DNA of 64,000 bases from Saprospiraceae bacterium (GTDB lineage: Bacteria; Bacteroidota; Bacteroidia; Chitinophagales; Saprospiraceae). Under the pieces are notes generated by a model, which saw nothing but the letters and a program-made list of their open reading frames with translations, searched no databases and was not told where the DNA came from. Each line of letters starts with the position of its first letter. Positions within the stretch are counted from its first letter, which is position 1. The stretch lies in assembly GCA_029263015.1 (NCBI GenBank), contig JAJCYI010000120.1, positions 1-64,000 of the forward strand, in the 5' to 3' direction. Made by a program: the position numbers and the translations under genes. This document shows, piece after piece, positions 1 through 64,000 of the stretch.

Positions 1-171
1 GGAGTTAAATAATCGACACTTTTGACGAGGTTACCTGCCTACCGGCAGGCAGGTTTTTTCGTCAGACAAGGCAAAAAAAATTAGCATAGCCATAGCTACG
101 GTCATTTTTTTAACAAAGTATGGCGGAAAAAGAGGCCGCCAAAAGTGTCGATTATTTGAGTTCACCTACTT
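1..171. repeat. Family-1 long palindrome, copy A (cut by the window edge)
   Basis: This is an inverted copy of the element at 681-840. Its right end (TCACCTACTT near 162-171) matches the reverse complement of the start of copy B, and the inner core AGCATAGCCATAGCTACGGT lies near 83-102. The element is itself a palindrome: AATCGACACTTTTG near 11-24 pairs with CAAAAGTGTCGATT near 140-153. Compared with copy B it carries about 20 extra bases, CCTGCCTACCGGCAGGCAGG near 34-53, themselves palindromic. The first few bases of the element probably lie before the window. Confidence 0.85.
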
Positions 172-680
172 AATAGTAGCAAGGAGAGGAGAATTAATAT
201 TCTCCAGCTTTAAAACGGGAGAATGTAGAATATTTTATACTAGACTTGTTTTGCCATAACCGATTGATTATCAGCATTTACTTGTTTTTAATTTAATCTA
301 AAAACTGGCGCAAAAACTCTACTATTCAATAAATTTAAATTCAGTTTTGTAATTGATTGATAATCAATTTTTAACGAATAATTATTTATATTTTATGAAA
401 ATATAAAATTCAATTTATTAAAATATTTTATTCGTAATTCATTGATCTTCATAGTAAAACAAGTCTACTGGAAGCCCGAATCTGTCATCTGGTTTTGGGG
501 GATGCAATATTTATTACTGTTTTTATTTCTCTTAGTCGTTTCCATCATTGCCCAGCAAAATAAAAATAGAAATAAATATTTCAGATCTTAACGCAAGTAT
601 TTATTTTATTAAGATAATTTCGCAAAGCGGTAAAATGGCTATTGAATAAATTATAAAAAATCGAATCTTAGCTTGACTTT
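172..680. other. AT-rich non-coding island with nested inverted repeats
   Basis: No credible gene is visible here. At least three inverted repeats are. TAGACTTGTTTT (241-252) pairs with AAAACAAGTCTA (456-467). A segment near 371-381 (ACGAATAA) pairs with TTATTCGT near 429-436. A 23-base arm at 506-528 pairs with 558-580, with 21 of 23 positions matching. The island lies exactly between palindrome copies A and B. It could be a degraded mobile element or a pile-up of palindromic insertions; the sequence shows no transposase remnant that I can recognise. Confidence 0.6.
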
Positions 681-840
681 AAGTAGGTGAACTCAAATAA
701 TCGACACTTTTGGCGGGCTCTTTTTCCGCCATACTTTGTTAAAAAAAATGACCGTAGCTATGGCTATGCTAATTTTTTTTGCCTTGTCTGACGAAAAAAT
801 AACCTCGTCAAAAGTGTTGATTATTTAACTCCACCTACTT
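681..840. repeat. Family-1 long palindrome, copy B
   Basis: This is a complete 160-bp imperfect palindrome. AAGTAGGTG at 681-689 pairs with CACCTACTT at 832-840, and TCGACACTTTTG pairs with CGTCAAAAGTGTTGA further in. The centre is an A-run and T-run stem around ACCGTAGCTATGGCTATGCT. It is the reference copy for the family; compare copies at 24770-24929, 34984-35150 and 60734-60899. There is no open reading frame inside, so it looks like a non-autonomous palindromic repeat rather than an insertion sequence. Confidence 0.85.
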
Positions 841-1083
841 ACTACTTTTTAAAATGAAGATTTATCTAAAGCCCACATAAAACATAATGCTTGTACACAT
901 CTCTGATTAATTATTAACAAGGGTTTTTTAATGCCTTATTGATAATTAATCTCACGATTAGTAAAACGACTTGTTTCCCATCAGGCTTTCAATGAATCTC
1001 TTGATAAGAAAAGTAGTAAAGTCGAGCTTAGGGGTGTAATAAATATGGAAAAACGAAGTGGCAAATAGCATCATGCGATAATT
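841..1083. other. Intergenic stretch before the cytochrome gene
   Basis: An 18-base imperfect inverted repeat is present: 905-922 (GATTAATTATTAACAAGG) against 934-951 (CCTTATTGATAATTAATC). No exact TAnnTTTG promoter box was found. The rest is featureless AT-rich DNA leading to the start codon at 1084. Confidence 0.5.
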
Positions 1084-2277
1084 ATGAGAAGTAAATATTT
1101 TATACTTTCGGCAATCGTTTTTGGGATTATGGTACTAAATCTGATCTGCTGCCACAATCCAAAGAAAGACATACACCCGCTCACCAAAAGTTGGGAAATA
1201 GCAGTGCCCAACCAAGAATTGCCAGAGGGGCTAAGTTCTCTGAGTGCCAAGCAATGTGGTGTGTGTCACCAAAAACATTATGAAGAATGGAAAATGTCAA
1301 CCCATGCACATGCTTGGACGGACCTGCAATTTCAAGCGGAATTGAAAAAAGAATCAAGCCCTTTTATGTGTATCAACTGCCATATCCCATTGCAAAACCA
1401 ACAAGAATACATCGTGGAGGGCTTGATCGGCGGGGACATTTACAAACCTGTAAAAAAGAAAAACCCCTATTTTGACAAAAAACTCCAGCAGGAAGGAATC
1501 AATTGTGCAGGTTGCCATGTAAGGAACAACGTGGTCATTGGCCCGACGGGAACGGCCAAGGCCCCTCACAAAACAATTAAGGACACTGTTCACCTTTCCG
1601 AGAAACTGTGCATATCGTGCCATAATGCCTCGGCGGTTATCACCCCGACTTTGGCTTGTACTTTTGAAACCGGGGATGAATGGAAAGCAGGGCCCTATTT
1701 TGGAAAAAAGAACTGCATCAGTTGCCACATGGAAGCCATTGAGCGTGAAATTGTTTCGGGCTATGGCAAGAGGTTGAGCCATTACCATTTTTTTCCGGGA
1801 TCTGGCATCCCCAAAATTGATTCCGTGGAAACCAATATGCTGAACGGTTTGGGCTTTTACCCCTCAACGCTTAAAAGCACTTATTATAAAATGGACAGCA
1901 TTGTTTTCACGCTCAAAGTAAAAAATGAATTTGCCGGGCACAAAGTCCCGACCGGGGATCCCGAACGGTTTTTCAATATTTCGTTTGCCCTCAAAAATGC
2001 AGCCGGGGAAATACTGGCGACCAAAACGGAGAGGATCGGTGAACAATGGGAATGGCATCCTGCAGCAAAAAAAATAACAGACAATAACCTGCTGCCCACC
2101 GAAGAAAGGAATTTCAATTTTTCTTATCTACCTATAAAAAAGGAAAAACTGGCCCTGGCCGTGAAAGTAACAAAGCACAGGCTGAACAAGCAATCTGCCG
2201 AATTCAATAAACTGGGCGACAATTACCCGCTCTTCATCACTGTTTTTGAGGAGGAGTATTTTACGCAGGTAAAATGA
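1084..2277 (+). CDS. Multihaem (five CxxCH) cytochrome c lipoprotein
   Basis: This is a 397-residue exported cytochrome. The N-terminus is a signal peptide ending in a Cys-rich, lipobox-like stretch (LNLICC, residues 19-23), so it is probably lipid-anchored. Five CxxCH haem-attachment motifs are visible at residues 58-62, 96-100, 141-145, 176-180 and 211-215. The first sits in CGVCHQKHYEEW, which resembles the cytochrome c554/NapC-NirT-like multihaem families. Residues from about 260 onward have no haem motif and look like a beta-rich domain. The role is presumably electron transfer at the cell surface or in the periplasm; the donor and acceptor are unknown. The gene stands alone between a repeat-rich region and a PNGase F-like gene. 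Haem count is direct from sequence; the family name is inference. Confidence 0.85.
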   Translation: MRSKYFILSAIVFGIMVLNLICCHNPKKDIHPLTKSWEIAVPNQELPEGLSSLSAKQCGVCHQKHYEEWKMSTHAHAWTDLQFQAELKKESSPFMCINCHIPLQNQQEYIVEGLIGGDIYKPVKKKNPYFDKKLQQEGINCAGCHVRNNVVIGPTGTAKAPHKTIKDTVHLSEKLCISCHNASAVITPTLACTFETGDEWKAGPYFGKKNCISCHMEAIEREIVSGYGKRLSHYHFFPGSGIPKIDSVETNMLNGLGFYPSTLKSTYYKMDSIVFTLKVKNEFAGHKVPTGDPERFFNISFALKNAAGEILATKTERIGEQWEWHPAAKKITDNNLLPTEERNFNFSYLPIKKEKLALAVKVTKHRLNKQSAEFNKLGDNYPLFITVFEEEYFTQVK

Positions 2278-2416
2278 CAAACGCTGGGGTGCTGAGGCGC
2301 AAGGAATAAAACAAACTCTTTGTCTCTGCGTCTCTGGGTTCAATTATTCCCTGCTGAATTTCCCCGATCAATTTCTAAGTCGTAATTTCCCCTTTTCCAT
2401 TTAAAGAACATCCTAC

Positions 2417-5400
2417 ATGAAACAAATTTACCTTGCCTGCCAATTTATTGTTTTATCACTTTTTACCTGTACCTTTCTAAATGCACAGGACACCATGAGG
2501 GTGCAGACTTTTGATTGGTCGTCCAATACCCGTTCCCAGGTTTTCCAGTTTCCTGATGATCCAGGAGATACCTACCGGAAAATTTGGATGAAATACAACA
2601 TGCGCTGCCATGACAATGAAATCGGGAGTGGAAGTGTGGGTTGCAGGGAATGGGATTATAGTTGCAACACCTTTGTCACGGATTCTTCGAGAGTGGATTC
2701 CACCAGATTGATGCACCCATCGCACATCGTTTCCAACTTTTCAGGTGATGTGTTCGGCTATTCAACAGCGCCGGTTTATGACTATACTTTATACTTTCAA
2801 CATGATGCAAACCTAGAGATAACCGACCCCGTCGGAGAGAAGATAGGCGATGGGGAAGAAGAATTGCTAATAGCTGGTAACCAGGGAGTTGGAAAAATAC
2901 AATGCTTGTATTCCGCTGCTGAATTGAGTACGGCGGGGCTGTCTGCCGGGCCGATCCATGCGATGGATCTATTTCCGACCCAAGGTGGACAAATCGGCTT
3001 TTTAAGGATCAGGTTGAAAGCAACAACTAAAACTTCATTATCACCGCTTGACCCTGATAGGGAAGGGTTTACGGAAGTGTATTTCCTGAATACTCAAATA
3101 GTGCCAAGCGCAGCGCAGCGGTTTGATTTTTACCAACCTTTTGAATGGGATGGCAGCTCGAATGTGATTGTTGAATGGAGTTATACACATCAGTCCAACA
3201 GCCAGGGGGCTGCTTTTGAATCCACCGACCTGGTAATGCCCAATTCAATCCTGAGTGAACAATCCGACCACGCACTATATTTTGCTGGTTCTGGAGCTGT
3301 GGATGTCCCGACCGATAATTTATCGACGATTACCGATGAAATAACCATCTCGCTCTGGGCAAATGGGATTCCTGATATCATGCCTGCCAATACAACCATT
3401 TTTTCAGGGAAGGATGATGCAAATGACCGTCAGGTGAATGTACACCTTCCATGGGGGAACGGCCAGGTCTATTGGGACTGCGGCAACGATGGCAGTGGTT
3501 ATGACCGCATCAATAAAACTGCCGATGAATCAGCTTATGAAGGTAGCTGGAACCATTGGGCATTTACCAAAAACGCCAATTCCGGTGAAATGAAAATATA
3601 CCTCAATGGCGAGTTGTTCCATTCGGGCACGGGTAAAACAAAACCGATCAACATCACGGATTTTGATATTGCGTCAGCGGTTGATGGCGACCGACATTAT
3701 TTCGGAAGTATTGATGAATTCCGGATTTGGGATAAAGAACTGGATCAGGCTACTATCCAATCGTATATGCGACAACCAATCGACTTCAATCATAATTTCT
3801 ATGACAACCTTGTGGCTTATTTTCCGATGGATGAAGGGGCTGGGAGTGTTTTGGGAAATCAGACTGGTTCCGGGAGCGATGGCACAATCATTTTGCCTCA
3901 TTGGCAGCAGATTAGGGGAAAAGACCTTTATAAAAATTTCACTTTCTCGCTTGACAGACCAAATGTTGCTTTCAAACAAGGCACCGCAATTTTACAGAAT
4001 GAAATTATTTCAGTACTCGACTCGATTGTCAGCCCCCAACATACCGTCACTTTTTACGGAGTGGAAGGCACTGATCTGGTGACTTTGGATCAGCAAAACT
4101 TCTATGCCAGCGGAAACAGTTATGTGATGACAGAAAATGGGGAAGTGGTTGATTCTGTATGGTTTGAACCAGATGGGTCTATTGAAATCAGCGACCTGAC
4201 CTATTATGACAAACGTCCCGCAAAATATGAAATCCTTTCCCTCGTGACGCCTTATGGCAATGGCTTGGGACTTGGAATTGATGGCAAGACATTCACTTTT
4301 GATGTGACCGATTATGCACCGATTTTAAAAGGAGGTAAAAGAATTTCGATAGAGTTGGGAGGGCAATGGCAGGAGGAATTGGACATTGAATTTTTGTTCA
4401 TTAAAGGTACACCTCAGCGTGAAGTTCAGAACATTCAAAACATCTGGCCGTTCCGCAGGGGTAATTATGGTCAGATCCAATCCGATCAATTTTTTGAACC
4501 GAGGTTGATTTCCCTTTCGGAAAATGGCGAACATTTTAAATTACGTTCGTCGATCACTGGGCATGGTCAAAATGGAGAATTTGTCCCCCGCACCCACTAT
4601 CTGAATATTGACGGAGGGGCGCAGGATTTCACTTATAATGTCTGGAAAGAATGTGCCGATAATCCAATTTACCCACAGGGCGGCACCTGGATTTTCGACC
4701 GGGCAGGTTGGTGTCCTGGAGCAGCCACCGATGTGCATGAATTTGACATCACGAATCTGGTAACTCAGGGTGGGGTAGTAGAGGTTGATTATGGGGTGAA
4801 CGGGGCTAATTTGGATCAGGCCAATTACCTGGTTTCCAATCAGTTGGTTACTTATGGGCCTGACAACTTCACCCTCGATGCATCATTGGAACGGATTGCT
4901 CGGCCCAATGCTTCCGATGTCGAATTTGAACGCATCAACCCCGCCTGTGCCAGCCCGATAATTTGGGTGAAAAATACTGGTGCAACGACTATAAACAGCC
5001 TTTCCATTGAATATCAAGTAAAGGGAAATTCAGCACTTCAGACTTTTGATTGGACAGGGGATATTCAGCCGGGCGCTTTAACCAAAATTGAATTGCCGGG
5101 GACCAGTGTTGGTTTTTGGGAAACCAGTCTGAATGAGCAAGTATTCGAGGCAGGAATAACCCAAGTCAATGGTGTGCAGGACGACTATGCTGCGAATGAT
5201 GTGGCCAACTCAACCTTTGAACTGACCACTGTTTTCCAAAACGACAAAGAGCATTTACTCGTTGTGAAAACCAATAATAATGGGGCAGAGTATTCCTATT
5301 CCATCAAAAGTTCAAGTGGTGAAATAATGATGGAACGGGACAATATGATGAGCAATACAATTTATGAGGATGCGCTCGATTTACCTGCTGGTTGTTACAC

Positions 5401-5854
5401 CATGAAATTTATAGATGCAGGGCATGATGGCCTATCATTTTGGTTTTTTCCGGGCAATGGAAATGGTAGCCTCTGGTTCAGCAAATATTTTACCCCCACC
5501 ATCGTATTGCCAGTTGAAAGTTTCGACCCCGATTTTGGCGCTGGCGTGCAGTTCGATTTTGTGATCGAGGAAGTTGTTGCGACAGGGGACAACCAGAAAT
5601 TTCGTGCGATGAGTACGTATCCGAACCCAACCATTCATTCCATTAATATTGAATTGAAAGGCTTCGAAGGGCAGGAAATTGAAATGGAATTGACTAACCT
5701 GCAAGGGCTTCAGTTATTCTCCCAATCTATCGAAAATATCCATTCCAAGGATTGGCGAGGTGAAATCAGTTTGGAGGATTTTCCCGCTGGCATGTATTTT
5801 TTGCGGGTAAAAAGTGCTGGCCGGGTTTGGGTGAATGAGTTTGTGAAGTATTGA
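2417..5854 (+). CDS. PNGase F-like secreted protein with LamG insert and T9SS type A sorting domain
   Basis: This is a 1145-residue exported protein with a signal peptide at residues 1-23. The early segment with GCREWDY (near residue 75) resembles the N-terminal domain of bacteroidetal peptide-N-glycosidase F-related proteins. Residues about 288-480 read as a LamG/concanavalin A-like domain (ITISLWANG, WNHWAFTKN, FGSIDEFRIWDKEL). The PNGase F-type C-terminal domain follows, with SITGHGQNGEF near 710 and GGTWIFDRAGWCPG near 755-768. The last 80 residues (YPNPTIHSINIEL to FLRVKSAGRVWVNEFVKY) are a T9SS type A sorting domain. The expected role is release of N-linked glycans from glycoproteins outside the cell. 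I could not confirm the catalytic Asp and Glu positions by alignment, so activity is inferred. At 1145 residues it is far longer than PNGase F, which has about 315 mature residues. Confidence 0.8.
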   Translation: MKQIYLACQFIVLSLFTCTFLNAQDTMRVQTFDWSSNTRSQVFQFPDDPGDTYRKIWMKYNMRCHDNEIGSGSVGCREWDYSCNTFVTDSSRVDSTRLMHPSHIVSNFSGDVFGYSTAPVYDYTLYFQHDANLEITDPVGEKIGDGEEELLIAGNQGVGKIQCLYSAAELSTAGLSAGPIHAMDLFPTQGGQIGFLRIRLKATTKTSLSPLDPDREGFTEVYFLNTQIVPSAAQRFDFYQPFEWDGSSNVIVEWSYTHQSNSQGAAFESTDLVMPNSILSEQSDHALYFAGSGAVDVPTDNLSTITDEITISLWANGIPDIMPANTTIFSGKDDANDRQVNVHLPWGNGQVYWDCGNDGSGYDRINKTADESAYEGSWNHWAFTKNANSGEMKIYLNGELFHSGTGKTKPINITDFDIASAVDGDRHYFGSIDEFRIWDKELDQATIQSYMRQPIDFNHNFYDNLVAYFPMDEGAGSVLGNQTGSGSDGTIILPHWQQIRGKDLYKNFTFSLDRPNVAFKQGTAILQNEIISVLDSIVSPQHTVTFYGVEGTDLVTLDQQNFYASGNSYVMTENGEVVDSVWFEPDGSIEISDLTYYDKRPAKYEILSLVTPYGNGLGLGIDGKTFTFDVTDYAPILKGGKRISIELGGQWQEELDIEFLFIKGTPQREVQNIQNIWPFRRGNYGQIQSDQFFEPRLISLSENGEHFKLRSSITGHGQNGEFVPRTHYLNIDGGAQDFTYNVWKECADNPIYPQGGTWIFDRAGWCPGAATDVHEFDITNLVTQGGVVEVDYGVNGANLDQANYLVSNQLVTYGPDNFTLDASLERIARPNASDVEFERINPACASPIIWVKNTGATTINSLSIEYQVKGNSALQTFDWTGDIQPGALTKIELPGTSVGFWETSLNEQVFEAGITQVNGVQDDYAANDVANSTFELTTVFQNDKEHLLVVKTNNNGAEYSYSIKSSSGEIMMERDNMMSNTIYEDALDLPAGCYTMKFIDAGHDGLSFWFFPGNGNGSLWFSKYFTPTIVLPVESFDPDFGAGVQFDFVIEEVVATGDNQKFRAMSTYPNPTIHSINIELKGFEGQEIEMELTNLQGLQLFSQSIENIHSKDWRGEISLEDFPAGMYFLRVKSAGRVWVNEFVKY

Positions 5855-6209
5855 ATAAAGATGGCCGGTAATTGGGCCTTCCGGCAGTGGTAAATTCGAT
5901 GTGATTCAAAGGAGATCGCATCCTGCCCAGGCGTTCCTTCCAAAAGGGTGGCACGTTAAGTCCAATGCCTGATTTGTACAATTGGGAAGCCCTTGTTCCA
6001 TTAAGCAGCCTCGACAAGTTCGGTATGTCTATAATGAAACTTCCAATTGTTGAATAACCAACTGACTTGTCATGCTTAAAAACTTCCCGCTGGCCGGACT
6101 GCGTCCTGTGCTATAACGTACAAATTTCTAATCATCTTTTTGTAACCTTCCCGCAAGGGTATTCGGTCTAATTAGGCATCTTATTGTTAAAGTTTACAAA
6201 CCAACCGAC
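5855..6209. other. Intergenic region with a small inverted repeat
   Basis: About 355 bases have no credible gene. ACAATTGGGAAG (5978-5989) pairs with CTTCCAATTGT (6040-6050), and GCCGG/CCGGC near 5864-5885 could form a small hairpin after the preceding gene. No T-run follows, so a terminator cannot be claimed. Two small antisense frames run across this stretch, but they extend out of the upstream gene and have no recognisable content. Confidence 0.45.
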
Positions 6210-8630
6210 ATGCTTAAAAATCACCTTGCCATTGCTTGGCGCAACCTTACCAAATATAAATTCTATTCAACCATCAATATCGCTGGACTCGCATTTGGGC
6301 TAGCGGCATTTCTGTTTATATTGTTATACGTCAATGACGAATTGAGTTATGACCAGTACCATCCTTTTGCCGATCAAACTTACCGGGTAGATGGGAATGG
6401 CAAAATCGGTGACCAGGTCATTCAAACCGGTCATTCAGGTGCTCCTGTTGGTCCGACTATGAAAATTGATTTTCCAGAAGTGGAAACGTATTGCCGTTTG
6501 CGGGGACGTGGGAATTATTTGGTGAAATACGAAAACAGGCACTACAAGGAAGAAGCATTGGTTTTTGCCGACAGTACTTTTTTTCAAGTATTTGGGATAA
6601 AAATGGTAGAGGGTGATCCCGAGCGGGCACTTACCCAACCTAACACCCTGGTGCTGACCAAGGAAATGGCTGAGAAATATTTTGGTATGGATGAGCCGCT
6701 GGGAAAATCGCTTTTATTGGACAACGAGGAGGAGTACAAAGTGACTGGGGTCATTGAAAAAATGCCGACAAATACCCATTTCAATTTTGATTTTCTAATG
6801 TCCATGAGCACACTTGAAGAGAGTAGGCGACCTGAATGGGGGAGTATGAATTTTGGAACATACATAGTGCTACAAAAGGGAGTAGATGTGAGCGCATTTG
6901 AAGAAAAAATGAGCCAGCACCTCATCGCTAATTATTTTGCGCCGGAAGTAGAAAAATATATTGGGATGTCCTGGAGCGATTTTACGAAAGGTGGCAATAG
7001 GTTTGACTATAGCTTGTTCCCAATGGTGGATATCCACTTGTATTCAGACCGGGACGATGAACTCACCGCCAATAGCGATATTAAATATGTATGGATATTC
7101 TCCATTATAGGGTTGTTCATATTGCTCATCGCCTGCATTAATTTTATGAACCTTTCCACGGCTCGTTCAGCAATACGCGCCAAAGAAATTGGTGTAAGAA
7201 AGGTCATTGGAGCTTTGCGACAAGACCTTGTTGGCCAGTTTCTTGGAGAAAGTATGGTGGTTAGTTTTTTAGCCCTCGCCCTGGCTTGGGGCATTGTATA
7301 TTTTACATTGCCGTATTTCAATGATCTCTCCGATAAAACGTTCCTAACTTATCAAATCACATCCCCAGGATTCCTGCTTATTATGTTGGCTTTGGCAACG
7401 ACGACTGGCCTTCTGGCTGGAAGTTATCCCGCTTTGTTCCTTTCTCGTTTCCAACCGTCGAAAGTGCTTAAGGGGTTTTATAAAATAGACGGTTCCAAAC
7501 CACATTTCCGCAATGGCCTGGTGGTGTTCCAATTTCTGATAACCGTCTTTCTTATTTGCGGAACCCTCATCGTATATCAGCAGATGCACTTTATTCAGAA
7601 CAAAAAGCTAGGTTATGAAAGGGAACATTTGCTCATGCTTGGCGATGCCTATGCTCTTGGTGATAATATAAATGCCTTTAAGGAAAGAATGCTTGCTTTA
7701 CCAGAAGTCGGAAGCGCCACGGTCTCAGGATTCCTTCCCGTCCCTTCATCCAATAATAATAGTTCCTATTTTATGGGGAGGGAACCTGATATGAATAAAG
7801 CCATTTTAATCAATAGCTGGCGTGTTGACCATGATTATGTCAAAACCATGGGTATGGAAATAGTGCAGGGCCGGGACTTTTTAAAAGAAATGCTAACAGA
7901 TAGTATGGCCGTTCTTATCAATGAACGGCTGGCGAGTTATTATGATGGCGACCCGATTGGCCAAGAACTTTCGAATTTGGGTGAAGCCGCAGAAGATATT
8001 TCTATTTATAAAATAATAGGGGTTGTTAAAGATTTCAACTTCGAGAGCCTTCGGCAAAATATTGAACCCTTGGCATTTTTTATTGGCAGTTCAAGCGGTT
8101 ACATTACCATGCGGCTCCAGACAGACAATATCCCTTCCTTCATCAATACACTGCAATCATCTTGGAATGAAATGGCGCCGGGACAGCCATTTTCCTATTC
8201 CTTTATGGATGATCGGTTTGATAAGATGTATCGTACCGAACAGCGAATGGGCAACATCATCGGCACATTTGCATTTCTGGCAATCCTGATAGCTTGTATT
8301 GGTTTAGTTGGCTTGTCCACCTTCACCGCCCAGCAGCGGACCAAAGAAATTGGTGTCCGCAAAGTATTGGGAGCTTCCACTTCAAGTTTAGTGAAACTAT
8401 TATCCAAGGATTTTTTGAAACTTGTGCTCATCGCACTGGTCTTCGCTGTGCCATTGTCTTGGTGGACCATGAATATCTGGCTACAAGGGTTTGTCTTCCG
8501 AATCGATGTTGAATGGTGGGTGTTTGCAATGGCAGGTTCAATTTCGGTCCTGGTGGCATTTTTGACTGTGAGTTTTCAAAGTGTCAAGGCCGCACTGGCC
8601 AATCCAGTGGAGAGTTTGCGGAGCGAATGA
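6210..8630 (+). CDS. MacB/FtsX-type ABC transporter permease
   Basis: This is an 806-residue inner-membrane permease of the MacB/LolC type. It opens with WRNLTKYKFYSTINIAGLAFGLAAF, typical of bacteroidetal permeases, with the first membrane helix at about 20-42. A MacB-like periplasmic core follows at about 45-270, then a first FtsX domain (three helices, about 290-440, with RAKEIGVRKVIGA). A second periplasmic core spans about 445-670, and a second FtsX domain about 680-800 (RTKEIGVRKVLGA). No ATPase gene is adjacent, so its partner is elsewhere. Substrate is unknown; lipoproteins, peptides and macrolides are known cargo in the family. A fragment of a paralogous permease lies at 16613-16798. 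Confidence 0.9.
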   Translation: MLKNHLAIAWRNLTKYKFYSTINIAGLAFGLAAFLFILLYVNDELSYDQYHPFADQTYRVDGNGKIGDQVIQTGHSGAPVGPTMKIDFPEVETYCRLRGRGNYLVKYENRHYKEEALVFADSTFFQVFGIKMVEGDPERALTQPNTLVLTKEMAEKYFGMDEPLGKSLLLDNEEEYKVTGVIEKMPTNTHFNFDFLMSMSTLEESRRPEWGSMNFGTYIVLQKGVDVSAFEEKMSQHLIANYFAPEVEKYIGMSWSDFTKGGNRFDYSLFPMVDIHLYSDRDDELTANSDIKYVWIFSIIGLFILLIACINFMNLSTARSAIRAKEIGVRKVIGALRQDLVGQFLGESMVVSFLALALAWGIVYFTLPYFNDLSDKTFLTYQITSPGFLLIMLALATTTGLLAGSYPALFLSRFQPSKVLKGFYKIDGSKPHFRNGLVVFQFLITVFLICGTLIVYQQMHFIQNKKLGYEREHLLMLGDAYALGDNINAFKERMLALPEVGSATVSGFLPVPSSNNNSSYFMGREPDMNKAILINSWRVDHDYVKTMGMEIVQGRDFLKEMLTDSMAVLINERLASYYDGDPIGQELSNLGEAAEDISIYKIIGVVKDFNFESLRQNIEPLAFFIGSSSGYITMRLQTDNIPSFINTLQSSWNEMAPGQPFSYSFMDDRFDKMYRTEQRMGNIIGTFAFLAILIACIGLVGLSTFTAQQRTKEIGVRKVLGASTSSLVKLLSKDFLKLVLIALVFAVPLSWWTMNIWLQGFVFRIDVEWWVFAMAGSISVLVAFLTVSFQSVKAALANPVESLRSE

Positions 8631-8633
8631 ATA

Positions 8634-8665
8634 ATGTAGGGCGAATCTCCAGATTCGCCCTACAT
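8634..8665. terminator. Hairpin between convergent genes
   Basis: A 15-bp perfect stem (ATGTAGGGCGAATCT / AGATTCGCCCTACAT) with a 2-base loop lies four bases after the permease stop and upstream of the convergent vWFA gene end. It may terminate the permease transcript, but the T-run is short. The stem also looks like a dispersed repeat unit rather than a purely local terminator. Confidence 0.5.
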
Positions 8666-8834
8666 TTCGTACTGCTAGCGCAGGGCTATGTCCTGTGCTT
8701 ATCTATATTTATTTCGACTCCTTGAAATTTCCTGTGACATTTTGTGGAAATCTGTTGCGGTGCGCTGCAACGTAATCTGGTTTGCCTAGCCCCACGGAAT
8801 ACGCCAAAGAAGCTTTATCTCTTATTCCCTTAGC

Positions 8835-10886
8835 TCACTTATTAGTACCATCTGCCATCTGCATCCCATACAGTAGTTTGGCCGCTTCCATCATTTTCAG
8901 GCATTCGTTGCGGTAGCCGTGCCTGTCCTTTCCCGTTGATTTTATAGCCATTTCCATGACTGAATCAAAAGTCAGGTTTCCTTTGTGGGGCGAATCCCTC
9001 AGCAACATGCCAAAACCAGCTACGGAGGCTGCCCATTGCATGTCTTTGGATGCCTCAACAAGTGCTTTCCAACGGTGCTCAACTGACTGTGATATCAATT
9101 TGCTTTTTATGCCCCGGGGTTGTTTGTAGCGCAGTTTTAAGGTAACTATTTCACTTGATGACTGAGCTGCTTCCGTTAAATCAACGGATTGATATTTTAG
9201 CGTATCCACATTGCTGCCGGGGAAAGAAAAATTACTGGTCACGGGTACGATTTCATAAAGAGCCGTTACAGTGTGACCGGCACCAATTTCACCTGCGTCC
9301 TTGGTATCGTCGTTAAAATCCTCTTTGTTCAACAAACGGTTTTCATACCCTATCAACCGATAGGCTTTCACAATCTGAGGGTTGAATTCGATCTGGATTT
9401 TTACATCTTTGGCAATCGTGAACAATGTGCCCGTCAAGTCCGTCATAAAAGTTTTTTTGGCTTCCAAAAGGTTGTCAATATAGGCATAGTTGCCATTTCC
9501 CTTATCAGCAAGCAACTCCAGTTTGTTGTCTTTATAATTGCCCATCCCAAGCCCAAGACAAGTGAGAAAAATGCCGTCTTTACGTTTCCCCTCGATCAAT
9601 TTAACCAATTCCCCGTCACTCGAAACACCCACGTTGAAGTCCCCGTCGGTGGCCAGAATGACGCGGTTGTTGCCATTTTCAATGAAGTTTTCTTTTGCTA
9701 CCTGGTAGGCCAACTTGACCCCTGCTGCCCCTGCTGTGCTTCCTCCAGCTTGCAATCTGTTGATGGCCGACAAGATGGAGTCTCTTTCATTGCCAGCAGT
9801 CGAAGGCAGCACCAATCCCGCCGCCCCCGCATACACCACAATGGCCACACGGTCTTGCTCCCTCAACTGTTCGATAAGTAGTTGCATGGCGGGTTTTACC
9901 AGTCGTAGTTTGTTGCTGGCACTCATTGAACCTGAAACATCAATGAGGAAAACGAGGTTGCTGGGAGGAGCGTCCTTCATGTCCATTTCCTTGCCTTTCA
10001 GGCCGATTTTCAGTAGCAAGCTGCCCGCTTCGTTCCACGGGCTGGCCGCTAGTTCGGTATTCACTGAAAATGGGTCTTCACCTTTTGGTGGTGGGTAACC
10101 ATAATCAAAATAGTTGATCATTTCCTCAATGCGGACTGCATCACGTTGGGGAAGTTGGTTGTTGTTCAAAAACCTACGGATGTTGCTGTAGGAAGCCTTG
10201 TCCACATCTATGGAAAAAGTGGAAAGAGGCTCGTGCTGTGCGGATTTAAAAGCATTCTCGGTAATGCTGGAATAGTCCTCCGTGTTGCCTTCTTGCTCAT
10301 GGAGGATAGGGTCGTGGTGCGGCGGCCTCATGAATCCTGTTTCATTGCGGGTAACCCGAATGCCATCAATATAGTAGTTGCTGGCGTTGTTCCGGCTTCC
10401 ACGGATCCTCAATTTCTTATTGCGTTTCTTTCCCTTTGCTCCTGCACCCAAGGAAGCTAATGCATTGACATTTCTTGTCCCCTGGTTATTAATATTTATG
10501 GAGTAAGCCAGACTTTTTGTTGACACTAGGGGTCTTTTGCTGCTAACAACTACTATTTCAAGATTTATACCCGAGGTTAATTGAGCATTCAATGTGTTTG
10601 CTATTCCGGCAGATACCACTACCTCCGAAATCCTCAGATTGGTATAACCTGTGTAGGAAAAAACTACATCATAGATTCCGGTGTCCAGTTTTTTGATAGA
10701 ATAAAACCCATCGAAGTTGGTCTGTGCTCCAGTGATAAGGACATCATTTTTGTAAATGGCTACCACGCTAAAAATGAGGGGTTCACCATTTTTGGCATCG
10801 GTGACAGTGCCTTGCAATGAAGTTTGAGAAAGGGCACAGGCAGAAAAAATAACCCATGTGAGGAGGAATGTGATTGTTGTTTTCAT
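8835..10886 (-). CDS. vWFA (YfbK-type) protein with carboxypeptidase-regulatory and TonB-plug-like N-terminus
   Basis: This is a 683-residue exported protein starting at MKTTITFLL. A longer frame begins at 10937, but the internal Met gives a clean signal peptide (to about residue 20, ...CALSQ). Residues about 23-108 match a CarboxypepD_reg-like beta-sandwich (LQGTVTDAKNGEPLIFSVV). Residues about 108-188 look like a TonB-dependent receptor plug (IVVVSSKR ... LRIRGSRNNASNYYIDGIRV), yet no beta-barrel follows. From about 223 onward it is YfbK-like: a von Willebrand domain with FSIDVDKASYSNIRRFL, the MIDAS motif DVSGS near 315, then the family's C-terminal region. YfbK-type proteins are predicted secreted metal-ion adhesion proteins of unknown role. 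It faces the DHOR operon divergently. Confidence 0.85.
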   Translation of the reverse strand: MKTTITFLLTWVIFSACALSQTSLQGTVTDAKNGEPLIFSVVAIYKNDVLITGAQTNFDGFYSIKKLDTGIYDVVFSYTGYTNLRISEVVVSAGIANTLNAQLTSGINLEIVVVSSKRPLVSTKSLAYSININNQGTRNVNALASLGAGAKGKKRNKKLRIRGSRNNASNYYIDGIRVTRNETGFMRPPHHDPILHEQEGNTEDYSSITENAFKSAQHEPLSTFSIDVDKASYSNIRRFLNNNQLPQRDAVRIEEMINYFDYGYPPPKGEDPFSVNTELAASPWNEAGSLLLKIGLKGKEMDMKDAPPSNLVFLIDVSGSMSASNKLRLVKPAMQLLIEQLREQDRVAIVVYAGAAGLVLPSTAGNERDSILSAINRLQAGGSTAGAAGVKLAYQVAKENFIENGNNRVILATDGDFNVGVSSDGELVKLIEGKRKDGIFLTCLGLGMGNYKDNKLELLADKGNGNYAYIDNLLEAKKTFMTDLTGTLFTIAKDVKIQIEFNPQIVKAYRLIGYENRLLNKEDFNDDTKDAGEIGAGHTVTALYEIVPVTSNFSFPGSNVDTLKYQSVDLTEAAQSSSEIVTLKLRYKQPRGIKSKLISQSVEHRWKALVEASKDMQWAASVAGFGMLLRDSPHKGNLTFDSVMEMAIKSTGKDRHGYRNECLKMMEAAKLLYGMQMADGTNK

Positions 10887-11105
10887 AACTAATATTTTTC
10901 TACAAAGAAATGGGAAAGGAGAAGTGATTGCTCGCATATTTTAATCAAAAGTCAGGTTTTTGATTTGTCGGACGCGAAACCGTACGGATGACAGTGTTTT
11001 GATTTGAAACCCAATCTTTCAAGTATCCTTGGGGGGAGTTGAATGGATTATTCCAATAAATTAAATTACCTGAATCAAATTTTTAGGTAAGTTTAAAAAT
11101 TTTAT

Positions 11106-11113
11106 TAATTTTG
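11106..11113 (+). promoter_or_regulatory. Candidate -7 box (TAATTTTG) before the di-haem oxidoreductase operon
   Basis: An exact match to the Bacteroidota -7 consensus TAnnTTTG lies 17 bases before the start codon at 11131. No good -33 TTG/TTTG element is visible at the usual 19-21 base spacing, so this is tentative. Confidence 0.35.
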
Positions 11114-11130
11114 CATAAATTATTGAGTTT

Positions 11131-12327
11131 ATGAAGAATGAATACCCCCTTTTTAGTGGTGCGCTTTTTCTGATAGTGTTCGTTTTTGCTTGTCAGCAAA
11201 CAGCTCCGCTTGCCCCTGAAGAAAACGAACTTTTGGATGGCCCAACAGAAGGGCTTAGCACCGAACAGCAAGGTCAGTTTTTAAAGGGCGACCAGGCATT
11301 TGCCGAAGTGTTTACCATTGAAAAAGGGCTGGGGCCAATTTTTGTGGCCAATCAATGTTCGAGTTGCCATGCTGGTGACGGCAAAGGGACACCATTTGTC
11401 AAGTTTACCCGGTTCGGTCAACCAGATACTTTGGGCAATCAATTTTTGAATCTCGGTGGTCCTCAACTCCAGCATAAAGCTATTCCTGGCTACCAACCAG
11501 AGCAACTCCCTGCTGGCGCCACTTTTACTGAATTGGTTGCGCCCGCAGTTACTGGGCTTGGTTTCTTGGACGCCGTCAGCGATGCCGACCTTATTGAACT
11601 TTCCGATCCTGACGATGCAAATGGGGACGGCATCAGCGGTCGACCACATTGGAACAACATCCCAGATTATGTCACACTCAGGCCAAATACCATTTCAAAA
11701 AACGGCATGTATATTACACGGTTTGGAAAAAAAGGTGGTGCTTATGATCTGCTGCACCAAACTTCCGGTGCATACAATCAGGATATGGGGATTACCTCTG
11801 ATTTTGAACCTGTCGACCCTTATAGCAGGTTGGAAACTGACCCAGAAGTAAGCATTCAAACGGTTCAGGATGTGGTATTTTATCTGAAGACTTTAAAGGC
11901 TCCTATTCCCCGCAACCAGGACGATCCAGATGTGATAAGTGGAGATCTTATTTTTTCACAAATAAAATGTGCTTCCTGCCATACGCCAACTTTGAAAACT
12001 GGATTCTCACCTATTGATCCTTTGTCTAATAAAGAATTCCATCCTTTTTCAGATTTGTTATTGCACGATATGGGAACGGATTTAGATGATGGCTACACAG
12101 AAGGATTTGCCTTGACTGCTGAGTGGAAGACCCCTCCACTTTGGGGGCTTGGTCTGTCAAAAGATGCACAAGGTGGAAGCTATTTCTTGCTGCACGATGG
12201 TCGTGCCACGAGCATCGAAGAGGCCATCCTGCTGCATGGCGGTGAAGCTGAACAATCAAAAACCAATTATGCCGAGCTATCGGAAACAGAGAAGCAGCAG
12301 CTCATTAAATTTTTGGGATCGCTATAA
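11131..12327 (+). CDS. Di-haem cytochrome oxidoreductase-like lipoprotein (DHOR / DUF1111 family)
   Basis: This is a 398-residue lipoprotein with lipobox FVFAC (Cys21). Two CxxCH haem sites are present, CSSCH at residues 76-80 and CASCH at 280-284, with the family features FVKFTRFGQPD between them and HDMGTDL near 310. It belongs to the family annotated as di-haem or thiol oxidoreductase (DUF1111). The exact reaction is not settled for most members. The stop codon is three bases from the Rieske gene start, so the two are co-transcribed and probably translationally coupled. Anchoring in the envelope and partnership with a Rieske protein suggest a redox chain outside the cytoplasmic membrane (inference). 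Confidence 0.85.
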   Translation: MKNEYPLFSGALFLIVFVFACQQTAPLAPEENELLDGPTEGLSTEQQGQFLKGDQAFAEVFTIEKGLGPIFVANQCSSCHAGDGKGTPFVKFTRFGQPDTLGNQFLNLGGPQLQHKAIPGYQPEQLPAGATFTELVAPAVTGLGFLDAVSDADLIELSDPDDANGDGISGRPHWNNIPDYVTLRPNTISKNGMYITRFGKKGGAYDLLHQTSGAYNQDMGITSDFEPVDPYSRLETDPEVSIQTVQDVVFYLKTLKAPIPRNQDDPDVISGDLIFSQIKCASCHTPTLKTGFSPIDPLSNKEFHPFSDLLLHDMGTDLDDGYTEGFALTAEWKTPPLWGLGLSKDAQGGSYFLLHDGRATSIEEAILLHGGEAEQSKTNYAELSETEKQQLIKFLGSL

Positions 12328-12330
12328 AAA

Positions 12331-12771
12331 ATGGAACGCAAAAAATTCATAAAAACCTGCTGTTATTCTATTCTCAGTTTTCCATTTATGGCCTCGGTTT
12401 TCCAGTCGTGCGGGGGCATTTATTATGCAACCGCCAGCCACGGTACAAATATGTTGACCGTTGCTAAATCCGAGTTTTTGGAAATAAAAAAAGACAAAAA
12501 AACAAACCGCGATTTTGTTTTGATAAAAATGGAAAATGGCGAATTTCCCATTTGCTTGCATAAAATAAAAGAAGATAATTATTCTGCCTCCTTGCTCAGG
12601 TGTACGCACCGCGGATGCGAGTTAAATGTCGGCGGCGGCATTTATAGTTGCCCATGTCATGGCAGCGAATTTTCAATTTCCGGGAAAGTATTGCAAGGCC
12701 CTGCGGATAGGGATTTACTAACTTTTAGAACAGATTCAGACAATGAAAACATTTATATCTATTTTTCCTAA
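12331..12771 (+). CDS. Rieske [2Fe-2S] lipoprotein
   Basis: This is a 146-residue small Rieske protein. A signal sequence ends at a lipobox (VFQSC, Cys27). The cluster ligands are visible: CTH (Cys91, His93) in CTHRGC, and CPCH (Cys107, His110) in YSCPCHGSEF. The fold ends with GPADRDL, equivalent to the Pro loop region. It is not fused to a membrane anchor or an oxygenase domain, so it is likely a stand-alone electron carrier. It sits between the di-haem oxidoreductase (3-base gap) and a porin whose start overlaps its 3' end by 29 bases. This tight coupling argues that the three proteins function together. Confidence 0.92.
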   Translation: MERKKFIKTCCYSILSFPFMASVFQSCGGIYYATASHGTNMLTVAKSEFLEIKKDKKTNRDFVLIKMENGEFPICLHKIKEDNYSASLLRCTHRGCELNVGGGIYSCPCHGSEFSISGKVLQGPADRDLLTFRTDSDNENIYIYFS

Positions 12772-13993
12772 GCAATTGATTTTAGGTTTTTTATTGTTAG
12801 CGATTACGGGAGAATTACATTCACAAGTGATCGATTCTGGCATCACTCGAACCCCCGTCGATACTTCCAAGTCAATGTTGAATATGGATGCCGTTTACAA
12901 CCGGCCTTTTTTATCGGGAGCTAAAATGCCCGTTGCGGTAGGAGGTTACCTAGAAGCCAACTCCATTCATAGCACAGAGGACGGAGTAAGCGAAGGGTTG
13001 TCTTTTCAGGCACGTAGGATGACGATATTTATGTCGGCTTCTATTGCCAAAAGAATTAAATTCTTGACGGAAATAGAATATGAGGATGGCACAAAAGAAA
13101 TCGGAATTGAGTTTGCGGCCATGGATGTTGCCTTGCACCCTGTGTTCAATTTCCGGGGTGGGATTATTATGAATCCCATCGGCGCATTTAACCAAAATCA
13201 CGATGGCCCTAAATGGGAGTTTGTGGAGCGTCCTGATGTTGCTGCAAACCTGCTGCCCGCCACCTGGTCGAATGCTGGTTTTGGCTTGTATGGAAAAACA
13301 CATAAAGGCGACTGGGTATTGGGATATGAGGCTTATCTGACCAATGGATTCAACAACAACATTATCGATAATCAAGAAAATAAAACTTTCCTGCCAGCCG
13401 CGAAAGAAAACGAAGAACGATTTGAAGAGAGCAACAGTGGGAAGCCACTGATGACTGGGAAAATTGCCATTAAAAACCGGAATATTGGCGAAATAGGATT
13501 TTCCTATATGGGGGGCATTTACAATAAATTTGAGGAAGACGGCCTGGTGCTTGACCAGAAAAGAAGGATAGATGTTTTAGCCATTGACCTGAGCACAACG
13601 ATTAAAAAAACAGGCACCTATTTAGTTGGAGAAGTTGCGTTTATTTGGGTTGATGTACCAAGTACTTACACCCAACAATATGGCAATAAACAAAGAGGTG
13701 CCTATATTGATATTGTGCAACCTGTTTTTAAAAGGAAAATATTGGATTGGGAAAATGCAACCTTAAACCTCGCAGCCCGATTTGATTATGTGGACTGGAA
13801 TGTTGGAACATTTAATGAAAATAATGCTGACATTGGGGACGAATTATGGGCGATTTCTCCTGCCATCAGCTTTAGGCCAACCAGCCAATCTGTGTTTAGG
13901 ATGAATTATCGGTATCAATGGCAAAAAGATATTCTAAACAATCCGGCGGCAAAAACGGCAACGTGGCTTTTTGGATTTAGCACTTATTTTTAG
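12743..13993 (+). CDS. Outer-membrane beta-barrel porin-like protein
   Basis: This is a 416-residue exported protein, signal peptide about 1-27 (...GELHSQ). The mature part is made of alternating amphipathic strands (for example FQARRMTIFMSASIAKRIKF, FNFRGGIIMNPIGAFNQNH) and ends in an aromatic residue (FGFSTYF), as outer-membrane barrels do. It resembles the phosphate-selective porin O/P and related families; the solute is unknown. The start codon lies inside the end of the Rieske gene, so translation is coupled. It may give a substrate access to the redox pair encoded upstream (inference). Confidence 0.75.
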   Translation: MKTFISIFPKQLILGFLLLAITGELHSQVIDSGITRTPVDTSKSMLNMDAVYNRPFLSGAKMPVAVGGYLEANSIHSTEDGVSEGLSFQARRMTIFMSASIAKRIKFLTEIEYEDGTKEIGIEFAAMDVALHPVFNFRGGIIMNPIGAFNQNHDGPKWEFVERPDVAANLLPATWSNAGFGLYGKTHKGDWVLGYEAYLTNGFNNNIIDNQENKTFLPAAKENEERFEESNSGKPLMTGKIAIKNRNIGEIGFSYMGGIYNKFEEDGLVLDQKRRIDVLAIDLSTTIKKTGTYLVGEVAFIWVDVPSTYTQQYGNKQRGAYIDIVQPVFKRKILDWENATLNLAARFDYVDWNVGTFNENNADIGDELWAISPAISFRPTSQSVFRMNYRYQWQKDILNNPAAKTATWLFGFSTYF

Positions 13994-14236
13994 GGTTATT
14001 AACCACCCAAGAAACAGAAATGGTGCGCTACTTATGATTCCTTTTGTGCTTCAAATAAAACAAACGTTCTTTGTGGTTGGGCATAAATGACAAAAATCGA
14101 TATTCCATATCGAACTTCCATTTTTATTTTCCGTATTGTTTTATCCCAAAACCAACCTTTTGAGATCATGGTTTTACAAAACTATACGACGCTTTCCTTT
14201 CTATAATTAAATCTTTTTATCGCAAAAAAAAGACCC

Positions 14237-16501
14237 ATGAATTCCTCTTGGATTTACACTGTGATTGCCAATGCTGGCCATCGATTCTTCCTTTTGGTTG
14301 TCTGTTCATTTTTTCTATTGCATATCAATCTAAATGCCCAAGGGCAACCACCCCTTCGATATGTTGGTTCTTCAACTATCGGCAACTTCATCGAAGATGC
14401 TAGGGTGGATTATGGTAAAAGTGGTTTTGACATAAATACCGAACCGGAAAGTGCAGGCGGTGAGCAGGCCATCCTCGAAGGTAGGGCCGACCTGGCCGGG
14501 GTAGCCAATGTGCCTTCCTCCGAGACACTGGGCAAGGGGGTGGTGAGCACCCTAGTCGGCTGGGATGCTATTGCGGTGATTGTACATGACTCAAACCCTG
14601 TTAAAAACTTGACACAGAGTCAGTTGAAAGGAATTTTTACTGGATCAATTACCAATTGGAATGAAGTTGGGGGACCAAACCTAAGCATCCAACCATTTAT
14701 TGTTAGTAATGAATCGGCAACCAGGAAAGTGTTCCGTTCCGTCATTTTGGGGCAATCTGATTATGCCGGGTGCGAGGTTGTGAATCCTGATGTTGAAATT
14801 CTCGAAAGGGTGAGGAACAATCCAGGAGCAATTGGCCACATCAGTTTTTCTTTTTTGGGGAATGAATCGCAAGTGAAAAAAATATCAGTAAACGGTCAAT
14901 CCCTTTCCCTGACCAATGCTGCCTATCCGATTACACGTCCGCTGTACCTGCTGTGGTGGCCGGGAAGGAGGGAAGTGTCCGATTTTGCTAGCTGGGTGCT
15001 TTCAACCGAGGGGCAGCGTATCGTGATGAAACGGTTCATCGGTGTGCGGGAAGCTTCGGCGAGTATCAATCAAAAAACGGGGACTTTGGTTGTATTTACA
15101 GAGACTTATCCAGTAGAGGATGGCGGCACATTTTATTATCCCCACAGACCTTACGAGGTGTTGACAACTGACCGGGAATTGGTTGCCAGGGTCTCCAATC
15201 ACTTGAGTATCAATGATGAAAGCCCAGCAAGGGTGCCCCTCAGCCCCGGCACTTATCTTATTCGGCCAGAGTCTGCCAGTGGAACTCAAAAAGAGTTTTT
15301 TGTAGCCATTGAACCGCAAAAATTGACAAAATTGAATGTTGGGAATATATTGAGAACAGATAGCCAAAGTGGCCTCCCTGCTGTAAATAACCATTGGGAT
15401 GAAGGTGATCGGATCGCTGCTGAACTGGCCCAGTTGGACAAGTTCAAGGCATTGCAGCCTTATGGTGATTTTCGTCTGCGTGCAGCACAGGATCTCGCCC
15501 CATCATCTGATCGGTTCAGGATGCGCTTTCGCTTGCGGGCAGGTTTTGGGGCAAAGGTGGCGCCCGGAATGAAAGTCGATTTCCGATTCATCTCATCCGA
15601 TAACCCAGATGATCCTAACTCCCCATATTCAGACTTCTCATCAGGTTTTAATAATGTCAATTTAGTTATTGACCGTGCGTACTTCCACTTGAACCCACAA
15701 AAGTTGAGCAACTTGAAACTGTGGTTGGGCAAATTTCCCAACCCGTTCACCAATTCGGGGGTTTATTCTGAATTGAGCTGGGATGCCGACCTTAACCCCG
15801 AAGGTGGAGCGGTCGCTTTTGACTTTCCTAATATTGGAAAGATGAACAAATTGGCACTGGTCAATGGAGTTTATTTACTTTCCCATATCAGGTCAGGTGC
15901 AGAAAAAACGGTGCTCAATGCCAGTCAGGCAACGTTAGGGATTCCTTTGTCAAAGAACTTCAACTTGACGGCTTCCAGTAGTTTTTATTATTTCAACAAT
16001 ATAAAAGGTAGGAATATAAGCACGACTGTTTTCGACAATAATGCAGGCAATGCTACTTTTGAAGAACTCCATGTTGGTGGCAGTGATACTACTTTTACCA
16101 CCCATTACACTTCTGATTTCCATACCCTTGATAATTTTCTCTTGCTCAATGTGAAATCCTTACCACATCTGTTGACGCTCAAGGGTCAGCTTTTCTACAA
16201 TTTTGGTGCAACCGATAAGAATACTGGCTATGCAGCTGGCTTCAGCTATGGCGACCTTAACAGGCCAGGGAACTGGCGCTTGTATTATCAATTCCAGCAC
16301 CTCCAACAAGATGCGGTGTTCTCTCCTTTTGTGCAGGATGATTTCCGCCGGCAGACCAATTTTACTGGCCAGGTGTTTGGCCTGGCTTATGCCTTTCACA
16401 AAAAAGTCTCGCTCCACGTCTGGGGGTTATTTGACTCAGCAGTTTCGGGTGGGGGTGAAAACCACTCGCGGTTTAGGTTGGATTTGAATGTAAAATTGTG
16501 A
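14237..16501 (+). CDS. PstS-like binding domain fused to a PEGA-like linker and a porin-like beta-barrel
   Basis: This is a 754-residue exported protein, signal peptide about 1-36 (...LNAQ). Residues about 38-275 are a periplasmic phosphate-binding (PBP-like, PstS/SphX-type) domain: RYVGSSTIGNFIEDA, LKGIFTGSITNWNEVGG, SNESATRKVFRSVIL. Residues about 283-370 are a short beta domain like PEGA (PLSPGTYLIRPESA). Residues about 400-754 are strand-rich and look like the putative porin family (Porin_5 type; DADLNPEGGAVAFDF, WLGKFPNPF). A soluble ligand-binding domain joined to an outer-membrane barrel would place a phosphate- or anion-sensing module at the outer membrane. There is no pstCAB nearby. 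The gene follows the DHOR-Rieske-porin operon by 243 bases. The domain order is read from sequence; the function is inference. Confidence 0.75.
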   Translation: MNSSWIYTVIANAGHRFFLLVVCSFFLLHINLNAQGQPPLRYVGSSTIGNFIEDARVDYGKSGFDINTEPESAGGEQAILEGRADLAGVANVPSSETLGKGVVSTLVGWDAIAVIVHDSNPVKNLTQSQLKGIFTGSITNWNEVGGPNLSIQPFIVSNESATRKVFRSVILGQSDYAGCEVVNPDVEILERVRNNPGAIGHISFSFLGNESQVKKISVNGQSLSLTNAAYPITRPLYLLWWPGRREVSDFASWVLSTEGQRIVMKRFIGVREASASINQKTGTLVVFTETYPVEDGGTFYYPHRPYEVLTTDRELVARVSNHLSINDESPARVPLSPGTYLIRPESASGTQKEFFVAIEPQKLTKLNVGNILRTDSQSGLPAVNNHWDEGDRIAAELAQLDKFKALQPYGDFRLRAAQDLAPSSDRFRMRFRLRAGFGAKVAPGMKVDFRFISSDNPDDPNSPYSDFSSGFNNVNLVIDRAYFHLNPQKLSNLKLWLGKFPNPFTNSGVYSELSWDADLNPEGGAVAFDFPNIGKMNKLALVNGVYLLSHIRSGAEKTVLNASQATLGIPLSKNFNLTASSSFYYFNNIKGRNISTTVFDNNAGNATFEELHVGGSDTTFTTHYTSDFHTLDNFLLLNVKSLPHLLTLKGQLFYNFGATDKNTGYAAGFSYGDLNRPGNWRLYYQFQHLQQDAVFSPFVQDDFRRQTNFTGQVFGLAYAFHKKVSLHVWGLFDSAVSGGGENHSRFRLDLNVKL

Positions 16502-16510
16502 TAACCATTG

Positions 16511-16612
16511 AGGCAGATTAAACTAATAAATTGGACATTTTGACGAGGTTACTTGCCTGCCGGTAGGCAAGTAACCTCGTCAAAATGTTTAATTTATTAG
16601 TTTAATCTGCCT
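16511..16612. repeat. 102-bp near-perfect palindrome related to family 1
   Basis: The 48-base arms (16511-16558 and 16565-16612) differ at only two positions and are joined by a six-base loop (GCCGGT). The arm motif GTAACCTCGTCAAAATGT is close to the outer arm of copies A and B (AACCTCGTCAAAAGTGT). The centre GCCTGCCGGTAGGC matches the small extra palindrome inside copy A. It starts ten bases after the preceding stop codon, so it can also act as a terminator. Its right edge is where the permease fragment at 16613 stops. Confidence 0.85.
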
Positions 16613-16798
16613 GAGTCTTGGGCCTATTGCAGAAGAAGAAGTCCAGCAGAAGTCATTTACAAATGATTCGTTTACAATCACTGAATTAATGGTATCGCTT
16701 GCTAGGTCTGGTTGGAAATTCCGACCTTCCAGCAATTCCATTCCCATGACATCAAGGTATTCGTGGTTTACAAAATATTCATAAGCAGATTTATACAC
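16613..16798 (-). pseudogene. Fragment of a MacB/FtsX-type permease gene
   Basis: About 60 codons read MYKSAYEYFVNHEYLDVMGM, then ELLEGRNF, VIVNESFV and AIGPRLRQ. This is the second periplasmic core of an FtsX/MacB-type permease; compare HDYVKTMGMEIVQGRDF in the intact gene at 6210-8630. Neither the N-terminal nor the C-terminal membrane domains are present. One end abuts the DoxX stop codon and the other ends exactly at the palindrome 16511-16612. It is a remnant of a deletion or rearrangement, not a functional gene. Confidence 0.75.
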
Positions 16799-17219
16799 GC
16801 CTTGGTATTACCCCATCCAAATGCCACTTATCCCATTTCTGAGGTAGTAAAAACAAAGAAGCCAACAGTGTACCCCTGAAAAAAACATGATGCAAATCCC
16901 ATATCGCCGACTCCAGCCCATGGCCATAAGCAACGACCAAAAGTACAGTGGCCAATAAAAGGTAAGTGCCGTGGCGGAACAGCCCCAATACTAGTAACAG
17001 CCCTCCCAACAGCTCGGCGTAAGAGGTGAAATAAGCAGTGGCCTTGAGCAGTAATTCCGGAATCCAGGTCTCTTCAAAACCGCTGAAAGCATTTTGGTAT
17101 ACGCCATCCACCCCCCAGTTGAACACTTTCCCAAAACCTTGCATTAGAAAAACCAGACCGAGTAGGGTGCGCAAGAAAAAAATACCGGCAGCACGGAGGA
17201 AATCATTGGATAAATTCAT
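16791..17219 (-). CDS. DoxX family membrane protein
   Basis: This is a 142-residue integral membrane protein with about four helices. It has the family signature RTLLGLVFLMQGFGKVFNWG near the start, then AYFTSYAELLGGLLLVLGLF and a conserved HG (YGHGLESAIWDLHHVFF). DoxX/DoxD-like proteins take part in quinone-linked or thiol redox chemistry in various bacteria; the specific partner here is not visible. The stop codon overlaps the permease remnant by eight bases, so the C-terminus may have been slightly altered by that rearrangement. It is co-directional with the peroxiredoxin- and thioredoxin-like genes upstream. Confidence 0.85.
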   Translation of the reverse strand: MNLSNDFLRAAGIFFLRTLLGLVFLMQGFGKVFNWGVDGVYQNAFSGFEETWIPELLLKATAYFTSYAELLGGLLLVLGLFRHGTYLLLATVLLVVAYGHGLESAIWDLHHVFFRGTLLASLFLLPQKWDKWHLDGVIPRRV

Positions 17220-17239
17220 CGTCAGACAGTGCTTTATTT

Positions 17240-17345
17240 AACGTGAGTTTTGGATAATAATCCTTGATAATCAAGAGCTTATGGCGGTTTCTGTCCTTTG
17301 ATTGTCCCGTTAGGGACAATAAGATTGCTATCCAGAAATCACGTT
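17240..17345. repeat. Nested palindrome between peroxiredoxin and DoxX genes
   Basis: Outer arms 17240-17261 (AACGTGAGTTTTGGATAA...) and 17324-17345 (...TTATCC-like, ending ATCACGTT) pair imperfectly over 22 bases. Inside is a clean hairpin ATTGTCCC-GTTA-GGGACAAT at 17301-17320. It lies directly after the peroxiredoxin-like stop codon and may serve as that gene's terminator. Confidence 0.6.
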
Positions 17346-17348
17346 AAT

Positions 17349-17906
17349 TTAGGTGACAGGCGTTGAAATATTCTTGTTTTCAAGCCAATAGTCTATTTCG
17401 TCAAAAGGTAAATGATCGCCCAGGTCTTTTCCATAATAGGCTTTTACGATTTCCCCGCTTTCGTCAATCAAAAAATCTGCGGGCATGGATTGCATACCAC
17501 CTTCAGGTGCGATTTTAAAAAAGCCTTTTCGGGCGCTTTCGATAAACTCTCCCATCCTTTTCATTCCAACCATTAGTCCAAGTATCGATTTTTCTACACC
17601 ATATAATTTATACAATTCTTTTTGAGGGTCAGGGATAATCGTAAAATCAGGCTTTTGCTGCCCAACATTTTTCATCACGCTATCTTTAGGTGAATGAAAT
17701 ACGCCGACGACATTGAGTCCCTTTTTTTCCCAATCAGGCTGTCTTTGGATGATATTGTGAACCCTTAAATTGCAAAATGGACAAGCGGCATACCTGTAAA
17801 AAGACAGCATGGTTTTATGCCCTTTGAATTGTTCCGGTGAAATGGGATTGCCGTGCAAATCAGTAGCATTGAAGTGGACAGCTGAAGTTCCAGGTTTGAG
17901 TTTCAT
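17349..17906 (-). CDS. AhpC/TSA-type peroxiredoxin-like protein
   Basis: This is a 185-residue cytoplasmic thioredoxin-fold protein. The active site is CPFC (Cys42, Cys45) in YRYAACPFCNLRVH, with the strand pattern LNVVGVFHSPKDSV and PDFLIDESGEIV-like ending (MPADFLIDESGEIVKAYY). It belongs to the peroxiredoxin-like group of the AhpC/TSA family, which reduces peroxides or disulphides. The CxxC arrangement, rather than the classical single peroxidatic Cys motif PxxxTxxC, makes the exact activity uncertain. It is followed by DoxX on the same strand. Confidence 0.82.
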   Translation of the reverse strand: MKLKPGTSAVHFNATDLHGNPISPEQFKGHKTMLSFYRYAACPFCNLRVHNIIQRQPDWEKKGLNVVGVFHSPKDSVMKNVGQQKPDFTIIPDPQKELYKLYGVEKSILGLMVGMKRMGEFIESARKGFFKIAPEGGMQSMPADFLIDESGEIVKAYYGKDLGDHLPFDEIDYWLENKNISTPVT

Positions 17907-17976
17907 ATTTCAGATTGAATTAATAAATAAACCAAGTTTCGATAAATACATATCAAGATTAAAGGGTCTATTGGTT

Positions 17977-18135
17977 TTAGAGCTTGTCTAGTTTTTCTTT
18001 TTCCTGAAAACCAACGCTTTAGGCGCTGTCTTCGAATTAACTCAGTCATTTATCCCGATAAATTCTTTCGTTAATTCTGTGCCATCATCCTAAATCATTG
18101 ATTCTCAGTTCAAACAAAAACTAGACAAGCTCTAA
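17977..18135. repeat. Family-2 palindrome, long copy
   Basis: The terminal arms are perfect over 20 bases: TTAGAGCTTGTCTAGTTTTT (17977-17996) and its complement at 18116-18135. The 119-base interior contains further imperfect pairing. A shorter relative lies at 18928-18976, sharing AGTTCAAACAAA and the GAGCTTGTC arm. No coding capacity is visible. Confidence 0.75.
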
Positions 18136-18136
18136 T

Positions 18137-18175
18137 AAAAATGCAGCGCCTGGACATTCCAAACGCTGCATTTTT
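18137..18175 (-). terminator. Rho-independent-type terminator for the thioredoxin-like gene
   Basis: The stem AAAAATGCAGCG / CGCTGCATTTTT is 12 bp with a 15-base loop. Read on the minus strand it is followed by a T-rich tail. It lies downstream of the 18323-18913 gene, beyond the hairpin at 18202-18314. Confidence 0.65.
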
Positions 18176-18201
18176 ATAGATCATAAATTATCACTCAAAA
18201 C

Positions 18202-18314
18202 GGGTGTATTTCAAAATGTCGGTGGAAACGTAGGCCGGATTTCCCAATCCGCCCTGTTTACAGCCGGATTGGGAAATCCGGCCTACCTTCTTACCGACAT
18301 TTTGAAATACACCC
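18202..18314. repeat. Two-tier palindrome with a dispersed-repeat core
   Basis: Outer arms 18202-18223 and 18293-18314 pair perfectly (GGGTGTATTTCAAAATGTCG and complement). Inner arms 18230-18251 and 18265-18286 also pair perfectly (GTAGGCCGGATTTCCCAATC and complement). The result is a long hairpin just after the stop codon of the thioredoxin-like gene. Confidence 0.8.
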
Positions 18315-18322
18315 TTCAAAAC

Positions 18323-18913
18323 TCAATTTGCTTTTTTATACTCATCCCAAGAAGTAGATGCGTAATGGTCTTCGGCCACAAATTTGAGTTCTTTTTGCAT
18401 GTCAGGGACAGGCTTGTAACCTGGAGAAATGAGGATGCGCTCAAAAGTTGGAGTTAGGTACACATAACTTGGATATCCCAACCGGCCATTTAGCAATTCA
18501 GCTGCCAGCATGTGTACACCACGGCGGCCACCTGCTTGGTACTTGAAAGTGGTGCCTTTGAATACTAAATCTTCTTTTTGTTCGGCATTGAATTTCACCG
18601 CGTAAAAATTTTCATTGACATATTTTGCGACTTCAGCGTCAGAAAAAGTGGTAGCATCCATACGTTTGCACCAACCGCACCAATCGGTGTAAAAATCTAT
18701 GAATATCTTTTTGCCAGTTTTTTGATTGGCTTCGACGGCTTCATCCCAGGTCATCCAGTTGATTGGACCAGCAGTTTCGTGAGACTTTGAAGAAGTTAAC
18801 GTAGGTTTGGCTTTAGCTCCGGTGTTTTCTGAAACAGCTTCGGCCTTCGGCATAAAGGCGTAAATGAGGCCAGCTCCAAAAATGGCAATAGCGATGAACA
18901 ATACTTTTTTCAT
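18323..18913 (-). CDS. Exported thioredoxin-like protein
   Basis: This is a 196-residue protein with an N-terminal signal or anchor helix (MKKVLFIAIAIFGAGLIYAF). A thioredoxin fold of the thioredoxin_7/DUF255-like class follows. The active site is WCGWCKRMD (Cys79, Cys82), and the ending LGYPSYVYLTPTFERI includes the cis-Pro. It likely works in the periplasm in disulphide reduction or cytochrome maturation. It heads the minus-strand group with the peroxiredoxin-like and DoxX genes, though terminator-like hairpins separate it from them, so co-transcription is doubtful. Confidence 0.85.
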   Translation of the reverse strand: MKKVLFIAIAIFGAGLIYAFMPKAEAVSENTGAKAKPTLTSSKSHETAGPINWMTWDEAVEANQKTGKKIFIDFYTDWCGWCKRMDATTFSDAEVAKYVNENFYAVKFNAEQKEDLVFKGTTFKYQAGGRRGVHMLAAELLNGRLGYPSYVYLTPTFERILISPGYKPVPDMQKELKFVAEDHYASTSWDEYKKAN

Positions 18914-18927
18914 TGTAAATAATTTGT

Positions 18928-18976
18928 GAGCTTGTCAAAATTTCTTTTTGAGTTCAAACAAATTTTAGACCCGCTC
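18928..18976. repeat. Family-2 palindrome, short copy
   Basis: GAGCTTGTCAAAATTT pairs with AAATTTTAGACCCGCTC, separated by a short loop containing TTTGAGTTCAAAC. The right half is close to the right half of the copy at 17977-18135. It lies in the promoter region of the thioredoxin-like gene. Confidence 0.6.
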
Positions 18977-19202
18977 TAAAGTGTTCAAGGAAAACCCCGG
19001 CGTGTTCGGCTGAAACGTTAAAATGGCAACCTATCAATCGAGGTGTAATTCAAAATAAATCGGTTTGTTTTCAAAGTCTTATTAAATAAAAATAAAATTT
19101 GAGGGCCGACCGATAATAGCCTTGCAACGAAAGTACCAATTTCATAAAAAGTGGTGTTACAACAGGTTTGATTTAATTAAACTTTAACTGAAAACTGTAA
19201 TT

Positions 19203-19760
19203 ATGCAGAAAATTGTCGTAGCTGTGGGTGGTTCAAGCGGTGCAATTTACGCCAAGGTTCTGTTTGATAAGTTGGTAATGTTGGATACACAGGTGGAGGC
19301 AGTGGGTGTGGTGATGAGCGACAACGCCAAGTTCAATTGGCAATATGAACTTGGCAACCAGGACTATGGAAAATACCCTTTTGATTTTTATGAAAAGAAG
19401 GATTTCATGGCTCCGTTTGCCTCTGGATCGGCGAAATTCAAAACGATGATTGCTTGTCCATGCTCCATGGGACTAATGGGACGCATCGCTTCAGGCGTTT
19501 CTGATAACCTGACAACAAGGGCTGCAGATGTCATTTTGAAAGAAAGGCGGAAATTGATCCTTGTGGTCAGGGACACACCTTTTAGCTTGATCCATATCAA
19601 TAACATGAAAACGATAACGGAAGCAGGAGGGATTATTTGTCCGGCCAGTCCATCATTTTACAGTAAACCGAAAAACTTTGAAGATTTGGCGGCCACGGTA
19701 GTTGATCGGGTACTCGATCTGGCAGGATTTGATTTGACAAGTTTCCGATGGGGAGATTGA
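19203..19760 (+). CDS. ubiX: Flavin prenyltransferase UbiX
   Basis: This is a 185-residue flavoprotein. It joins dimethylallyl phosphate to FMN to give the prenylated flavin cofactor used by UbiD-type decarboxylases. The N-terminal motif VVAVGGSSGAIYAKVLFDKL and the later IACPCSMGLMGRIASGVSDN with RAADVILKERRKLILVVRDTP match UbiX well, and the length is typical. No ubiD neighbour is present, so the client enzyme is elsewhere. Bacteria of this phylum usually make menaquinone, so the client is likely another decarboxylase (inference). The Cys-Pro-Cys stretch near residue 83 is characteristic of the family. Confidence 0.92.
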   Translation: MQKIVVAVGGSSGAIYAKVLFDKLVMLDTQVEAVGVVMSDNAKFNWQYELGNQDYGKYPFDFYEKKDFMAPFASGSAKFKTMIACPCSMGLMGRIASGVSDNLTTRAADVILKERRKLILVVRDTPFSLIHINNMKTITEAGGIICPASPSFYSKPKNFEDLAATVVDRVLDLAGFDLTSFRWGD

Positions 19761-19765
19761 GGGTT

Positions 19766-19943
19766 GATTTCCGAAACTTCAACTCATTCAAGGCGCGGGT
19801 TTGAGCTGACTCATGCAATCGGATCAAGGCGAATTTCGGAAATCTTGATGCCTGTCCCCCTGAAAGATTTCCGAAATTGCTTGTGGGAAATGTCCCTGTT
19901 TTGGGATTGGTCTTCTTTCAAAGTGGCAGAAATTTCGGAAATC
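19766..19943. repeat. Four copies of GATTTCCGAAAT(C) in alternating orientation
   Basis: GATTTCCGAAAC (19766-19777) and AATTTCGGAAATC (19832-19844) form one inverted pair. GATTTCCGAAATT (19866-19878) and AATTTCGGAAATC (19931-19943) form a second. Together they fill the 242-base gap between ubiX and the pseudouridine synthase gene. They could form two hairpins in tandem or be protein-binding sites. Confidence 0.7.
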
Positions 19944-20002
19944 AAAAACGGAACCACTTGAAAATTAATCCATTCCTCACGTTAAATATTTAAGAGAGAT
20001 TT

Positions 20003-20764
<762 letters not shown>

Positions 20765-20857
20765 TGATGAATAATAAATCTAAAAATGTTGGCCTATACT
20801 GCCTAAATTGCCGTGACAAAGTAGTGTGAATACGACATCAGATTCAATGTAACATTC

Positions 20858-20865
20858 TACCTTTG
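20858..20865 (+). promoter_or_regulatory. Candidate -7 box (TACCTTTG) before the CoA-transferase operon
   Basis: An exact TAnnTTTG match lies 29 bases before the start codon at 20895. No clear -33 element is seen at the usual spacing. Confidence 0.4.
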
Positions 20866-20894
20866 GCATTTTACACATCAAGCAATCAATTAAT

Positions 20895-21596
20895 ATGATT
20901 AACAAAGTAGTTTTTGGACCCAAAGAAGCGATCAAAGGTATTGTAGATGGCATGACCTTAATGCTTGGTGGCTTCGGATTGTGTGGTATTCCTGAAAATT
21001 GCATTACCGCGTTGGTGGAAACTGGGGTAAAGGATTTGATCTGTATTTCCAACAATGCAGGAGTAGATGACTTTGGCCTTGGGTTGTTGTTGCAAAAAAA
21101 GCAAATCAAGAAAATGGTGTCTTCCTATGTTGGGGAGAATGATGAATTTGAGCGGCAGATGCTCAGTGGCGAACTCGAAGTTGACCTTATCCCACAAGGT
21201 TCTTTGGCCGCCCGGTGCCAGGCTGGTGGTTCTGGCGTTCCGGCATTTTTTACACCAGCGGGTTATGGGACGGAAGTTGCTGAAGGTAAAGAAGTCCGCT
21301 TTTTTGATGGCAAACCACATATTTTGGAGCAGGCCCTCACCGCTGATTTTGCGATTGTGAAAGCATGGAAAGGAGATCATGCCGGTAACTTGATCTTCAA
21401 AGGGTCGGCGAGAAATTTCAACCCACTCATGGCCATGGCAGGGAAAATTACCATTGCTGAAGTCGAACATTTGGTAGAACCGGGTGAACTCGATCCGAAC
21501 ATGATCCATACACCGGGCATATTTATCCAACGAATTTTTCAAGGAAGCAATTACGAAAAACGGATCGAGCAACGGACCGTGCGCGCTCGATCTTAA
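20895..21596 (+). CDS. scoA: 3-oxoacid CoA-transferase, subunit A
   Basis: This is a 233-residue alpha subunit that moves CoA between succinyl-CoA (or another donor) and acetoacetate or other 3-oxoacids. Family motifs are visible: [15 protein letters not shown] near the start, [17 protein letters not shown], and GRVEVEL-equivalent [22 protein letters not shown], with [13 protein letters not shown] following. Subunit B follows 77 bases downstream, an arrangement normal for the two-subunit enzyme. The pair would feed ketone bodies or branched-chain breakdown products into acetyl-CoA. Confidence 0.92.
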
Positions 21597-21673
21597 GGTA
21601 GTATTTAGGGCGTAACTTGAAGTTACACCGTAAATTGTGCTTCCCAATTCTCATCAATCATTTTGAAACAACC

Positions 21674-22330
21674 ATGATAGACAAACAAGGAATAGCGAAA
21701 CGGATTGCCCAGGAATTGCAAGATGGATGGTATGTGAACCTTGGCATTGGTATCCCGACACTTATCGCCAATTATGTCCCAACAGGAATTAATGTAGAAT
21801 TTCAGTCAGAAAACGGCATACTCGGAATGGGGCCATTCCCTTTCGAGGGAGAGGAAGATGCGGACATGATCAATGCTGGAAAACAAACCGTAACGTTGAT
21901 GCCCGGGGCTTCCCTTTTCGATAGTGCAACGAGTTTTGCCATGATACGTGGCCAACATATCCAATTGACCGTGCTCGGTGCAATGGAAGTCGCAGACAAT
22001 GGCGACATTGCCAACTGGAAAATCCCTGGCAGGATGGTGAAAGGAATGGGCGGCGCCATGGATTTGGTAGCTTCGGCAGACAATATCATCGTGGCGATGA
22101 TGCACACCAACAAGCGCGGAGAGTCCAAATTGTTGCGGCAGTGTACCTTGCCGCTGACTGGCGTTCGGTGCATCAAAAAGATCGTGACCAACCTCGCTGT
22201 GCTCGATGTTACGCCTGATGGTTTCAAATTGTTGGAACGCGCGCCCGGGGTGAGTGTGGACGAAATAAAAGCAGCGACAGAAGGACGGCTGGTTGTGGAC
22301 GGGGATATTCCAGAGATGGATATTTCGTGA
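21674..22330 (+). CDS. scoB: 3-oxoacid CoA-transferase, subunit B
   Basis: This is a 218-residue beta subunit starting at [15 protein letters not shown]. An upstream in-frame Met at 21617 would add 19 residues without family similarity, so the internal start is chosen. The catalytic Glu is Glu46 in [12 protein letters not shown]. The N-terminal [12 protein letters not shown] and the later [13 protein letters not shown] fit the family. It partners subunit A encoded just upstream. The 35-bp perfect hairpin at 22338-22421 follows at once. Confidence 0.92.
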
Positions 22331-22337
22331 TGCATGA

Positions 22338-22421
22338 AGACCTGTCAGGTTGTTTTATTTATATGTGTTGGGAGAAATTAATATCCCCCAACACATATAA
22401 ATAAAACAACCTGACAGGTCT
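22338..22421. repeat. Perfect 35-bp hairpin after scoB
   Basis: Arms 22338-22372 and 22387-22421 are complementary at all 35 positions, with a 14-base loop. The arms begin AGACCTGTCAGGTTG and end GTGTTGGG. The motif ACCTGTCAGGT is palindromic in itself. It sits eight bases after the stop codon and can serve as a terminator, but it is far longer and more perfect than a terminator needs to be. Confidence 0.9.
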
Positions 22422-22442
22422 GGCCCATAATAATATTTTAAA

Positions 22443-24059
22443 ATGAAGAACAAAGCCTCATTTGAAAAATTATTAAGAAATACCTTGTTGGTGTTTGTTA
22501 TTCCACTGTTGTTCAGTTCATGTGCGGCCCTTTTTGGTGGCATGATGGGGGACACAGGTGGCACTTCAGAACCGGAGGATTTTGATTTTGATTTTGAAGA
22601 ATACGGTGAAATAAATTTTACCATTCTCCAAATGAACGATGTATATGAAATCGCTCCCCTTGAGAAAGGCAAAGTCGGTGGAATGGCCAGAGTTGCCACA
22701 TTTCGGAACCAATTATTGGAAGAAAACCTCAATGTGTTCACGGTACTTGCAGGTGACTTTCTTTACCCATCTTTATTAGGTACTTTAAAATATGAAGGAG
22801 AGAGAATTAAAGGGCGGCAAATGGTAGAAGTGATGAACGGTGTTGGAGTAGATTTGGTGGCTTTTGGCAACCATGAATTTGATGTGAAAGAAAAAGAACT
22901 CCAGCAACGCATGGACGAATCCTATTTTGATTGGGTCGGCACCAATGTGCTGCACCAAAATGGCAAAAAACTGGAACCATTTCACAAGGAATCCTATGGG
23001 ATAAAATATTTTTCACCTGAGACCTTTATTTGGGAGGTGACCGATTATATGACTGGGAATACCATTAAGGTCGGCTTTTATAGTGCCACCATCAATTCCA
23101 ATGAAAAAGATTACGTGTATTATGAGGATCCTTATCAGGAAGCAACCAAAGCTTACCTTTCATTAAAAAATGAGGCTGATGTTATTGTGGGGCTGACACA
23201 CCTGGCCATTGAACAAGATATGAAAATGGCTTCGTTGCTACCTGGGACCGCATTGATAATGGGCGGGCATGAACATGAAAACAGTCTTGATACCGTGGGG
23301 AATGTGGTTATTGCGAAAGCTGATGCCAATGCCAAAACTGTATATGTGCATCGTTTTATTTATTATCCGGAAACAAAAGAAGCATCAGTGACCTCAGAGT
23401 TAGTACCAATAACTGATGCCATTCCTGATGATTTGATGGTTGCTGAGACTGTAAAAAAATGGCAAAAAATCCAAAATGATGTGATTGCTGAAGTTATTCA
23501 AGATCCAGAAGAAATAATTTATACGGCAAAAGTCCCGTTGGATGGCAGGGAGAGCCAGGTAAGGAAAGTGCAGACCAATCTAGGAGCTGTGATCGGGGCA
23601 GCAATGGCTTACGCTACCAAGAAACCAGCTGACTGTGCTTTTTTCAATGGGGGTTCCATTCGGCTCGACGATCAACTGAGTGGCGATATTACCCCAGTTG
23701 ATTTTTTCAGGGCTTTGCCCTACGGCGGTAAAATTTATGAAATTGATATAGAAGGAATCATTTTGAAAAGGGCCTTGAACGCTGGATTGGAAAATACGGG
23801 GAACGGGGGATACCTGCAATGGCACAATATTTCGTTCGATGAAAAAAACAAAACATGGTTTATCAACGGCAAGAAACTCAATGAAAGAAAAGTTTACCAC
23901 ATTGCCTCGAACGATTATACAGCCAATGGAAGGGAGAAACGGCTTGAGTTTTTCAACCCAAAAAACTTTGTAAATTGGGAAACTGCTGAAGACGGGGACA
24001 ATGATGATCTCCGCATCGACATCAGAAAAGCAGTTGCTGAATATCTTAATAAGCTTTAG
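22443..24059 (+). CDS. 5'-nucleotidase/UshA-like metallophosphoesterase lipoprotein
   Basis: This is a 538-residue lipoprotein with lipobox LLFSSC (Cys27). A short acidic linker (FDFDFEEYGE) leads to a calcineurin-like phosphoesterase domain. Metal-site motifs are QMNDVYEI (replacing the usual NDxHG), AGDF, FGNHEFD and GGHEHE. The C-terminal 5'-nucleotidase domain (about 330-538) contains FFNGGSIRLDD and ASNDYTANG. It should dephosphorylate nucleotides at the cell surface or in the periplasm to salvage nucleosides and phosphate. The NDVYE variant at the first metal site is unusual compared with E. coli UshA but keeps the Asp. Confidence 0.88.
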   Translation: MKNKASFEKLLRNTLLVFVIPLLFSSCAALFGGMMGDTGGTSEPEDFDFDFEEYGEINFTILQMNDVYEIAPLEKGKVGGMARVATFRNQLLEENLNVFTVLAGDFLYPSLLGTLKYEGERIKGRQMVEVMNGVGVDLVAFGNHEFDVKEKELQQRMDESYFDWVGTNVLHQNGKKLEPFHKESYGIKYFSPETFIWEVTDYMTGNTIKVGFYSATINSNEKDYVYYEDPYQEATKAYLSLKNEADVIVGLTHLAIEQDMKMASLLPGTALIMGGHEHENSLDTVGNVVIAKADANAKTVYVHRFIYYPETKEASVTSELVPITDAIPDDLMVAETVKKWQKIQNDVIAEVIQDPEEIIYTAKVPLDGRESQVRKVQTNLGAVIGAAMAYATKKPADCAFFNGGSIRLDDQLSGDITPVDFFRALPYGGKIYEIDIEGIILKRALNAGLENTGNGGYLQWHNISFDEKNKTWFINGKKLNERKVYHIASNDYTANGREKRLEFFNPKNFVNWETAEDGDNDDLRIDIRKAVAEYLNKL

Positions 24060-24129
24060 TATTTGAGTTACTGAGAATTTAAGTATTTGAGTATTTGAGA
24101 GTATAGTTTCTAAGAAACTCAAATTTTCA

Positions 24130-24169
24130 GGAACTCTGGAACTCTGGAACTCAGAAACTCAGAAACTCT
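24130..24169. repeat. Octamer array before the small membrane protein gene
   Basis: Five 8-bp units: GGAACTCT twice, GGAACTCA, GAAACTCA, GAAACTCT. The segment before it (24061-24120) contains GAGTTACTGAG and repeated TATTTGAG, which pair weakly with the array. The array ends 17 bases before the start codon at 24186. Confidence 0.75.
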
Positions 24170-24185
24170 TATAAAACATCATATC

Positions 24186-24644
24186 ATGATACGTGGCCTA
24201 TTTAAAATTTTGTTCGTAGTCGTAATTGGGGTGCTGGTTTACAACTATTTCCTGGGCTCACCAGAAGAAAAGGAAAATGCAAAAGAAATCTTTGGAGAGG
24301 TCAAGGATGTTGTGGTGGGGGTCAAGGATTTAGTGAAATCTGAAAAGGAAAAATTTGATGCTGGCAAATATGACGATGCAGTGGATAAGGTCGGGACATT
24401 GTTGTCCAAATTGAAAAGCAAGGCTAAGAATTTTGATGAAAAGTACCTTAAAAGAATCGTTGATTTGGAGAAAAAGAAGGAAGACTTGAAAAGCGCCCTC
24501 ACAGATTACAATGTAGAAGATGGGCGGCTTGATGGAAGTGAAAAGAAAGAAAAAAAGGATTCGACTCAGTTGAAAACAGATTTGGACGACCTGCTCAAGG
24601 ATACCGAAAAACTAATTGAAGATATGGAGTTGGATTACAGTTGA
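24186..24644 (+). CDS. Small membrane-anchored coiled-coil protein of unknown function
   Basis: This is a 152-residue protein I do not recognise. Residues about 4-24 form one membrane helix (LFKILFVVVIGVLVYNYFLG). The rest is highly charged and predicted helical, rich in Lys, Glu and Asp (KDLVKSEKEKFDAGKYDDAVDK, then LKRIVDLEKKKEDLKSALTDY), suggesting a coiled coil. The short in-frame GKYDDAVDKVGTLLSKLK resembles one helical repeat of a TPR-like unit but is too short to call. It lies between the nucleotidase gene and a terminator-like hairpin at 24680-24713. Confidence 0.7.
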   Translation: MIRGLFKILFVVVIGVLVYNYFLGSPEEKENAKEIFGEVKDVVVGVKDLVKSEKEKFDAGKYDDAVDKVGTLLSKLKSKAKNFDEKYLKRIVDLEKKKEDLKSALTDYNVEDGRLDGSEKKEKKDSTQLKTDLDDLLKDTEKLIEDMELDYS

Positions 24645-24679
24645 CACACGACTGGTTTGTCCGCTCTGGCAATGCCTTG

Positions 24680-24713
24680 AAAAGCGACCCTTTGTAGAAA
24701 AGTGTCGCTTTTT
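24680..24713 (+). terminator. Rho-independent terminator
   Basis: The stem AAAAGCGAC / GTCGCTTTT has a 15-base loop and is followed by TGTTTG. It is 35 bases after the stop of the 24186 gene. Confidence 0.65.
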
Positions 24714-24769
24714 GTTTGAATAAATGATCGCCGAACATTTCCTAACTTTGCCGACTGAAATACGAACCT

Positions 24770-24929
24770 AAGTAGTCGGACATATTTATGTTGATATTTT
24801 GGCGAGTTCATTTTTAGTGAGGACAAGACAAAAAAATTAAGCATAGCCATAGCTACGGTTCCTTTTTTTAACGCAGTCATCGTTGAAAAGAAGCCGCCAA
24901 AATGTTAAGATAAATGTGTCCGACTACCT
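24770..24929. repeat. Family-1 long palindrome, copy C
   Basis: This is a 160-bp element with arms AAGTAGTCGGACATATTTAT and a matching end ATAAATGTGTCCGACTACCT. The interior carries GCATAGCCATAGCTACGGTT, the family core, in the same orientation as copy A. The stem sequence differs from copies A/B and from D/E, yet still pairs. It occupies most of the 344-base gap before ftsX. Confidence 0.85.
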
Positions 24930-24988
24930 AATATATATAAAAGGTGTATAAGTTGCCAAAATCCGATCAATCCCCATTCATTTAAAAC

Positions 24989-25852
24989 ATGTCAAAACCT
25001 TCCAACGCTAAGCCTAATTATTTCTATTCTATTATCAGTGTGACATTAGTGTTGCTCTTGTTGGGTATGTTTGGCTTGCTTGTTATTCAAGGACAGCAAG
25101 TGGTGAAAGAGATGAAAGAGCAGATTGAGATCATTGTTGAATTGAAAGAAGAAAGAACTGGGACAGAGGTGGAAGAATTAAAGGAGTTTTTAACTAAAAG
25201 TGCATTTTACAAAAGCAATTCTGTGAAGTTTATCAGCAAAGATGAAGGGGCAAAGATGATGCAGGATGAATTTGGTGATGCATTTTTAAAACTTGACATG
25301 GCCAACCCTTTGTACGATGTGGTCACATTCAATATGAATGCTGACTTTGTTGATGGACCAGGCATGGAGGAGATAAAAGGAAGACTCAAAGGTTTCGGTT
25401 ATGTGAGCGATGTATTTTACCAAGAAACAGTTGCGGATAAAATTGCAGAGAACCTCAACAAAATAAGTATTGGTGTTTTAATAGCAGGTTTGTTTTTTAT
25501 TATTGTCGCGATTGCCTTGATCTTAAATACCATTCGATTGGCGCTCTATGCCAATCGTTTTTTAATAAAAAACATGGAATTGGTGGGGGCGTCATGGGGC
25601 TTTATCAGTCGGCCATTTTTAAAAAGGAGCTTTTGGCAAGGACTGTTATGTGGCATATTGGCAATTTTCATTTTGAGCCTTCTGATTTACTTGACTGTGA
25701 ACGGCTCTGCCGAAGGAATTGACCAACTTAATTTGCCTGGCATAGCGCTCTTGTTTACAACATTATTGGCCCTGGGCATATCAGTGACGATGTTGAGCAC
25801 TTATTACGTAGTCAATAAATACCTGAAGATGCGGGTAGATGAACTATATTGA
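24989..25852 (+). CDS. ftsX: Cell division protein FtsX
   Basis: This is a 287-residue membrane subunit of FtsEX, which couples ATP hydrolysis at the division site to activation of peptidoglycan hydrolases. A first helix (about 14-36) is followed by the extracellular domain (about 40-160, with EIIVELKEE and VKFISKDEGAKMMQDEFG). Then come three helices in the FtsX domain (about 165-280) with the permease signature FLIKNMELVGASWGFISRPFL. Length and topology are typical. ftsE is not adjacent, as is common in this phylum. It starts a housekeeping cluster with DUF3098, UppP and TruB. Confidence 0.93.
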   Translation: MSKPSNAKPNYFYSIISVTLVLLLLGMFGLLVIQGQQVVKEMKEQIEIIVELKEERTGTEVEELKEFLTKSAFYKSNSVKFISKDEGAKMMQDEFGDAFLKLDMANPLYDVVTFNMNADFVDGPGMEEIKGRLKGFGYVSDVFYQETVADKIAENLNKISIGVLIAGLFFIIVAIALILNTIRLALYANRFLIKNMELVGASWGFISRPFLKRSFWQGLLCGILAIFILSLLIYLTVNGSAEGIDQLNLPGIALLFTTLLALGISVTMLSTYYVVNKYLKMRVDELY

Positions 25853-25873
25853 AAGAAAATGAACCAGTAGGTT

Positions 25874-25918
25874 TCAGGGGAGAGGAATCAGGCCATTCAT
25901 CTGACTCCTCTCTCCTGA
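25874..25918. terminator. Imperfect hairpin between ftsX and the DUF3098 gene
   Basis: An 18-base arm (TCAGGGGAGAGGAATCAG) pairs with CTGACTCCTCTCTCCTGA with two mismatches and a nine-base loop. It lacks a clear T-run, so attenuation or a dispersed repeat is as likely as termination. Confidence 0.4.
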
Positions 25919-25953
25919 TTCCTTGTAGTTATTAAATTTAATAGCAAGAAGAA

Positions 25954-26304
25954 ATGAGCAAAAGCAAAAAGAAAGTAATCACTACTTCAAGGGCAAAAAA
26001 AACAGGTCCCACTGTTTCAAGGAAAAGGGCTTCAACTTCCACCACAGCTGTTTCTCAAACACCTTTGATATTTAATAAAACCAACCTTTTGTTGATGTTG
26101 GGCGGGATAGCCCTAATTGCACTAGGCTTGATCTTGATGAGCGGAGGTGCAATGCCCAGCCCAGATGTTTGGGATGAAAGTCTGATTTATAGTAAAAGGA
26201 GGACAGTCCTTGGTCCATTTGTTATCATTGCTGGGCTTGTTTTGGAAATATATGCGATTTTCAAAAAAACCGATTCGGCCACAGTTTCTAATATTGCAGA
26301 GTAA
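25954..26304 (+). CDS. DUF3098 small membrane protein
   Basis: This is a 116-residue protein with a basic, Ser/Thr-rich N-terminus (about 1-45) and two membrane helices (about 49-68 and 87-107). The sequence LIFNKTNLLLMLGGIALIALGLILMSGG and YSKRRTVLGPFVIIAGL is characteristic of DUF3098, a bacteroidetal family of unknown function. It regularly lies between ftsX and uppP, as here. The 12-base gap to uppP means co-transcription is very likely. Confidence 0.9.
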   Translation: MSKSKKKVITTSRAKKTGPTVSRKRASTSTTAVSQTPLIFNKTNLLLMLGGIALIALGLILMSGGAMPSPDVWDESLIYSKRRTVLGPFVIIAGLVLEIYAIFKKTDSATVSNIAE

Positions 26305-26316
26305 CCCGGAAAGACA

Positions 26317-27108
26317 ATGGATGAATTAATAAAAGCGATAATTCTTGGCATTGTACAAGGGTTGACTGAGTTCTTGCCAGTCAGTAGTAGTGGTCATTTG
26401 GAGCTTGCCAAATTCTTTCTTGATGACCAAAGTTTGAAAGAAGAAAGCCTCTTGATGACGGTTGTCCTTCATTTTGCCACAGCACTCAGCACGGTAGTAA
26501 TATTAAGGAAAGAAATAGTCCGTATATTCCTAGGCTTGTTCCAATTCAAGTGGAACAGCGAAGCCCGGTACGCCATTAAGATAATCATCTCAATGATTCC
26601 GGCTGTATTTGCTGGGCTGTTGTTGGAATCAGAGATAGAAGCTGTTTTTGATCAAAAAATCATTCTGGTAGCCGTTTTTTTAATGGTTACTGGCTTGTTG
26701 CTTTTTTTGGCTGACCAAGCTGCTGACAGCAGTAGGAAGGTTGGATTTCGGAGTGCTTTCATAATTGGGTTATCACAAGCTATTGCCATCCTTCCTGGAA
26801 TATCCCGTTCAGGAGCTACCATTTCCACCTCTGTATTATTGGGAATAGATAGAGGTGAAGCAGCCCGTTTTTCTTTTTTGATGGTAGTCCCTTTAATATT
26901 TGGCAAAATTGGCAAAGACATTTTAGATGGTGCATTCACCGAAACTGCTAACATTCTACCTTTGACAGCTGGTTTTATTGCCGCTTTTATCACTGGGATG
27001 TTTGCATGTAAATGGATGATTCTGCTTGTGCAGAAAAGCAAACTTGTATATTTTTCTATCTATTGTTTTATCATTGCAACAGCAGCGATATTGTTTTACC
27101 TTGCTTGA
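26317..27108 (+). CDS. uppP: Undecaprenyl-diphosphatase UppP (BacA)
   Basis: This is a 263-residue integral membrane phosphatase that removes a phosphate from undecaprenyl diphosphate, recycling the lipid carrier for cell wall synthesis. Both signature motifs are present: GLTEFLPVSSSGHLELA near residues 15-31 and LPGISRSGATIS near 153-164. About eight hydrophobic helices are visible and the length is typical. Part of the conserved ftsX-DUF3098-uppP-truB order. Confidence 0.95.
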   Translation: MDELIKAIILGIVQGLTEFLPVSSSGHLELAKFFLDDQSLKEESLLMTVVLHFATALSTVVILRKEIVRIFLGLFQFKWNSEARYAIKIIISMIPAVFAGLLLESEIEAVFDQKIILVAVFLMVTGLLLFLADQAADSSRKVGFRSAFIIGLSQAIAILPGISRSGATISTSVLLGIDRGEAARFSFLMVVPLIFGKIGKDILDGAFTETANILPLTAGFIAAFITGMFACKWMILLVQKSKLVYFSIYCFIIATAAILFYLA

Positions 27109-27130
27109 AGTCTTGAGGTATTTTAGATTT

Positions 27131-27162
27131 TTGTGGTAAAAAGATCAATTTTGATAAATTTG
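27131..27162 (+). promoter_or_regulatory. Candidate promoter before truB
   Basis: TTG at 27131-27133, in a TTTTTG context, and TAAATTTG at 27155-27162, separated by 21 bases. This is close to the Bacteroidota TTTG-N19-21-TAnnTTTG pattern. The start codon follows at 27206. It implies truB has its own promoter besides any read-through from uppP. Confidence 0.5.
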
Positions 27163-27205
27163 AACAACATTCAAGATTCTCCTTTTTACCACCCAAACCA
27201 ATGAA

Positions 27206-27937
27206 ATGGACGATCCTTTTCCCGGCCGCAGTTTTATTGACGGCATCTGTATTCTGGTAGATAAACCAATGAGTTGGACTTCTTTTGATGTAGTCAACAA
27301 AATTCGATCAGCATTAAAACATAATTTGGGTATCCGTAAGATAAAAGTTGGGCATTCGGGTACATTAGACCCGATGGCCACAGGACTTCTACTTATATGT
27401 TCGGGCAAGCACACCAAAAAATTAGCAGAATATCAAGGCTTGGGCAAAGAATATACGGGTACGATCACCCTCGGAGCTACGACTCCTTCATATGATGCCG
27501 AAACCGAGTTTGATGCGACCTTTCCAATATCCCACATTACTCCTGAAATTATTGAAAAGGCAAGATTGGGTTTTTTGGGCAATCTTGAACAATATCCTCC
27601 CATGTACTCGGCCATTAAAGTAGATGGCCAACCTCTATACAAAAAAGCGAGAAGGGGAGAGACCGTAGAAATAAAACCAAGACCAGTCACGATTGATGAA
27701 TTTGAGATTACCGATATTGAGTTGCCAAATATCGATTTTCGGGTAAAGTGCAGCAAAGGCACTTATGTCCGCTCACTGGCTTATGATTTTGGGAAAGCCT
27801 TGAACAGTGGTGCCTACCTTTCTAGTTTGAGGAGGACCCAAATAGGTCAATTTCAAATAGAAAAAGCATGGAACCTGGAAGCCTTGATTGAACATATAGA
27901 AGGTTTTGTTCCAATCGCTGAGGATAAGGAACTATGA
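27206..27937 (+). CDS. truB: tRNA pseudouridine(55) synthase TruB
   Basis: This is a 243-residue enzyme making pseudouridine 55 in the T-loop of tRNAs. The catalytic Asp is Asp55 in VGHSGTLDPMATGLL. Other family motifs are ILVDKPMSWTSFDVVNKIR, GKEYTGTITLG, YPPMYSAIKVDGQPLYKKAR and CSKGTYVRSLAYDFG. The C-terminus is short and lacks a PUA domain, as is common for bacteroidetal TruB. Confidence 0.95.
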   Translation: MDDPFPGRSFIDGICILVDKPMSWTSFDVVNKIRSALKHNLGIRKIKVGHSGTLDPMATGLLLICSGKHTKKLAEYQGLGKEYTGTITLGATTPSYDAETEFDATFPISHITPEIIEKARLGFLGNLEQYPPMYSAIKVDGQPLYKKARRGETVEIKPRPVTIDEFEITDIELPNIDFRVKCSKGTYVRSLAYDFGKALNSGAYLSSLRRTQIGQFQIEKAWNLEALIEHIEGFVPIAEDKEL

Positions 27938-27993
27938 AAAAATAAATTAGCAATTCAAAATTTGTAAATCTATTTCTACACCGTTCCTAATTC

Positions 27994-28647
27994 ATGAAAA
28001 TCAAGGATTCCTACAAGACCATTTCCATACCATCTGTTGGTGAATTTAAGGACCGAGGCAGTAAATTTTTTGCCTTTGCTTTCCCTCTTTCTGTCGGGGA
28101 AGAATGGCAAGGATGTTTGGAAAAAGTAAAAAAAGAACATCCAAAAGCCCGGCATCATTGTTATGCCTACCGACGGGGCCTTGATCAAAACGACTTCCGT
28201 GCGAATGATGATGGAGAGCCATCCGGTACTGCTGGCCGCCCAATTTTAGGGCAGATTGATAGTTTCCAATTGACAAATGTGGTCGTGATAGTTGTGCGGT
28301 ATTTTGGGGGGACCTTGCTTGGCACCTCAGGCCTGATAAATGCTTATAAATTGAGCACCATGGATGCGTTACAAAACGCAGTCATTATTGAAAAAGTAGT
28401 GGAAGATATTTTTAGAATTTCTTTCGACTATGCATTTATGGGCGAAGTAATGAACGCTGTCAAAAAGCTGGAAATCAACATTTTGAACCAACATTTTAAA
28501 GAAATAGCTTACATTGATATTTCCATTAGGAAAAGCGAATCGGAAACCCAATTACTTCGACTCAAAGCCTTTCTCGGTAAGGTTAGTTTGGAGGAAGCCG
28601 AACTGATTGACGAGTTAGACGGAATTGCTATTTCGCCTCTCCCGTGA
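27994..28647 (+). CDS. YigZ / IMPACT family protein
   Basis: This is a 217-residue protein. The N-terminal UPF0029/IMPACT domain carries ARHHCYAYRRG, RANDDGEPSGTAGRPIL and VVIVVRYFGGTLLGTSGL, the hallmark stretches of the family. The C-terminal domain (about 140-210) is a ferredoxin-like UPF0029 C-terminal fold. The family has been linked to translation control and regulation; the exact bacterial role is not settled. It follows truB by 56 bases and probably shares its transcript. Confidence 0.92.
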   Translation: MKIKDSYKTISIPSVGEFKDRGSKFFAFAFPLSVGEEWQGCLEKVKKEHPKARHHCYAYRRGLDQNDFRANDDGEPSGTAGRPILGQIDSFQLTNVVVIVVRYFGGTLLGTSGLINAYKLSTMDALQNAVIIEKVVEDIFRISFDYAFMGEVMNAVKKLEINILNQHFKEIAYIDISIRKSESETQLLRLKAFLGKVSLEEAELIDELDGIAISPLP

Positions 28648-28732
28648 AAGGATAATTGGCGATTTATACATTTTTGCAAAATAAATATCTGTTCTCTTTG
28701 TAATATTATTCTTTTTTCTCCTACCTGTTATC

Positions 28733-28740
28733 TACATTTG
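28733..28740 (+). promoter_or_regulatory. Candidate -7 box (TACATTTG) before the OmpA-family gene
   Basis: An exact TAnnTTTG match lies 93 bases before the start codon at 28834. There is no convincing -33 element at normal spacing, so the match could be chance. Confidence 0.3.
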
Positions 28741-28833
28741 GCTTGCACATAGCTAATTTGATTTTGGAATGGCTTTGCTTTTGGAAAAGTTATCTAAAAC
28801 CAATTTTATTTTTTCACTAAATCTTTTCATACC

Positions 28834-29670
28834 ATGTTTCCTCGATTAGCACTTTTGCCTATCGGCTTGTTCCTTATTTGGTGCTTTGTATGTCAACGGT
28901 GGTATGTTTGTCACATCAAACAAGCATGTGGCACTGAACAAATCGAACCACCGCCACCAGTAGTAGAAGATGACCGCCCAATGGTTTTTAAATGGTCTGA
29001 CGCAACACCGATTGCCCGTCCAAATTTTGATGTGATCAAACAAAGCCAAGTTGATGGCCTTGGAGAAGGTCAACTACTCGAAATTGTTGGGAGTTACTTC
29101 AACGGAGAAGATCCTCCTGAAGGATATTCCAACATGGGACTTGCACGGGCTGCGCAAGTCAAAGCTTTATTTGCCCCTCCACTAGATGAAACCCTAATTG
29201 TTGAAAGTTCCAGACTCATTGATCCTGCGCCTGATGGCATTATGGGGGACACCCTGTTCGAGGCAGCGATCTATACTTATAAAACACCTCCAGCTCCTGA
29301 ACAGGATACAGTGGAATGCATAGTTGCCAATAACAATTCTTTGACAATTTTATTCTCTTATGGAGAAGCCAACCGGAAAGTTGATTCCCAAATCGAGGAT
29401 TGCCTACAAAACATTGTGGCACATTTGATGAAAACAGAGGATACCGCAAAAATTGTTGGGCATACCGATGATTCTGGTTCTGAAGATTTCAACATGAAAC
29501 TTGGATTGGCCAGAGCTGAACACATCCAAAAAATACTTGATAAAAAGGGCATTGACAGGAGCAGGATAGTGCTTGAATCCAAGGGCGAAACAAACCCAGT
29601 TGCCAGTAATGCAACCGAAGAAGGCTCCCGCCTCAACAGGAGGGCAGTCCTAACAATCGTTGAAAAATGA
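28834..29670 (+). CDS. OmpA-family envelope protein
   Basis: This is a 278-residue protein. One N-terminal hydrophobic helix (about 4-20) is followed by a WYVCHIKQAC motif and a proline-rich linker (PPPPVVEDD). Residues about 55-150 form a first OmpA-like or related alpha-beta unit (LGEGQLLEIVGSYFNGE ... NMGLARAAQVKALF). Residues about 160-278 are a canonical OmpA peptidoglycan-binding domain, with VGHTDDSGSEDFNMKLGLARAEHI and SRLNRRAVLTI. It probably anchors something in the envelope to peptidoglycan. It is paired with the HhH membrane protein 60 bases downstream. Confidence 0.85.
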   Translation: MFPRLALLPIGLFLIWCFVCQRWYVCHIKQACGTEQIEPPPPVVEDDRPMVFKWSDATPIARPNFDVIKQSQVDGLGEGQLLEIVGSYFNGEDPPEGYSNMGLARAAQVKALFAPPLDETLIVESSRLIDPAPDGIMGDTLFEAAIYTYKTPPAPEQDTVECIVANNNSLTILFSYGEANRKVDSQIEDCLQNIVAHLMKTEDTAKIVGHTDDSGSEDFNMKLGLARAEHIQKILDKKGIDRSRIVLESKGETNPVASNATEEGSRLNRRAVLTIVEK

Positions 29671-29729
29671 TCGACCTTTTTTGGTCTGAGATTATTCAAT
29701 CCATTTAACAAAACAAAAAATTATCAATC

Positions 29730-30323
29730 ATGCAAGAAGCTTTCATGACCCATACGATAGAAATCCTAACCATGCTTTTGATTGCCTTCCTATTGGGCGT
29801 TTTATTAGGTTACATTATTTGGTACAAATGGCGACGATTGTACAGTGAGCTGCAGGGCGAACATGAGCGACTAAGTGCACAACACGTTGAATTAGAGAAA
29901 GAACATGCGAGCTTACGTTACAAAGCAGATGAATTGGATAAGTCGAACAGGGAGCGACGTACCCGTATCAGCAGTCTCGAAGGGGATATCACTATATTGA
30001 AATCAAAGCTTAAAAAATGTGAAGAAGCGAACGAAGGAGCAATGGGAGCTGCCCCTCCTCCACAAAAAGATGACTTAAAAAAGATTGAAGGGATCGGTCC
30101 TAAAATAGAAGGGTTGTGCAATGGCATTGGAGTTTGGACTTGGCAGCAATTGGCCGATGCTCCTGTCTCTAATTTACAAAAGATGCTGGACGATGCTGGC
30201 CCAGCCTACAAGATTGCGAGTCCTGACACTTGGCCAAAACAGGCCGAATATGCAGCTAATGGTAAATGGGACAAACTAAAAGAATACCAGGACTTCCTCG
30301 ATGGCGGGGTTGATCCGAGTTGA
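29730..30323 (+). CDS. Membrane-anchored coiled-coil protein with a helix-hairpin-helix domain
   Basis: This is a 197-residue protein. One membrane helix is at about 12-33 and a long charged coiled coil at about 35-100. The C-terminal domain (about 110-195) opens with DDLKKIEGIGPKIEGLCNGIG, a helix-hairpin-helix motif of the COG3743-like 'predicted 5' nuclease' group. Similar domains occur at the ends of ribosomal protein L21 and in bacteroidetal OmpA-linked proteins. Nuclease activity is not shown by the sequence; the domain more likely binds DNA or proteins. It shares a transcript with the OmpA-family gene and ends before the strong terminator at 30359. Confidence 0.78.
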   Translation: MQEAFMTHTIEILTMLLIAFLLGVLLGYIIWYKWRRLYSELQGEHERLSAQHVELEKEHASLRYKADELDKSNRERRTRISSLEGDITILKSKLKKCEEANEGAMGAAPPPQKDDLKKIEGIGPKIEGLCNGIGVWTWQQLADAPVSNLQKMLDDAGPAYKIASPDTWPKQAEYAANGKWDKLKEYQDFLDGGVDPS

Positions 30324-30358
30324 GAAGATAATTAAAGGTTTAATTCTTATCAGCTGAT

Positions 30359-30401
30359 ACAAGGGGGCAATAACTGCGATTAGCAGTTATTGCCCCCTTG
30401 T
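30359..30401. terminator. Strong bidirectional terminator between convergent genes
   Basis: A perfect 19-bp stem (ACAAGGGGGCAATAACTGC and complement) with the loop GATTA, followed by AATTTTT. It separates the HhH protein gene on the plus strand from the toxin gene on the minus strand. Confidence 0.85.
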
Positions 30402-30410
30402 AATTTTTAG

Positions 30411-30908
30411 TCATCGGATTTCTATTTCTTCTTCATCGTGTCTTTTCAAAATCGGATTTAACAATTTCAAGGAATAATATCTTTTGTTTTTGATAAACAT
30501 TTCAAATAAGGGTTTCAATTGACCAATTAAACCTTTATCTCTAGCAATAGAAAGTATGCCAATTGTTCCAATACATTGTATCCCAAAATTCTCAGCAATA
30601 TTTCTTGCCTTTTTATCGTCAATCAAAAGATAATCGGCATTGAGTTCTTTGTATAATATGACCGATTCTGACTCCCCATAGTCCATTACAAAGGTCAACT
30701 CATTGAATCCCGATATTTCTTTTACTTTATCCTCAAAGTATTCAACTATCCTCTGGTAATGCCCCGCCGTTTTATCCCTCGTTAATTCCTCCCAAACAGC
30801 TTTGGGGATATAAATACCATCAAATAAGCCATTTAGGATTTCAAGCTTATCAATAATTGCCAAGGAAAAAATTGGTCCTGAATCTGAAATCACCAATCCA
30901 TTCTTCAT
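30411..30908 (-). CDS. DUF3368 PIN-like toxin
   Basis: This is a 165-residue protein. It opens ISDSGPIFSLAIIDKLEIL, with the first acidic PIN-like residue (Asp9), then IYIPKAVWEEL, DYGESESVILYKEL and LLIDDKKARNIAENFGI, the later acidic residues of a PIN-like active site. DUF3368 proteins are predicted ribonuclease toxins, normally encoded with a UPF0175 antitoxin, exactly as here. The start codon lies one base beyond the antitoxin stop, so expression is coupled. The toxin target is not known from sequence. Confidence 0.88.
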   Translation of the reverse strand: MKNGLVISDSGPIFSLAIIDKLEILNGLFDGIYIPKAVWEELTRDKTAGHYQRIVEYFEDKVKEISGFNELTFVMDYGESESVILYKELNADYLLIDDKKARNIAENFGIQCIGTIGILSIARDKGLIGQLKPLFEMFIKNKRYYSLKLLNPILKRHDEEEIEIR

Positions 30909-30909
30909 A

Positions 30910-31170
30910 TTATTTCAACTTTTCGATGTCGCCTAAAATATCGTTTAATCCCAAAGAAGAAATTGGTACTTTATTCTCAGAAAGAATGGTCTCAAACTGA
31001 AAACGTGACAATTCTGCTATTTGGGCAGCCTTACCGATTGTTACCTTTTGCTGTATATACAGTTGGATGGCCAAAGAAATTTTTATTCGCTTCTTTAATT
31101 CTTTCTCTGATTCATTCAGGGTCAAAAGAATGTCTGAGGGCAAATCAATGTTTATGGTCTGTAATGTCAT
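30910..31170 (-). CDS. UPF0175 antitoxin
   Basis: This is an 86-residue protein matching the UPF0175 family: INIDLPSDILLTLNESEKELKKRIKISLAIQLYIQQKVTIGKAAQIAELS, with a helix-turn-helix-like segment KVTIGKAAQIAELSRFQFETIL. Such proteins bind DNA and neutralise the paired PIN-like toxin, usually repressing their own operon. It is upstream of and coupled to the DUF3368 gene. Confidence 0.88.
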   Translation of the reverse strand: MTLQTINIDLPSDILLTLNESEKELKKRIKISLAIQLYIQQKVTIGKAAQIAELSRFQFETILSENKVPISSLGLNDILGDIEKLK

Positions 31171-31261
31171 GATCTGATTTTTTATCTAATATACCTCTTT
31201 TTGAAAGTTAAGTTGGTTTTGCGGCCTATTCTTCCTCATGTGGTATAACTTATAAAGGTAA

Positions 31262-31783
31262 TTATAATTCCAATAACCCTTCTGGCAACCGGAGGGTTAT
31301 TTTTTTCCCTTTCTTATCAATAGATTCAATTAAATCAGCGTGCAATGGAATAAAAATCTCTTTGTTTTTGGAATCGACAACAGCCATTTCCTGCTGTGGG
31401 AATTCCTGTACTTCTTTGATTGTACCGACTTCGCCATAATTTGAGTCGATAAGAAGAAACCCTTCCATTGCTGCAAATTCCAGGTCACTTTTAACAGGTT
31501 CAACTATCGCGCTTTTCAAGTCTTGTTCCCGCAACAACAGGTCTTTTGATGTAATAGATCTGGCATCTTCCGGTGAGTTAATATCTTCTATTTTTAAAAG
31601 TATATCGCCAACTACATCAATGTTTTCAATAAAAAAAGGAGCTGGCTTTCCATGCAATGGAATGAAAACATGACCCAATCTGGCAAAATCTTCAATGAAT
31701 TGTTCATGGATCACCACTTTGACCTGTCCTTTTGAACCATATGTTTTTTTAGTGAATCCAATGTTTATGTATTTGTCCAGCAT
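31262..31783 (-). CDS. rimM: Ribosome maturation factor RimM
   Basis: This is a 173-residue protein needed for late assembly of the 30S subunit head. The N-terminal RimM domain (about 5-95: IGFTKKTYGSKGQVKVVIHEQF, PAPFFIENIDVVGDILLKIEDINSPEDARSITSKDLLL) is followed by a PRC-barrel (about 100-170: FLLIDSNYGEVGTIKEVQEFPQQEMAVV, IFIPLHADLIESIDKKGKKITLRLPEGL). No rpsP or trmD neighbour is present in this window. Confidence 0.93.
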   Translation of the reverse strand: MLDKYINIGFTKKTYGSKGQVKVVIHEQFIEDFARLGHVFIPLHGKPAPFFIENIDVVGDILLKIEDINSPEDARSITSKDLLLREQDLKSAIVEPVKSDLEFAAMEGFLLIDSNYGEVGTIKEVQEFPQQEMAVVDSKNKEIFIPLHADLIESIDKKGKKITLRLPEGLLEL

Positions 31784-31911
31784 AAATATTTTTGATTGGG
31801 AAATTGACGAATGGCCACGGGTGCAGAATTTTTATGACCTCTTTAATCCGTTTAGATCGAGCCACAAAAGAAGTGTTGTTTATGACTCCTATTGTGGTTC
31901 GAAAAAAACTC

Positions 31912-32658
31912 TTAGTTGTGGTCTATAATGGTCTGCCGTAAGATGAACCCTTTTTCGGCTTTTTCCTCCCAAGTCATCCCTGTACATCCATCGATGCATT
32001 GTGTGTCCAAAATCCAACGTTCCCGATAAACCAGTCCAATACCTTTGGCATATTTTTCCCGCGACACCCTCAACTCAATCAGGTTTTCATTATCTGCTTC
32101 CCGAAGGGTCATTACATTTTCAAATGGAAATGCTCCAACTGATTCAGCTTCATCCACGCTTTCGATGCGATAGTCCCAGCCTTTAAACATTTGCAGGCTT
32201 TCCCCAGCTACGATCACAATCAGGCTGGGATCAAAATGAACCAGGCCATCCCATGAGTTATTTTCCCTTACGGGAAATCCCATTTTGATAAATCGCAAAT
32301 TATCTTCAGTCACGATTCCTTGGTTATCTTGAATGGATTGAGTGAACACTTTTGTTACCTGCCACGATGCACCAAGTTCCCTCCTTTCATATCGCTCCGT
32401 TCTATATAAAACATGTTCGTTGTTGTCGTGCAGGGTATCCACGATTTCCTCTTTAAAATAGGTTTTGCTGTATGCTATTAAGCTGTCCCCGGTTGGATCA
32501 AATATGGTAGAATCAACTTCATAGGTAATGTATTTCCCCACCTCCAAAGCCAAATAATCGTGGCCCAGGTCAGTGTTGAAAGTGTCTTTTTCCGTTTTAC
32601 ATGATTGGAAAAAAAAGAGAACAACAATGAAAAACAACAGTGACTTTAATGGGTACAT
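31912..32658 (-). CDS. Hypothetical lipoprotein
   Basis: This is a 248-residue protein with a lipobox FFFQSC (Cys20). The mature part contains YLALEVGKYITYEVDSTIFDPTGDS and many alternating strands, a pattern common in bacteroidetal secreted lipoproteins of unknown function. I do not recognise a domain. It is downstream of mnmA on the same strand with a 95-base gap. Confidence 0.8.
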   Translation of the reverse strand: MYPLKSLLFFIVVLFFFQSCKTEKDTFNTDLGHDYLALEVGKYITYEVDSTIFDPTGDSLIAYSKTYFKEEIVDTLHDNNEHVLYRTERYERRELGASWQVTKVFTQSIQDNQGIVTEDNLRFIKMGFPVRENNSWDGLVHFDPSLIVIVAGESLQMFKGWDYRIESVDEAESVGAFPFENVMTLREADNENLIELRVSREKYAKGIGLVYRERWILDTQCIDGCTGMTWEEKAEKGFILRQTIIDHN

Positions 32659-32753
32659 ATTTATGAAATATCAAAAGGTGACAGGATTAATCAAAACTTT
32701 AAAAATTTAAGCTAAAACATTGATAATGAGTATTTTTTATCATTCACCATTCA

Positions 32754-33842
32754 TCATTTCATGATAATTCCGCCACCTACTACATCATCCCCTTCATAAA
32801 ATACGGCAGATTGCCCAGGGGCAATACCTTTTACGTTGGCCAAGAAATTAACATCTATATCCGCGCCATTATTATGTAACGTACTGAATGTGCCGTTGTC
32901 TCGGTATCGTACTTTGGTCACAGTTTCCAGCCCTTCTGGTATTTGAGCGTATTTCATGGAGTTGACCTGTTTGACTTTCATGCCATTTTTTATCAACTCT
33001 TCTTCCCTCCCAAGCACGACTGTATTCGATTCTGGCTGTATTTCAGTGACAAACATAGGTTCTCCAAAAGCCATACCGAGACCTCTCCGTTGGCCAATGG
33101 TGTAAAACGGATAGCCATCGTGTTTGCCGAGCACATCACCTGCTGCATTGATGAAATTGCCCCCAGCAACCTTTTCCTCAAGTCCGTCGATCCGTCTTTT
33201 TAAGAAGCTTCGGTAATCGTTGTCAGGGACAAAGCAAATTTCATAACTCTCACCTTTTTTTGACAATTCAGAATAACCCCGATCATAAGCCAATTTTCTT
33301 ACTTCAGGTTTGGTGTAAGTGCCCAAGGGAAACCTGCTGCGTTGCAAACAATGTTGGCTCAGGCCCCACAAAACATAAGATTGGTCTTTGTTGCTGTCTT
33401 TGGCCTTTTTTACGAATTTCCGTCCTTGCGACTCACCGATCACTGCGTAATGGCCAGTCGCAATGAACTCACAATCAAGCGCATCAGCCCTTTTCAGTAA
33501 AGCACTCCATTTAATGTGGGTATTGCAGAGTACGCAGGGGTTGGGTGTTCGGCCAGCAATGTATTCCTCCACAAAATTGTCAATCACGTAGTCGCCAAAC
33601 TCTTCCCTGATGTCCACAATGAAATGGTGGAAGCCCATGTCAACAGCTACTTGCCGAGCATCATTAATGGAGTCGAGGCTGCAACATCCCGTTTCTTTTT
33701 TCGAACCGCCAGAAGAGGCATAATCCCAAGTTTTCATGGTAATGCCAACTACCTCATAACCTTGCTCATGCATTAGTATTGCGGTGACTGTGCTGTCAAT
33801 CCCTCCACTCATGGCAACTAAAACTCGTCCGTGCTTACTCAT
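32754..33842 (-). CDS. mnmA: tRNA-specific 2-thiouridylase MnmA
   Basis: This is a 362-residue enzyme that thiolates wobble U34 of Lys, Glu and Gln tRNAs. The PP-loop ATPase motif is VAMSGGIDSTVTAILM (SGGIDS at 12-17). The catalytic Cys pair lies in NPCVLCNTHIKW near residue 100 and GESYEICFVPD near 200. The barrel and C-terminal domain (TIGQRRGLGMAFGEPMFVTEI, VRYRDNGTFSTL) are complete. In an early insert GSKKETGCCSLDSINDARQVA is typical of bacteroidetal MnmA. Confidence 0.95.
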   Translation of the reverse strand: MSKHGRVLVAMSGGIDSTVTAILMHEQGYEVVGITMKTWDYASSGGSKKETGCCSLDSINDARQVAVDMGFHHFIVDIREEFGDYVIDNFVEEYIAGRTPNPCVLCNTHIKWSALLKRADALDCEFIATGHYAVIGESQGRKFVKKAKDSNKDQSYVLWGLSQHCLQRSRFPLGTYTKPEVRKLAYDRGYSELSKKGESYEICFVPDNDYRSFLKRRIDGLEEKVAGGNFINAAGDVLGKHDGYPFYTIGQRRGLGMAFGEPMFVTEIQPESNTVVLGREEELIKNGMKVKQVNSMKYAQIPEGLETVTKVRYRDNGTFSTLHNNGADIDVNFLANVKGIAPGQSAVFYEGDDVVGGGIIMK

Positions 33843-34002
33843 TCTTATTATCTGCTTTTAGCAATGGGTCTTTGGCAAAATAGCTTTTGCCGATGAAAAA
33901 TATCTGCAAAAGTACAACTTACCCCAGTGAATGGTTCAAGCCAGAATCCAATGAGGCACGATTTTATTTGTGCGGAAGTACAATAAAAGCATTTCCTTTG
34001 CC

Positions 34003-34033
34003 ATTGAGAATAAATGAATTAAACCCTATTTTT
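34003..34033 (+). promoter_or_regulatory. Candidate promoter before rlpA
   Basis: ATTG at 34003-34006 and TATTTTTG at 34026-34033 are separated by 19 bases, close to the Bacteroidota consensus. Transcription would start near 34040, giving a leader of about 45 bases before the ATG at 34087. Confidence 0.55.
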
Positions 34034-34086
34034 GAAATTATTACAATTCTCAACACAACCAGAATTTAATCACTAAACATGCTGAC

Positions 34087-34974
34087 ATGAAAAATTTCAT
34101 TAAAATTCTTTTTTTAAACCTCTTATTTGCCACAACTATTATTGCACAAGATGATGAATTTGGAATTGCATCTTACTACTCTGATCTGTTTCAAGGAAAA
34201 CCTACAGCCAGTGGTGAACTTTATAATAAAGGTAAACTCACTGCTGCTCACAAAACATTACCATTCGGTACCTTGGTGAAAGTGACCCGGCTCGACAACA
34301 ACGCTTCGGTGCAGGTGACGGTCAATGATCGAGGCCCATTTATAAGTGGCCGCATTATCGAACTTTCCCGTGAAGCTGCTACACGGATAGATTTGATACA
34401 GGATGGAGCTACCCGCGTGAAAGTGGAAATAGTGAAGGAGAAGCCTGAGCCAGCGGAGATTGCCAGTACGACTCCTGTGGAAAGGCCTACATCTTATGAA
34501 AATACGGACAAAAAGATAGTAAAAAAAGAGGTGCCCAAACCTGCTACTAAAAACCAAAATTCATTGGCAGCCAAAAAAGGGAAGGTAAAGATCAATGAAA
34601 AACCTGCTAAATCAGAAGCCATCGTCAAGAGCAATTCAAACTCTTCCAAATCTGTTTTGGTCAAGAGCCAAGATTATAAACAACTTGGATTGTATGAAAT
34701 TGAACTCAAGCGCCCTGAGAAAAAAGGGTTTGGCGTTCAGGTTGCTTCATTAACCAATCAAAATGCTTTGTTCAAGAAGATTGCTGACCTACAAGGTGCT
34801 TGGTTTACCAACATTATGGTCAACGTTGAAAAAGGCCAGGGTGACGACATGATGTATAAAATTATTCTTGGTTCTTTTGCTACCCAGTCTGAGGCGGATG
34901 TTTACAAATCCAATTTGAAAAAAAATAAAAAGATCAAAGGCTTTGTAATTGACCTTTCTGCTATTGATAATTAA
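34087..34974 (+). CDS. rlpA: RlpA-like septal lytic protein with SPOR domain
   Basis: This is a 295-residue protein with a signal peptide at 1-20. A double-psi beta-barrel (about 25-115) has [42 protein letters not shown] and [19 protein letters not shown] long basic linker (about 115-205) follows, then a C-terminal SPOR domain (about 215-292: [22 protein letters not shown]). RlpA cleaves naked glycan strands or binds septal peptidoglycan, and SPOR targets it to denuded glycan at division sites. The aligned catalytic residue region ([14 protein letters not shown]) is intact. Confidence 0.9.
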
Positions 34975-34983
34975 ATGGCAGTT

Positions 34984-35150
34984 TAGGGAGTTGGAAACAA
35001 ATAACCTACCCATTCTGACTCGCTCTTTTTCCTTCTAAAGATGCTTTAAAAATGAACCGTAACCCCCAGCTATGCTTAATTTTTCAAACACCTTTACAAG
35101 AAAAAATAGCTTCGCCATAACGGGTAGGTTATTTATTTCCAACTCCCTTA
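34984..35150. repeat. Family-1 long palindrome, copy D
   Basis: Arms TTAGGGAGTTGGAAACAAAT and ATTTATTTCCAACTCCCTTA pair, followed inward by AACCTACCCATT/ACGGGTAGGTT. The interior carries GAACCGTAACCCCCAGCTATGCTTAATTTTT, a diverged version of the core in the same orientation as copy B. It shares its outer stem with copy E at 60734-60899. It follows the rlpA stop codon by ten bases. Confidence 0.82.
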
Positions 35151-35198
35151 AATTGATTGACTGCTAATTTAACAACAGAAGTTTTTACAGTCTTTAAT

Positions 35199-35237
35199 AA
35201 ACTTGTCACCGAACTCAATCCGGTGACAAGTTTTTTT
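35199..35237 (+). terminator. Rho-independent terminator
   Basis: The 13-bp stem AAACTTGTCACCG / CGGTGACAAGTTT with a nine-base loop is followed by a T-run. It lies between rlpA and the head-GIN gene. Confidence 0.8.
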
Positions 35238-35348
35238 ATTAAGGAACGTATCAAACCAAACAACCTTCTCGCCTTTCCTGTAACCCACCAGCGCAACTTC
35301 CTGTCAAACCATATGTCATTAAAGCCATAAATCAAAACTCAATTTAAA

Positions 35349-36077
35349 ATGAAAAATCTTAGTTTTTTTTCCCTGTTTTTTATTTCAAGCCTATTATTGT
35401 CAACCGCTGTACTGGGTCAAAGTTGGTACGGCTCCGGCATAAAAGGAGAAGGTAAAATGGTCACCAAAACAATAGACCTATCATCGTTTGATGCCCTTGG
35501 ACTGAGCATTAATGGGGATGTCTACCTCTCCCAAGGAAGTACCCAATCTGTAAAAATCGAAGCACAAAAGAACATCCTTGACAACATTGTTACGGAAGTG
35601 AAAAGCAACTACTGGAAGATCAAATTTGACAAAGACGTTAAAAACCATGATGGGGTCAAGATATGGATCACTATACCTCATTTGACTAAGGCTGCGGTAA
35701 GTGGTTCTGGGAATATTGAAGGTAGGACTGTTTTCAATAACCTTGATGATCTGAAATTAGCAATTAGTGGTTCTGGTGATATTGAATTGGAGTCGAATTC
35801 CCGTTCACTCAGCGCTGCGGTCAGTGGTTCAGGTGATTACGAATTGTCTGGAAAAACGGGCGATGCCGAATTTCGGATTGCAGGATCTGGAGATATTGAA
35901 GCGGGAGACCTTGTTACTGAAAATTGCAGTGTGAAAATTTCCGGCTCAGGCGATGCATCTGTGCATGTCAATGGGAACCTGAATGTTGGAATTGCAGGTA
36001 GCGGTGATGTGCTTTATCGGGGCAGCCCAAATGTGAAATCCAAAATTTCGGGTTCAGGAGATGTACAAGCGAAATAG
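35349..36077 (+). CDS. Exported head-GIN (DUF2807) protein
   Basis: This is a 242-residue protein, signal peptide about 1-23 (...AVLGQ). DUF2807 (putative autotransporter adhesin, head GIN domain) fills residues 30-242. The repeated GSGDIE/SGSGD turns, seen about seven times, mark a right-handed beta-helix-like fold (ISGSGDIELESN, VSGSGDYELSG, IAGSGDIEAGD, ISGSGDASVHV). It likely sits on the cell surface or in the envelope. The function of bacteroidetal members is unknown. Confidence 0.9.
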   Translation: MKNLSFFSLFFISSLLLSTAVLGQSWYGSGIKGEGKMVTKTIDLSSFDALGLSINGDVYLSQGSTQSVKIEAQKNILDNIVTEVKSNYWKIKFDKDVKNHDGVKIWITIPHLTKAAVSGSGNIEGRTVFNNLDDLKLAISGSGDIELESNSRSLSAAVSGSGDYELSGKTGDAEFRIAGSGDIEAGDLVTENCSVKISGSGDASVHVNGNLNVGIAGSGDVLYRGSPNVKSKISGSGDVQAK

Positions 36078-36145
36078 GATTTCATCAACCAATCATTTAT
36101 CAGATAGTCCAAATTTTTCATAACTAATGTTTTAGAGAGTGTGTT

Positions 36146-36174
36146 AGCCACTGTGCTCATCGGTGGCTTTTTTT
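36146..36174 (+). terminator. Rho-independent terminator after the head-GIN gene
   Basis: AGCCAC / GTGGCT stem with an 11-base loop followed by seven T residues, 69 bases after the stop. Confidence 0.7.
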
Positions 36175-36291
36175 ATTTTCTACCCTCATGGAGGTTGGCT
36201 GAATTCCTGTCACCTTCACTACCTTCCTTTTGATTTTTTTTCACTTCCTTTGTGACTCAAATCGTAAAACACACTTTGAAAAACAATTACT

Positions 36292-39200
36292 ATGTTTAAA
36301 ACAGCCCTGTTAGGTTTACTCTCACTCGTTTTTATTACGGGTTTTACATTCCTCACCACCACTTGGACTTTTGATGATCCAACCACTGAAGATTCCATTT
36401 TTTATAAAAAAGAAGAAAACCAAAATTGGTTGATCGTCAAAGAAGATGTTCAAATTAGGGCATCTGAAATTGCAGAGAAATATATTGGGCAATTGGGGCT
36501 TGGTATGGCTGATGAGTTGAGGCTCTATCGCACCAACCAAGATGATATTGGATTTACCCATTACCGCTACCAACATTACCATAATGATGTAAAAGTAACT
36601 GGCAGTCAATTACTTGTACACGAGAAAGATGGCTTTGTCAAAACTTTGAATGGCAAATTGGCCAGAGGGATGAATATGGAAGTAGGTACTCAAATTTCTG
36701 AAGAAAAGGCAATTGAAATAGCGATCGCCAAACTTCCTGCTGATTCCTATATGTGGGAAAGCCGCATGGCGGAAGATATGTTGAAACGGATTAAAAACGA
36801 CCCTGATGCGACTTATTACCCACAAGCTGAATTGGTTTTGGTTGACCCTACTTTTAAATTGAAATTGGATCAATTTGAATTGGCTTACAGTGTTGTTGTC
36901 CATTCCAAAGAACCAGAAATGCGGAAGCGGTTTTTCATTGACGCAGTAAATGGATCTGTTATACATGAAATTAACCTGCTCCATTCGCAATCCGAAAATA
37001 TTCCAGGCATTGCAGAAACCAGATATCATGGGACACGGGAGATTATAACGGACTCCATTGGTGTTGATTCTTTTCGGTTGGTTGAAACAACTAGGGGGCG
37101 TGGCATTGAGACTTATGATATGAACAATGGAACCAACATCGATAATGCGGTCAATTTTCTTGACGATGATAATTTTTGGGACAACGTGAATGCAGAGCAA
37201 GATGAGGCGGCAACTGATGCTCACTGGAGTGCTGAAATGACCTTTGATTATTATTTGCAAATGCACAATCACCTTGGCGTGGACGGGGATAGTATGGCGC
37301 TAATCAGTTACGTACATGTGAATTCGAATTGGACAAATGCTACTTGGAACGGCTCATTTGCTAGGTTTGGTGATTCATCTCCTCCCAATTCCCCATTAAC
37401 GTCTTTGGATGTGGTAGGGCATGAATTCACACATGGTATCACTGACTTTACGGCTGATCTTGTGTATCAAGATGAAAGTGGTGCATTGAATGAATCATTC
37501 AGTGATATTTTTGGAGAGTCCATTGAATTTTGGGCGGACTCTGCTTCAGGCGATTGGTTGGTTGGAGCTAACTTTTTGGTAGAACCGTTTAGAAGCATGT
37601 CAAATCCTCGGGAATTTGGTGATCCTGACACTTACTTTGGCGATGGATGGGTTACGGGGACTGGCGACAATGGTGGTGTTCACACCAATAGCGGCGTGCA
37701 AAATTATTGGTTTTACTTGTTGACAGAAGGTGGAGCCGATACCAATGATATTGAAAATATTTTTGTGGTACATGGTCTTGGCATTGATACGGCGGCACAG
37801 ATTGCGTTCCGAAACTTGAAATATTATTTGACAGTTACCTCTGAATATGAAGATGCGAGATTGGGGGCAATCCAAGCAGCCGAAGATTTATTTGGACCTT
37901 GTTCATTTCCGGTCAAGCAAACGATCAGTGCTTGGTACGCAGTTGGTGTAGGCCCAGAAAATGCGGTGTTGGATTTTAACTTGTTGGCGATTTTAGAACC
38001 TTTGGGTGCGACTTGTGGGGTTTCGGATCAAGAATTGGTCACAGTGCAACTTGTTTACAATGATTGTGATTCTGCTTTGACGGCTGGGGTAAAGGTGCCG
38101 TTATTTTATCAAATCAACGGCGGCGCAGAAATTTGGGATACCCTTTTGTTAACCAACCAATTGCAGGGTGGCGACTCAATTATGTTCACTTTCAGTACGC
38201 CAGTTGCCGATCTGGCAGTACCAGGGACTTATACTTTGACTTGTGGCGCCAACCTTCCAGGAGATAATACTTCGGGCAACAATAGCAAACAAATTGAATT
38301 GGAGAGGATATTTGAGCAGAACATCGACCTTGGATCGGTAGGGGTGCGTGAGCCATTGCCAAAGTGTTACATGGGCGTAGAGAACGTTGCTGTAGAAATT
38401 GGTTTCTTCGGTTGCGATTCGATCAATGCAGGAGAACCTTTGGAAGTGTATTATAGCTTGAATGGTGCTGCTCCTGTACAAGAAACCATTGTACTTCCAA
38501 ACACCTTGTTTAGGGGCGAGACTATTGTTCATACATTTAGCCAACCGGCTGATTTATCAGAAATAATGTCGCATGGCATCAACGTGTGGGCGACTTACAT
38601 GCCAGATACATTGAACGCAAATGACAGTTTATTTGGACATTTTGTAGTCAACCCAGTACCCATAACCATTGAAGACATTGTAACTTTTGAAGACCTCCAG
38701 ACCTCCATGGACTCATTCTATTACCTCACATCATCAGAGTCGAGGACTTTCCTTTCTACCGATGCAGCACGGGAAGGACTTTATGGTTTGCAAGTAACAG
38801 GAGGAGATGTATTAAATGAATTCTTAGAAGGTCGGGTAACTATACCGGAGCAGGATACTATTTGGGAAATCAATCCTCAGTTCCGATCTAAGGTATGTTT
38901 CTGTGCAGATTTGACAAGCTTGCAAGAGGCTGAGCTAAGGTTCAGGATCAAACAAACATTTTCTGAGATTTATGAAGTGGGATTTGGTGTTAGCTTGAAT
39001 ATAGCTTCCGCTGCAAGGGTGCTGGTAGATGGTGTACAGATCAGTCCTGACTATTTTCCATTAGCAAATACGAACAGTCCTTATTTTCCTCGAAAGCTCG
39101 ACTTGGCAGATTATCTGGGAAATGCGGTAGAAATCTGCTTTGAGACTTCAACTTTGATTGACAAGGAGTCAGATCCGTTTGGGATCGGTGACAATGTATA

Positions 39201-39510
39201 TCTTGATAATGTAGAATTAGTTGGCTCTTTGGTAAGTGTGGACGATAAGGACGGCTTTGCCTCGCTTTTTGATGTGTACCCCAATCCGGGCACTGGAAAT
39301 TTCAATATAGAAATTGAAGTGCCGCAATTGCTTGAATCAACCCTTAAAGTATTTGATTCCTATGGCAGGCGACATCTGGAAAGGCAGATCCAACTTTCCC
39401 AAGGTTACAACAAAGTGAACGTTGACCTGGCAGGATTCGCACCTGGCATTTATTATTTCCAGCTTCAATCGGACGATCGGGTGATGGTGAAAGAAGTGGT
39501 CATCTTTTGA
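36292..39510 (+). CDS. M4 (thermolysin-like) metalloprotease with T9SS type A sorting domain
   Basis: This is a 1072-residue secreted protease. After the signal peptide (about 1-24) comes an FTP/PepSY-type propeptide (about 50-230). The M4 catalytic domain follows (about 245-560). Zinc ligands are His377 and His381 in GHEFTHG and Glu401 in NESFSD, the 24-residue His-to-Glu spacing of thermolysin, with catalytic Glu378. The transition-state His464 is in DNGGVHTNSGVQNYWFYLL. Residues about 575-790 are two beta-sandwich units resembling CARDB domains. A further jelly-roll-like domain precedes the T9SS type A sorting signal (about 995-1072: DVYPNPGTGNFNIEIEVP ... FQLQSDDRVMVKEVVIF). It likely degrades extracellular protein. 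A clear hairpin (39533) follows. Confidence 0.93.
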   Translation: MFKTALLGLLSLVFITGFTFLTTTWTFDDPTTEDSIFYKKEENQNWLIVKEDVQIRASEIAEKYIGQLGLGMADELRLYRTNQDDIGFTHYRYQHYHNDVKVTGSQLLVHEKDGFVKTLNGKLARGMNMEVGTQISEEKAIEIAIAKLPADSYMWESRMAEDMLKRIKNDPDATYYPQAELVLVDPTFKLKLDQFELAYSVVVHSKEPEMRKRFFIDAVNGSVIHEINLLHSQSENIPGIAETRYHGTREIITDSIGVDSFRLVETTRGRGIETYDMNNGTNIDNAVNFLDDDNFWDNVNAEQDEAATDAHWSAEMTFDYYLQMHNHLGVDGDSMALISYVHVNSNWTNATWNGSFARFGDSSPPNSPLTSLDVVGHEFTHGITDFTADLVYQDESGALNESFSDIFGESIEFWADSASGDWLVGANFLVEPFRSMSNPREFGDPDTYFGDGWVTGTGDNGGVHTNSGVQNYWFYLLTEGGADTNDIENIFVVHGLGIDTAAQIAFRNLKYYLTVTSEYEDARLGAIQAAEDLFGPCSFPVKQTISAWYAVGVGPENAVLDFNLLAILEPLGATCGVSDQELVTVQLVYNDCDSALTAGVKVPLFYQINGGAEIWDTLLLTNQLQGGDSIMFTFSTPVADLAVPGTYTLTCGANLPGDNTSGNNSKQIELERIFEQNIDLGSVGVREPLPKCYMGVENVAVEIGFFGCDSINAGEPLEVYYSLNGAAPVQETIVLPNTLFRGETIVHTFSQPADLSEIMSHGINVWATYMPDTLNANDSLFGHFVVNPVPITIEDIVTFEDLQTSMDSFYYLTSSESRTFLSTDAAREGLYGLQVTGGDVLNEFLEGRVTIPEQDTIWEINPQFRSKVCFCADLTSLQEAELRFRIKQTFSEIYEVGFGVSLNIASAARVLVDGVQISPDYFPLANTNSPYFPRKLDLADYLGNAVEICFETSTLIDKESDPFGIGDNVYLDNVELVGSLVSVDDKDGFASLFDVYPNPGTGNFNIEIEVPQLLESTLKVFDSYGRRHLERQIQLSQGYNKVNVDLAGFAPGIYYFQLQSDDRVMVKEVVIF

Positions 39511-39532
39511 GTAACATCTAAATAGAGTTATA

Positions 39533-39568
39533 ACAATGGCAATGAATCAACTGACTCATTGCCATTGT
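39533..39568 (+). terminator. Hairpin after the M4 protease gene
   Basis: The 13-bp stem ACAATGGCAATGA / TCATTGCCATTGT with a ten-base loop is followed by ATTTTC. It is 22 bases after the stop. Confidence 0.65.
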
Positions 39569-39668
39569 ATTTTCGGAAAATTCAAAATATAATTCTGCAA
39601 TGCAGGTGCTGCTTAGTGTTAAAGTTAAGCAAATGGCAGCTTGTGTAAAATTATTTTAAGTTTGACTT

Positions 39669-39696
39669 TTGACTGTCGAAAATATTTATACCTTTA
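39669..39696 (+). promoter_or_regulatory. Candidate promoter before the 58-residue protein
   Basis: TTG (39669-39671, in TTTTGAC) and TACCTTTA (39689-39696) are separated by 17 bases. The -7 box differs from TAnnTTTG at its last base. The start codon follows at 39783. Confidence 0.35.
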
Positions 39697-39782
39697 CGCC
39701 CGTTCTGAACATCCATGACATATCCATAAGCGTGAAAGCCTATTATTTTTAAACCTTAATTATTCACTTAAATCCGTGCGCT

Positions 39783-39959
39783 ATGGATAGAAAAACGTCT
39801 TCAAAATTAACTGGTCTTATTTCCAAATTGACCGCAGCAGCGAACAAAGCGGTTACTAAAAGAAATTCTGACAAAAAGTACACAAAACGCCCAACTAACC
39901 ACGAGTACAAAATGCCGTTGAATTTAAACCATCTTGAGCAAAATTTCCGCACAACTTAA
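39783..39959 (+). CDS. Small basic protein of 58 residues, unknown function
   Basis: The frame reads MDRKTSSKLTGLISKLTAAA, then NKAVTKRNSDKK, and ends in HLEQNFRTT. It is strongly basic (about 11 Lys/Arg residues) with an amphipathic N-terminal helix, and has no signal peptide. It lies alone between two strong hairpins (39533-39568 and 40023-40051), with a promoter-like element upstream. This isolated, self-contained transcription unit is the main support that it is a gene. Alternatively the transcript is a small RNA. No family is recognised. Confidence 0.5.
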   Translation: MDRKTSSKLTGLISKLTAAANKAVTKRNSDKKYTKRPTNHEYKMPLNLNHLEQNFRTT

Positions 39960-40022
39960 ACTGCTCATTAAAACTGCGTTGTACACGAGATTTAATCACA
40001 TACATTCCAATCATCTAAGAAA

Positions 40023-40051
40023 AAAAGGCCGCACAAACTGTGCGGCCTTTT
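40023..40051. terminator. Strong bidirectional terminator
   Basis: The 13-bp GC-rich stem AAAAGGCCGCACA / TGTGCGGCCTTTT has a three-base loop. It lies between the 58-residue gene (+) and the lipoprotein gene ending at 40084 (-). Confidence 0.85.
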
Positions 40052-40083
40052 GCGTTTCTGTTCTTGTCCACAATTTCATTCGT

Positions 40084-41274
40084 TCAATTTCTTAGACCAT
40101 TCCTGATTTTGCTTTTTATGACTGGTTTCAGCCGGTCAGCAGCTTGTAGCACCAATATTTCGTCGGTAGGGAATGGTATAGGACTGTTACCGATTCTGTT
40201 TTTTGAATCTTGGCTCAAAGCTCGCTTGTCTCCTTTGAAAGTGCTGGCATAGTTCTCAAAAATGGCTTCGGCTGTAATTGGTTCACGATGGATTAAAGTC
40301 TTCGATTGGTTGTCATAAAACTTAAGCTCACCGCTCACAACAGCTGATTTTGTTTGCAAGGATTCCAAAACTGTGGCGAAAATCCTGATCTCTTTTGGCT
40401 CCTTGACATCATTGCCTAGCGAATCTTTAAGCACGTTGCCATTATTGTCAAGCACATATTCCCATCCATCTTCGATGGTTTTTTCGTCAACATATTCTCT
40501 TTCCCTAATGGTTTCTGGTGAAACGTCAATGAGGTTGAAGCTCATGACGACATCGTAATCGTATTTTATTTTTTTGTCAGGATTCAGATGGACGACCCTC
40601 CACAGACTTTCCAGGTCACTGATACTGAGGCGTTTAATTTCCTTTTCGAAATCCCTTGGAAGGATTGCGTTGGAATTGTTTTTCATCTTTAATAGCACAT
40701 AGACAGTCCCAAGGGCATGGGCTTTTTTCATCAATCCAGATTCATCGCGATACCTTGGGTAGTATAGACTGATGCTTTCAAAGTTGCGGTAAGACTCCCT
40801 GGCTGCTTCTTTATCTCCAAGCTCGGCTTGTGCCAAAAGGCGTTTTCCTTCTAAATAGTAAAAATGGGCAGCCTTTTCTTTGGACTGATGTACCAGGCCA
40901 TCAATTTTCACAAATTTAAAATTCGCCTTGTATCCATCCTTGCCGTACAACGGTAACAATGGTTCGATCAATTCTTGTCGGCGTTGTATCTTATTGTGAA
41001 TTCGGTTGATCTTCACCCAGTTTTCTGACCTACCTTCTTTTTCGAGGGCTTTGGCTTGCCTCATGTCAAAAGAGGTTGCTCTTTCGTAGGCTTTTTCAAT
41101 TGCTCTGACGAATTTTTCTTTTTTCTTCTTTTTCCCAGAAAGTTTTTTAGCGCTCAAAGCAATTGCTTGGTCGAAGTCGCCCCTTTCAATTAACTTTTCT
41201 GGATTTGTACAAGCACCAGCAAAAAGGATTGCCAATGCGACTATCAACGTGGATTTTAAATTAGTAATTTTCAT
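40084..41274 (-). CDS. Hypothetical lipoprotein with helical repeats
   Basis: This is a 396-residue lipoprotein (lipobox FAGAC, Cys22). The mature N-terminus reads TNPEKLIERGDFDQAIALSAKKL, a TPR-like helical pair, followed by a very basic KKKKKEK stretch and further helices (about 40-200). The C-terminal half is beta-rich (IKYDYDVVMSFNLIDVSPETIREREYV, IRIFATVLESLQTKSAVVSGELKFYDNQS). I do not recognise a named family. Similar TPR-leading lipoproteins occur widely in Bacteroidota. Confidence 0.8.
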   Translation of the reverse strand: MKITNLKSTLIVALAILFAGACTNPEKLIERGDFDQAIALSAKKLSGKKKKKEKFVRAIEKAYERATSFDMRQAKALEKEGRSENWVKINRIHNKIQRRQELIEPLLPLYGKDGYKANFKFVKIDGLVHQSKEKAAHFYYLEGKRLLAQAELGDKEAARESYRNFESISLYYPRYRDESGLMKKAHALGTVYVLLKMKNNSNAILPRDFEKEIKRLSISDLESLWRVVHLNPDKKIKYDYDVVMSFNLIDVSPETIREREYVDEKTIEDGWEYVLDNNGNVLKDSLGNDVKEPKEIRIFATVLESLQTKSAVVSGELKFYDNQSKTLIHREPITAEAIFENYASTFKGDKRALSQDSKNRIGNSPIPFPTDEILVLQAADRLKPVIKSKIRNGLRN

Positions 41275-41393
41275 GGCTTGACTTGTTTTGGTGGAAAGAA
41301 AAATTTGTCTTTTGTATAGACAAAAGACGGAGTAGCCATAAGTACATATCGCTAATGAGCCGTTAAGAAGGATTTAAGATATGTTAAGGTCTA

Positions 41394-41504
41394 CAGTGGG
41401 CAGTACGCAGTAAGCAGTAGGTTTTAGATAGTGTGGAATTTCAAAGGTAATCAAATAGCAGTCTATTGCTCTTGTCCCTAAAATCTACTGCCCACTGCCC
41501 ACTG
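41394..41504. repeat. Inverted pair of heptamer arrays after pepT
   Basis: Left side: CAGTGGG, CAGTACG, CAGTAAG, CAGTAGG (four 7-bp units, about 41394-41421). The right side (41478-41504) reads CTAAAATCTACTG then CCCACTGCCCACTG, the complement of the left side. The right arm ends four bases before the pepT stop codon (minus strand), so this may be its terminator. Confidence 0.7.
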
Positions 41505-41507
41505 ACA

Positions 41508-42755
41508 CTATGCCCGTTCCTCCCACACCATTGCCAAATGCACGATTGTCTCTGCAGCCTTTTCCATGTCCTGCACACAGACCCATTCTTGACGTGAATG
41601 GAATGAATGCCCACCAGCAAAAATATTTGGGCAAGGTAAACCAATAAATGAAAACCTGGAACCGTCAGTGCCACCACGGATGCTTGATTTGAGAGGGGTA
41701 AGGCCTGTTCTTTTTATTGCTTCTTCTGCATTATCAGCAACCTCTGGGTGTTTGTCCAACACCACTTTCATGTTGCGGTACTGTTCGGTGATCTTGAGTG
41801 TTGCAGTTGAATTTGGATAATGGGACAGTGCTTCATTCATTATTTTTTCAAGAAAAGCTTCATGTTCTTGAAGCTTTTCATCTGTAAAATCCCTAACGAT
41901 AAATTCCATGGTGGTCTTTTCCAACTCACCTTCGATGGAAGTTGGATGAATAAAACCCTCACGACCTGAAGTGGTCTCAGGTGAAAGACGGCCTTTTGGC
42001 AATTCAGCTAAAATATCGCCTGCAATTTTTATGGAATGCTCCATTTTGCCTTTGGCATAGCCTGGGTGAACGCTTACTCCCTGTATCGTGATGGTCGCTC
42101 CATCCGCGGAAAAAGTTTCATCTTCTAGTCCCCCAGCTGCCTCTCCGTCCATGGTATAACCAAAGTCAGCGCCCAGTTTTTTCATATCGGCCTCATCCAC
42201 TCCCCGGCCTATTTCTTCATCAGGAGTAAAAAGTATTTTGATGGTACCGTGCTTGATTTCAGGGTGTTTCATCAGATGGTTAGCAGCATCCATAATTTCG
42301 GCAAGACCAGCTTTATCATCAGCGCCGAGCAGGGTTGTGCCACTTGTGGTAACTACATCTTTCCCGATCATATCTTTTAAATGATGGTGATCGGCTACCC
42401 GAATCACTTGGCTTTTGTCATCAGGTAAAATAATGTCTTGTCCTTGGTAATTATTATGGACAATTGGTTTTACATCCTTGCCACTGCAATCAGGGGCCGT
42501 ATCCATATGGGAACAGAAGCAAATGACAGGAACAGTCTTTTCTGTATTGGATGGGATGGTGGCATAGATGTAACCATTTTCGTCCATTTCGGCATCGCCA
42601 ATCCCCATGGCAAGCAACTCCTCCACAAGTATTTTTCCTAAATCTTTCTGCTTCTCAGTTGATGGGCAGGTAGGGGAGGATGCGTCTGATTGGGTATCTA
42701 TTTTGACATAACGAAGGAAACGCTCAAGGACGGTGTGTTCAATGTTTAACTGCAT
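41508..42755 (-). CDS. pepT: Peptidase T (tripeptide aminopeptidase)
   Basis: This is a 415-residue M20-family zinc enzyme that removes N-terminal residues from tripeptides. Zinc-site motifs are CFCSHMDTAPD near residue 80, LGADDKAGLAEIM near 140 and LFTPDEEIGRGVDEAD near 175, with HPGYAKGKM and FVVRDF-equivalent EFIVRDFTDEKLQ in the dimerisation domain, and SSIRGGTDGSRFSFIGLPCPNIFAGGHSFHS near 360-390. Length and order match PepT. Confidence 0.94.
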   Translation of the reverse strand: MQLNIEHTVLERFLRYVKIDTQSDASSPTCPSTEKQKDLGKILVEELLAMGIGDAEMDENGYIYATIPSNTEKTVPVICFCSHMDTAPDCSGKDVKPIVHNNYQGQDIILPDDKSQVIRVADHHHLKDMIGKDVVTTSGTTLLGADDKAGLAEIMDAANHLMKHPEIKHGTIKILFTPDEEIGRGVDEADMKKLGADFGYTMDGEAAGGLEDETFSADGATITIQGVSVHPGYAKGKMEHSIKIAGDILAELPKGRLSPETTSGREGFIHPTSIEGELEKTTMEFIVRDFTDEKLQEHEAFLEKIMNEALSHYPNSTATLKITEQYRNMKVVLDKHPEVADNAEEAIKRTGLTPLKSSIRGGTDGSRFSFIGLPCPNIFAGGHSFHSRQEWVCVQDMEKAAETIVHLAMVWEERA

Positions 42756-43033
42756 TTTGATATAAGAATTAGGTTAAAATAATTTGGAAATAAGTCATTT
42801 GATGTTAATGTCAAATGCCTGATTTTTAAAGAGTAGCGGAAAATTAGCCAACCAATGTTGTTTACCCAAATGAAAAGATTTTTCTTTGCCGTCGAATTAA
42901 CGTTTTATTAAATACCTATCAAGCAACGATTCAATCTTATCATTCGTTTGGCCTAAAATTCATCCTCCAAGAGGAATGATTATGATGTTTCTTGAACAAA
43001 TCTCCTGTGTGACCACTTACAATACCTGGAGTC
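42756..43033. other. Divergent intergenic region upstream of pepT and the 43152 gene
   Basis: Only a small hairpin is visible, CATTTGA / TCAAATG at 42796-42817. No gene or further repeat is seen. It should contain the pepT promoter, but no exact TAnnTTTG match occurs on the minus strand. Confidence 0.4.
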
Positions 43034-43041
43034 TAATTTTG
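43034..43041 (+). promoter_or_regulatory. Candidate -7 box (TAATTTTG) before the lipoprotein gene
   Basis: An exact TAnnTTTG match 111 bases before the chosen start at 43152. The upstream element is weak. Confidence 0.3.
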
Positions 43042-43151
43042 TCTAATCACCGTTTGATATTTGCCCCGCGGATCAATAAAAAATGTACTACCCAAATGGC
43101 CTATTATCAAGCGTTCTGACCATAATTTTTTTAACAAAACCATTTTTCAAC

Positions 43152-44099
43152 ATGAAAAAATTTCTTTCATTTTTTGCATTTGCCCTTCTGAGTATGAGTT
43201 TGTTTGTATCCACTGGCTGTGACGAAGACGAAACGGATCCAGATCTGGATATTGCACCACTTCTCATTATTACCAGTTCCCCTGCCAGTACTGTTCAAGA
43301 TCAAGATGCTACCGTTACATTCACTGTTGAGGTAACCAAAGGCACTCAAGTACTCAATACTTTGACCATTACTGAGGACGGAAGCAATGTAGATGCAGCA
43401 AGGATTACCATTACTGGTATTGACCCTGCCAACAACCCCCAGTTAATCACTGGCAGTGATACAGATGGCCTTACTTGGGACATCACCATAAATGTTCATG
43501 ACGCATTCGACATCCGAACTTACGAAGTGATCGTGGAAGACAAAGCTGGTTTGACGGATAGTGAGACTTTCAATGTTTCGGTTGAAAATCCATCTACACC
43601 ACTCACCGTTGATCTGGTAGGTGTGTTGTTCAACCAACTTGGCCCTGCTGGCCGTGGCGCTATTGACCTCGATTCAGGTAATACAACTGGTATTTCTACG
43701 GCAGATCCTGATACTGGAACATTACCAGAAGAAGCTGAACTAAGGGATATGGGAATTGATATTACCATAGACCCTGCTGTAGCTGAAAACTGGCGTGCGC
43801 AGATAACAGGTGTAAATAGTTCGATAGTTAGGATTTTGACTATGCCATCGGCTGAAAACTTCACCTTTGACGGTGTTTCTTCAAAAGAACAAATCACTTC
43901 TGAGTGGGATGCTGCAAATTCACTACCTAACCAAGAAGATGTCGGAGGGGTTATGCAGTCAGTTAGTGACCCTGTTCAAGTTGGTGATATTTTCATCATT
44001 CAAGATGAAAACAGTCGTCTGTTCATGATTCAGGTTGACGAAGTAAATGCAATATTTGGTGACAACGAAGATAATTACAAAGTTTCCATTAAGAGCTGA
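43152..44099 (+). CDS. Hypothetical lipoprotein with Ig-like region
   Basis: This is a 315-residue lipoprotein starting MKKFLSFFAFALLSMSLFVSTGC, lipobox Cys23. A longer frame starts at 43083 but the internal Met gives the proper signal peptide. Residues about 35-150 form an Ig/cadherin-like beta-sandwich (ASTVQDQDATVTFTVEVTKG, GLTWDITINVHDAFDIRTYEVIVEDKAGLTDSETFNVSV). The remainder (about 155-315) is beta-rich with DLDSGNTTGISTADPDTG. The function is unknown; surface location is likely. A clear terminator follows at 44140. Confidence 0.8.
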   Translation: MKKFLSFFAFALLSMSLFVSTGCDEDETDPDLDIAPLLIITSSPASTVQDQDATVTFTVEVTKGTQVLNTLTITEDGSNVDAARITITGIDPANNPQLITGSDTDGLTWDITINVHDAFDIRTYEVIVEDKAGLTDSETFNVSVENPSTPLTVDLVGVLFNQLGPAGRGAIDLDSGNTTGISTADPDTGTLPEEAELRDMGIDITIDPAVAENWRAQITGVNSSIVRILTMPSAENFTFDGVSSKEQITSEWDAANSLPNQEDVGGVMQSVSDPVQVGDIFIIQDENSRLFMIQVDEVNAIFGDNEDNYKVSIKS

Positions 44100-44139
44100 C
44101 ACACTTCTGTTTAACATGCAATCGGTGCATTACACCGCT

Positions 44140-44172
44140 AAAAGGCAGTCCGGTTCATTCGGGCTGCCTTTT
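44140..44172 (+). terminator. Rho-independent terminator
   Basis: AAAAGGCAG / CTGCCTTTT with four further pairs inside, loop GTTCATT, then T-rich sequence. 40 bases after the lipoprotein stop. Confidence 0.8.
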
Positions 44173-44281
44173 CTGTTTTTATTCTTTAAAATTGCAGTTA
44201 AGGATCAGGTTAGTTATTCAAAAGAAATTAAAGAGCACATTTGGTAATAATAACAATATGGCCTTCTACTGCTATACTTTT

Positions 44282-44289
44282 TACTTTTG
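44282..44289 (+). promoter_or_regulatory. Candidate -7 box (TACTTTTG) before recQ
   Basis: An exact TAnnTTTG match lies 26 bases before the recQ start at 44316. No -33 match at normal spacing. Confidence 0.35.
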
Positions 44290-44315
44290 TCTTTCTACTT
44301 TTTCCTTAAAGAACA

Positions 44316-46217
44316 ATGCACCAACCAAAAGACATACTCAAGAAATACTGGGACTTCGACACCTTCCGCCCTTTGCAAGAGGACATCATCAACTCGGTGC
44401 TGGCAAAAAGGGATAGCCTTGCCTTGATGCCCACTGGTGGCGGTAAATCTTTGTGTTTTCAAGTACCAGCCTTATGTCATCCTGGTATATGTTTGGTGAT
44501 TTCGCCACTGATTGCACTAATGAAAGACCAAGTGCAAAACCTCAAAAAAAGGGGGATCATGGCCGAGGCTATTTATTCAGGCATGCATTACCGGGAAATA
44601 GACCGCATCTTCGACAATTGTATTTACGGTGAAATAAAATTCCTGTACCTCTCTCCTGAACGACTTGGCAATGATATGGCCCGTGAGCGTATCCAGCAAA
44701 TGAATGTGAATTTGTTGGCGGTTGATGAAGCCCATTGTATTTCCCAGTGGGGTTATGATTTTCGTCCATCCTATTTGAAGATAGCCGAAATAAGGGAATT
44801 ATTAGATAACGTGCCAGTGCTGGCGCTTACTGCAACTGCGACAAAAAAAGTGGTAGCTGACATTCAAGAGAAGTTGGAATTTGAAAACCCTGACATTTTT
44901 TCTATCAGCTTTGCCAGGGAAAATTTAGCCTACGTCGTGCAGGGAGTGGAAAACAAAATGACCAAGTTATTTACCATTATCAAAAACGTGAAAGGTAGTA
45001 GTGTGGTTTATGTCCGCAACCGAAAACGCACCAAGGAGATTGCTAAGGTGCTGAAAAACAACGGAATAAGTGCTGACTTTTATCATGCTGGCCTTTCTCC
45101 CGATCAACGGAACAATCGTCAGGAAGCTTGGATAACTAACAAAACGCAAGTCATTGTATGTACCAATGCATTTGGTATGGGCATTGACAAGCCCAATGTC
45201 AGGAGTGTGGTACATATGGATTTGCCAGAAAGCCTCGAAGCCTATTTTCAAGAAGCAGGAAGAGCTGGCCGAGATGGAAAGAAGTCCTATGCCGTGCTGC
45301 TTTACGCACCAAAAGACAAAGCGCAACTGGAACGGAATTTTAAGCTTTCGTTCCCACCGATAGCGGATGTCCGTCAAGTTTACCGAGCCTTGGGTAGCTA
45401 TTTGCAATTGGCCCTTGGCAGCGGAGAAGGTAAATCTTATGATTTTGACATTGTTGACTTTTGTAAAAATTTTAAACTGGATGTCCTTCAATCCTTCTCC
45501 TGTTTGAAATTGCTGGAAAAAGAAGGCTGGCTGGTGCTGTCGGAAGCTGTTTATTTGCCATCTACTTTTAAGGTCATTGTAAGGCGCGAACAATTGTATG
45601 ATTTTCAGTTGAAAAACAAAGCACTTGATCCAATCATCAAAACCTTGCTTCGGGTAACGGAGGGGGCATTTCAGCACCATGCAAAAATCAATGAATTTGC
45701 TATTGCCCGATTCCTCAAAATGCCCGTTGAGCAACTTCTGCTGGCGCTGAACCAGTTGCACAAAGATCAAATCATCGACTATCGGCCCGCCAAGGACAAA
45801 CCCCAAGTAATTTTCACCAAAGAACGAGTGGATGCTTCGAACCTTACCATTGACATCGAGCAATACAATTTCAGGAAAGAACGACAACAGCAACGCATTC
45901 AAAAGGCAATCGAATATGCAACTATTGACCGTTGCCGCAGCCAACAGTTGTTGGCTTATTTTGAAGAAAAATCCCTTCCTTGTGGCGTATGCGATGTTTG
46001 TTTGGACAACAAAGAAAAAGGCTTGTCAAAAGATGGTTTCGAACGTTACAAACTAAAGATCCAATCATTGTTGAAACGCGAAAAATTGACCGAATCCGAA
46101 CTGCTAGAGTCATTCTCTTCCTCTCGGCAGGCCAATGTTTTGGAGGCGCTCAGCTATTTGCTTGATGAAGGCATGGTGGATAGGGAAGAAGATAAGCTGA
46201 CTTGGAAATTACCATGA
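44316..46217 (+). CDS. recQ: RecQ-family ATP-dependent DNA helicase
   Basis: This is a 633-residue 3'-5' helicase. Motif 0 and Walker A are FRPLQEDIINSVLAKRDSLALMPTGGGKSLCFQ (Lys44), the Walker B is VDEAHCISQWGYDFRPSY, and domain 2 has GFSDPQR-type AGLSPDQRNNRQEAW with QEAGRAGRDG. A zinc-binding region CGVCDVC lies near 555, followed by a short winged-helix-like end. There is no HRDC domain. It repairs stalled forks and recombination intermediates. The stop codon overlaps the start of the next gene (ATGA). Confidence 0.93.
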   Translation: MHQPKDILKKYWDFDTFRPLQEDIINSVLAKRDSLALMPTGGGKSLCFQVPALCHPGICLVISPLIALMKDQVQNLKKRGIMAEAIYSGMHYREIDRIFDNCIYGEIKFLYLSPERLGNDMARERIQQMNVNLLAVDEAHCISQWGYDFRPSYLKIAEIRELLDNVPVLALTATATKKVVADIQEKLEFENPDIFSISFARENLAYVVQGVENKMTKLFTIIKNVKGSSVVYVRNRKRTKEIAKVLKNNGISADFYHAGLSPDQRNNRQEAWITNKTQVIVCTNAFGMGIDKPNVRSVVHMDLPESLEAYFQEAGRAGRDGKKSYAVLLYAPKDKAQLERNFKLSFPPIADVRQVYRALGSYLQLALGSGEGKSYDFDIVDFCKNFKLDVLQSFSCLKLLEKEGWLVLSEAVYLPSTFKVIVRREQLYDFQLKNKALDPIIKTLLRVTEGAFQHHAKINEFAIARFLKMPVEQLLLALNQLHKDQIIDYRPAKDKPQVIFTKERVDASNLTIDIEQYNFRKERQQQRIQKAIEYATIDRCRSQQLLAYFEEKSLPCGVCDVCLDNKEKGLSKDGFERYKLKIQSLLKREKLTESELLESFSSSRQANVLEALSYLLDEGMVDREEDKLTWKLP

Positions 46218-47338
46218 AAAGAATCATCTGCACCGTCACAACCGACCTGAACTTCGACCAACGAATGATCAGGATTTGTACTTCTCTGGTGCAAGCTGGC
46301 TATGATGTTTTATTGGTAGGCAGAGTGTTGAAACAATCCCCTGCTCTTCAATTCCAGCCATTCCGCCAGAAGAGAATGCAGTGTTTTTTTGAAAGTGGGA
46401 AACTCTTTTACCTAGAGTACAATTTTCGGTTGTTCCTTTATTTACTTTTTGCCCCATACGATGTTGTTTGCTCAATTGATCTGGACACGATTCTTCCAGG
46501 GTTTTTTGTTTCCAAAATAAAAGGCAAGGCCTGCGTTTACGATGCCCACGAATATTTTGCCGAATTACCTGAAGTTGTTGAGCGACCAAGGGTCAAAAAA
46601 GCTTGGGAAGCAGTGGCGCAGCTTGTAATACCGAGGATACGGTATGCCTACACGGTCTGTGATAGTCTTGCTGAAATATTTTATAAAAAATACAAAACAC
46701 CATTTGTGGTCATCAGGAATGTGCCGCTGAGAATTCAGCAACCAGAACAAAAAGAAATTGCTGCTTCACCATTGATCCTGATCTACCAAGGAGTCTTGAA
46801 CGAGGGTAGGGGACTGGAAGAAACGATCGAAGCAATGGATCAAATGGAGGATGTGGTTTGCTGGCTGGTTGGGGAGGGTGATTTGTCAGAAAGGCTTCGG
46901 AAAATGGTTGTTGATAAAGGCCTTCAAAACAAAATTTTGTTTCATGGTCGAGTTGCCCCACCTGAACTATTGGCTTTAACTAAAAGAGCGCATATTGGTC
47001 TTAACATGCTGAAAAAAAAAGGTTTAAACTACTATTTCTCATTGGCTAATAAAACCTTTGATTACATGCAAGCGGGGATTCCTTCCATTTGTATGAACTT
47101 CCCTGAATATTCGAGACTCCATGATAAATATGGTACTTTTCTTTTGTTGGAAGAACTAACTCCCACTGCCATTATCGAGGCCGTCAACCGGTTGAGAGAG
47201 GAGGACGGTTATTATCAGAAGTTGGTTGGACGGAACAGGATAGCCGCTAAAGATTTGACATGGGGAAAAGAGAAAGAAAAGTTATTGGTTTTTTATGAGG
47301 AGGTATTCATCAACATTAGTGGACCGAATCATTATTGA
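46214..47338 (+). CDS. Glycosyltransferase, GT4-like (GT-B fold)
   Basis: This is a 374-residue protein. The start at 46214 overlaps the recQ stop by four bases (ATGA); a frame start at 46202 is not needed. The N-terminal half has DLNFDQRMIRICTSLVQAGYDVLLVG and VYDAHEYFAELPEVV; the C-terminal half is a glycosyltransferase family 1/4 domain (ILIYQGVLNEGRGLEETIEAM, LVGEGDLSERLRKMV, KILFHGRVAPPELLALTKRAHIGLNML, FDYMQAGIPSI). It transfers a sugar in the cytoplasm, likely for surface polysaccharide; acceptor unknown. Coupling to recQ is unusual and probably only reflects compact gene order. Confidence 0.88.
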   Translation: MKRIICTVTTDLNFDQRMIRICTSLVQAGYDVLLVGRVLKQSPALQFQPFRQKRMQCFFESGKLFYLEYNFRLFLYLLFAPYDVVCSIDLDTILPGFFVSKIKGKACVYDAHEYFAELPEVVERPRVKKAWEAVAQLVIPRIRYAYTVCDSLAEIFYKKYKTPFVVIRNVPLRIQQPEQKEIAASPLILIYQGVLNEGRGLEETIEAMDQMEDVVCWLVGEGDLSERLRKMVVDKGLQNKILFHGRVAPPELLALTKRAHIGLNMLKKKGLNYYFSLANKTFDYMQAGIPSICMNFPEYSRLHDKYGTFLLLEELTPTAIIEAVNRLREEDGYYQKLVGRNRIAAKDLTWGKEKEKLLVFYEEVFINISGPNHY

Positions 47339-47395
47339 TCGGGCATACAATCCTTTGGCGAATAAATCACTAATCAACAACATACTATCACTACA

Positions 47396-47806
47396 TTAAA
47401 GCTCCAAACCAGCTTCGTTTTCAGTAGGAACTGACTTGGTAAGTGCCAGTTTGAAAGGAAAGTTTTTTATGTTCATAGAAAAAATGAGGATGGTTTCGGT
47501 TAACGAATCCAGTGAATAGACGACCTCTTCCGTTCCCTTCTGGATGAGTGTTTTGCCATCAAATTCAAAAGCAAATATACCTTCAGAAAGATCGGATGTC
47601 AAATTGGTTTTCATCATACCATTCTCTGCAAACTCATAATAGGTTCCGGTGAGTGTCTCTGTTTTTCTATTATTGCGCCAGGCATCGGTCAATTCCCATT
47701 TCCCAATCAAGTATTTTTTCTCAAAGGTTGATCCTTGTGGTTCGTTTTCGCAAGCAGACAAAAAGACAAATACTGTAATTAAGGGTAGGAGTTTGAGCAA
47801 GTTCAT
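47396..47806 (-). CDS. Lipocalin-like lipoprotein
   Basis: This is a 136-residue lipoprotein (lipobox FLSAC, Cys19). The core reads LIGKWELTDAWRNNRKTETLTGTYYEFAENGMMKTNL, the opening strand-turn of lipocalin-like (DUF4923-type) bacteroidetal proteins. The function is unknown; a small-molecule binding or surface role is possible. Confidence 0.75.
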   Translation of the reverse strand: MNLLKLLPLITVFVFLSACENEPQGSTFEKKYLIGKWELTDAWRNNRKTETLTGTYYEFAENGMMKTNLTSDLSEGIFAFEFDGKTLIQKGTEEVVYSLDSLTETILIFSMNIKNFPFKLALTKSVPTENEAGLEL

Positions 47807-47994
47807 GTCAACGTGAATTCGATTGGGTTTCGATCATTTATATAAAAAATGCGCGGTTCATAACTAACGTTCTGCAAAATTAGTAAGTATTGAATGACTA
47901 AAGTGAGTTTTGAGTAATAGAGTTTTGAGTTTTGTGTATTAAACAGCTTCTACTCACAAATCTCCATTCACTTCATCTATGGGATTTTTTGATT

Positions 47995-48972
47995 TCAATT
48001 TGAACCTCCTACCTGTTCCGTCACAAACTCCCAAGCTCGTTTTTCTGACCAGGAATAAAATTCGCCTGGCCTCCAAAACCCGACATGTCCTCCATGTACC
48101 GGCATTTCCAAAAATATATTTGACATCGTTTTACAGATTTCAATTGGATAGCAAGCATCTGGTAGGATCGGGTCATTTTTAGCTTGAACCAGTAGTGTAG
48201 GAATAGTGATGCCTGGCATGAAATTTTTAGCAGAAGCATTTCTATAAAATGCCTCGGCATTTTCAAATCCATTCATTGGAGCGGAATAAAACTCATCGAA
48301 ATCCCTCCATATTTTTATGTGGTTAAAATTGGAGATATTGAGTTCTCCAGGAAATTGATCGTTTTTTTTCTCCAGTTTTTCTTTAAGGTAATGCAGGAAC
48401 CTCTTTTTGTAAATAAAGTTGGAAGGTCGGTCCAGTATTTCAGCTCCGGCCTCAAGGTCAGTTGGCGAGGAAAAAGAAACACATGCTTTAATGGCTGGAG
48501 GAATGGATTTACCGTGAACCCCCAAATACTTCATGCTTATGTTCCCGCCCATGCTAAAACCAATCAGGACAATGTTTTTATAATCCCTGACTTTTAATGC
48601 GTGATTAATCACTTCTCCAATGTCGCCAATTTCTCCGTGGTGGTACATTCGGAGTTTACGATTCATTTCACCACTGCAAGAGCGGCAGTTCCAGGCAAGT
48701 GCATCCCATTTTTTTTCCGAAAAAAAGCGGGCCATCCCAGCTACATATTGACGAGAAGAGTCTCCTTCAAGTCCATGTGTCAAGATGGCGAGATGACGGC
48801 TATTATTGTCCAACCAGTCGAGGTCAACAAAGTCGCCATCTGACAAGGTCAAGCGTTCCCGCCTATAATTTACATCACGAACTTTCCTGAATAAAGCTGG
48901 ATAGATGGATTCAAAATGGCCATTGAGAAGAAAAGGTGAGCGTCGGAAAGTTGATTTGTGTAAAACAGGCAT
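47995..48972 (-). CDS. YheT-family alpha/beta hydrolase
   Basis: This is a 325-residue cytoplasmic serine hydrolase (COG0429). The oxyanion region is LAILTHGLEGDSSRQYVAGMARF, the nucleophile elbow is IGFSMGGNISMKYLG (Ser near 145), the acid is in VQAKNDPILPD and the base in HGGHVGFW. The segment YHHGEIGDIGEVINHA is also typical of the family. Substrate unknown; esterase activity is expected. Confidence 0.9.
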   Translation of the reverse strand: MPVLHKSTFRRSPFLLNGHFESIYPALFRKVRDVNYRRERLTLSDGDFVDLDWLDNNSRHLAILTHGLEGDSSRQYVAGMARFFSEKKWDALAWNCRSCSGEMNRKLRMYHHGEIGDIGEVINHALKVRDYKNIVLIGFSMGGNISMKYLGVHGKSIPPAIKACVSFSSPTDLEAGAEILDRPSNFIYKKRFLHYLKEKLEKKNDQFPGELNISNFNHIKIWRDFDEFYSAPMNGFENAEAFYRNASAKNFMPGITIPTLLVQAKNDPILPDACYPIEICKTMSNIFLEMPVHGGHVGFWRPGEFYSWSEKRAWEFVTEQVGGSN

Positions 48973-48979
48973 GTAGGTG

Positions 48980-49063
48980 GTGAGAAGTGAGAAGTAAAAA
49001 GTGAGAAGTAAAAAGTAAAAAGTAAAAAGTAAAAAGTGAACAGTGAACAGTGAACAGTGAACA
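48980..49063. repeat. Twelve-unit heptamer array before the YheT gene
   Basis: Twelve consecutive 7-bp units: GTGAGAA twice, GTAAAAA, GTGAGAA, GTAAAAA four times, then GTGAACA four times. It lies eight bases upstream of the YheT start codon (minus strand). Unit variants occur in blocks, which points to expansion by replication slippage. Confidence 0.9.
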
Positions 49064-49100
49064 GTTGGTCGAGAGGGGAACGGTGCGTCAATAAAGAAAA

Positions 49101-49139
49101 AAGAGGAAAGGAAAGTTGATTGAACTTTCCCTTCCTCTT
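49101..49139 (-). terminator. Terminator for the giant surface-protein gene
   Basis: Arms AAGAGGAAAGGAAAGTT and AACTTTCCCTTCCTCTT pair with one mismatch. Read on the minus strand a run of six T residues follows. It is 85 bases past the stop codon of the 49224 gene. Confidence 0.75.
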
Positions 49140-49223
49140 AAATTGATTCTTTGTGAAATTGAGGCACTTATTTGATTATCAAGCGCATCAAAATTTTTCA
49201 ATTTCTAATTTATAAAACCCCGG

Positions 49224-52200
49224 TTACCTCATCAAGGTCACATCTCCTTTGTACTGCTTGATGACGCCATCTGTGAATTCTATTTCAGCAGTCCAAACGA
49301 ACACTTGAGGGTTCATGTTTTCTTCATTCAATTTCCCGTCCCATCGATAATCATTATCTGGGTCATCAAGTTTAAAGTTGTAGAACTCGTGAACGGTTTC
49401 TCCCCAACGACTAAAAATGATGAACGAATGGACTAAGGCAACATTGTTATCATCATAGATTTCAAACAAATTATTGGTCTCTGGGCCATCGTTGTTTGGT
49501 GAGAATGCATTCGGGATGTACACAAAATGATCCCTTTCAACAAATACCGTCAATAGATCGTCAGCAGGGCATCCTTCATCTACAACCTGGACGGAAAATG
49601 TTGTCTGGAATTGCAGCGCAACTTCATTGAACTGGCAATTTCCGCATAACGAGTCAGTTGAAGTAGTTGAATTCCAGATCACCGTATCCATGTCTTGAAA
49701 TGGAGGATTAGTGATGATTTCGATGATAATCGGCGTATTATAGTCTGCCACAGGTGGCATTCCTTCCACATTTACACTCAAATCTACGGTTACTTCCTCT
49801 GGCTCGGTTACGGTAAAGTTCAATGTAGTTTCACAACCAGAAGCGTCTTCTATCACGATACTGTAAGGGCCAGGTGAAAGGTTTTGGAACAACTTGTTGT
49901 CCGTAAATGGTCCACCATTAAATGAACAAGTATAAGGTGGGTTGCCACCAGTAATGTCATCAATCTGAATGAAGCCATCGGCCATGCCAAAGCAACTTAC
50001 ATCAGTGATTGTAACCACAGGGGAGGGAATTCCTTGTGAAACAAAAGCATAAGTAGTGTCCAAGTCAACGCAGTTGAACGGTGATGTAACCGTCAATATG
50101 AATTCACCAGCTTCACCAATAGTTGGCTGTGCAATCGTTGAGTCCGAAACATTGCCTTCCCATGAATAAGTCATCCCTGGCGTTGTACCATTGCCACCAA
50201 TGCTTGTGGACGTGAGGTCGCAATCTAAGGTAATGTCGTCGCCAGCATCAGCCACAGGAGCAGGATGGATGATCACATTTACAGATTCTTGGTCATCAGG
50301 ACATGGTGGTGTCCCCGTTACTGTATAAGTGAAAACATGGATACCTGGCAACAAATCAGCAGTGTTCAATGATCCATTTGGAAAGACATTGCCGCTCTGG
50401 TCAGTCCAAGTACCGCCATATTCAAAGCCTACCAAATTTTCAAATAGGCTAATAGTGAAATCGTTGTTGTCACAATTTTCGAAATCCCCATACGGTGAAC
50501 CTGCTGTTACAGGATCATTCACTGTAATATCTACAATCCCACTTGCGGTATTCATACAGCCTGTACCTTGGTCTGTTATTGAAATCAATGAATAAGAAGT
50601 ACTTATTGTTGGTGAAATAGGAATGTCAAAAGTGCCGGGTATTGGTATAACCTGTGGAGGTTGTTGCACGTTGTCGATTTCAAAAACGATTGAAAATGGC
50701 CCAATACCAGTCAAAGCAAAAGTGACCGTGGCAGATTCTCCATTACAGATTGTGGTCTCTCCACTGATGGCCAAAGTTGGCAGGTCATTGAAAACGATTG
50801 GCGTGCCAGGTGCTATGTCCAAGCATATATCACCAAGGTCAACATTGTTTGTCCCGTCATTATTTCCGGCTACCGCACTAATGTAATAGGTAACACCTGT
50901 GCTCATACTTCCTGGATCAAAATCAAATACAGGCGTGTCGCTTATGGCTATTACAGTCCCTAAAGTGCTATCACTATTGGTATGAAGGTAGTACATCAGA
51001 ACATCATCAGGATCCAAGTTGAAATTTAATGAAATACCAACTTCCGCGGAAGTGTCCACACAGAAACCGATCACATTTGCAGACATGACCCCAGCATCGG
51101 TGAGGCAGTCACAATTGAATGCCCCAATTAATTCAACAGGGCCGCACTGGAACTGGTCATCTATGTCGAATGAATACGTCTCCCCATTAAGGTATGGATT
51201 ACTGGTGAAAATGCTCCCGGTTAACATTCCATTGGAGGGGGAGATATTATAGGTAGTTGGATCTCCTCCTGTTATTTCAAAAGAGACTGTAAATTCAGTT
51301 GCACTTGGATTACAATCAGCCACGACATCCAACACTTCAGGTGCTTCGTGTACGCTGACTGTTGCCAGGCCATCTACGGTACCTGTACAGAATTTGCCAT
51401 CCATGCTCACCAAACTGTAATCAGTTGAAACAGCAGGTGTTACATCGAATGTAAATGGGCTATTGGAAGCCTGGAAAGTATCTGTATTTCCCTGATCGTC
51501 CTGGTAAACAAAAGTCCAGGGCCCAGCACCAGTGAATGCAACGCTGAGGCTGGCATCTTCTCCCAAACAAATATCTGATCCTGGAAGAATCGTTGCAGTT
51601 GGGATTTCACGGAAAGTCACTTCTGCACAACCTCCAATGCTCAGGCAAGGGTCTGATAAATCCACACATCCACTGCCGTCTGCATTTCCGACTACGGGGC
51701 AAATAAAATAGGTAGTCCCGATGGTCATGGTAGTCGCATCAAATGAGAAGGAAGCAGTGCTGTTGCTTGCAATTGGCATAAGTGGGTTTCCAGTGTGCAG
51801 TACAAAACACAATGCATCATCTGCATCGAGTACATCGCCCCCTAAATAAACAGGTTCAGCCAAAGCATCTTCGCAAACATCAAGTTCTGCATTGTCCATG
51901 TTCCCTGCAATAGATATACAACTACAATCAACCAATGGGTCTTCAATTGTTACAGGTGGACAACCTTTGCAATCAGACACCACAAATGAATAGCCAAGTC
52001 CATCGGCAATTTCATCGCTACAAAACATATTGCCAGTAAGCGTGCCGTCCAAAGGAGCGACATCATAACAGGATGGATCACCTCCAAATATTTCAAAACA
52101 CACGGTATAGGCAGTCCCTGATCCATTACAGGTTATTACTGCTGGAGAAACGGTTGGTGCAAAATTTACAGTGATGACCTCGCTTCCAGTAGCTGCATTG

Positions 52201-55200
52201 TCACAGTTTACATCCATCACAGAGGTCAGTACATACGTGGTAGTCATATCTGGCTCAACGGTATGTACATATGGCGAAGTGAATATATTGGAAACTGGTT
52301 GTCCATTTATTATGACGGTCCAAGGTGAAACCCCTGTCAAGGTGAATGTCAGTTCTGCGGTTTCACCTTCACAAATTTCAGTGGCTCCAACCATTGTGGC
52401 GGTTGGTATATCATAAAAAATAACTGGCGTTCCTTGTGCAACTGCTAAACATGGATCGTTTAGGTCAATGCCCTGAGGGCCACCTCCATTACCTGTCACC
52501 GCTGACATATAATAGGTCGTGCCATAAGTCATGGTTGCCATGTCAAATGTGGCAGTTGGCGTCGGGGTAATCGAGAATATCGGAGGTACAATTGCGACTG
52601 AACTTCCGCTATGGAAAACATACATCAGGACATCATCGCCATCCAGTACCTGGTTGGTGTCGTCGTAAATGAACCCAGTTATTGGGCCGATTCCACAAGT
52701 GTCCAAAGTTGTTCCGTCCATCACTCCAACGGCAGTTGTACAATCACAAACCACCAAATTATCTTCTACGGTAACTGGGTTGCAATCATTGACATCAGTC
52801 ACAACAAAGGAATACCCATTCCCAGAAAGAATAATGTTACTGGTAAATACACTGTCAACCAAAGTTCCATCAGCGGGGGTGATGCTATAAGTGCTTGGGT
52901 CGCCGCCGGTTATGGTAAATGAAACGGTATAATTGGTATTGGTCGGATCACATAAAGTGCTAACATTGTTTACAGTAGGTGCACTGATCACATTCACTTG
53001 TCCCATGCCACTCACGGTACCTTCACAATCATTGTCGTCAATGACACTGATAAGTGTAACTGCCCCAGCATTTCCTTGACCAATTGGCAAGGTGAACGGG
53101 CTGGCATTTATATTCAAAGTAGAAGGTGTACCATTGCCCCCAATATAATCGACTTGCCAAGGTGCCGCACCTGTAAGGGTTATCGTCAAATTGACCTGAG
53201 TGCCGCTTCCGTCACAAATATCGCCTGAACCGGAAAGGTCTGCTGTTGGGAGGTCATTTTCAGTAATGGATCCAGAACCACTGACTGTTCCTAGACAAAT
53301 TCCGCCATCGGTAATACTGTTCAAGGCATAACTGCCAATCCCCGTGGCGAATAAAGTGTATGGGCTTGTTTGAATGCCAGTAATTGGAGTTTGAAGTACA
53401 TTGTCAATCGTATAAGTTACTGTCCACGAAGGAGTTCCAGTGAGGATGATTGACATTTCTATCGTGTCGCCACTACCTGCGCAAACTGCTCCATCTCCAC
53501 TCAATACTGCAGTAGGAGAATCAATGATTTGAACATTGAAGCAGGTTTCTGGGCTTGAACCACACTCATTATTGGCTGTCACGCAAATATCTCCACTGTT
53601 GAACCCTGTCCAATCAATATCGAGGCAATTTGTCGTATCAGGAAAATTTCCAGCAGGGGTAGTCCAAGAATAACTATCTGCGCCAGTTACCGGATCTACA
53701 CAGTAATTGGCTGTTTCGCTTGCACAAACTTGATTTGGGCCACTACTGAATGTTGGCGCATCAGGAGGAGTATTTACTACTACAGCTATGCAAACCTCTG
53801 GTGTTGTTCCACACAAATCCATACAAGTGATACAAACATCTCCACTAGTTGCACCATCAAAATCGACAACAATAGTCGTATCGGTTTGGCTAAATGATGC
53901 CCCAGGAGGAACCGTCCAAGTACAAGTAGCACCTGCGGTCGGGTTTGTCAATTCATAAGTTTGACTGCTGCCTTCGCATACTTCGGTTGGGCCATCTAAT
54001 ATTGGGGTTTCTGGGCCAGTACCTACCGAAATAGTAATGCAGGTTGGGTCACTTGGGCCACAAGCGTTAAAGGCAGTAACACAAAGTTCACCACCGATTG
54101 AACCATTCCAATCCACAGAAATTGTGAAGAAATTTACGACTGTGAATGGTTCACCATTTGGCGTTGTCCAAGAAAAACCATCGGGTATTCCATCCCCAGT
54201 TGGCGAAGCCACATATTCTTCAAAGCCACCACAAACACTGGTGGGGCCGTCCACATCTGGTGGATCTACAGGGAGTAGGCCTTGTTCAACTTCGATGCAA
54301 TCCTCAGCTTCACAAGTAGTTCCATACAATTCGTGGGATACGCTAAAACAATAGGTCCCAGGAGCATCAATCGTGATGACAGGTTGGTCGTCGTCACCAA
54401 CTATGCCTGGGCCTGTCCAAAGAATAGTGTGCTGGGCTGGTGGATCAATCCAATTGGAGTTGGCTGCGCTCAAAATGGCAGACCAGTTAGCGCCGCATCC
54501 AGTTTCAACTGGAGGTTCAATAAATACGGTAGGGGCGAGAATCTTAAGCTCAAGGTTTACGATGCTATCGCAGCCTAAAAAACTTGTACAGGTTTCAGAA
54601 AAAGAACCAGTTGAAGAAAAGGGAACACCACATATTTCGTATTCTTCCAAATCACAAATGGCCACGAATTGCGGCGGCATATTTATTGGTGGAATGGCTT
54701 GAACGATACAAGTTACGATACTATCACAGCCGTCGGGACCGAGCAAGGTATTTACAAAAGTCCCACTTGATGAATAGGTAGATCCACCACAATCTACAGT
54801 TTCACCCTCGCAAATAATCAATGGGCCAACGGTCACATTCGCTACTTGCCCAATCGTTACTGTAACGCACTCTGCTGGTGCATTGGGGCATGTTTGTGCA
54901 CATACTTCGTAGGTGCCGGGCGTTGTCCACTGAATTGAAACAATTGAAACGTTGGTATTTGGTCCGATAAAGGTTCCTGCAGATGGGGGGATGATTGTCC
55001 AGTTAGCTAAAGCTGTGTTATTATAAATTCCAATGGGATTGGCACCGATACAAACTTGTTGGCCGGTCGGCTCAGATGGCAGACCTCCGTTTATACTAAA
55101 ATCACAGACCGCTCCTGCTTGACCATCTATCATCAAATAATATACTTCCCCTGGGTTCAGGGGGGTCGTGCTGGTAATTATCGCACTGCTACCTTGATTA

Positions 55201-55589
55201 ATATTTCCAACACAAGCAGAAACAAAATCAAATGTGTTACAATCAGGAGTTGACAAGATAGCAGCCTGAAGACCATTCCCTGAAGAACAGGTCCCAACTG
55301 CAATATCAAATGATGCAGTAGAAGAAGTGGCCGTGAACGCAAAAAATATGTTGTTTTCGACGGTGGTACACCAAGTTGGAGGTCCTGCGTTGACAACCCC
55401 TCCAGAAGGCATGGTGCCGTTGAAACAGTCCAGTTCGAACTCACTGTTGGCAATACAAGCCAAGGTTGGATCTTGATCCCACATCGGAGCACCAGGAGGG
55501 CAAGGGATCGTACTACATTGGGAAAACAGTGTTTGGGGCAATATCAAATAGGTCATTGCCAACAATACAATAGGTGTAAAAACTTTCAT
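49224..55589 (-). CDS. Giant (2121-residue) T9SS type B surface protein
   Basis: This is a 2121-residue exported protein, signal peptide about 1-23. The mature body is a chain of beta-sandwich repeats: SSSGTFVNTLLGPDGCDSIVT-type units, PKD/Ig-like units (CVTAFNACGPSDPTCITISVGTGPETPILDGPTEVCEGSSQTYEL), and recurring ICxGExAxLxxxxTGxxPW units from about 650 onward. A SprB-type repeat lies near 1890-1950 (SCFGMADGFIQIDDITGGNPPYTCSFNGG). The last about 90 residues (YIPNAFSPNNDG ... FSRWGETVHEF ... VFVWTAEIEFTDGVIKQYKGDVTLMR) are a CHU_C/gliding-motility-associated T9SS type B sorting domain. It is probably a cell-surface adhesin. Two CotH-kinase genes lie directly upstream on the same strand. Confidence 0.9.
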   Translation of the reverse strand: MKVFTPIVLLAMTYLILPQTLFSQCSTIPCPPGAPMWDQDPTLACIANSEFELDCFNGTMPSGGVVNAGPPTWCTTVENNIFFAFTATSSTASFDIAVGTCSSGNGLQAAILSTPDCNTFDFVSACVGNINQGSSAIITSTTPLNPGEVYYLMIDGQAGAVCDFSINGGLPSEPTGQQVCIGANPIGIYNNTALANWTIIPPSAGTFIGPNTNVSIVSIQWTTPGTYEVCAQTCPNAPAECVTVTIGQVANVTVGPLIICEGETVDCGGSTYSSSGTFVNTLLGPDGCDSIVTCIVQAIPPINMPPQFVAICDLEEYEICGVPFSSTGSFSETCTSFLGCDSIVNLELKILAPTVFIEPPVETGCGANWSAILSAANSNWIDPPAQHTILWTGPGIVGDDDQPVITIDAPGTYCFSVSHELYGTTCEAEDCIEVEQGLLPVDPPDVDGPTSVCGGFEEYVASPTGDGIPDGFSWTTPNGEPFTVVNFFTISVDWNGSIGGELCVTAFNACGPSDPTCITISVGTGPETPILDGPTEVCEGSSQTYELTNPTAGATCTWTVPPGASFSQTDTTIVVDFDGATSGDVCITCMDLCGTTPEVCIAVVVNTPPDAPTFSSGPNQVCASETANYCVDPVTGADSYSWTTPAGNFPDTTNCLDIDWTGFNSGDICVTANNECGSSPETCFNVQIIDSPTAVLSGDGAVCAGSGDTIEMSIILTGTPSWTVTYTIDNVLQTPITGIQTSPYTLFATGIGSYALNSITDGGICLGTVSGSGSITENDLPTADLSGSGDICDGSGTQVNLTITLTGAAPWQVDYIGGNGTPSTLNINASPFTLPIGQGNAGAVTLISVIDDNDCEGTVSGMGQVNVISAPTVNNVSTLCDPTNTNYTVSFTITGGDPSTYSITPADGTLVDSVFTSNIILSGNGYSFVVTDVNDCNPVTVEDNLVVCDCTTAVGVMDGTTLDTCGIGPITGFIYDDTNQVLDGDDVLMYVFHSGSSVAIVPPIFSITPTPTATFDMATMTYGTTYYMSAVTGNGGGPQGIDLNDPCLAVAQGTPVIFYDIPTATMVGATEICEGETAELTFTLTGVSPWTVIINGQPVSNIFTSPYVHTVEPDMTTTYVLTSVMDVNCDNAATGSEVITVNFAPTVSPAVITCNGSGTAYTVCFEIFGGDPSCYDVAPLDGTLTGNMFCSDEIADGLGYSFVVSDCKGCPPVTIEDPLVDCSCISIAGNMDNAELDVCEDALAEPVYLGGDVLDADDALCFVLHTGNPLMPIASNSTASFSFDATTMTIGTTYFICPVVGNADGSGCVDLSDPCLSIGGCAEVTFREIPTATILPGSDICLGEDASLSVAFTGAGPWTFVYQDDQGNTDTFQASNSPFTFDVTPAVSTDYSLVSMDGKFCTGTVDGLATVSVHEAPEVLDVVADCNPSATEFTVSFEITGGDPTTYNISPSNGMLTGSIFTSNPYLNGETYSFDIDDQFQCGPVELIGAFNCDCLTDAGVMSANVIGFCVDTSAEVGISLNFNLDPDDVLMYYLHTNSDSTLGTVIAISDTPVFDFDPGSMSTGVTYYISAVAGNNDGTNNVDLGDICLDIAPGTPIVFNDLPTLAISGETTICNGESATVTFALTGIGPFSIVFEIDNVQQPPQVIPIPGTFDIPISPTISTSYSLISITDQGTGCMNTASGIVDITVNDPVTAGSPYGDFENCDNNDFTISLFENLVGFEYGGTWTDQSGNVFPNGSLNTADLLPGIHVFTYTVTGTPPCPDDQESVNVIIHPAPVADAGDDITLDCDLTSTSIGGNGTTPGMTYSWEGNVSDSTIAQPTIGEAGEFILTVTSPFNCVDLDTTYAFVSQGIPSPVVTITDVSCFGMADGFIQIDDITGGNPPYTCSFNGGPFTDNKLFQNLSPGPYSIVIEDASGCETTLNFTVTEPEEVTVDLSVNVEGMPPVADYNTPIIIEIITNPPFQDMDTVIWNSTTSTDSLCGNCQFNEVALQFQTTFSVQVVDEGCPADDLLTVFVERDHFVYIPNAFSPNNDGPETNNLFEIYDDNNVALVHSFIIFSRWGETVHEFYNFKLDDPDNDYRWDGKLNEENMNPQVFVWTAEIEFTDGVIKQYKGDVTLMR

Positions 55590-55874
55590 AGAGTCATTTT
55601 TATAAGCATTAAATTCAACCTAACAGATTTTAACCAGGGAAAGAAAGTTCAGAAATGTGAAGTTTTGTTATTGGCCTATTGGCTTAACTTTAGAAGGAGA
55701 CCAATATTTAAAATAGGCAGCGCAAAGATGGGAATTTGATTTCTAATACTAGAAGAAATACTGGTTTGTTTTTGATGTAATTCAACCAATATTGTGTTTT
55801 TATCAATGAAAAACGGAAAATAATAAATGGGAGACACTTTGAAACCGGAAAAGTTGAGGTGTTCTCCAATTTTA

Positions 55875-57452
55875 CTACTCCACTTCGTGAAAAACATAAC
55901 TGGCCCGAGGAGGATCACAAACGGCTAACCTATTCCCTTCGGCAATAAAATAGTACTGCATACCAGGCATTCCCTCAGCTGAAGCTCGCCATTTTCCAGT
56001 TCCATCATCGTGCATGGCTGTTTTTTGCCAAGGTTGGAGAGAAGAATTACGGTAAACAAGCCAAGCTGCTTCGGCTTCATTTATTTCAGCAGAAAAGAAA
56101 ACAGCGCCTTCTGAATGATTAGAAAAGGAATCTGTGAATTCTGGATTAGTACCATTGAACAAAGGGTGGTTAAGGAGATAACTTGTACGCTTTTCCATCA
56201 ACTCTTCTACGCCTATTATTTCCGAATATCCAATAGGGACGGAACGGTAAAGGTTGTTTTTGAAATCGTCATAGGAATATAATTTTTTCGGGTCATCCAT
56301 CACTTCTTTGTCAATAATGCTATGGACTTTTTTAGCCAGTTCAAGGTATTCTCCATTCACGAAATTCTCTTCCAAAATCGTTCTGCAATGGCCTACATAT
56401 ATCTTTCGATAATATGGATCAGCAAGGATCTTGGTAATCAAAGGCCGTTTTGGGTTCTTCGTTTTATAATGGGCAAACATGCTGAATCGCTGTAATTCTT
56501 CGTTGGTGAGCGCCCCTTTTTTTAACCCGTCGTAGCGGAATCCGCCTAGTGATATATTCATGTCCCACACGAGTGGTGTGAAAAGGCCGTCTGGTGTTTT
56601 ATACAAATAATAATTGTGGCTCAACCTTCCAGTGTAGCTATCCAGGTTTACCAATATTGTATTGAAGGCATGCATCCATAATACCATGTCGATGTTCAAA
56701 AGGCTGCCAATCTTTTCAGGGTGGGTATTGAGGGTCTTGGTAAGATGGATCAGGTCCTGCCATCCTTCATCATCCTTGCTTTCCATTTCATACCAGCCGA
56801 TATAACATTCTTTATCGCCGCCAAGGTACATGAGAGATGCCTTGTCACCTTCTGGGCAATCTCGTTCCTGTAATTTTTTTAGGATGCTGTACTCAGGGTC
56901 GCATTTGAAGAAAGTTCCGTCGGAGGAACCAAATGCCTCTTCTACCAAAATATCGTCAACGGCCTGTGTATTGTTATAAAGGCCCATGTATTCTCCATTG
57001 ATGTACAATTTGGCAAAATTGCATCGTGGGGCAGGCATGTATTTCCGGGCAATTTCATAAGATAAAATCTCCCTCGTAAAACTGGCATCTCGGAATACAT
57101 TAGATAATTTTAATGTTCCGTAACCTCCTGGGAAAGTTTGTTTTTTATCCTTGTAATCTGCTTTTAGGTTGAATGGAAGCTTCTTTTGCCCCTTGCTTTT
57201 GGGGTTGTTGTAGGAACTATTGCCTTTATACCTGACACCTACTTCTTTAAAAACCTGACCATCAATTTCTACGGTGGCTGAAAGGCGTTTTTTATTGCCT
57301 TTTGCTTTCATTTTATCCAACAATGAAGCCCAGTTGGATTCGGCAAAAGTGACCTGGATTTCAGGGATATGCTCCAAGTCATATAATCCTTGCGCATTTG
57401 AAAAAAGGCCAAGAAACAGTAAAAAAATAATGGCTGCCAGAAATTTTTTCAT
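55875..57452 (-). CDS. Exported CotH-kinase family protein (copy 1)
   Basis: This is a 525-residue protein starting MKKFLAAIIFLLFLGLFSNAQ (a frame start 12 bases upstream is not used). The CotH domain covers most of it: EVGVRYKGNSSYNNPKSKGQKKLPFNLKADY, LKLSNVFRDASFTREILSYEIARKYMPAPRCNFAKLYINGEYMGLY, and the kinase-like metal-site stretch PLVWDMNISLGGFRYDG. CotH proteins are atypical protein kinases that phosphorylate secreted or spore-coat proteins. The C-terminus has an additional domain ending in an emulsin-like beta sandwich. It is paralogous to the next gene upstream and may act on the giant surface protein encoded after it (inference). Confidence 0.87.
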   Translation of the reverse strand: MKKFLAAIIFLLFLGLFSNAQGLYDLEHIPEIQVTFAESNWASLLDKMKAKGNKKRLSATVEIDGQVFKEVGVRYKGNSSYNNPKSKGQKKLPFNLKADYKDKKQTFPGGYGTLKLSNVFRDASFTREILSYEIARKYMPAPRCNFAKLYINGEYMGLYNNTQAVDDILVEEAFGSSDGTFFKCDPEYSILKKLQERDCPEGDKASLMYLGGDKECYIGWYEMESKDDEGWQDLIHLTKTLNTHPEKIGSLLNIDMVLWMHAFNTILVNLDSYTGRLSHNYYLYKTPDGLFTPLVWDMNISLGGFRYDGLKKGALTNEELQRFSMFAHYKTKNPKRPLITKILADPYYRKIYVGHCRTILEENFVNGEYLELAKKVHSIIDKEVMDDPKKLYSYDDFKNNLYRSVPIGYSEIIGVEELMEKRTSYLLNHPLFNGTNPEFTDSFSNHSEGAVFFSAEINEAEAAWLVYRNSSLQPWQKTAMHDDGTGKWRASAEGMPGMQYYFIAEGNRLAVCDPPRASYVFHEVE

Positions 57453-57466
57453 ATAAATGTACAAGG

Positions 57467-57585
57467 TGATTAGTGATTAATTGATTAGTGATTAGTTTGG
57501 GAAAACGCTGATAATCATTTTTGTATCAAAATAAAAAATCCAACCAATTGCGAATTAATTCACTAATCACTAATCAACTAATCAC
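57467..57585. repeat. Inverted pair of GATTAGT repeats between the two CotH genes
   Basis: The left part (57467-57496) contains GTGATTAGTGATTAATTGAT and the right part (57561-57585) CACTAATCACTAATCAACTA. They are complementary over most of their length. The units repeat ATTAGTG/CACTAAT at 7-bp period. The fold could separate the two CotH genes into different transcripts. Confidence 0.7.
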
Positions 57586-57589
57586 AACG

Positions 57590-59194
57590 CTACTTATTTA
57601 TCTCTTCTAGAGTGGTATGGTGTTGTTCCCACATGTAATTTGCTGGACTATAACTTATCATGCTTGCATTTTCGGCAATGATGTAATAGTCAATGGAACG
57701 CTTTCCATTCTTTGGAGTAACGATTGCTTCAAAATCCCCATTTTCATTGCTGGCCATGTTCATTGAAACGAAATCCCCTTTTCTTCCAATGCGGTACATC
57801 AGGGTTACTTTTTTAGGGAACTGGCCAACGTTGGTTGTTATTTTAAAGCTGGTAACTTGTTTGCTAGACATGCGTTCTCGGGTAGCAACTTCAACGTTAT
57901 TTATCTGTGAAGGGAATACGGCAATCTGAGGGTGTTTTTTCAAATAATTGCTCCTTTTGGACATCAACCAAGATATGCCTGGAATTTTGCTTCTCCTGCC
58001 TATTACTTTGTTCAGGCTATTTTCAAAGTCGGATATTTCATAAAACTTGTTTTGATCGTTTATCAGATCAATTTTAATCATTTGTTGCAACTCTTTTGAT
58101 CTTTCCAGGTATTGCTCATTGGTGAAATGGTCGAACAAAATGGTGCGGAGGTGCGACACGTATAATTTTTTGTAATGAGGGTTGGCCAGTAATTTACTTA
58201 TCAATGGTTTTGTCGAATTGTTTGAATGGAGGAGGGGGTCAAGCGAGGACAATTGCCTTGTTTTGATATCGGATCCAGTACCGATGTTTTTATAACTGCC
58301 GAAAGAAAGGTTCATATCCCAGATGATTGGGGTGAACTTGCCTTTATTGTCTTGGTAAAGAAAATAATTCACTGATTTGTTGCCAGAGTAACTACTTAAA
58401 TTCACCAATACATTGTTGAAAGCAAGCATCCAAAGCGTGGCATCCACGTTCAGGCTGGCTTCTATTTCTTTGGTGTTCTGGTTAAGTGTCTTAGTCAGGT
58501 TTATTAAATCCTTCGTTCCATGCTCTGATAGTTTTATAAAGTTATTTGCATAGCATTTCGGTGATTCGTCGTATTGAAGTGAGCCATAAATTTTGTTTTT
58601 GCAACCAGCGATATTATCGTTTTGAAGGACTTCATTTGCTTTGAAAAATGCATTAGTGGCATTCCCAAAATAGCGTTTCCTGAAAGCGGGGTCTTGGACG
58701 GATTCAATATTAACAAAAAGTCCGTAGTACTCGCCGTTGATCGTCAACTTTGTGTAGTTGGCATAAGGAGCAGGCATATAATCCCTGGCTATTTCATACC
58801 CTAAAACTTCCCTCACCATGCTTGGGTCCCGCAATGCACTGGATAACTTGAGTGAAGTATAACCTGCAAGGTTTTGGCCTTTATTGGTGTAGTCCAACCG
58901 TATGTTGAAAGGATTCCTTCTTGCACCTGTCCTGAATGATTTTGTGCCTCGGTACTGAATGCCTGCAGCTTCGAATGCCTGTCCATTTATCTCAACCGTA
59001 CCGAGTAGAAAACCATCACCATTGTAACGCAAAGAATCAAGGGTATAGGGCCAGTTGTCATCGGCAAAAGTTATCTTAATATCTTGTATCTTGTCTGTTT
59101 TGTAAAAATCCGGGATTGATGACATTTCCTGTGAAATGAGGAATTGTACACAAGTTGTCAGAAAAAAGAACAAGGTGAATATGGTCTGTTTCAT
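57590..59194 (-). CDS. Exported CotH-kinase family protein (copy 2)
   Basis: This is a 534-residue paralogue of the protein encoded at 55875-57452. Signal peptide about 1-21. Matching stretches include AGIQYRGTKSFRTGARRNPFNIRLDYTN, LKLSSALRDPSMVREVLGYEIARDYMPAPYANYTKLTINGEYYGLFVNIE and the WDMN stretch FTPIIWDMNLSFGSYKN. It lies upstream of copy 1 on the same strand. The C-terminal part differs from copy 1, suggesting different targets or localisation. Kinase activity is inferred from the family. Confidence 0.87.
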   Translation of the reverse strand: MKQTIFTLFFFLTTCVQFLISQEMSSIPDFYKTDKIQDIKITFADDNWPYTLDSLRYNGDGFLLGTVEINGQAFEAAGIQYRGTKSFRTGARRNPFNIRLDYTNKGQNLAGYTSLKLSSALRDPSMVREVLGYEIARDYMPAPYANYTKLTINGEYYGLFVNIESVQDPAFRKRYFGNATNAFFKANEVLQNDNIAGCKNKIYGSLQYDESPKCYANNFIKLSEHGTKDLINLTKTLNQNTKEIEASLNVDATLWMLAFNNVLVNLSSYSGNKSVNYFLYQDNKGKFTPIIWDMNLSFGSYKNIGTGSDIKTRQLSSLDPLLHSNNSTKPLISKLLANPHYKKLYVSHLRTILFDHFTNEQYLERSKELQQMIKIDLINDQNKFYEISDFENSLNKVIGRRSKIPGISWLMSKRSNYLKKHPQIAVFPSQINNVEVATRERMSSKQVTSFKITTNVGQFPKKVTLMYRIGRKGDFVSMNMASNENGDFEAIVTPKNGKRSIDYYIIAENASMISYSPANYMWEQHHTTLEEINK

Positions 59195-59381
59195 ATTGAT
59201 AAATACTGTTAGGAATCTTATTTTATGTAAAACGCTGATTTGCAGCTAATTGGGAAAACGCCAATTTGAATATTTTTCTCAATTTTTTCGATTTGCAATA
59301 ATAGTAAAAAGCAGGAAGTCTAGTGTCTATGACTCTGTTGATTTATATAAAGATGGGGAAGCAGGATTTGGCAGCATAATT

Positions 59382-59870
59382 TTATTGATGTTCCTCAAAA
59401 TAGCCCGTTCGTGTATTTTTCTTCACATTGTCCCATTTGAAATACCGTCCGTTCATTACCACATAAACACCAATCGGGAGTGTTTGTAAATAAGCTATGG
59501 CACTGCCTAAGTTGAAAAAACCATCGGAGGAAGTTCCGAAAGCGTAAGGGATCATGGCGCCGGTCAACACAATGGTTTTATCTAAATCTTGACTTGCTAA
59601 ATATTGAGCTGTTTCAACCATCGTGTCCGTGCCATGCGTTATCAGGATTTTATCAGACGTGGACAGTTTGCAGTTATGGGCGATAATGTTGCGGTCAGCT
59701 TCTGTCATTTCAAGGCTATCGACCATCATCAAAGTTTTTACATTGAAATCGATGGTACAACGTCCCCGATCAAGCATGGAAGGGATGTGCGTGTCTTTAA
59801 AATATAAGCCCCCAGATATGTAGTTGTAATCTTTGTCGAAAGTCCCTCCTGTAATAAAAATTTGGACCAT
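59382..59870 (-). CDS. Single-domain asparaginase-like protein
   Basis: This is a 162-residue protein covering only the N-terminal domain of L-asparaginase. Visible motifs are IFITGGTFDKDYN (first catalytic Thr region), ILITHGTDTMVETAQYL (second Thr-Asp region) and KTIVLTGAMIPY (Lys region). The usual second domain, about 150 residues, is absent. Such stand-alone proteins occur in several phyla and their activity is unclear. No frameshift or downstream remnant of the second domain is seen, so this looks like a genuine short family member rather than a broken gene. Confidence 0.83.
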   Translation of the reverse strand: MVQIFITGGTFDKDYNYISGGLYFKDTHIPSMLDRGRCTIDFNVKTLMMVDSLEMTEADRNIIAHNCKLSTSDKILITHGTDTMVETAQYLASQDLDKTIVLTGAMIPYAFGTSSDGFFNLGSAIAYLQTLPIGVYVVMNGRYFKWDNVKKNTRTGYFEEHQ

Positions 59871-59977
59871 TAATTATTGGATTGAAGGATGTTGGTGCAG
59901 ATGTATCGGTGGCAAATATTGCTATTTAAAAGTATCTTTTAGCGGAAAGAAGGGATTTAATCTAAAAATGCCAGAGC

Positions 59978-60646
59978 TTACTCAAACTCCTGTACAAATG
60001 CCAATTTGGCGTTCTTGTATTTTTCCTTGGCAATTTCTTCTTTGAATTTGATCATTGTCTGCAATGGGCCTTGGTCGGCAGCCAGGTTGACCATCCAAGC
60101 TGGAATTCTGCCGCCTGGATCAGCATTTAAGTAGTAGTCAATTTTTACTTTCCCATTTCCAATAGGAGTGAAAATCCAATGTAGGTCAGTTTGGGTCATC
60201 CTGATAATATTTTCTTTCTCAGGTAGCATATCATGTTTGGAAGATGTTTTGGAATGGATGGCCATGGTTTTTGGATCTTGCCAGAAAGTTGAGTACAGCA
60301 CAAGGTCACGGTTGCTCATGGGCCAGGGGAAGTCTATTTCGGTGTAATAATAAACCTCGGTGTCAGAAATTTTCTCAATGGTCTCGGATTTCACACTGGC
60401 ATACACCCAGTCGTCGAACCCCTTCACATCCGTGAGGATGGCAGCAACAGCATTTAACGAAGCTTCAATTTCAGTTTCAAACTTCAACTCTTTAATATTG
60501 CTGCCTTCAACATTTTTCATATAGACCCTGATTCCGCCTTTGTTCCTTTTCAATTCCCAGTCATAACTGTCTTGCGAAAGCAAGAGAAGAGGGATGCAAA
60601 ATAGAAGGCTGAAGGTAAGGGATGGAAATAATCTCTTGGTCTGCAT
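59978..60646 (-). CDS. Exported START-domain protein
   Basis: This is a 222-residue protein with a signal peptide (about 1-25, ...LLLLSQ) followed by a START/SRPBCC lipid-binding fold: YDWELKRNKGGIRVYMKNVEGSNIKELKFETEIEASLNAVAAIL, VYYYTEIDFPWPMSNRDLVLYST, and DYYLNADPGGRIPAWMVNLAADQGPLQTM. It may carry a lipid or hydrophobic ligand in the periplasm. The ligand is unknown. Confidence 0.88.
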   Translation of the reverse strand: MQTKRLFPSLTFSLLFCIPLLLLSQDSYDWELKRNKGGIRVYMKNVEGSNIKELKFETEIEASLNAVAAILTDVKGFDDWVYASVKSETIEKISDTEVYYYTEIDFPWPMSNRDLVLYSTFWQDPKTMAIHSKTSSKHDMLPEKENIIRMTQTDLHWIFTPIGNGKVKIDYYLNADPGGRIPAWMVNLAADQGPLQTMIKFKEEIAKEKYKNAKLAFVQEFE

Positions 60647-60733
60647 ACTTTTGTTGTTGGGAAATATTTGAGAGAACTCAAAATAGCCAATATTGTTTTG
60701 TTTGGTTAACGAAAAAATATTGTCTGTTGCTGT

Positions 60734-60899
60734 TTAGGGAATAGGCAACAAATAACCTACCCATTTTGGTTCGTTCTTTTTCCTTCTAAAAACACTTGAA
60801 AAAATAACCATAGCCCCACTATCCTTAGTTTTTCAAGCACTTTTACAAGAAATAATAACTTCGCAAAATTGGGTAGCTTATTTATTGCCTACTCCCTTA
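60734..60899. repeat. Family-1 long palindrome, copy E
   Basis: Arms TTTAGGGAATAGGCAACAAA and its near-complement ending TTTATTGCCTACTCCCTTA pair; both share the outer stem of copy D. The core is degenerate (AACCATAGCCCCACTATCCTTAG) but flanked by the same A-run and T-run. It occupies much of the 483-base gap upstream of thyA. Confidence 0.78.
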
Positions 60900-60921
60900 C
60901 TTTCTTCAAATAGCCAAATAC

Positions 60922-61070
60922 AGGGCTTTCTTATAAAACCACAAAAGGAACAAAATGGATAATAAGGAACATAAGTAGAAGTCCATTTTTGGATTCTTTT
61001 GTGCCTTTTGTGGTTCAGAAGAAACGATTGCCTAAATATTTTAGCCAAATAATTTTTATAAGAAAACCCT
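60922..61070. repeat. Further inverted repeat upstream of thyA
   Basis: AGGGCTTTCTTATAAAA (60922-60938) pairs with TTTTATAAGAAAACCCT (61054-61070), and inside, ACCACAAAAGGAACAAAA (60939-60956) pairs with TTTTGTGCCTTTTGTGGT near 60999-61018. It adjoins copy E. A minus-strand frame through this stretch has no recognisable product. Confidence 0.65.
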
Positions 61071-61129
61071 TTGGCCAAATATCCAAAAAAGAAATAAGTT
61101 TCAGTAAATTGCAAATCAATATATAAATA

Positions 61130-61924
61130 ATGCGTCAGTACCACGACCTCCTTCGACACGTTTTGGAAAATGGAACAGAAAAAAGTGACCGAACGGGAAC
61201 GGGCACCTTATCCTTGTTTGGCCATCAGATGCGGTTTGATCTGCAAAAAGGATTCCCGATGCTAACGACCAAGAAACTACATCTTAAATCCATCATTTAC
61301 GAACTGCTCTGGTTTTTGCGAGGAGATACAAATGTCAAATATTTACAGGAAAACGGGGTGCGCATTTGGAATGAATGGGCAGATGAGGATGGGTCATTAG
61401 GGCCAATTTACGGAAAACAATGGGTCGCTTGGGAAGCCAAGGATGGAAGCGTGGTCAATCAGATTGAGCAAGCAGTCAATTTGATAAAAAACAATCCCGA
61501 CTCCCGCCGCATCATTGTGAATGCCTGGAATGTGGGGGACCTACCACTTATGAAATTAAGCCCTTGCCATGCGTTGTTCCAGTTTTACGTAGCAAATGGG
61601 AAATTGTCTTGCCAACTCTACCAACGTTCGGCAGATGTATTCCTCGGTGTTCCCTTCAATATTGCATCTTATGCCTTGTTGAACATAATGATGGCGCAAG
61701 TTTGTGGCCTCGAACCAGGAGATTTCGTGCATTCCTTTGGCGATGTTCACATCTACTCCAACCATTTGGAACAGGTGGAATTGCAACTCAGCCGTGACGT
61801 AAGGTCGTTACCAAAAATATCCATCAACCCAGAGGTGACGGACATTTTTGGATTTAAATACGATGATTTTAAACTAACAGATTACAATCCACATCCCCAT
61901 ATCAAAGCAGCAGTAGCAATATGA
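61130..61924 (+). CDS. thyA: Thymidylate synthase ThyA
   Basis: This is a 264-residue enzyme converting dUMP to dTMP with methylene-tetrahydrofolate. Catalytic Cys is in [12 protein letters not shown] near residue 146, and substrate-site motifs [38 protein letters not shown] and [13 protein letters not shown] are intact. Length is the standard 264 residues. Folate-dependent DHFR is not adjacent. Confidence 0.96.
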
Positions 61925-61929
61925 TCAAT

Positions 61930-61977
61930 AATGGAGAATTGAAAATTACACAGCAGGCCAACTTTCAATTATCCATT
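61930..61977. terminator. Bidirectional terminator between thyA and the DUF2911 gene
   Basis: AATGGAGAATTGAAA pairs with TTTCAATTATCCATT (one mismatch) across an 18-base loop, with A/T tails on both sides. It lies between convergent genes. Confidence 0.6.
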
Positions 61978-61991
61978 TTAAATTTATTTTA

Positions 61992-63077
61992 TCAACCTCC
62001 TTTTCCCATTTTTTCTTCACACTTTTTGGCGAGGTCTTCATAAAATGTGGCTTGACCTTTAGGTGCGTTTTGGGCAGCAGTTTTGAAATGATCTGCCGCA
62101 GTTCCAAACTCGCCAACAGCCATGTTTCCCCTGGCCAATCCAACAAACGTAGTGAAGGTGTCATCAGGATTACGGTCACGGTTCATCTGGAAAACTTCCA
62201 AAGCCTTTTTTGGCTGCTCGTTCTGGATCAGTTGGCGGCCATAAAAATGTAGCTCGACCATAGTGGCGAGTGGCAATGCAGCTTCGATAGAAGCTTGCGC
62301 CTCTTCTGTCCTATCCAATTTTTCTAAAACTTGGGCATGTGTACTGAGGGTTTGGAAAGTTTTTTGGCCACCGAAATTTCTGTCAATTGATCGTTCCGCC
62401 CATGCCAATGCTTTATCCAAGTCTTTATCTGCACCTATACAATATTGCGCCGCAGCGGAATATGATTTTGGATTGAAGCCATCTAATCCATGCAATTGCT
62501 TTTCAATGTTAGCCATCGTGACAGCATGGACATCGCTACCGACCGTGAAAGCGATTTCTTTTTGTTCCCAACGCAATCGAATATCTGCGCTAATATCTGT
62601 TTGGTTGACAAAATCATACGACAGCCACTCGGTATTTTCGCCTTTCGATGGTTTGACATTTACCCGAAGGGCATCATTGTTTTCATCGTAAAAAAAACTG
62701 CCCCACGAATCAATGTCTTTTGAAAAAATCAATGTCCATTCATCTTCGGCAGGTATGGCATGGAATCCATATTTACCAGCAGGTAGGTCTTGCCCGTTGA
62801 TGGTCACAGCATTCTCAAAATAGATGGTGGTATTTTCGTTAGCGCCAGCCCTCCAGGGAAATGGAGTGCCTTCGTTATATGGCACCAAATTGCCGCCAAA
62901 GACCTGACCTTCCCGACCTTTTACACCAGGGCGGCTATAATGGATGGCAACTTTGGTGAGGCCGATCCATTCTGCTACCGCAGCTTTTTTGGAGGCTGGT
63001 GGCAATTTAATATTCTGTGCTTCTAAAAGACTGCCCATCAATAAAAGGGCAAAAAAGAGGGTGATTACTTTCTTCAT
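61992..63077 (-). CDS. Exported DUF2911 protein with C-terminal helical repeats
   Basis: This is a 361-residue protein, signal peptide about 1-20 (...SLLEAQ). Residues about 25-175 are DUF2911, with TKVAIHYSRPGVKGREGQVFGGNLVPYNEGTPFPWRAGANENTTI and AGKYGFHAIPAEDEWTLIFSKD. Residues about 200-355 hold TPR-like helical repeats (ALAWAERSIDRNFGGQKTFQTLSTHAQVLEKLDRTEEAQASIEAAL). DUF2911 is a bacteroidetal family of unknown function, often exported; the TPRs suggest partner binding. Confidence 0.88.
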   Translation of the reverse strand: MKKVITLFFALLLMGSLLEAQNIKLPPASKKAAVAEWIGLTKVAIHYSRPGVKGREGQVFGGNLVPYNEGTPFPWRAGANENTTIYFENAVTINGQDLPAGKYGFHAIPAEDEWTLIFSKDIDSWGSFFYDENNDALRVNVKPSKGENTEWLSYDFVNQTDISADIRLRWEQKEIAFTVGSDVHAVTMANIEKQLHGLDGFNPKSYSAAAQYCIGADKDLDKALAWAERSIDRNFGGQKTFQTLSTHAQVLEKLDRTEEAQASIEAALPLATMVELHFYGRQLIQNEQPKKALEVFQMNRDRNPDDTFTTFVGLARGNMAVGEFGTAADHFKTAAQNAPKGQATFYEDLAKKCEEKMGKGG

Positions 63078-63424
63078 GATTCAGTATTTATGGTGAATGA
63101 TAATTAATGCTCAGTGAAAAGTTGGCTGAGTTTAAAGGTAGGATAAAAGATTGTCTCTTAGAAGAAATGCTAATGTTCTTAAGGTTGCAGGGGGATATCA
63201 ATACTACGGAAAACTGTCAATCTGGAGACATAAACTGTTTCCCAAAAACGAGCATTTCACCTTTGGGCAAAGCCCGAGGAACAATCTTTCGGAAATCAAG
63301 CTTTTCAAGAATGGCAATTGTTCCTCCTCGGATATTTAATATTGCTGTTGATAGATATTTGTTGTCAAGAAAGGAATTTTTTTTAAATATTTGGAACGTA
63401 TTTCAAAATTCAAAACTCAATCAA
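63078..63424. other. Intergenic region between divergent genes
   Basis: No gene, exact TAnnTTTG box or strong hairpin was found. A weak inverted pair (CCGAGGAACAATC near 63280 and AATTGTTCCTCCTCGG near 63317) is present. It should hold promoters for both flanking genes. Confidence 0.4.
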
Positions 63425-64000
63425 ATGCAAAATCACGAAATAGATTACCAACTCCACGGCGAGGAAATGCAATTCGTCGAAATTGAATTAGATCCTCACG
63501 AAACAGTCATCGCCGAAAGCGGCAGTTTTATGATGATGAACGAGGATATTCAAATGGCCACTATTTTTGGGGATGGAAGCGAGCCAACTGGTGGCGGTTT
63601 TATGGGAAAGTTATTTAGTGCTGGTAAACGCATCTTGACCGGTGAAAGCTTATTTATGACTGCATTCACCAACACAGGTGCAAGGAAAGAGCACGTCAGT
63701 TTTGCTGCGCCTTATTCTGGAAAGATCATCCCGCTTGACCTCCATGCACTGGGTGGTAAGGTAGTGTGCCAGAAAGATGCTTTCCTATGTGCAGCCAAAG
63801 GTGTTTCGGTTGGCATAGAATTGCAGCGAAGGTTGGGAACAGGGATGTTTGGTGGAGAAGGGTTTATCATGCAAAAATTGGAGGGGGATGGAATGGCCTT
63901 CGTCCATGCGGGTGGCATGGTGTTCGAAAGGACCCTTGAGGTTGGTGAAATGATCAAAATAGACACGGGCTGCGTGGTGGCCTACACGGGCCGCATTGAT
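63425..64000 (+). CDS. AIM24 / TIGR00266 family protein (5' part; runs past the window)
   Basis: 192 codons are visible with no stop before the window ends. The N-terminus reads MQNHEIDYQLHGEEMQFVEI, then ESGSFMMMNEDIQMAT, FMGKLFSAGKRILTGESLFMTAFTN, GARKEHVSFAAPYSGKIIPLDL and GTGMFGGEGFIMQKL. These are the signature stretches of the AIM24/TIGR00266 (YnfA-like, tryptophan RNA-binding attenuator fold) family. The function is unknown. The full family length is about 250-270 residues, so roughly 70 codons lie beyond the window. Confidence 0.88.
   Translation, partial: MQNHEIDYQLHGEEMQFVEIELDPHETVIAESGSFMMMNEDIQMATIFGDGSEPTGGGFMGKLFSAGKRILTGESLFMTAFTNTGARKEHVSFAAPYSGKIIPLDLHALGGKVVCQKDAFLCAAKGVSVGIELQRRLGTGMFGGEGFIMQKLEGDGMAFVHAGGMVFERTLEVGEMIKIDTGCVVAYTGRID

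Follow-up and report, generated by a model that had tools for sequence, protein, structure and literature searches.

A PstS-like binding domain and a Porin_5-type outer-membrane barrel in one gene of a Saprospiraceae bacterium

The fused gene and its domains

The window analysed here is a stretch of 64,000 nucleotides, positions 1 to 64,000 of contig JAJCYI010000120.1 in assembly GCA_029263015.1 of a Saprospiraceae bacterium. Exploring its ORF listing and the translations, we found on the plus strand a frame of 754 amino acids that starts with an ATG at 14237, ends with a stop codon at 16501 and carries no internal stops. The parts of this gene are as follows:

14237..16501, plus strand: fused gene, 754 aa, encoding a signal peptide, a PstS-like domain, a beta-sandwich linker and a Porin_5 barrel (ORF, Pfam, AlphaFold2)
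14237..14341, plus strand: N-terminal signal peptide, residues ~1-35, no lipobox (by eye; helix 4-33 in the model)
14345..15046, plus strand: PstS-like (PBP_like_2) domain, residues 37-270 (Pfam; PDB sequence matches; VIA Z 29.7 to 4q8r)
15080..15337, plus strand: prealbumin/CnaB-like linker domain, residues 282-367, with a conserved YYPHxPYE-type motif (model, fold comparison)
15401..15445, plus strand: helix preceding the barrel, residues 389-403 (AlphaFold2 model)
15452..16495, plus strand: Porin_5-type beta-barrel of ~16 strands, residues 406-753 (Pfam, model, structure comparison)

Pfam searches matched PBP_like_2 (PF12849) at residues 35-258 (E 5e-27; 95.8 bits, passing the cut-off of 27) and Porin_5 (PF16930) in two stretches, the better of which spans residues 423-601 (E 7e-26; 91.3 bits, passing the cut-off of 22), and the top PDB sequence matches were PstS-type proteins (4q8r, E 2.6e-24). 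The full-length AlphaFold2 model, built on 38 aligned rows, has a mean pLDDT of 85.8 and runs from a two-lobed binding-protein fold through a small beta-domain and a helix into strands; its pTM is 0.51 and the relative placement of the domains is therefore uncertain. Between residues 406 and 753 the model holds 18 strand segments, and since two short ones (608-623) were read as a loop hairpin, we count the barrel as having about 16 strands. Comparison by VIA-align gave Z 29.7 for the binding part against 4q8r (229 aligned residues, 30% identity), and for the barrel Z 26.9 against OmpM1 8bym (305 aligned), 21.6 against OprO and 20.8 against OprP. The order that the first-pass annotation had read in this frame, a PBP-like domain, a linker and a Porin_5 barrel, is thus upheld by Pfam, AlphaFold2 and structure comparison alike, and the C-terminal half is predicted to be a beta-barrel of about 16 strands with Z of 20-27 to porins. 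A PstS-like binding domain and an outer-membrane barrel are truly encoded by one gene. Neither an SLH domain nor Porin_O_P (PF07396) was detected in the protein by a Pfam scan at E 1.

The linker had been called PEGA-like, and this name did not hold. Folded alone, the domain reached a pLDDT of 83.1 and was weakly similar to CnaB/prealbumin sandwiches (best Z 8.2); Foldseek against structures gave nothing at E 0.001, and Pfam assigned the linker alone to no family, its sole match (E 0.26) being a chance match to a family other than PEGA. Because Pfam gave no match and the fold matches were weak, the PEGA identity was dropped.

The residues that would form the ligand site of the PstS-like domain were read from alignments:

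14369..14377, plus strand: Ser45-Ser46-Thr47, ligand loop 1, read as Ser32-Ser33-Thr34 of SAR11 PstS, invariant in 8 fusions
14450..14464, plus strand: Ser72 (read as the SAR11 Thr61 position) to Glu76, motif SxGGE
14504..14506, plus strand: Ala90, read as the place of the SAR11 contact Ser83, side-chain contact lost
14702..14704, plus strand: Val156 at the position of ligand Arg125 of C. perfringens PstS, arginine lost
14714..14722, plus strand: Ser160-Ala161-Thr162, ligand loop 3

According to excerpts of PMC12421899, Arg125 of C. perfringens PstS contacts the ligand, and SAR11 PstS, in which a proline replaces this arginine, still binds phosphate, through Ser32, Ser33, Thr34, Thr61, Ser83, Gly174 (via its backbone) and Thr175, and also binds organic phosphates weakly. 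For PhoX, the contacts Asp80 and Arg159 are given in an excerpt of PMC5439949. As read from our alignment, the ligand arginine is present in none of the 13 rows of the clade formed by the fusions and Planctomycetota proteins and in 8 of 11 PstS-type rows, the other three carrying proline. The residues read as equivalents of the SAR11 contacts are S45, S46, T47, S72, A90, A161 and T162, by an indirect mapping via L150 and L151, which have the same proline and the same Ser-Gly-Thr spacing, the SAR11 sequence itself lying outside the alignment. The ligand contacts to be expected of a phosphate-binding domain are missing in part: six of the seven SAR11-type contact positions look compatible, the side chain of A90 in place of the contact serine being the exception, and the canonical arginine has given way to V156. 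All seven residues, and likewise S160, are invariant in 8 fusions. In a search with TIGR02136 (PstS, ptsS_2) the domain scored 122.1 bits, below the cut-off of 206.6, compared with 269.3 bits for the Pst-operon PstS of L103 in the same search. Since the domain misses this cut-off and has lost the ligand arginine, we name it PstS-like and not PstS; candidate ligands are phosphate, a similar oxyanion and a phosphorus ester.

Occurrence of the fusion and relatives of its two halves

Ten copies of the fusion are known in all, the window's included, and nine of them are intact; its presence in nine copies beyond the window's indicates that it is not an artefact of a single assembly. Long matches were found in 4 of 60 relatives' genomes (the window genome, G003, G005 and G045). 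Scanning a contig collection with the linker-barrel alignment gave 194 pattern matches and 113 confirmed stretches, 80 of which are covered by the 79 loci examined, the remaining 33 lying outside the counts. Fusions stand at 7 of these 79 loci (L071, L072, L073, L074, L084, L085 and L101), in records titled Saprospiraceae, Saprospirales or Chitinophagales; L071 is the same place as G003, L072 as G005, L073 as G511, L084 as G648 and L101 as G045. Within the window's order at least 46 of 396 genomes match at E 1e-30: the match covers essentially all of the model in 7 (the window genome and G482 among them), the barrel part alone in 16 and the binding domain alone in 23. Across the phylum at least 210 of 395 genomes match at E 0.001, and among the matches listed the window's alone is full length. 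Both sets of counts are lower bounds because at most two candidates were scored per genome. The G482 copy, which contains two in-frame TAG codons, is 96% identical to the G005 copy over 552 residues and has two neighbours 93% identical to G005 neighbours; as its genome is assigned to another family, the locus may be a misplaced contig. Pairwise identity of the other copies goes down to 34%, with G003 and G005 at 83%. The fusion gene is rare, yet no single-genome accident.

The two halves have different histories. In a tree of 34 chosen PBP domains (among them L113, which like L121 is PstS-type without a counted Pst operon), eight fusion domains and five from Planctomycetota formed one clade on a long stem (100/100), apart from the 21 PstS-type rows, and the fusions were a single group within the tree (94/96). 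The barrel tree, which kept 80 of 82 rows (at least 250 residues; one of three Planctomycetota operon barrels was dropped), placed the fused barrels in two places, the window's with L071-L074 in one and L084, L085 and L101 in the other, in the company of stand-alone barrels from Bacteroidota, KSB1 and Calditrichota. A single clade of the eight fused barrels was rejected in a test on 32 chosen rows (lnL 102 lower, p-AU 4e-53). A single fusion lineage carrying one barrel is contradicted by the barrel tree and the topology test; one PBP clade with two barrel places indicates that one capture module was joined to, or exchanged, two barrel subtypes. L136, with a barrel of the second kind, keeps about 43 PBP residues ahead of the barrel and has lost the rest, indicating that the coupling can also be lost.

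In Planctomycetota the same parts are encoded separately. Metagenome-assembled genomes of this phylum show the gene order PBP1, PBP2 with linker, barrel (L076 and L097, the latter cut inside the barrel), and the start of the barrel gene overlaps the stop of the PBP2-linker gene by 4 nt in L076, L097 and L077, which is cut upstream; at G1142/L209 the overlap is 1 nt, with no PBP1 in the stretch read. Separate genes overlapping at their ends in four Planctomycetota indicate that the fusion mirrors an operon, and such neighbouring genes in relatives suggest that the halves may work jointly as one uptake device. The proposal that binding domain and pore act as one unit is strengthened by these overlapping genes and by the occurrence of a single capture module on two subtypes of barrel. 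At least 5 of 392 Planctomycetota genomes reach E 1e-45 or better with the PBP-linker model, in a scan that scored at most five candidates per genome and in which two of the five matches (G791 and G792) had supplied query rows. The match includes the linker in G791, G792 and G1142 and is confined to the binding domain in G925 and G856, where the surrounding 16 kb showed no barrel in either case. By eye, the Planctomycetota PBPs carry lipobox-like cysteines and the fusions do not. Efflux genes adjoin the PBP-linker/barrel genes in all three Planctomycetota loci with readable flanks: ACR_tran and HlyD-type genes in G791, where a histidine kinase gene and one for a sigma-54 response regulator follow downstream; OEP, HlyD-type and ACR_tran genes in G792; and a divergent OEP gene close to the contig end in G1142. 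The flanks of a fourth locus, G793/L077, which is cut upstream, are not in this count. G792 also has a frame encoding just the linker domain, near another fragment that is RND-like by eye.

To compare neighbours, we took the ORFs of at least 80 aa at the ten fusion loci, window included (BLASTP, E 1e-5). None of the ORFs up to about 9 kb from the window's fusion had a match among the neighbours of the nine other copies. Nine neighbour-ORF pairs matched across the ten loci, none from the window: four ORFs are common to G005 and G482 and one to G003 and G005 (88% identity), because these are near relatives, and four further pairs at 25-36% identity join distant loci (G005-G511, G045-L074, G045-G705 and G705-L074) and are read as common families that probably lie nearby by chance. 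The fusion had been suggested as a possible part of the same envelope system as an adjoining DHOR-Rieske-porin operon; the porin of that operon gave no significant BLASTP match to the fused barrel (best E 2.6), and with none of the window's neighbours matched at the other copies this suggestion was dropped. G648 has a LytTR response regulator and a His_kinase protein beside its fusion. Among the ORFs listed and the eight proteins scanned beside the window's fusion, no RND, OEP, kinase or Pst gene was seen; a place within a Pst operon was rejected, as the flanks of the copies opened showed no recognisable Pst genes. PBP-porin pairs in Vibrio are expected beside a TonB-type system. Such a system was considered as well and set aside: none was recognised by eye near the fusions, and no title on such a pair came up in the literature covered.

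Phosphate context and possible working of the fusion

The barrel bears a series of arginines, read from the alignment of barrels:

15512..15538, plus strand: arginine ladder R426/R428/R430/R432/R434, barrel strand 2

Of the five alternate positions, at least four carry arginine or lysine in all 8 fusions, in 23 of 25 Pst-linked barrels and in 48 of the remaining 49. The interleaved four positions hold R/K in none of the 82 rows; from this alternation of residues the ladder arginines would face the pore. An arginine ladder is described as a basis of OprP anion selectivity in an excerpt of PMC5877670. With Pst/PhoU tags assigned by phmmer from single seed sequences, two or more of PstC, PstA, PstB and PhoU were present at 25 of the 79 barrel loci. 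By our own count, the order barrel-PstS-PstC-PstA-PstB was found at 14 of the 79, with PhoB-PhoR before and PhoU after in five of those (L103, L105, L114, L122 and L145). All 25 Pst-linked barrels lie across a 100/99 branch from the fused barrels in the 80-row tree, indicating that the phosphate context is that of the wider family and not of the fusion.

The known partners of binding proteins are permeases of the inner membrane. In the window genome, estimated at 100% completeness and 1.59% contamination, there is one PBP_like_2 match at a threshold of E 0.001 and Porin_5 in one gene, both being the fusion gene. It has no PstC over the cut-off (best 62.6 vs 196.45 bits) and no Na_Pi_cotrans match, and one PHO4-type carrier exceeds its cut-off. 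PstC over the cut-off was found in 4 of the 8 fusion genomes tested, each time on a contig other than the fusion's; in G003, G005 and G045 the Pst genes are clustered there (by eye, beside the PstC model), and the Pst operon of G003 includes a Porin_O_P porin (L150, 185.4 bits). As no PstC exceeds the cut-off in the other four, we concluded that the fusion does not depend on a Pst permease.

We favour, with somewhat less than even confidence, the reading that the fusion combines an anion channel of the outer membrane with a trap on its periplasmic side. The arginine-lined Porin_5 barrel would be a pore for one of the candidate ligands (phosphate, a related oxyanion or a phosphorus ester), and the small beta-domain would hold the PstS-fold domain beneath the pore's periplasmic mouth. 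There the PstS-fold domain would capture the anion at the pore exit and so lower the free anion concentration, and the anion would then be passed to whichever inner-membrane carrier is available, Pst in some hosts and perhaps the PHO4-type carrier here. Both ends of a porin usually lie in the periplasm, and on that ground a periplasmic side is suggested by its authors for the N-terminal domain of Cyc2, which is carried on a 16-strand porin (both from excerpts of PMC8406198); by this analogy we infer that the PstS-like domain hangs below the pore, on the periplasmic side. The ligand, the trap mechanism and the direction of transport are likewise inferred. Against this reading stand the lost canonical arginine and the missed TIGR02136 cut-off, the 100/99 branch that makes the phosphate link of the fused barrel an indirect one, the efflux genes in place of Pst genes in Planctomycetota, the four of eight fusion genomes without PstC over the cut-off, the lack of neighbours shared between distant copies, and the model's pTM of 0.51.

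A bolder form of this reading, which we hold to be doubtful, is a new class of transporter in which the tethered PstS-fold domain closes on its ligand at the pore's periplasmic mouth and makes passive anion uptake effectively one-way. Such a one-way, binding-protein-coupled porin would need neither TonB nor an ABC permease of its own. In the literature covered, which lay outside subscription journals and preprints, we met no description of either the fusion or the class. If true, a binding protein on an outer-membrane pore would be a new route to selective or directional passive uptake, and a ligand class would be suggested for Porin_5 barrels, which are just 'putative porin' in Pfam. With the genes separate and overlapping in some genomes and the fusions on two barrel subtypes, the coupling idea is directly testable.

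An unlikely alternative is that the protein is an ordinary anion porin whose PstS-fold domain binds nothing and forms with the beta-domain a stalk in the periplasm that helps in assembly or tethering, as the N-terminal part does in OmpM. It would agree with the nearest barrel structure being OmpM1, a porin whose N-terminal part includes a periplasmic stalk (excerpt of PMC10628300), with the loss of the Arg and Ser ligand contacts, and with barrels that go without the PBP, as in the truncated L136 and the barrel-only matches in at least 16 of 396 order genomes. Against it stand the invariance in 8 fusions of S45, S46, T47, S72, S160, A161 and T162, which a spacer would not need, and the Planctomycetota PBP, which has its own gene and, by eye, a lipobox-like start.

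The efflux neighbours in Planctomycetota keep in play a role in sensing or detoxification, to which we give a rather low probability. Here the PstS-fold domain would bind a toxic or signalling oxyanion and report on, or assist, an export pump, with the barrel as entry or exit pore of the circuit. This role would fit the efflux genes at 3 of 3 readable loci (G791, G792 and G1142), the linker-only frame of G792 near a second RND-like fragment (by eye), the kinase and sigma-54 regulator of G791, and the LytTR regulator and His_kinase protein of G648. However, the loci with efflux genes are only three and RND genes are common, and the neighbours of the window's fusion are without match at the nine other copies and, as far as listed or scanned, include no RND, OEP or kinase gene. 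A chance fusion, in which the stop between two neighbouring genes was lost and the product is two independent parts, is very unlikely: rarity speaks for it (at least 7 of 396 order genomes at E 1e-30; the window's the only full-length match among those listed for 395 phylum genomes), but nine intact copies have preserved the pairing, on two barrel subtypes, and overlapping genes parallel it in another phylum.

Comparison with known systems

With PstS (ptsS_2; C. perfringens 4Q8R/4GD5) the fusion shares the fold and the Ser/Thr ligand loops. Unlike PstS, it has a barrel, no adjoining permease and no equivalent of Arg125, forms its own clade and misses TIGR02136. SAR11 PstS (9JWY; excerpt of PMC12421899) resembles it in the missing ligand arginine and the Ser-Ser-Thr contact loop; that protein, however, is a soluble Pst component, compared at Z 23.3, and its Ser83 is mapped to Ala90 in the fusion. 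Porin_5 barrels beside Pst genes, such as that of L103 from Planctomycetota (160.9 bits), have the Pfam family and the arginine ladder in common with the fused barrels, but are separate genes adjoining PstS and lie across the 100/99 branch.

OprP and OprO (Porin_O_P) are similar in barrel fold (Z 20.8-21.6), and the excerpt of PMC5877670 describes an arginine ladder for OprP, to which the conserved arginines of the fused barrel would be a candidate counterpart; the fusion has no Porin_O_P match, and OprP and OprO have no binding-protein domain. OmpM1 of Veillonella parvula, the nearest barrel structure, also has an N-terminal periplasmic part, which according to the excerpt of PMC10628300 is an SLH domain and a stalk in OmpM1, compared with a binding protein in the fusion. 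The fused cytochrome-porin Cyc2, as presented in the excerpt of PMC8406198, similarly joins an N-terminal functional domain to a 16-strand porin modelled on OprO/OprP, but is a haem protein for iron oxidation with no binding-protein fold. Together, we rate the fusion as belonging with the domain-bearing porins, a known kind.

Surroundings of the fused gene

Window 11131-13993: consecutive genes for a DHOR-type di-haem protein, a Rieske protein and a porin-like product of 416 aa
Window 16511-16612: near-perfect palindrome directly 3' of the fused gene

The three-gene row upstream looks like a separate operon of its own; its 416-aa product, for which "porin-like" is the label of the first-pass annotation, gave no Pfam match. 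The palindrome is built of two arms of 51 nt each that are 94% complementary and abut without a spacer, and its core occurs only once in the window when up to 3 mismatches are allowed. A terminator and a mobile palindromic element are both candidate readings of this structure.

An altered copy of the fusion and an apparent remnant of one

L186 514-2721: fusion copy with in-frame stop codons, genome G482
L136 5809-7134 (identical place, L189 7260-8585): Porin_5 barrel gene

The G482 copy is 96% identical to the intact fusion copy of the relative G005, and G482 is assigned to another family; the copy may be a decayed gene, a sequencing error or part of a misplaced contig. The barrel gene of L136 looks like the fusion after loss of its capture domain. 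Of the PstS-like domain, a remnant survives as the N-terminal residues of this barrel.

Linker and barrel in other settings

L205 1309-1797: linker domain alone in a lipoprotein-like frame of 163 aa, Planctomycetota genome G792

Beside this frame lie two ORFs, named by eye as binding-protein-like and sensor-like, together with a fragment that was likewise judged by eye to be RND-like. In Pseudomonas oryzihabitans-type genomes (L129-L132), PstC/PstA/PstB matches adjoin a Porin_5-type barrel.
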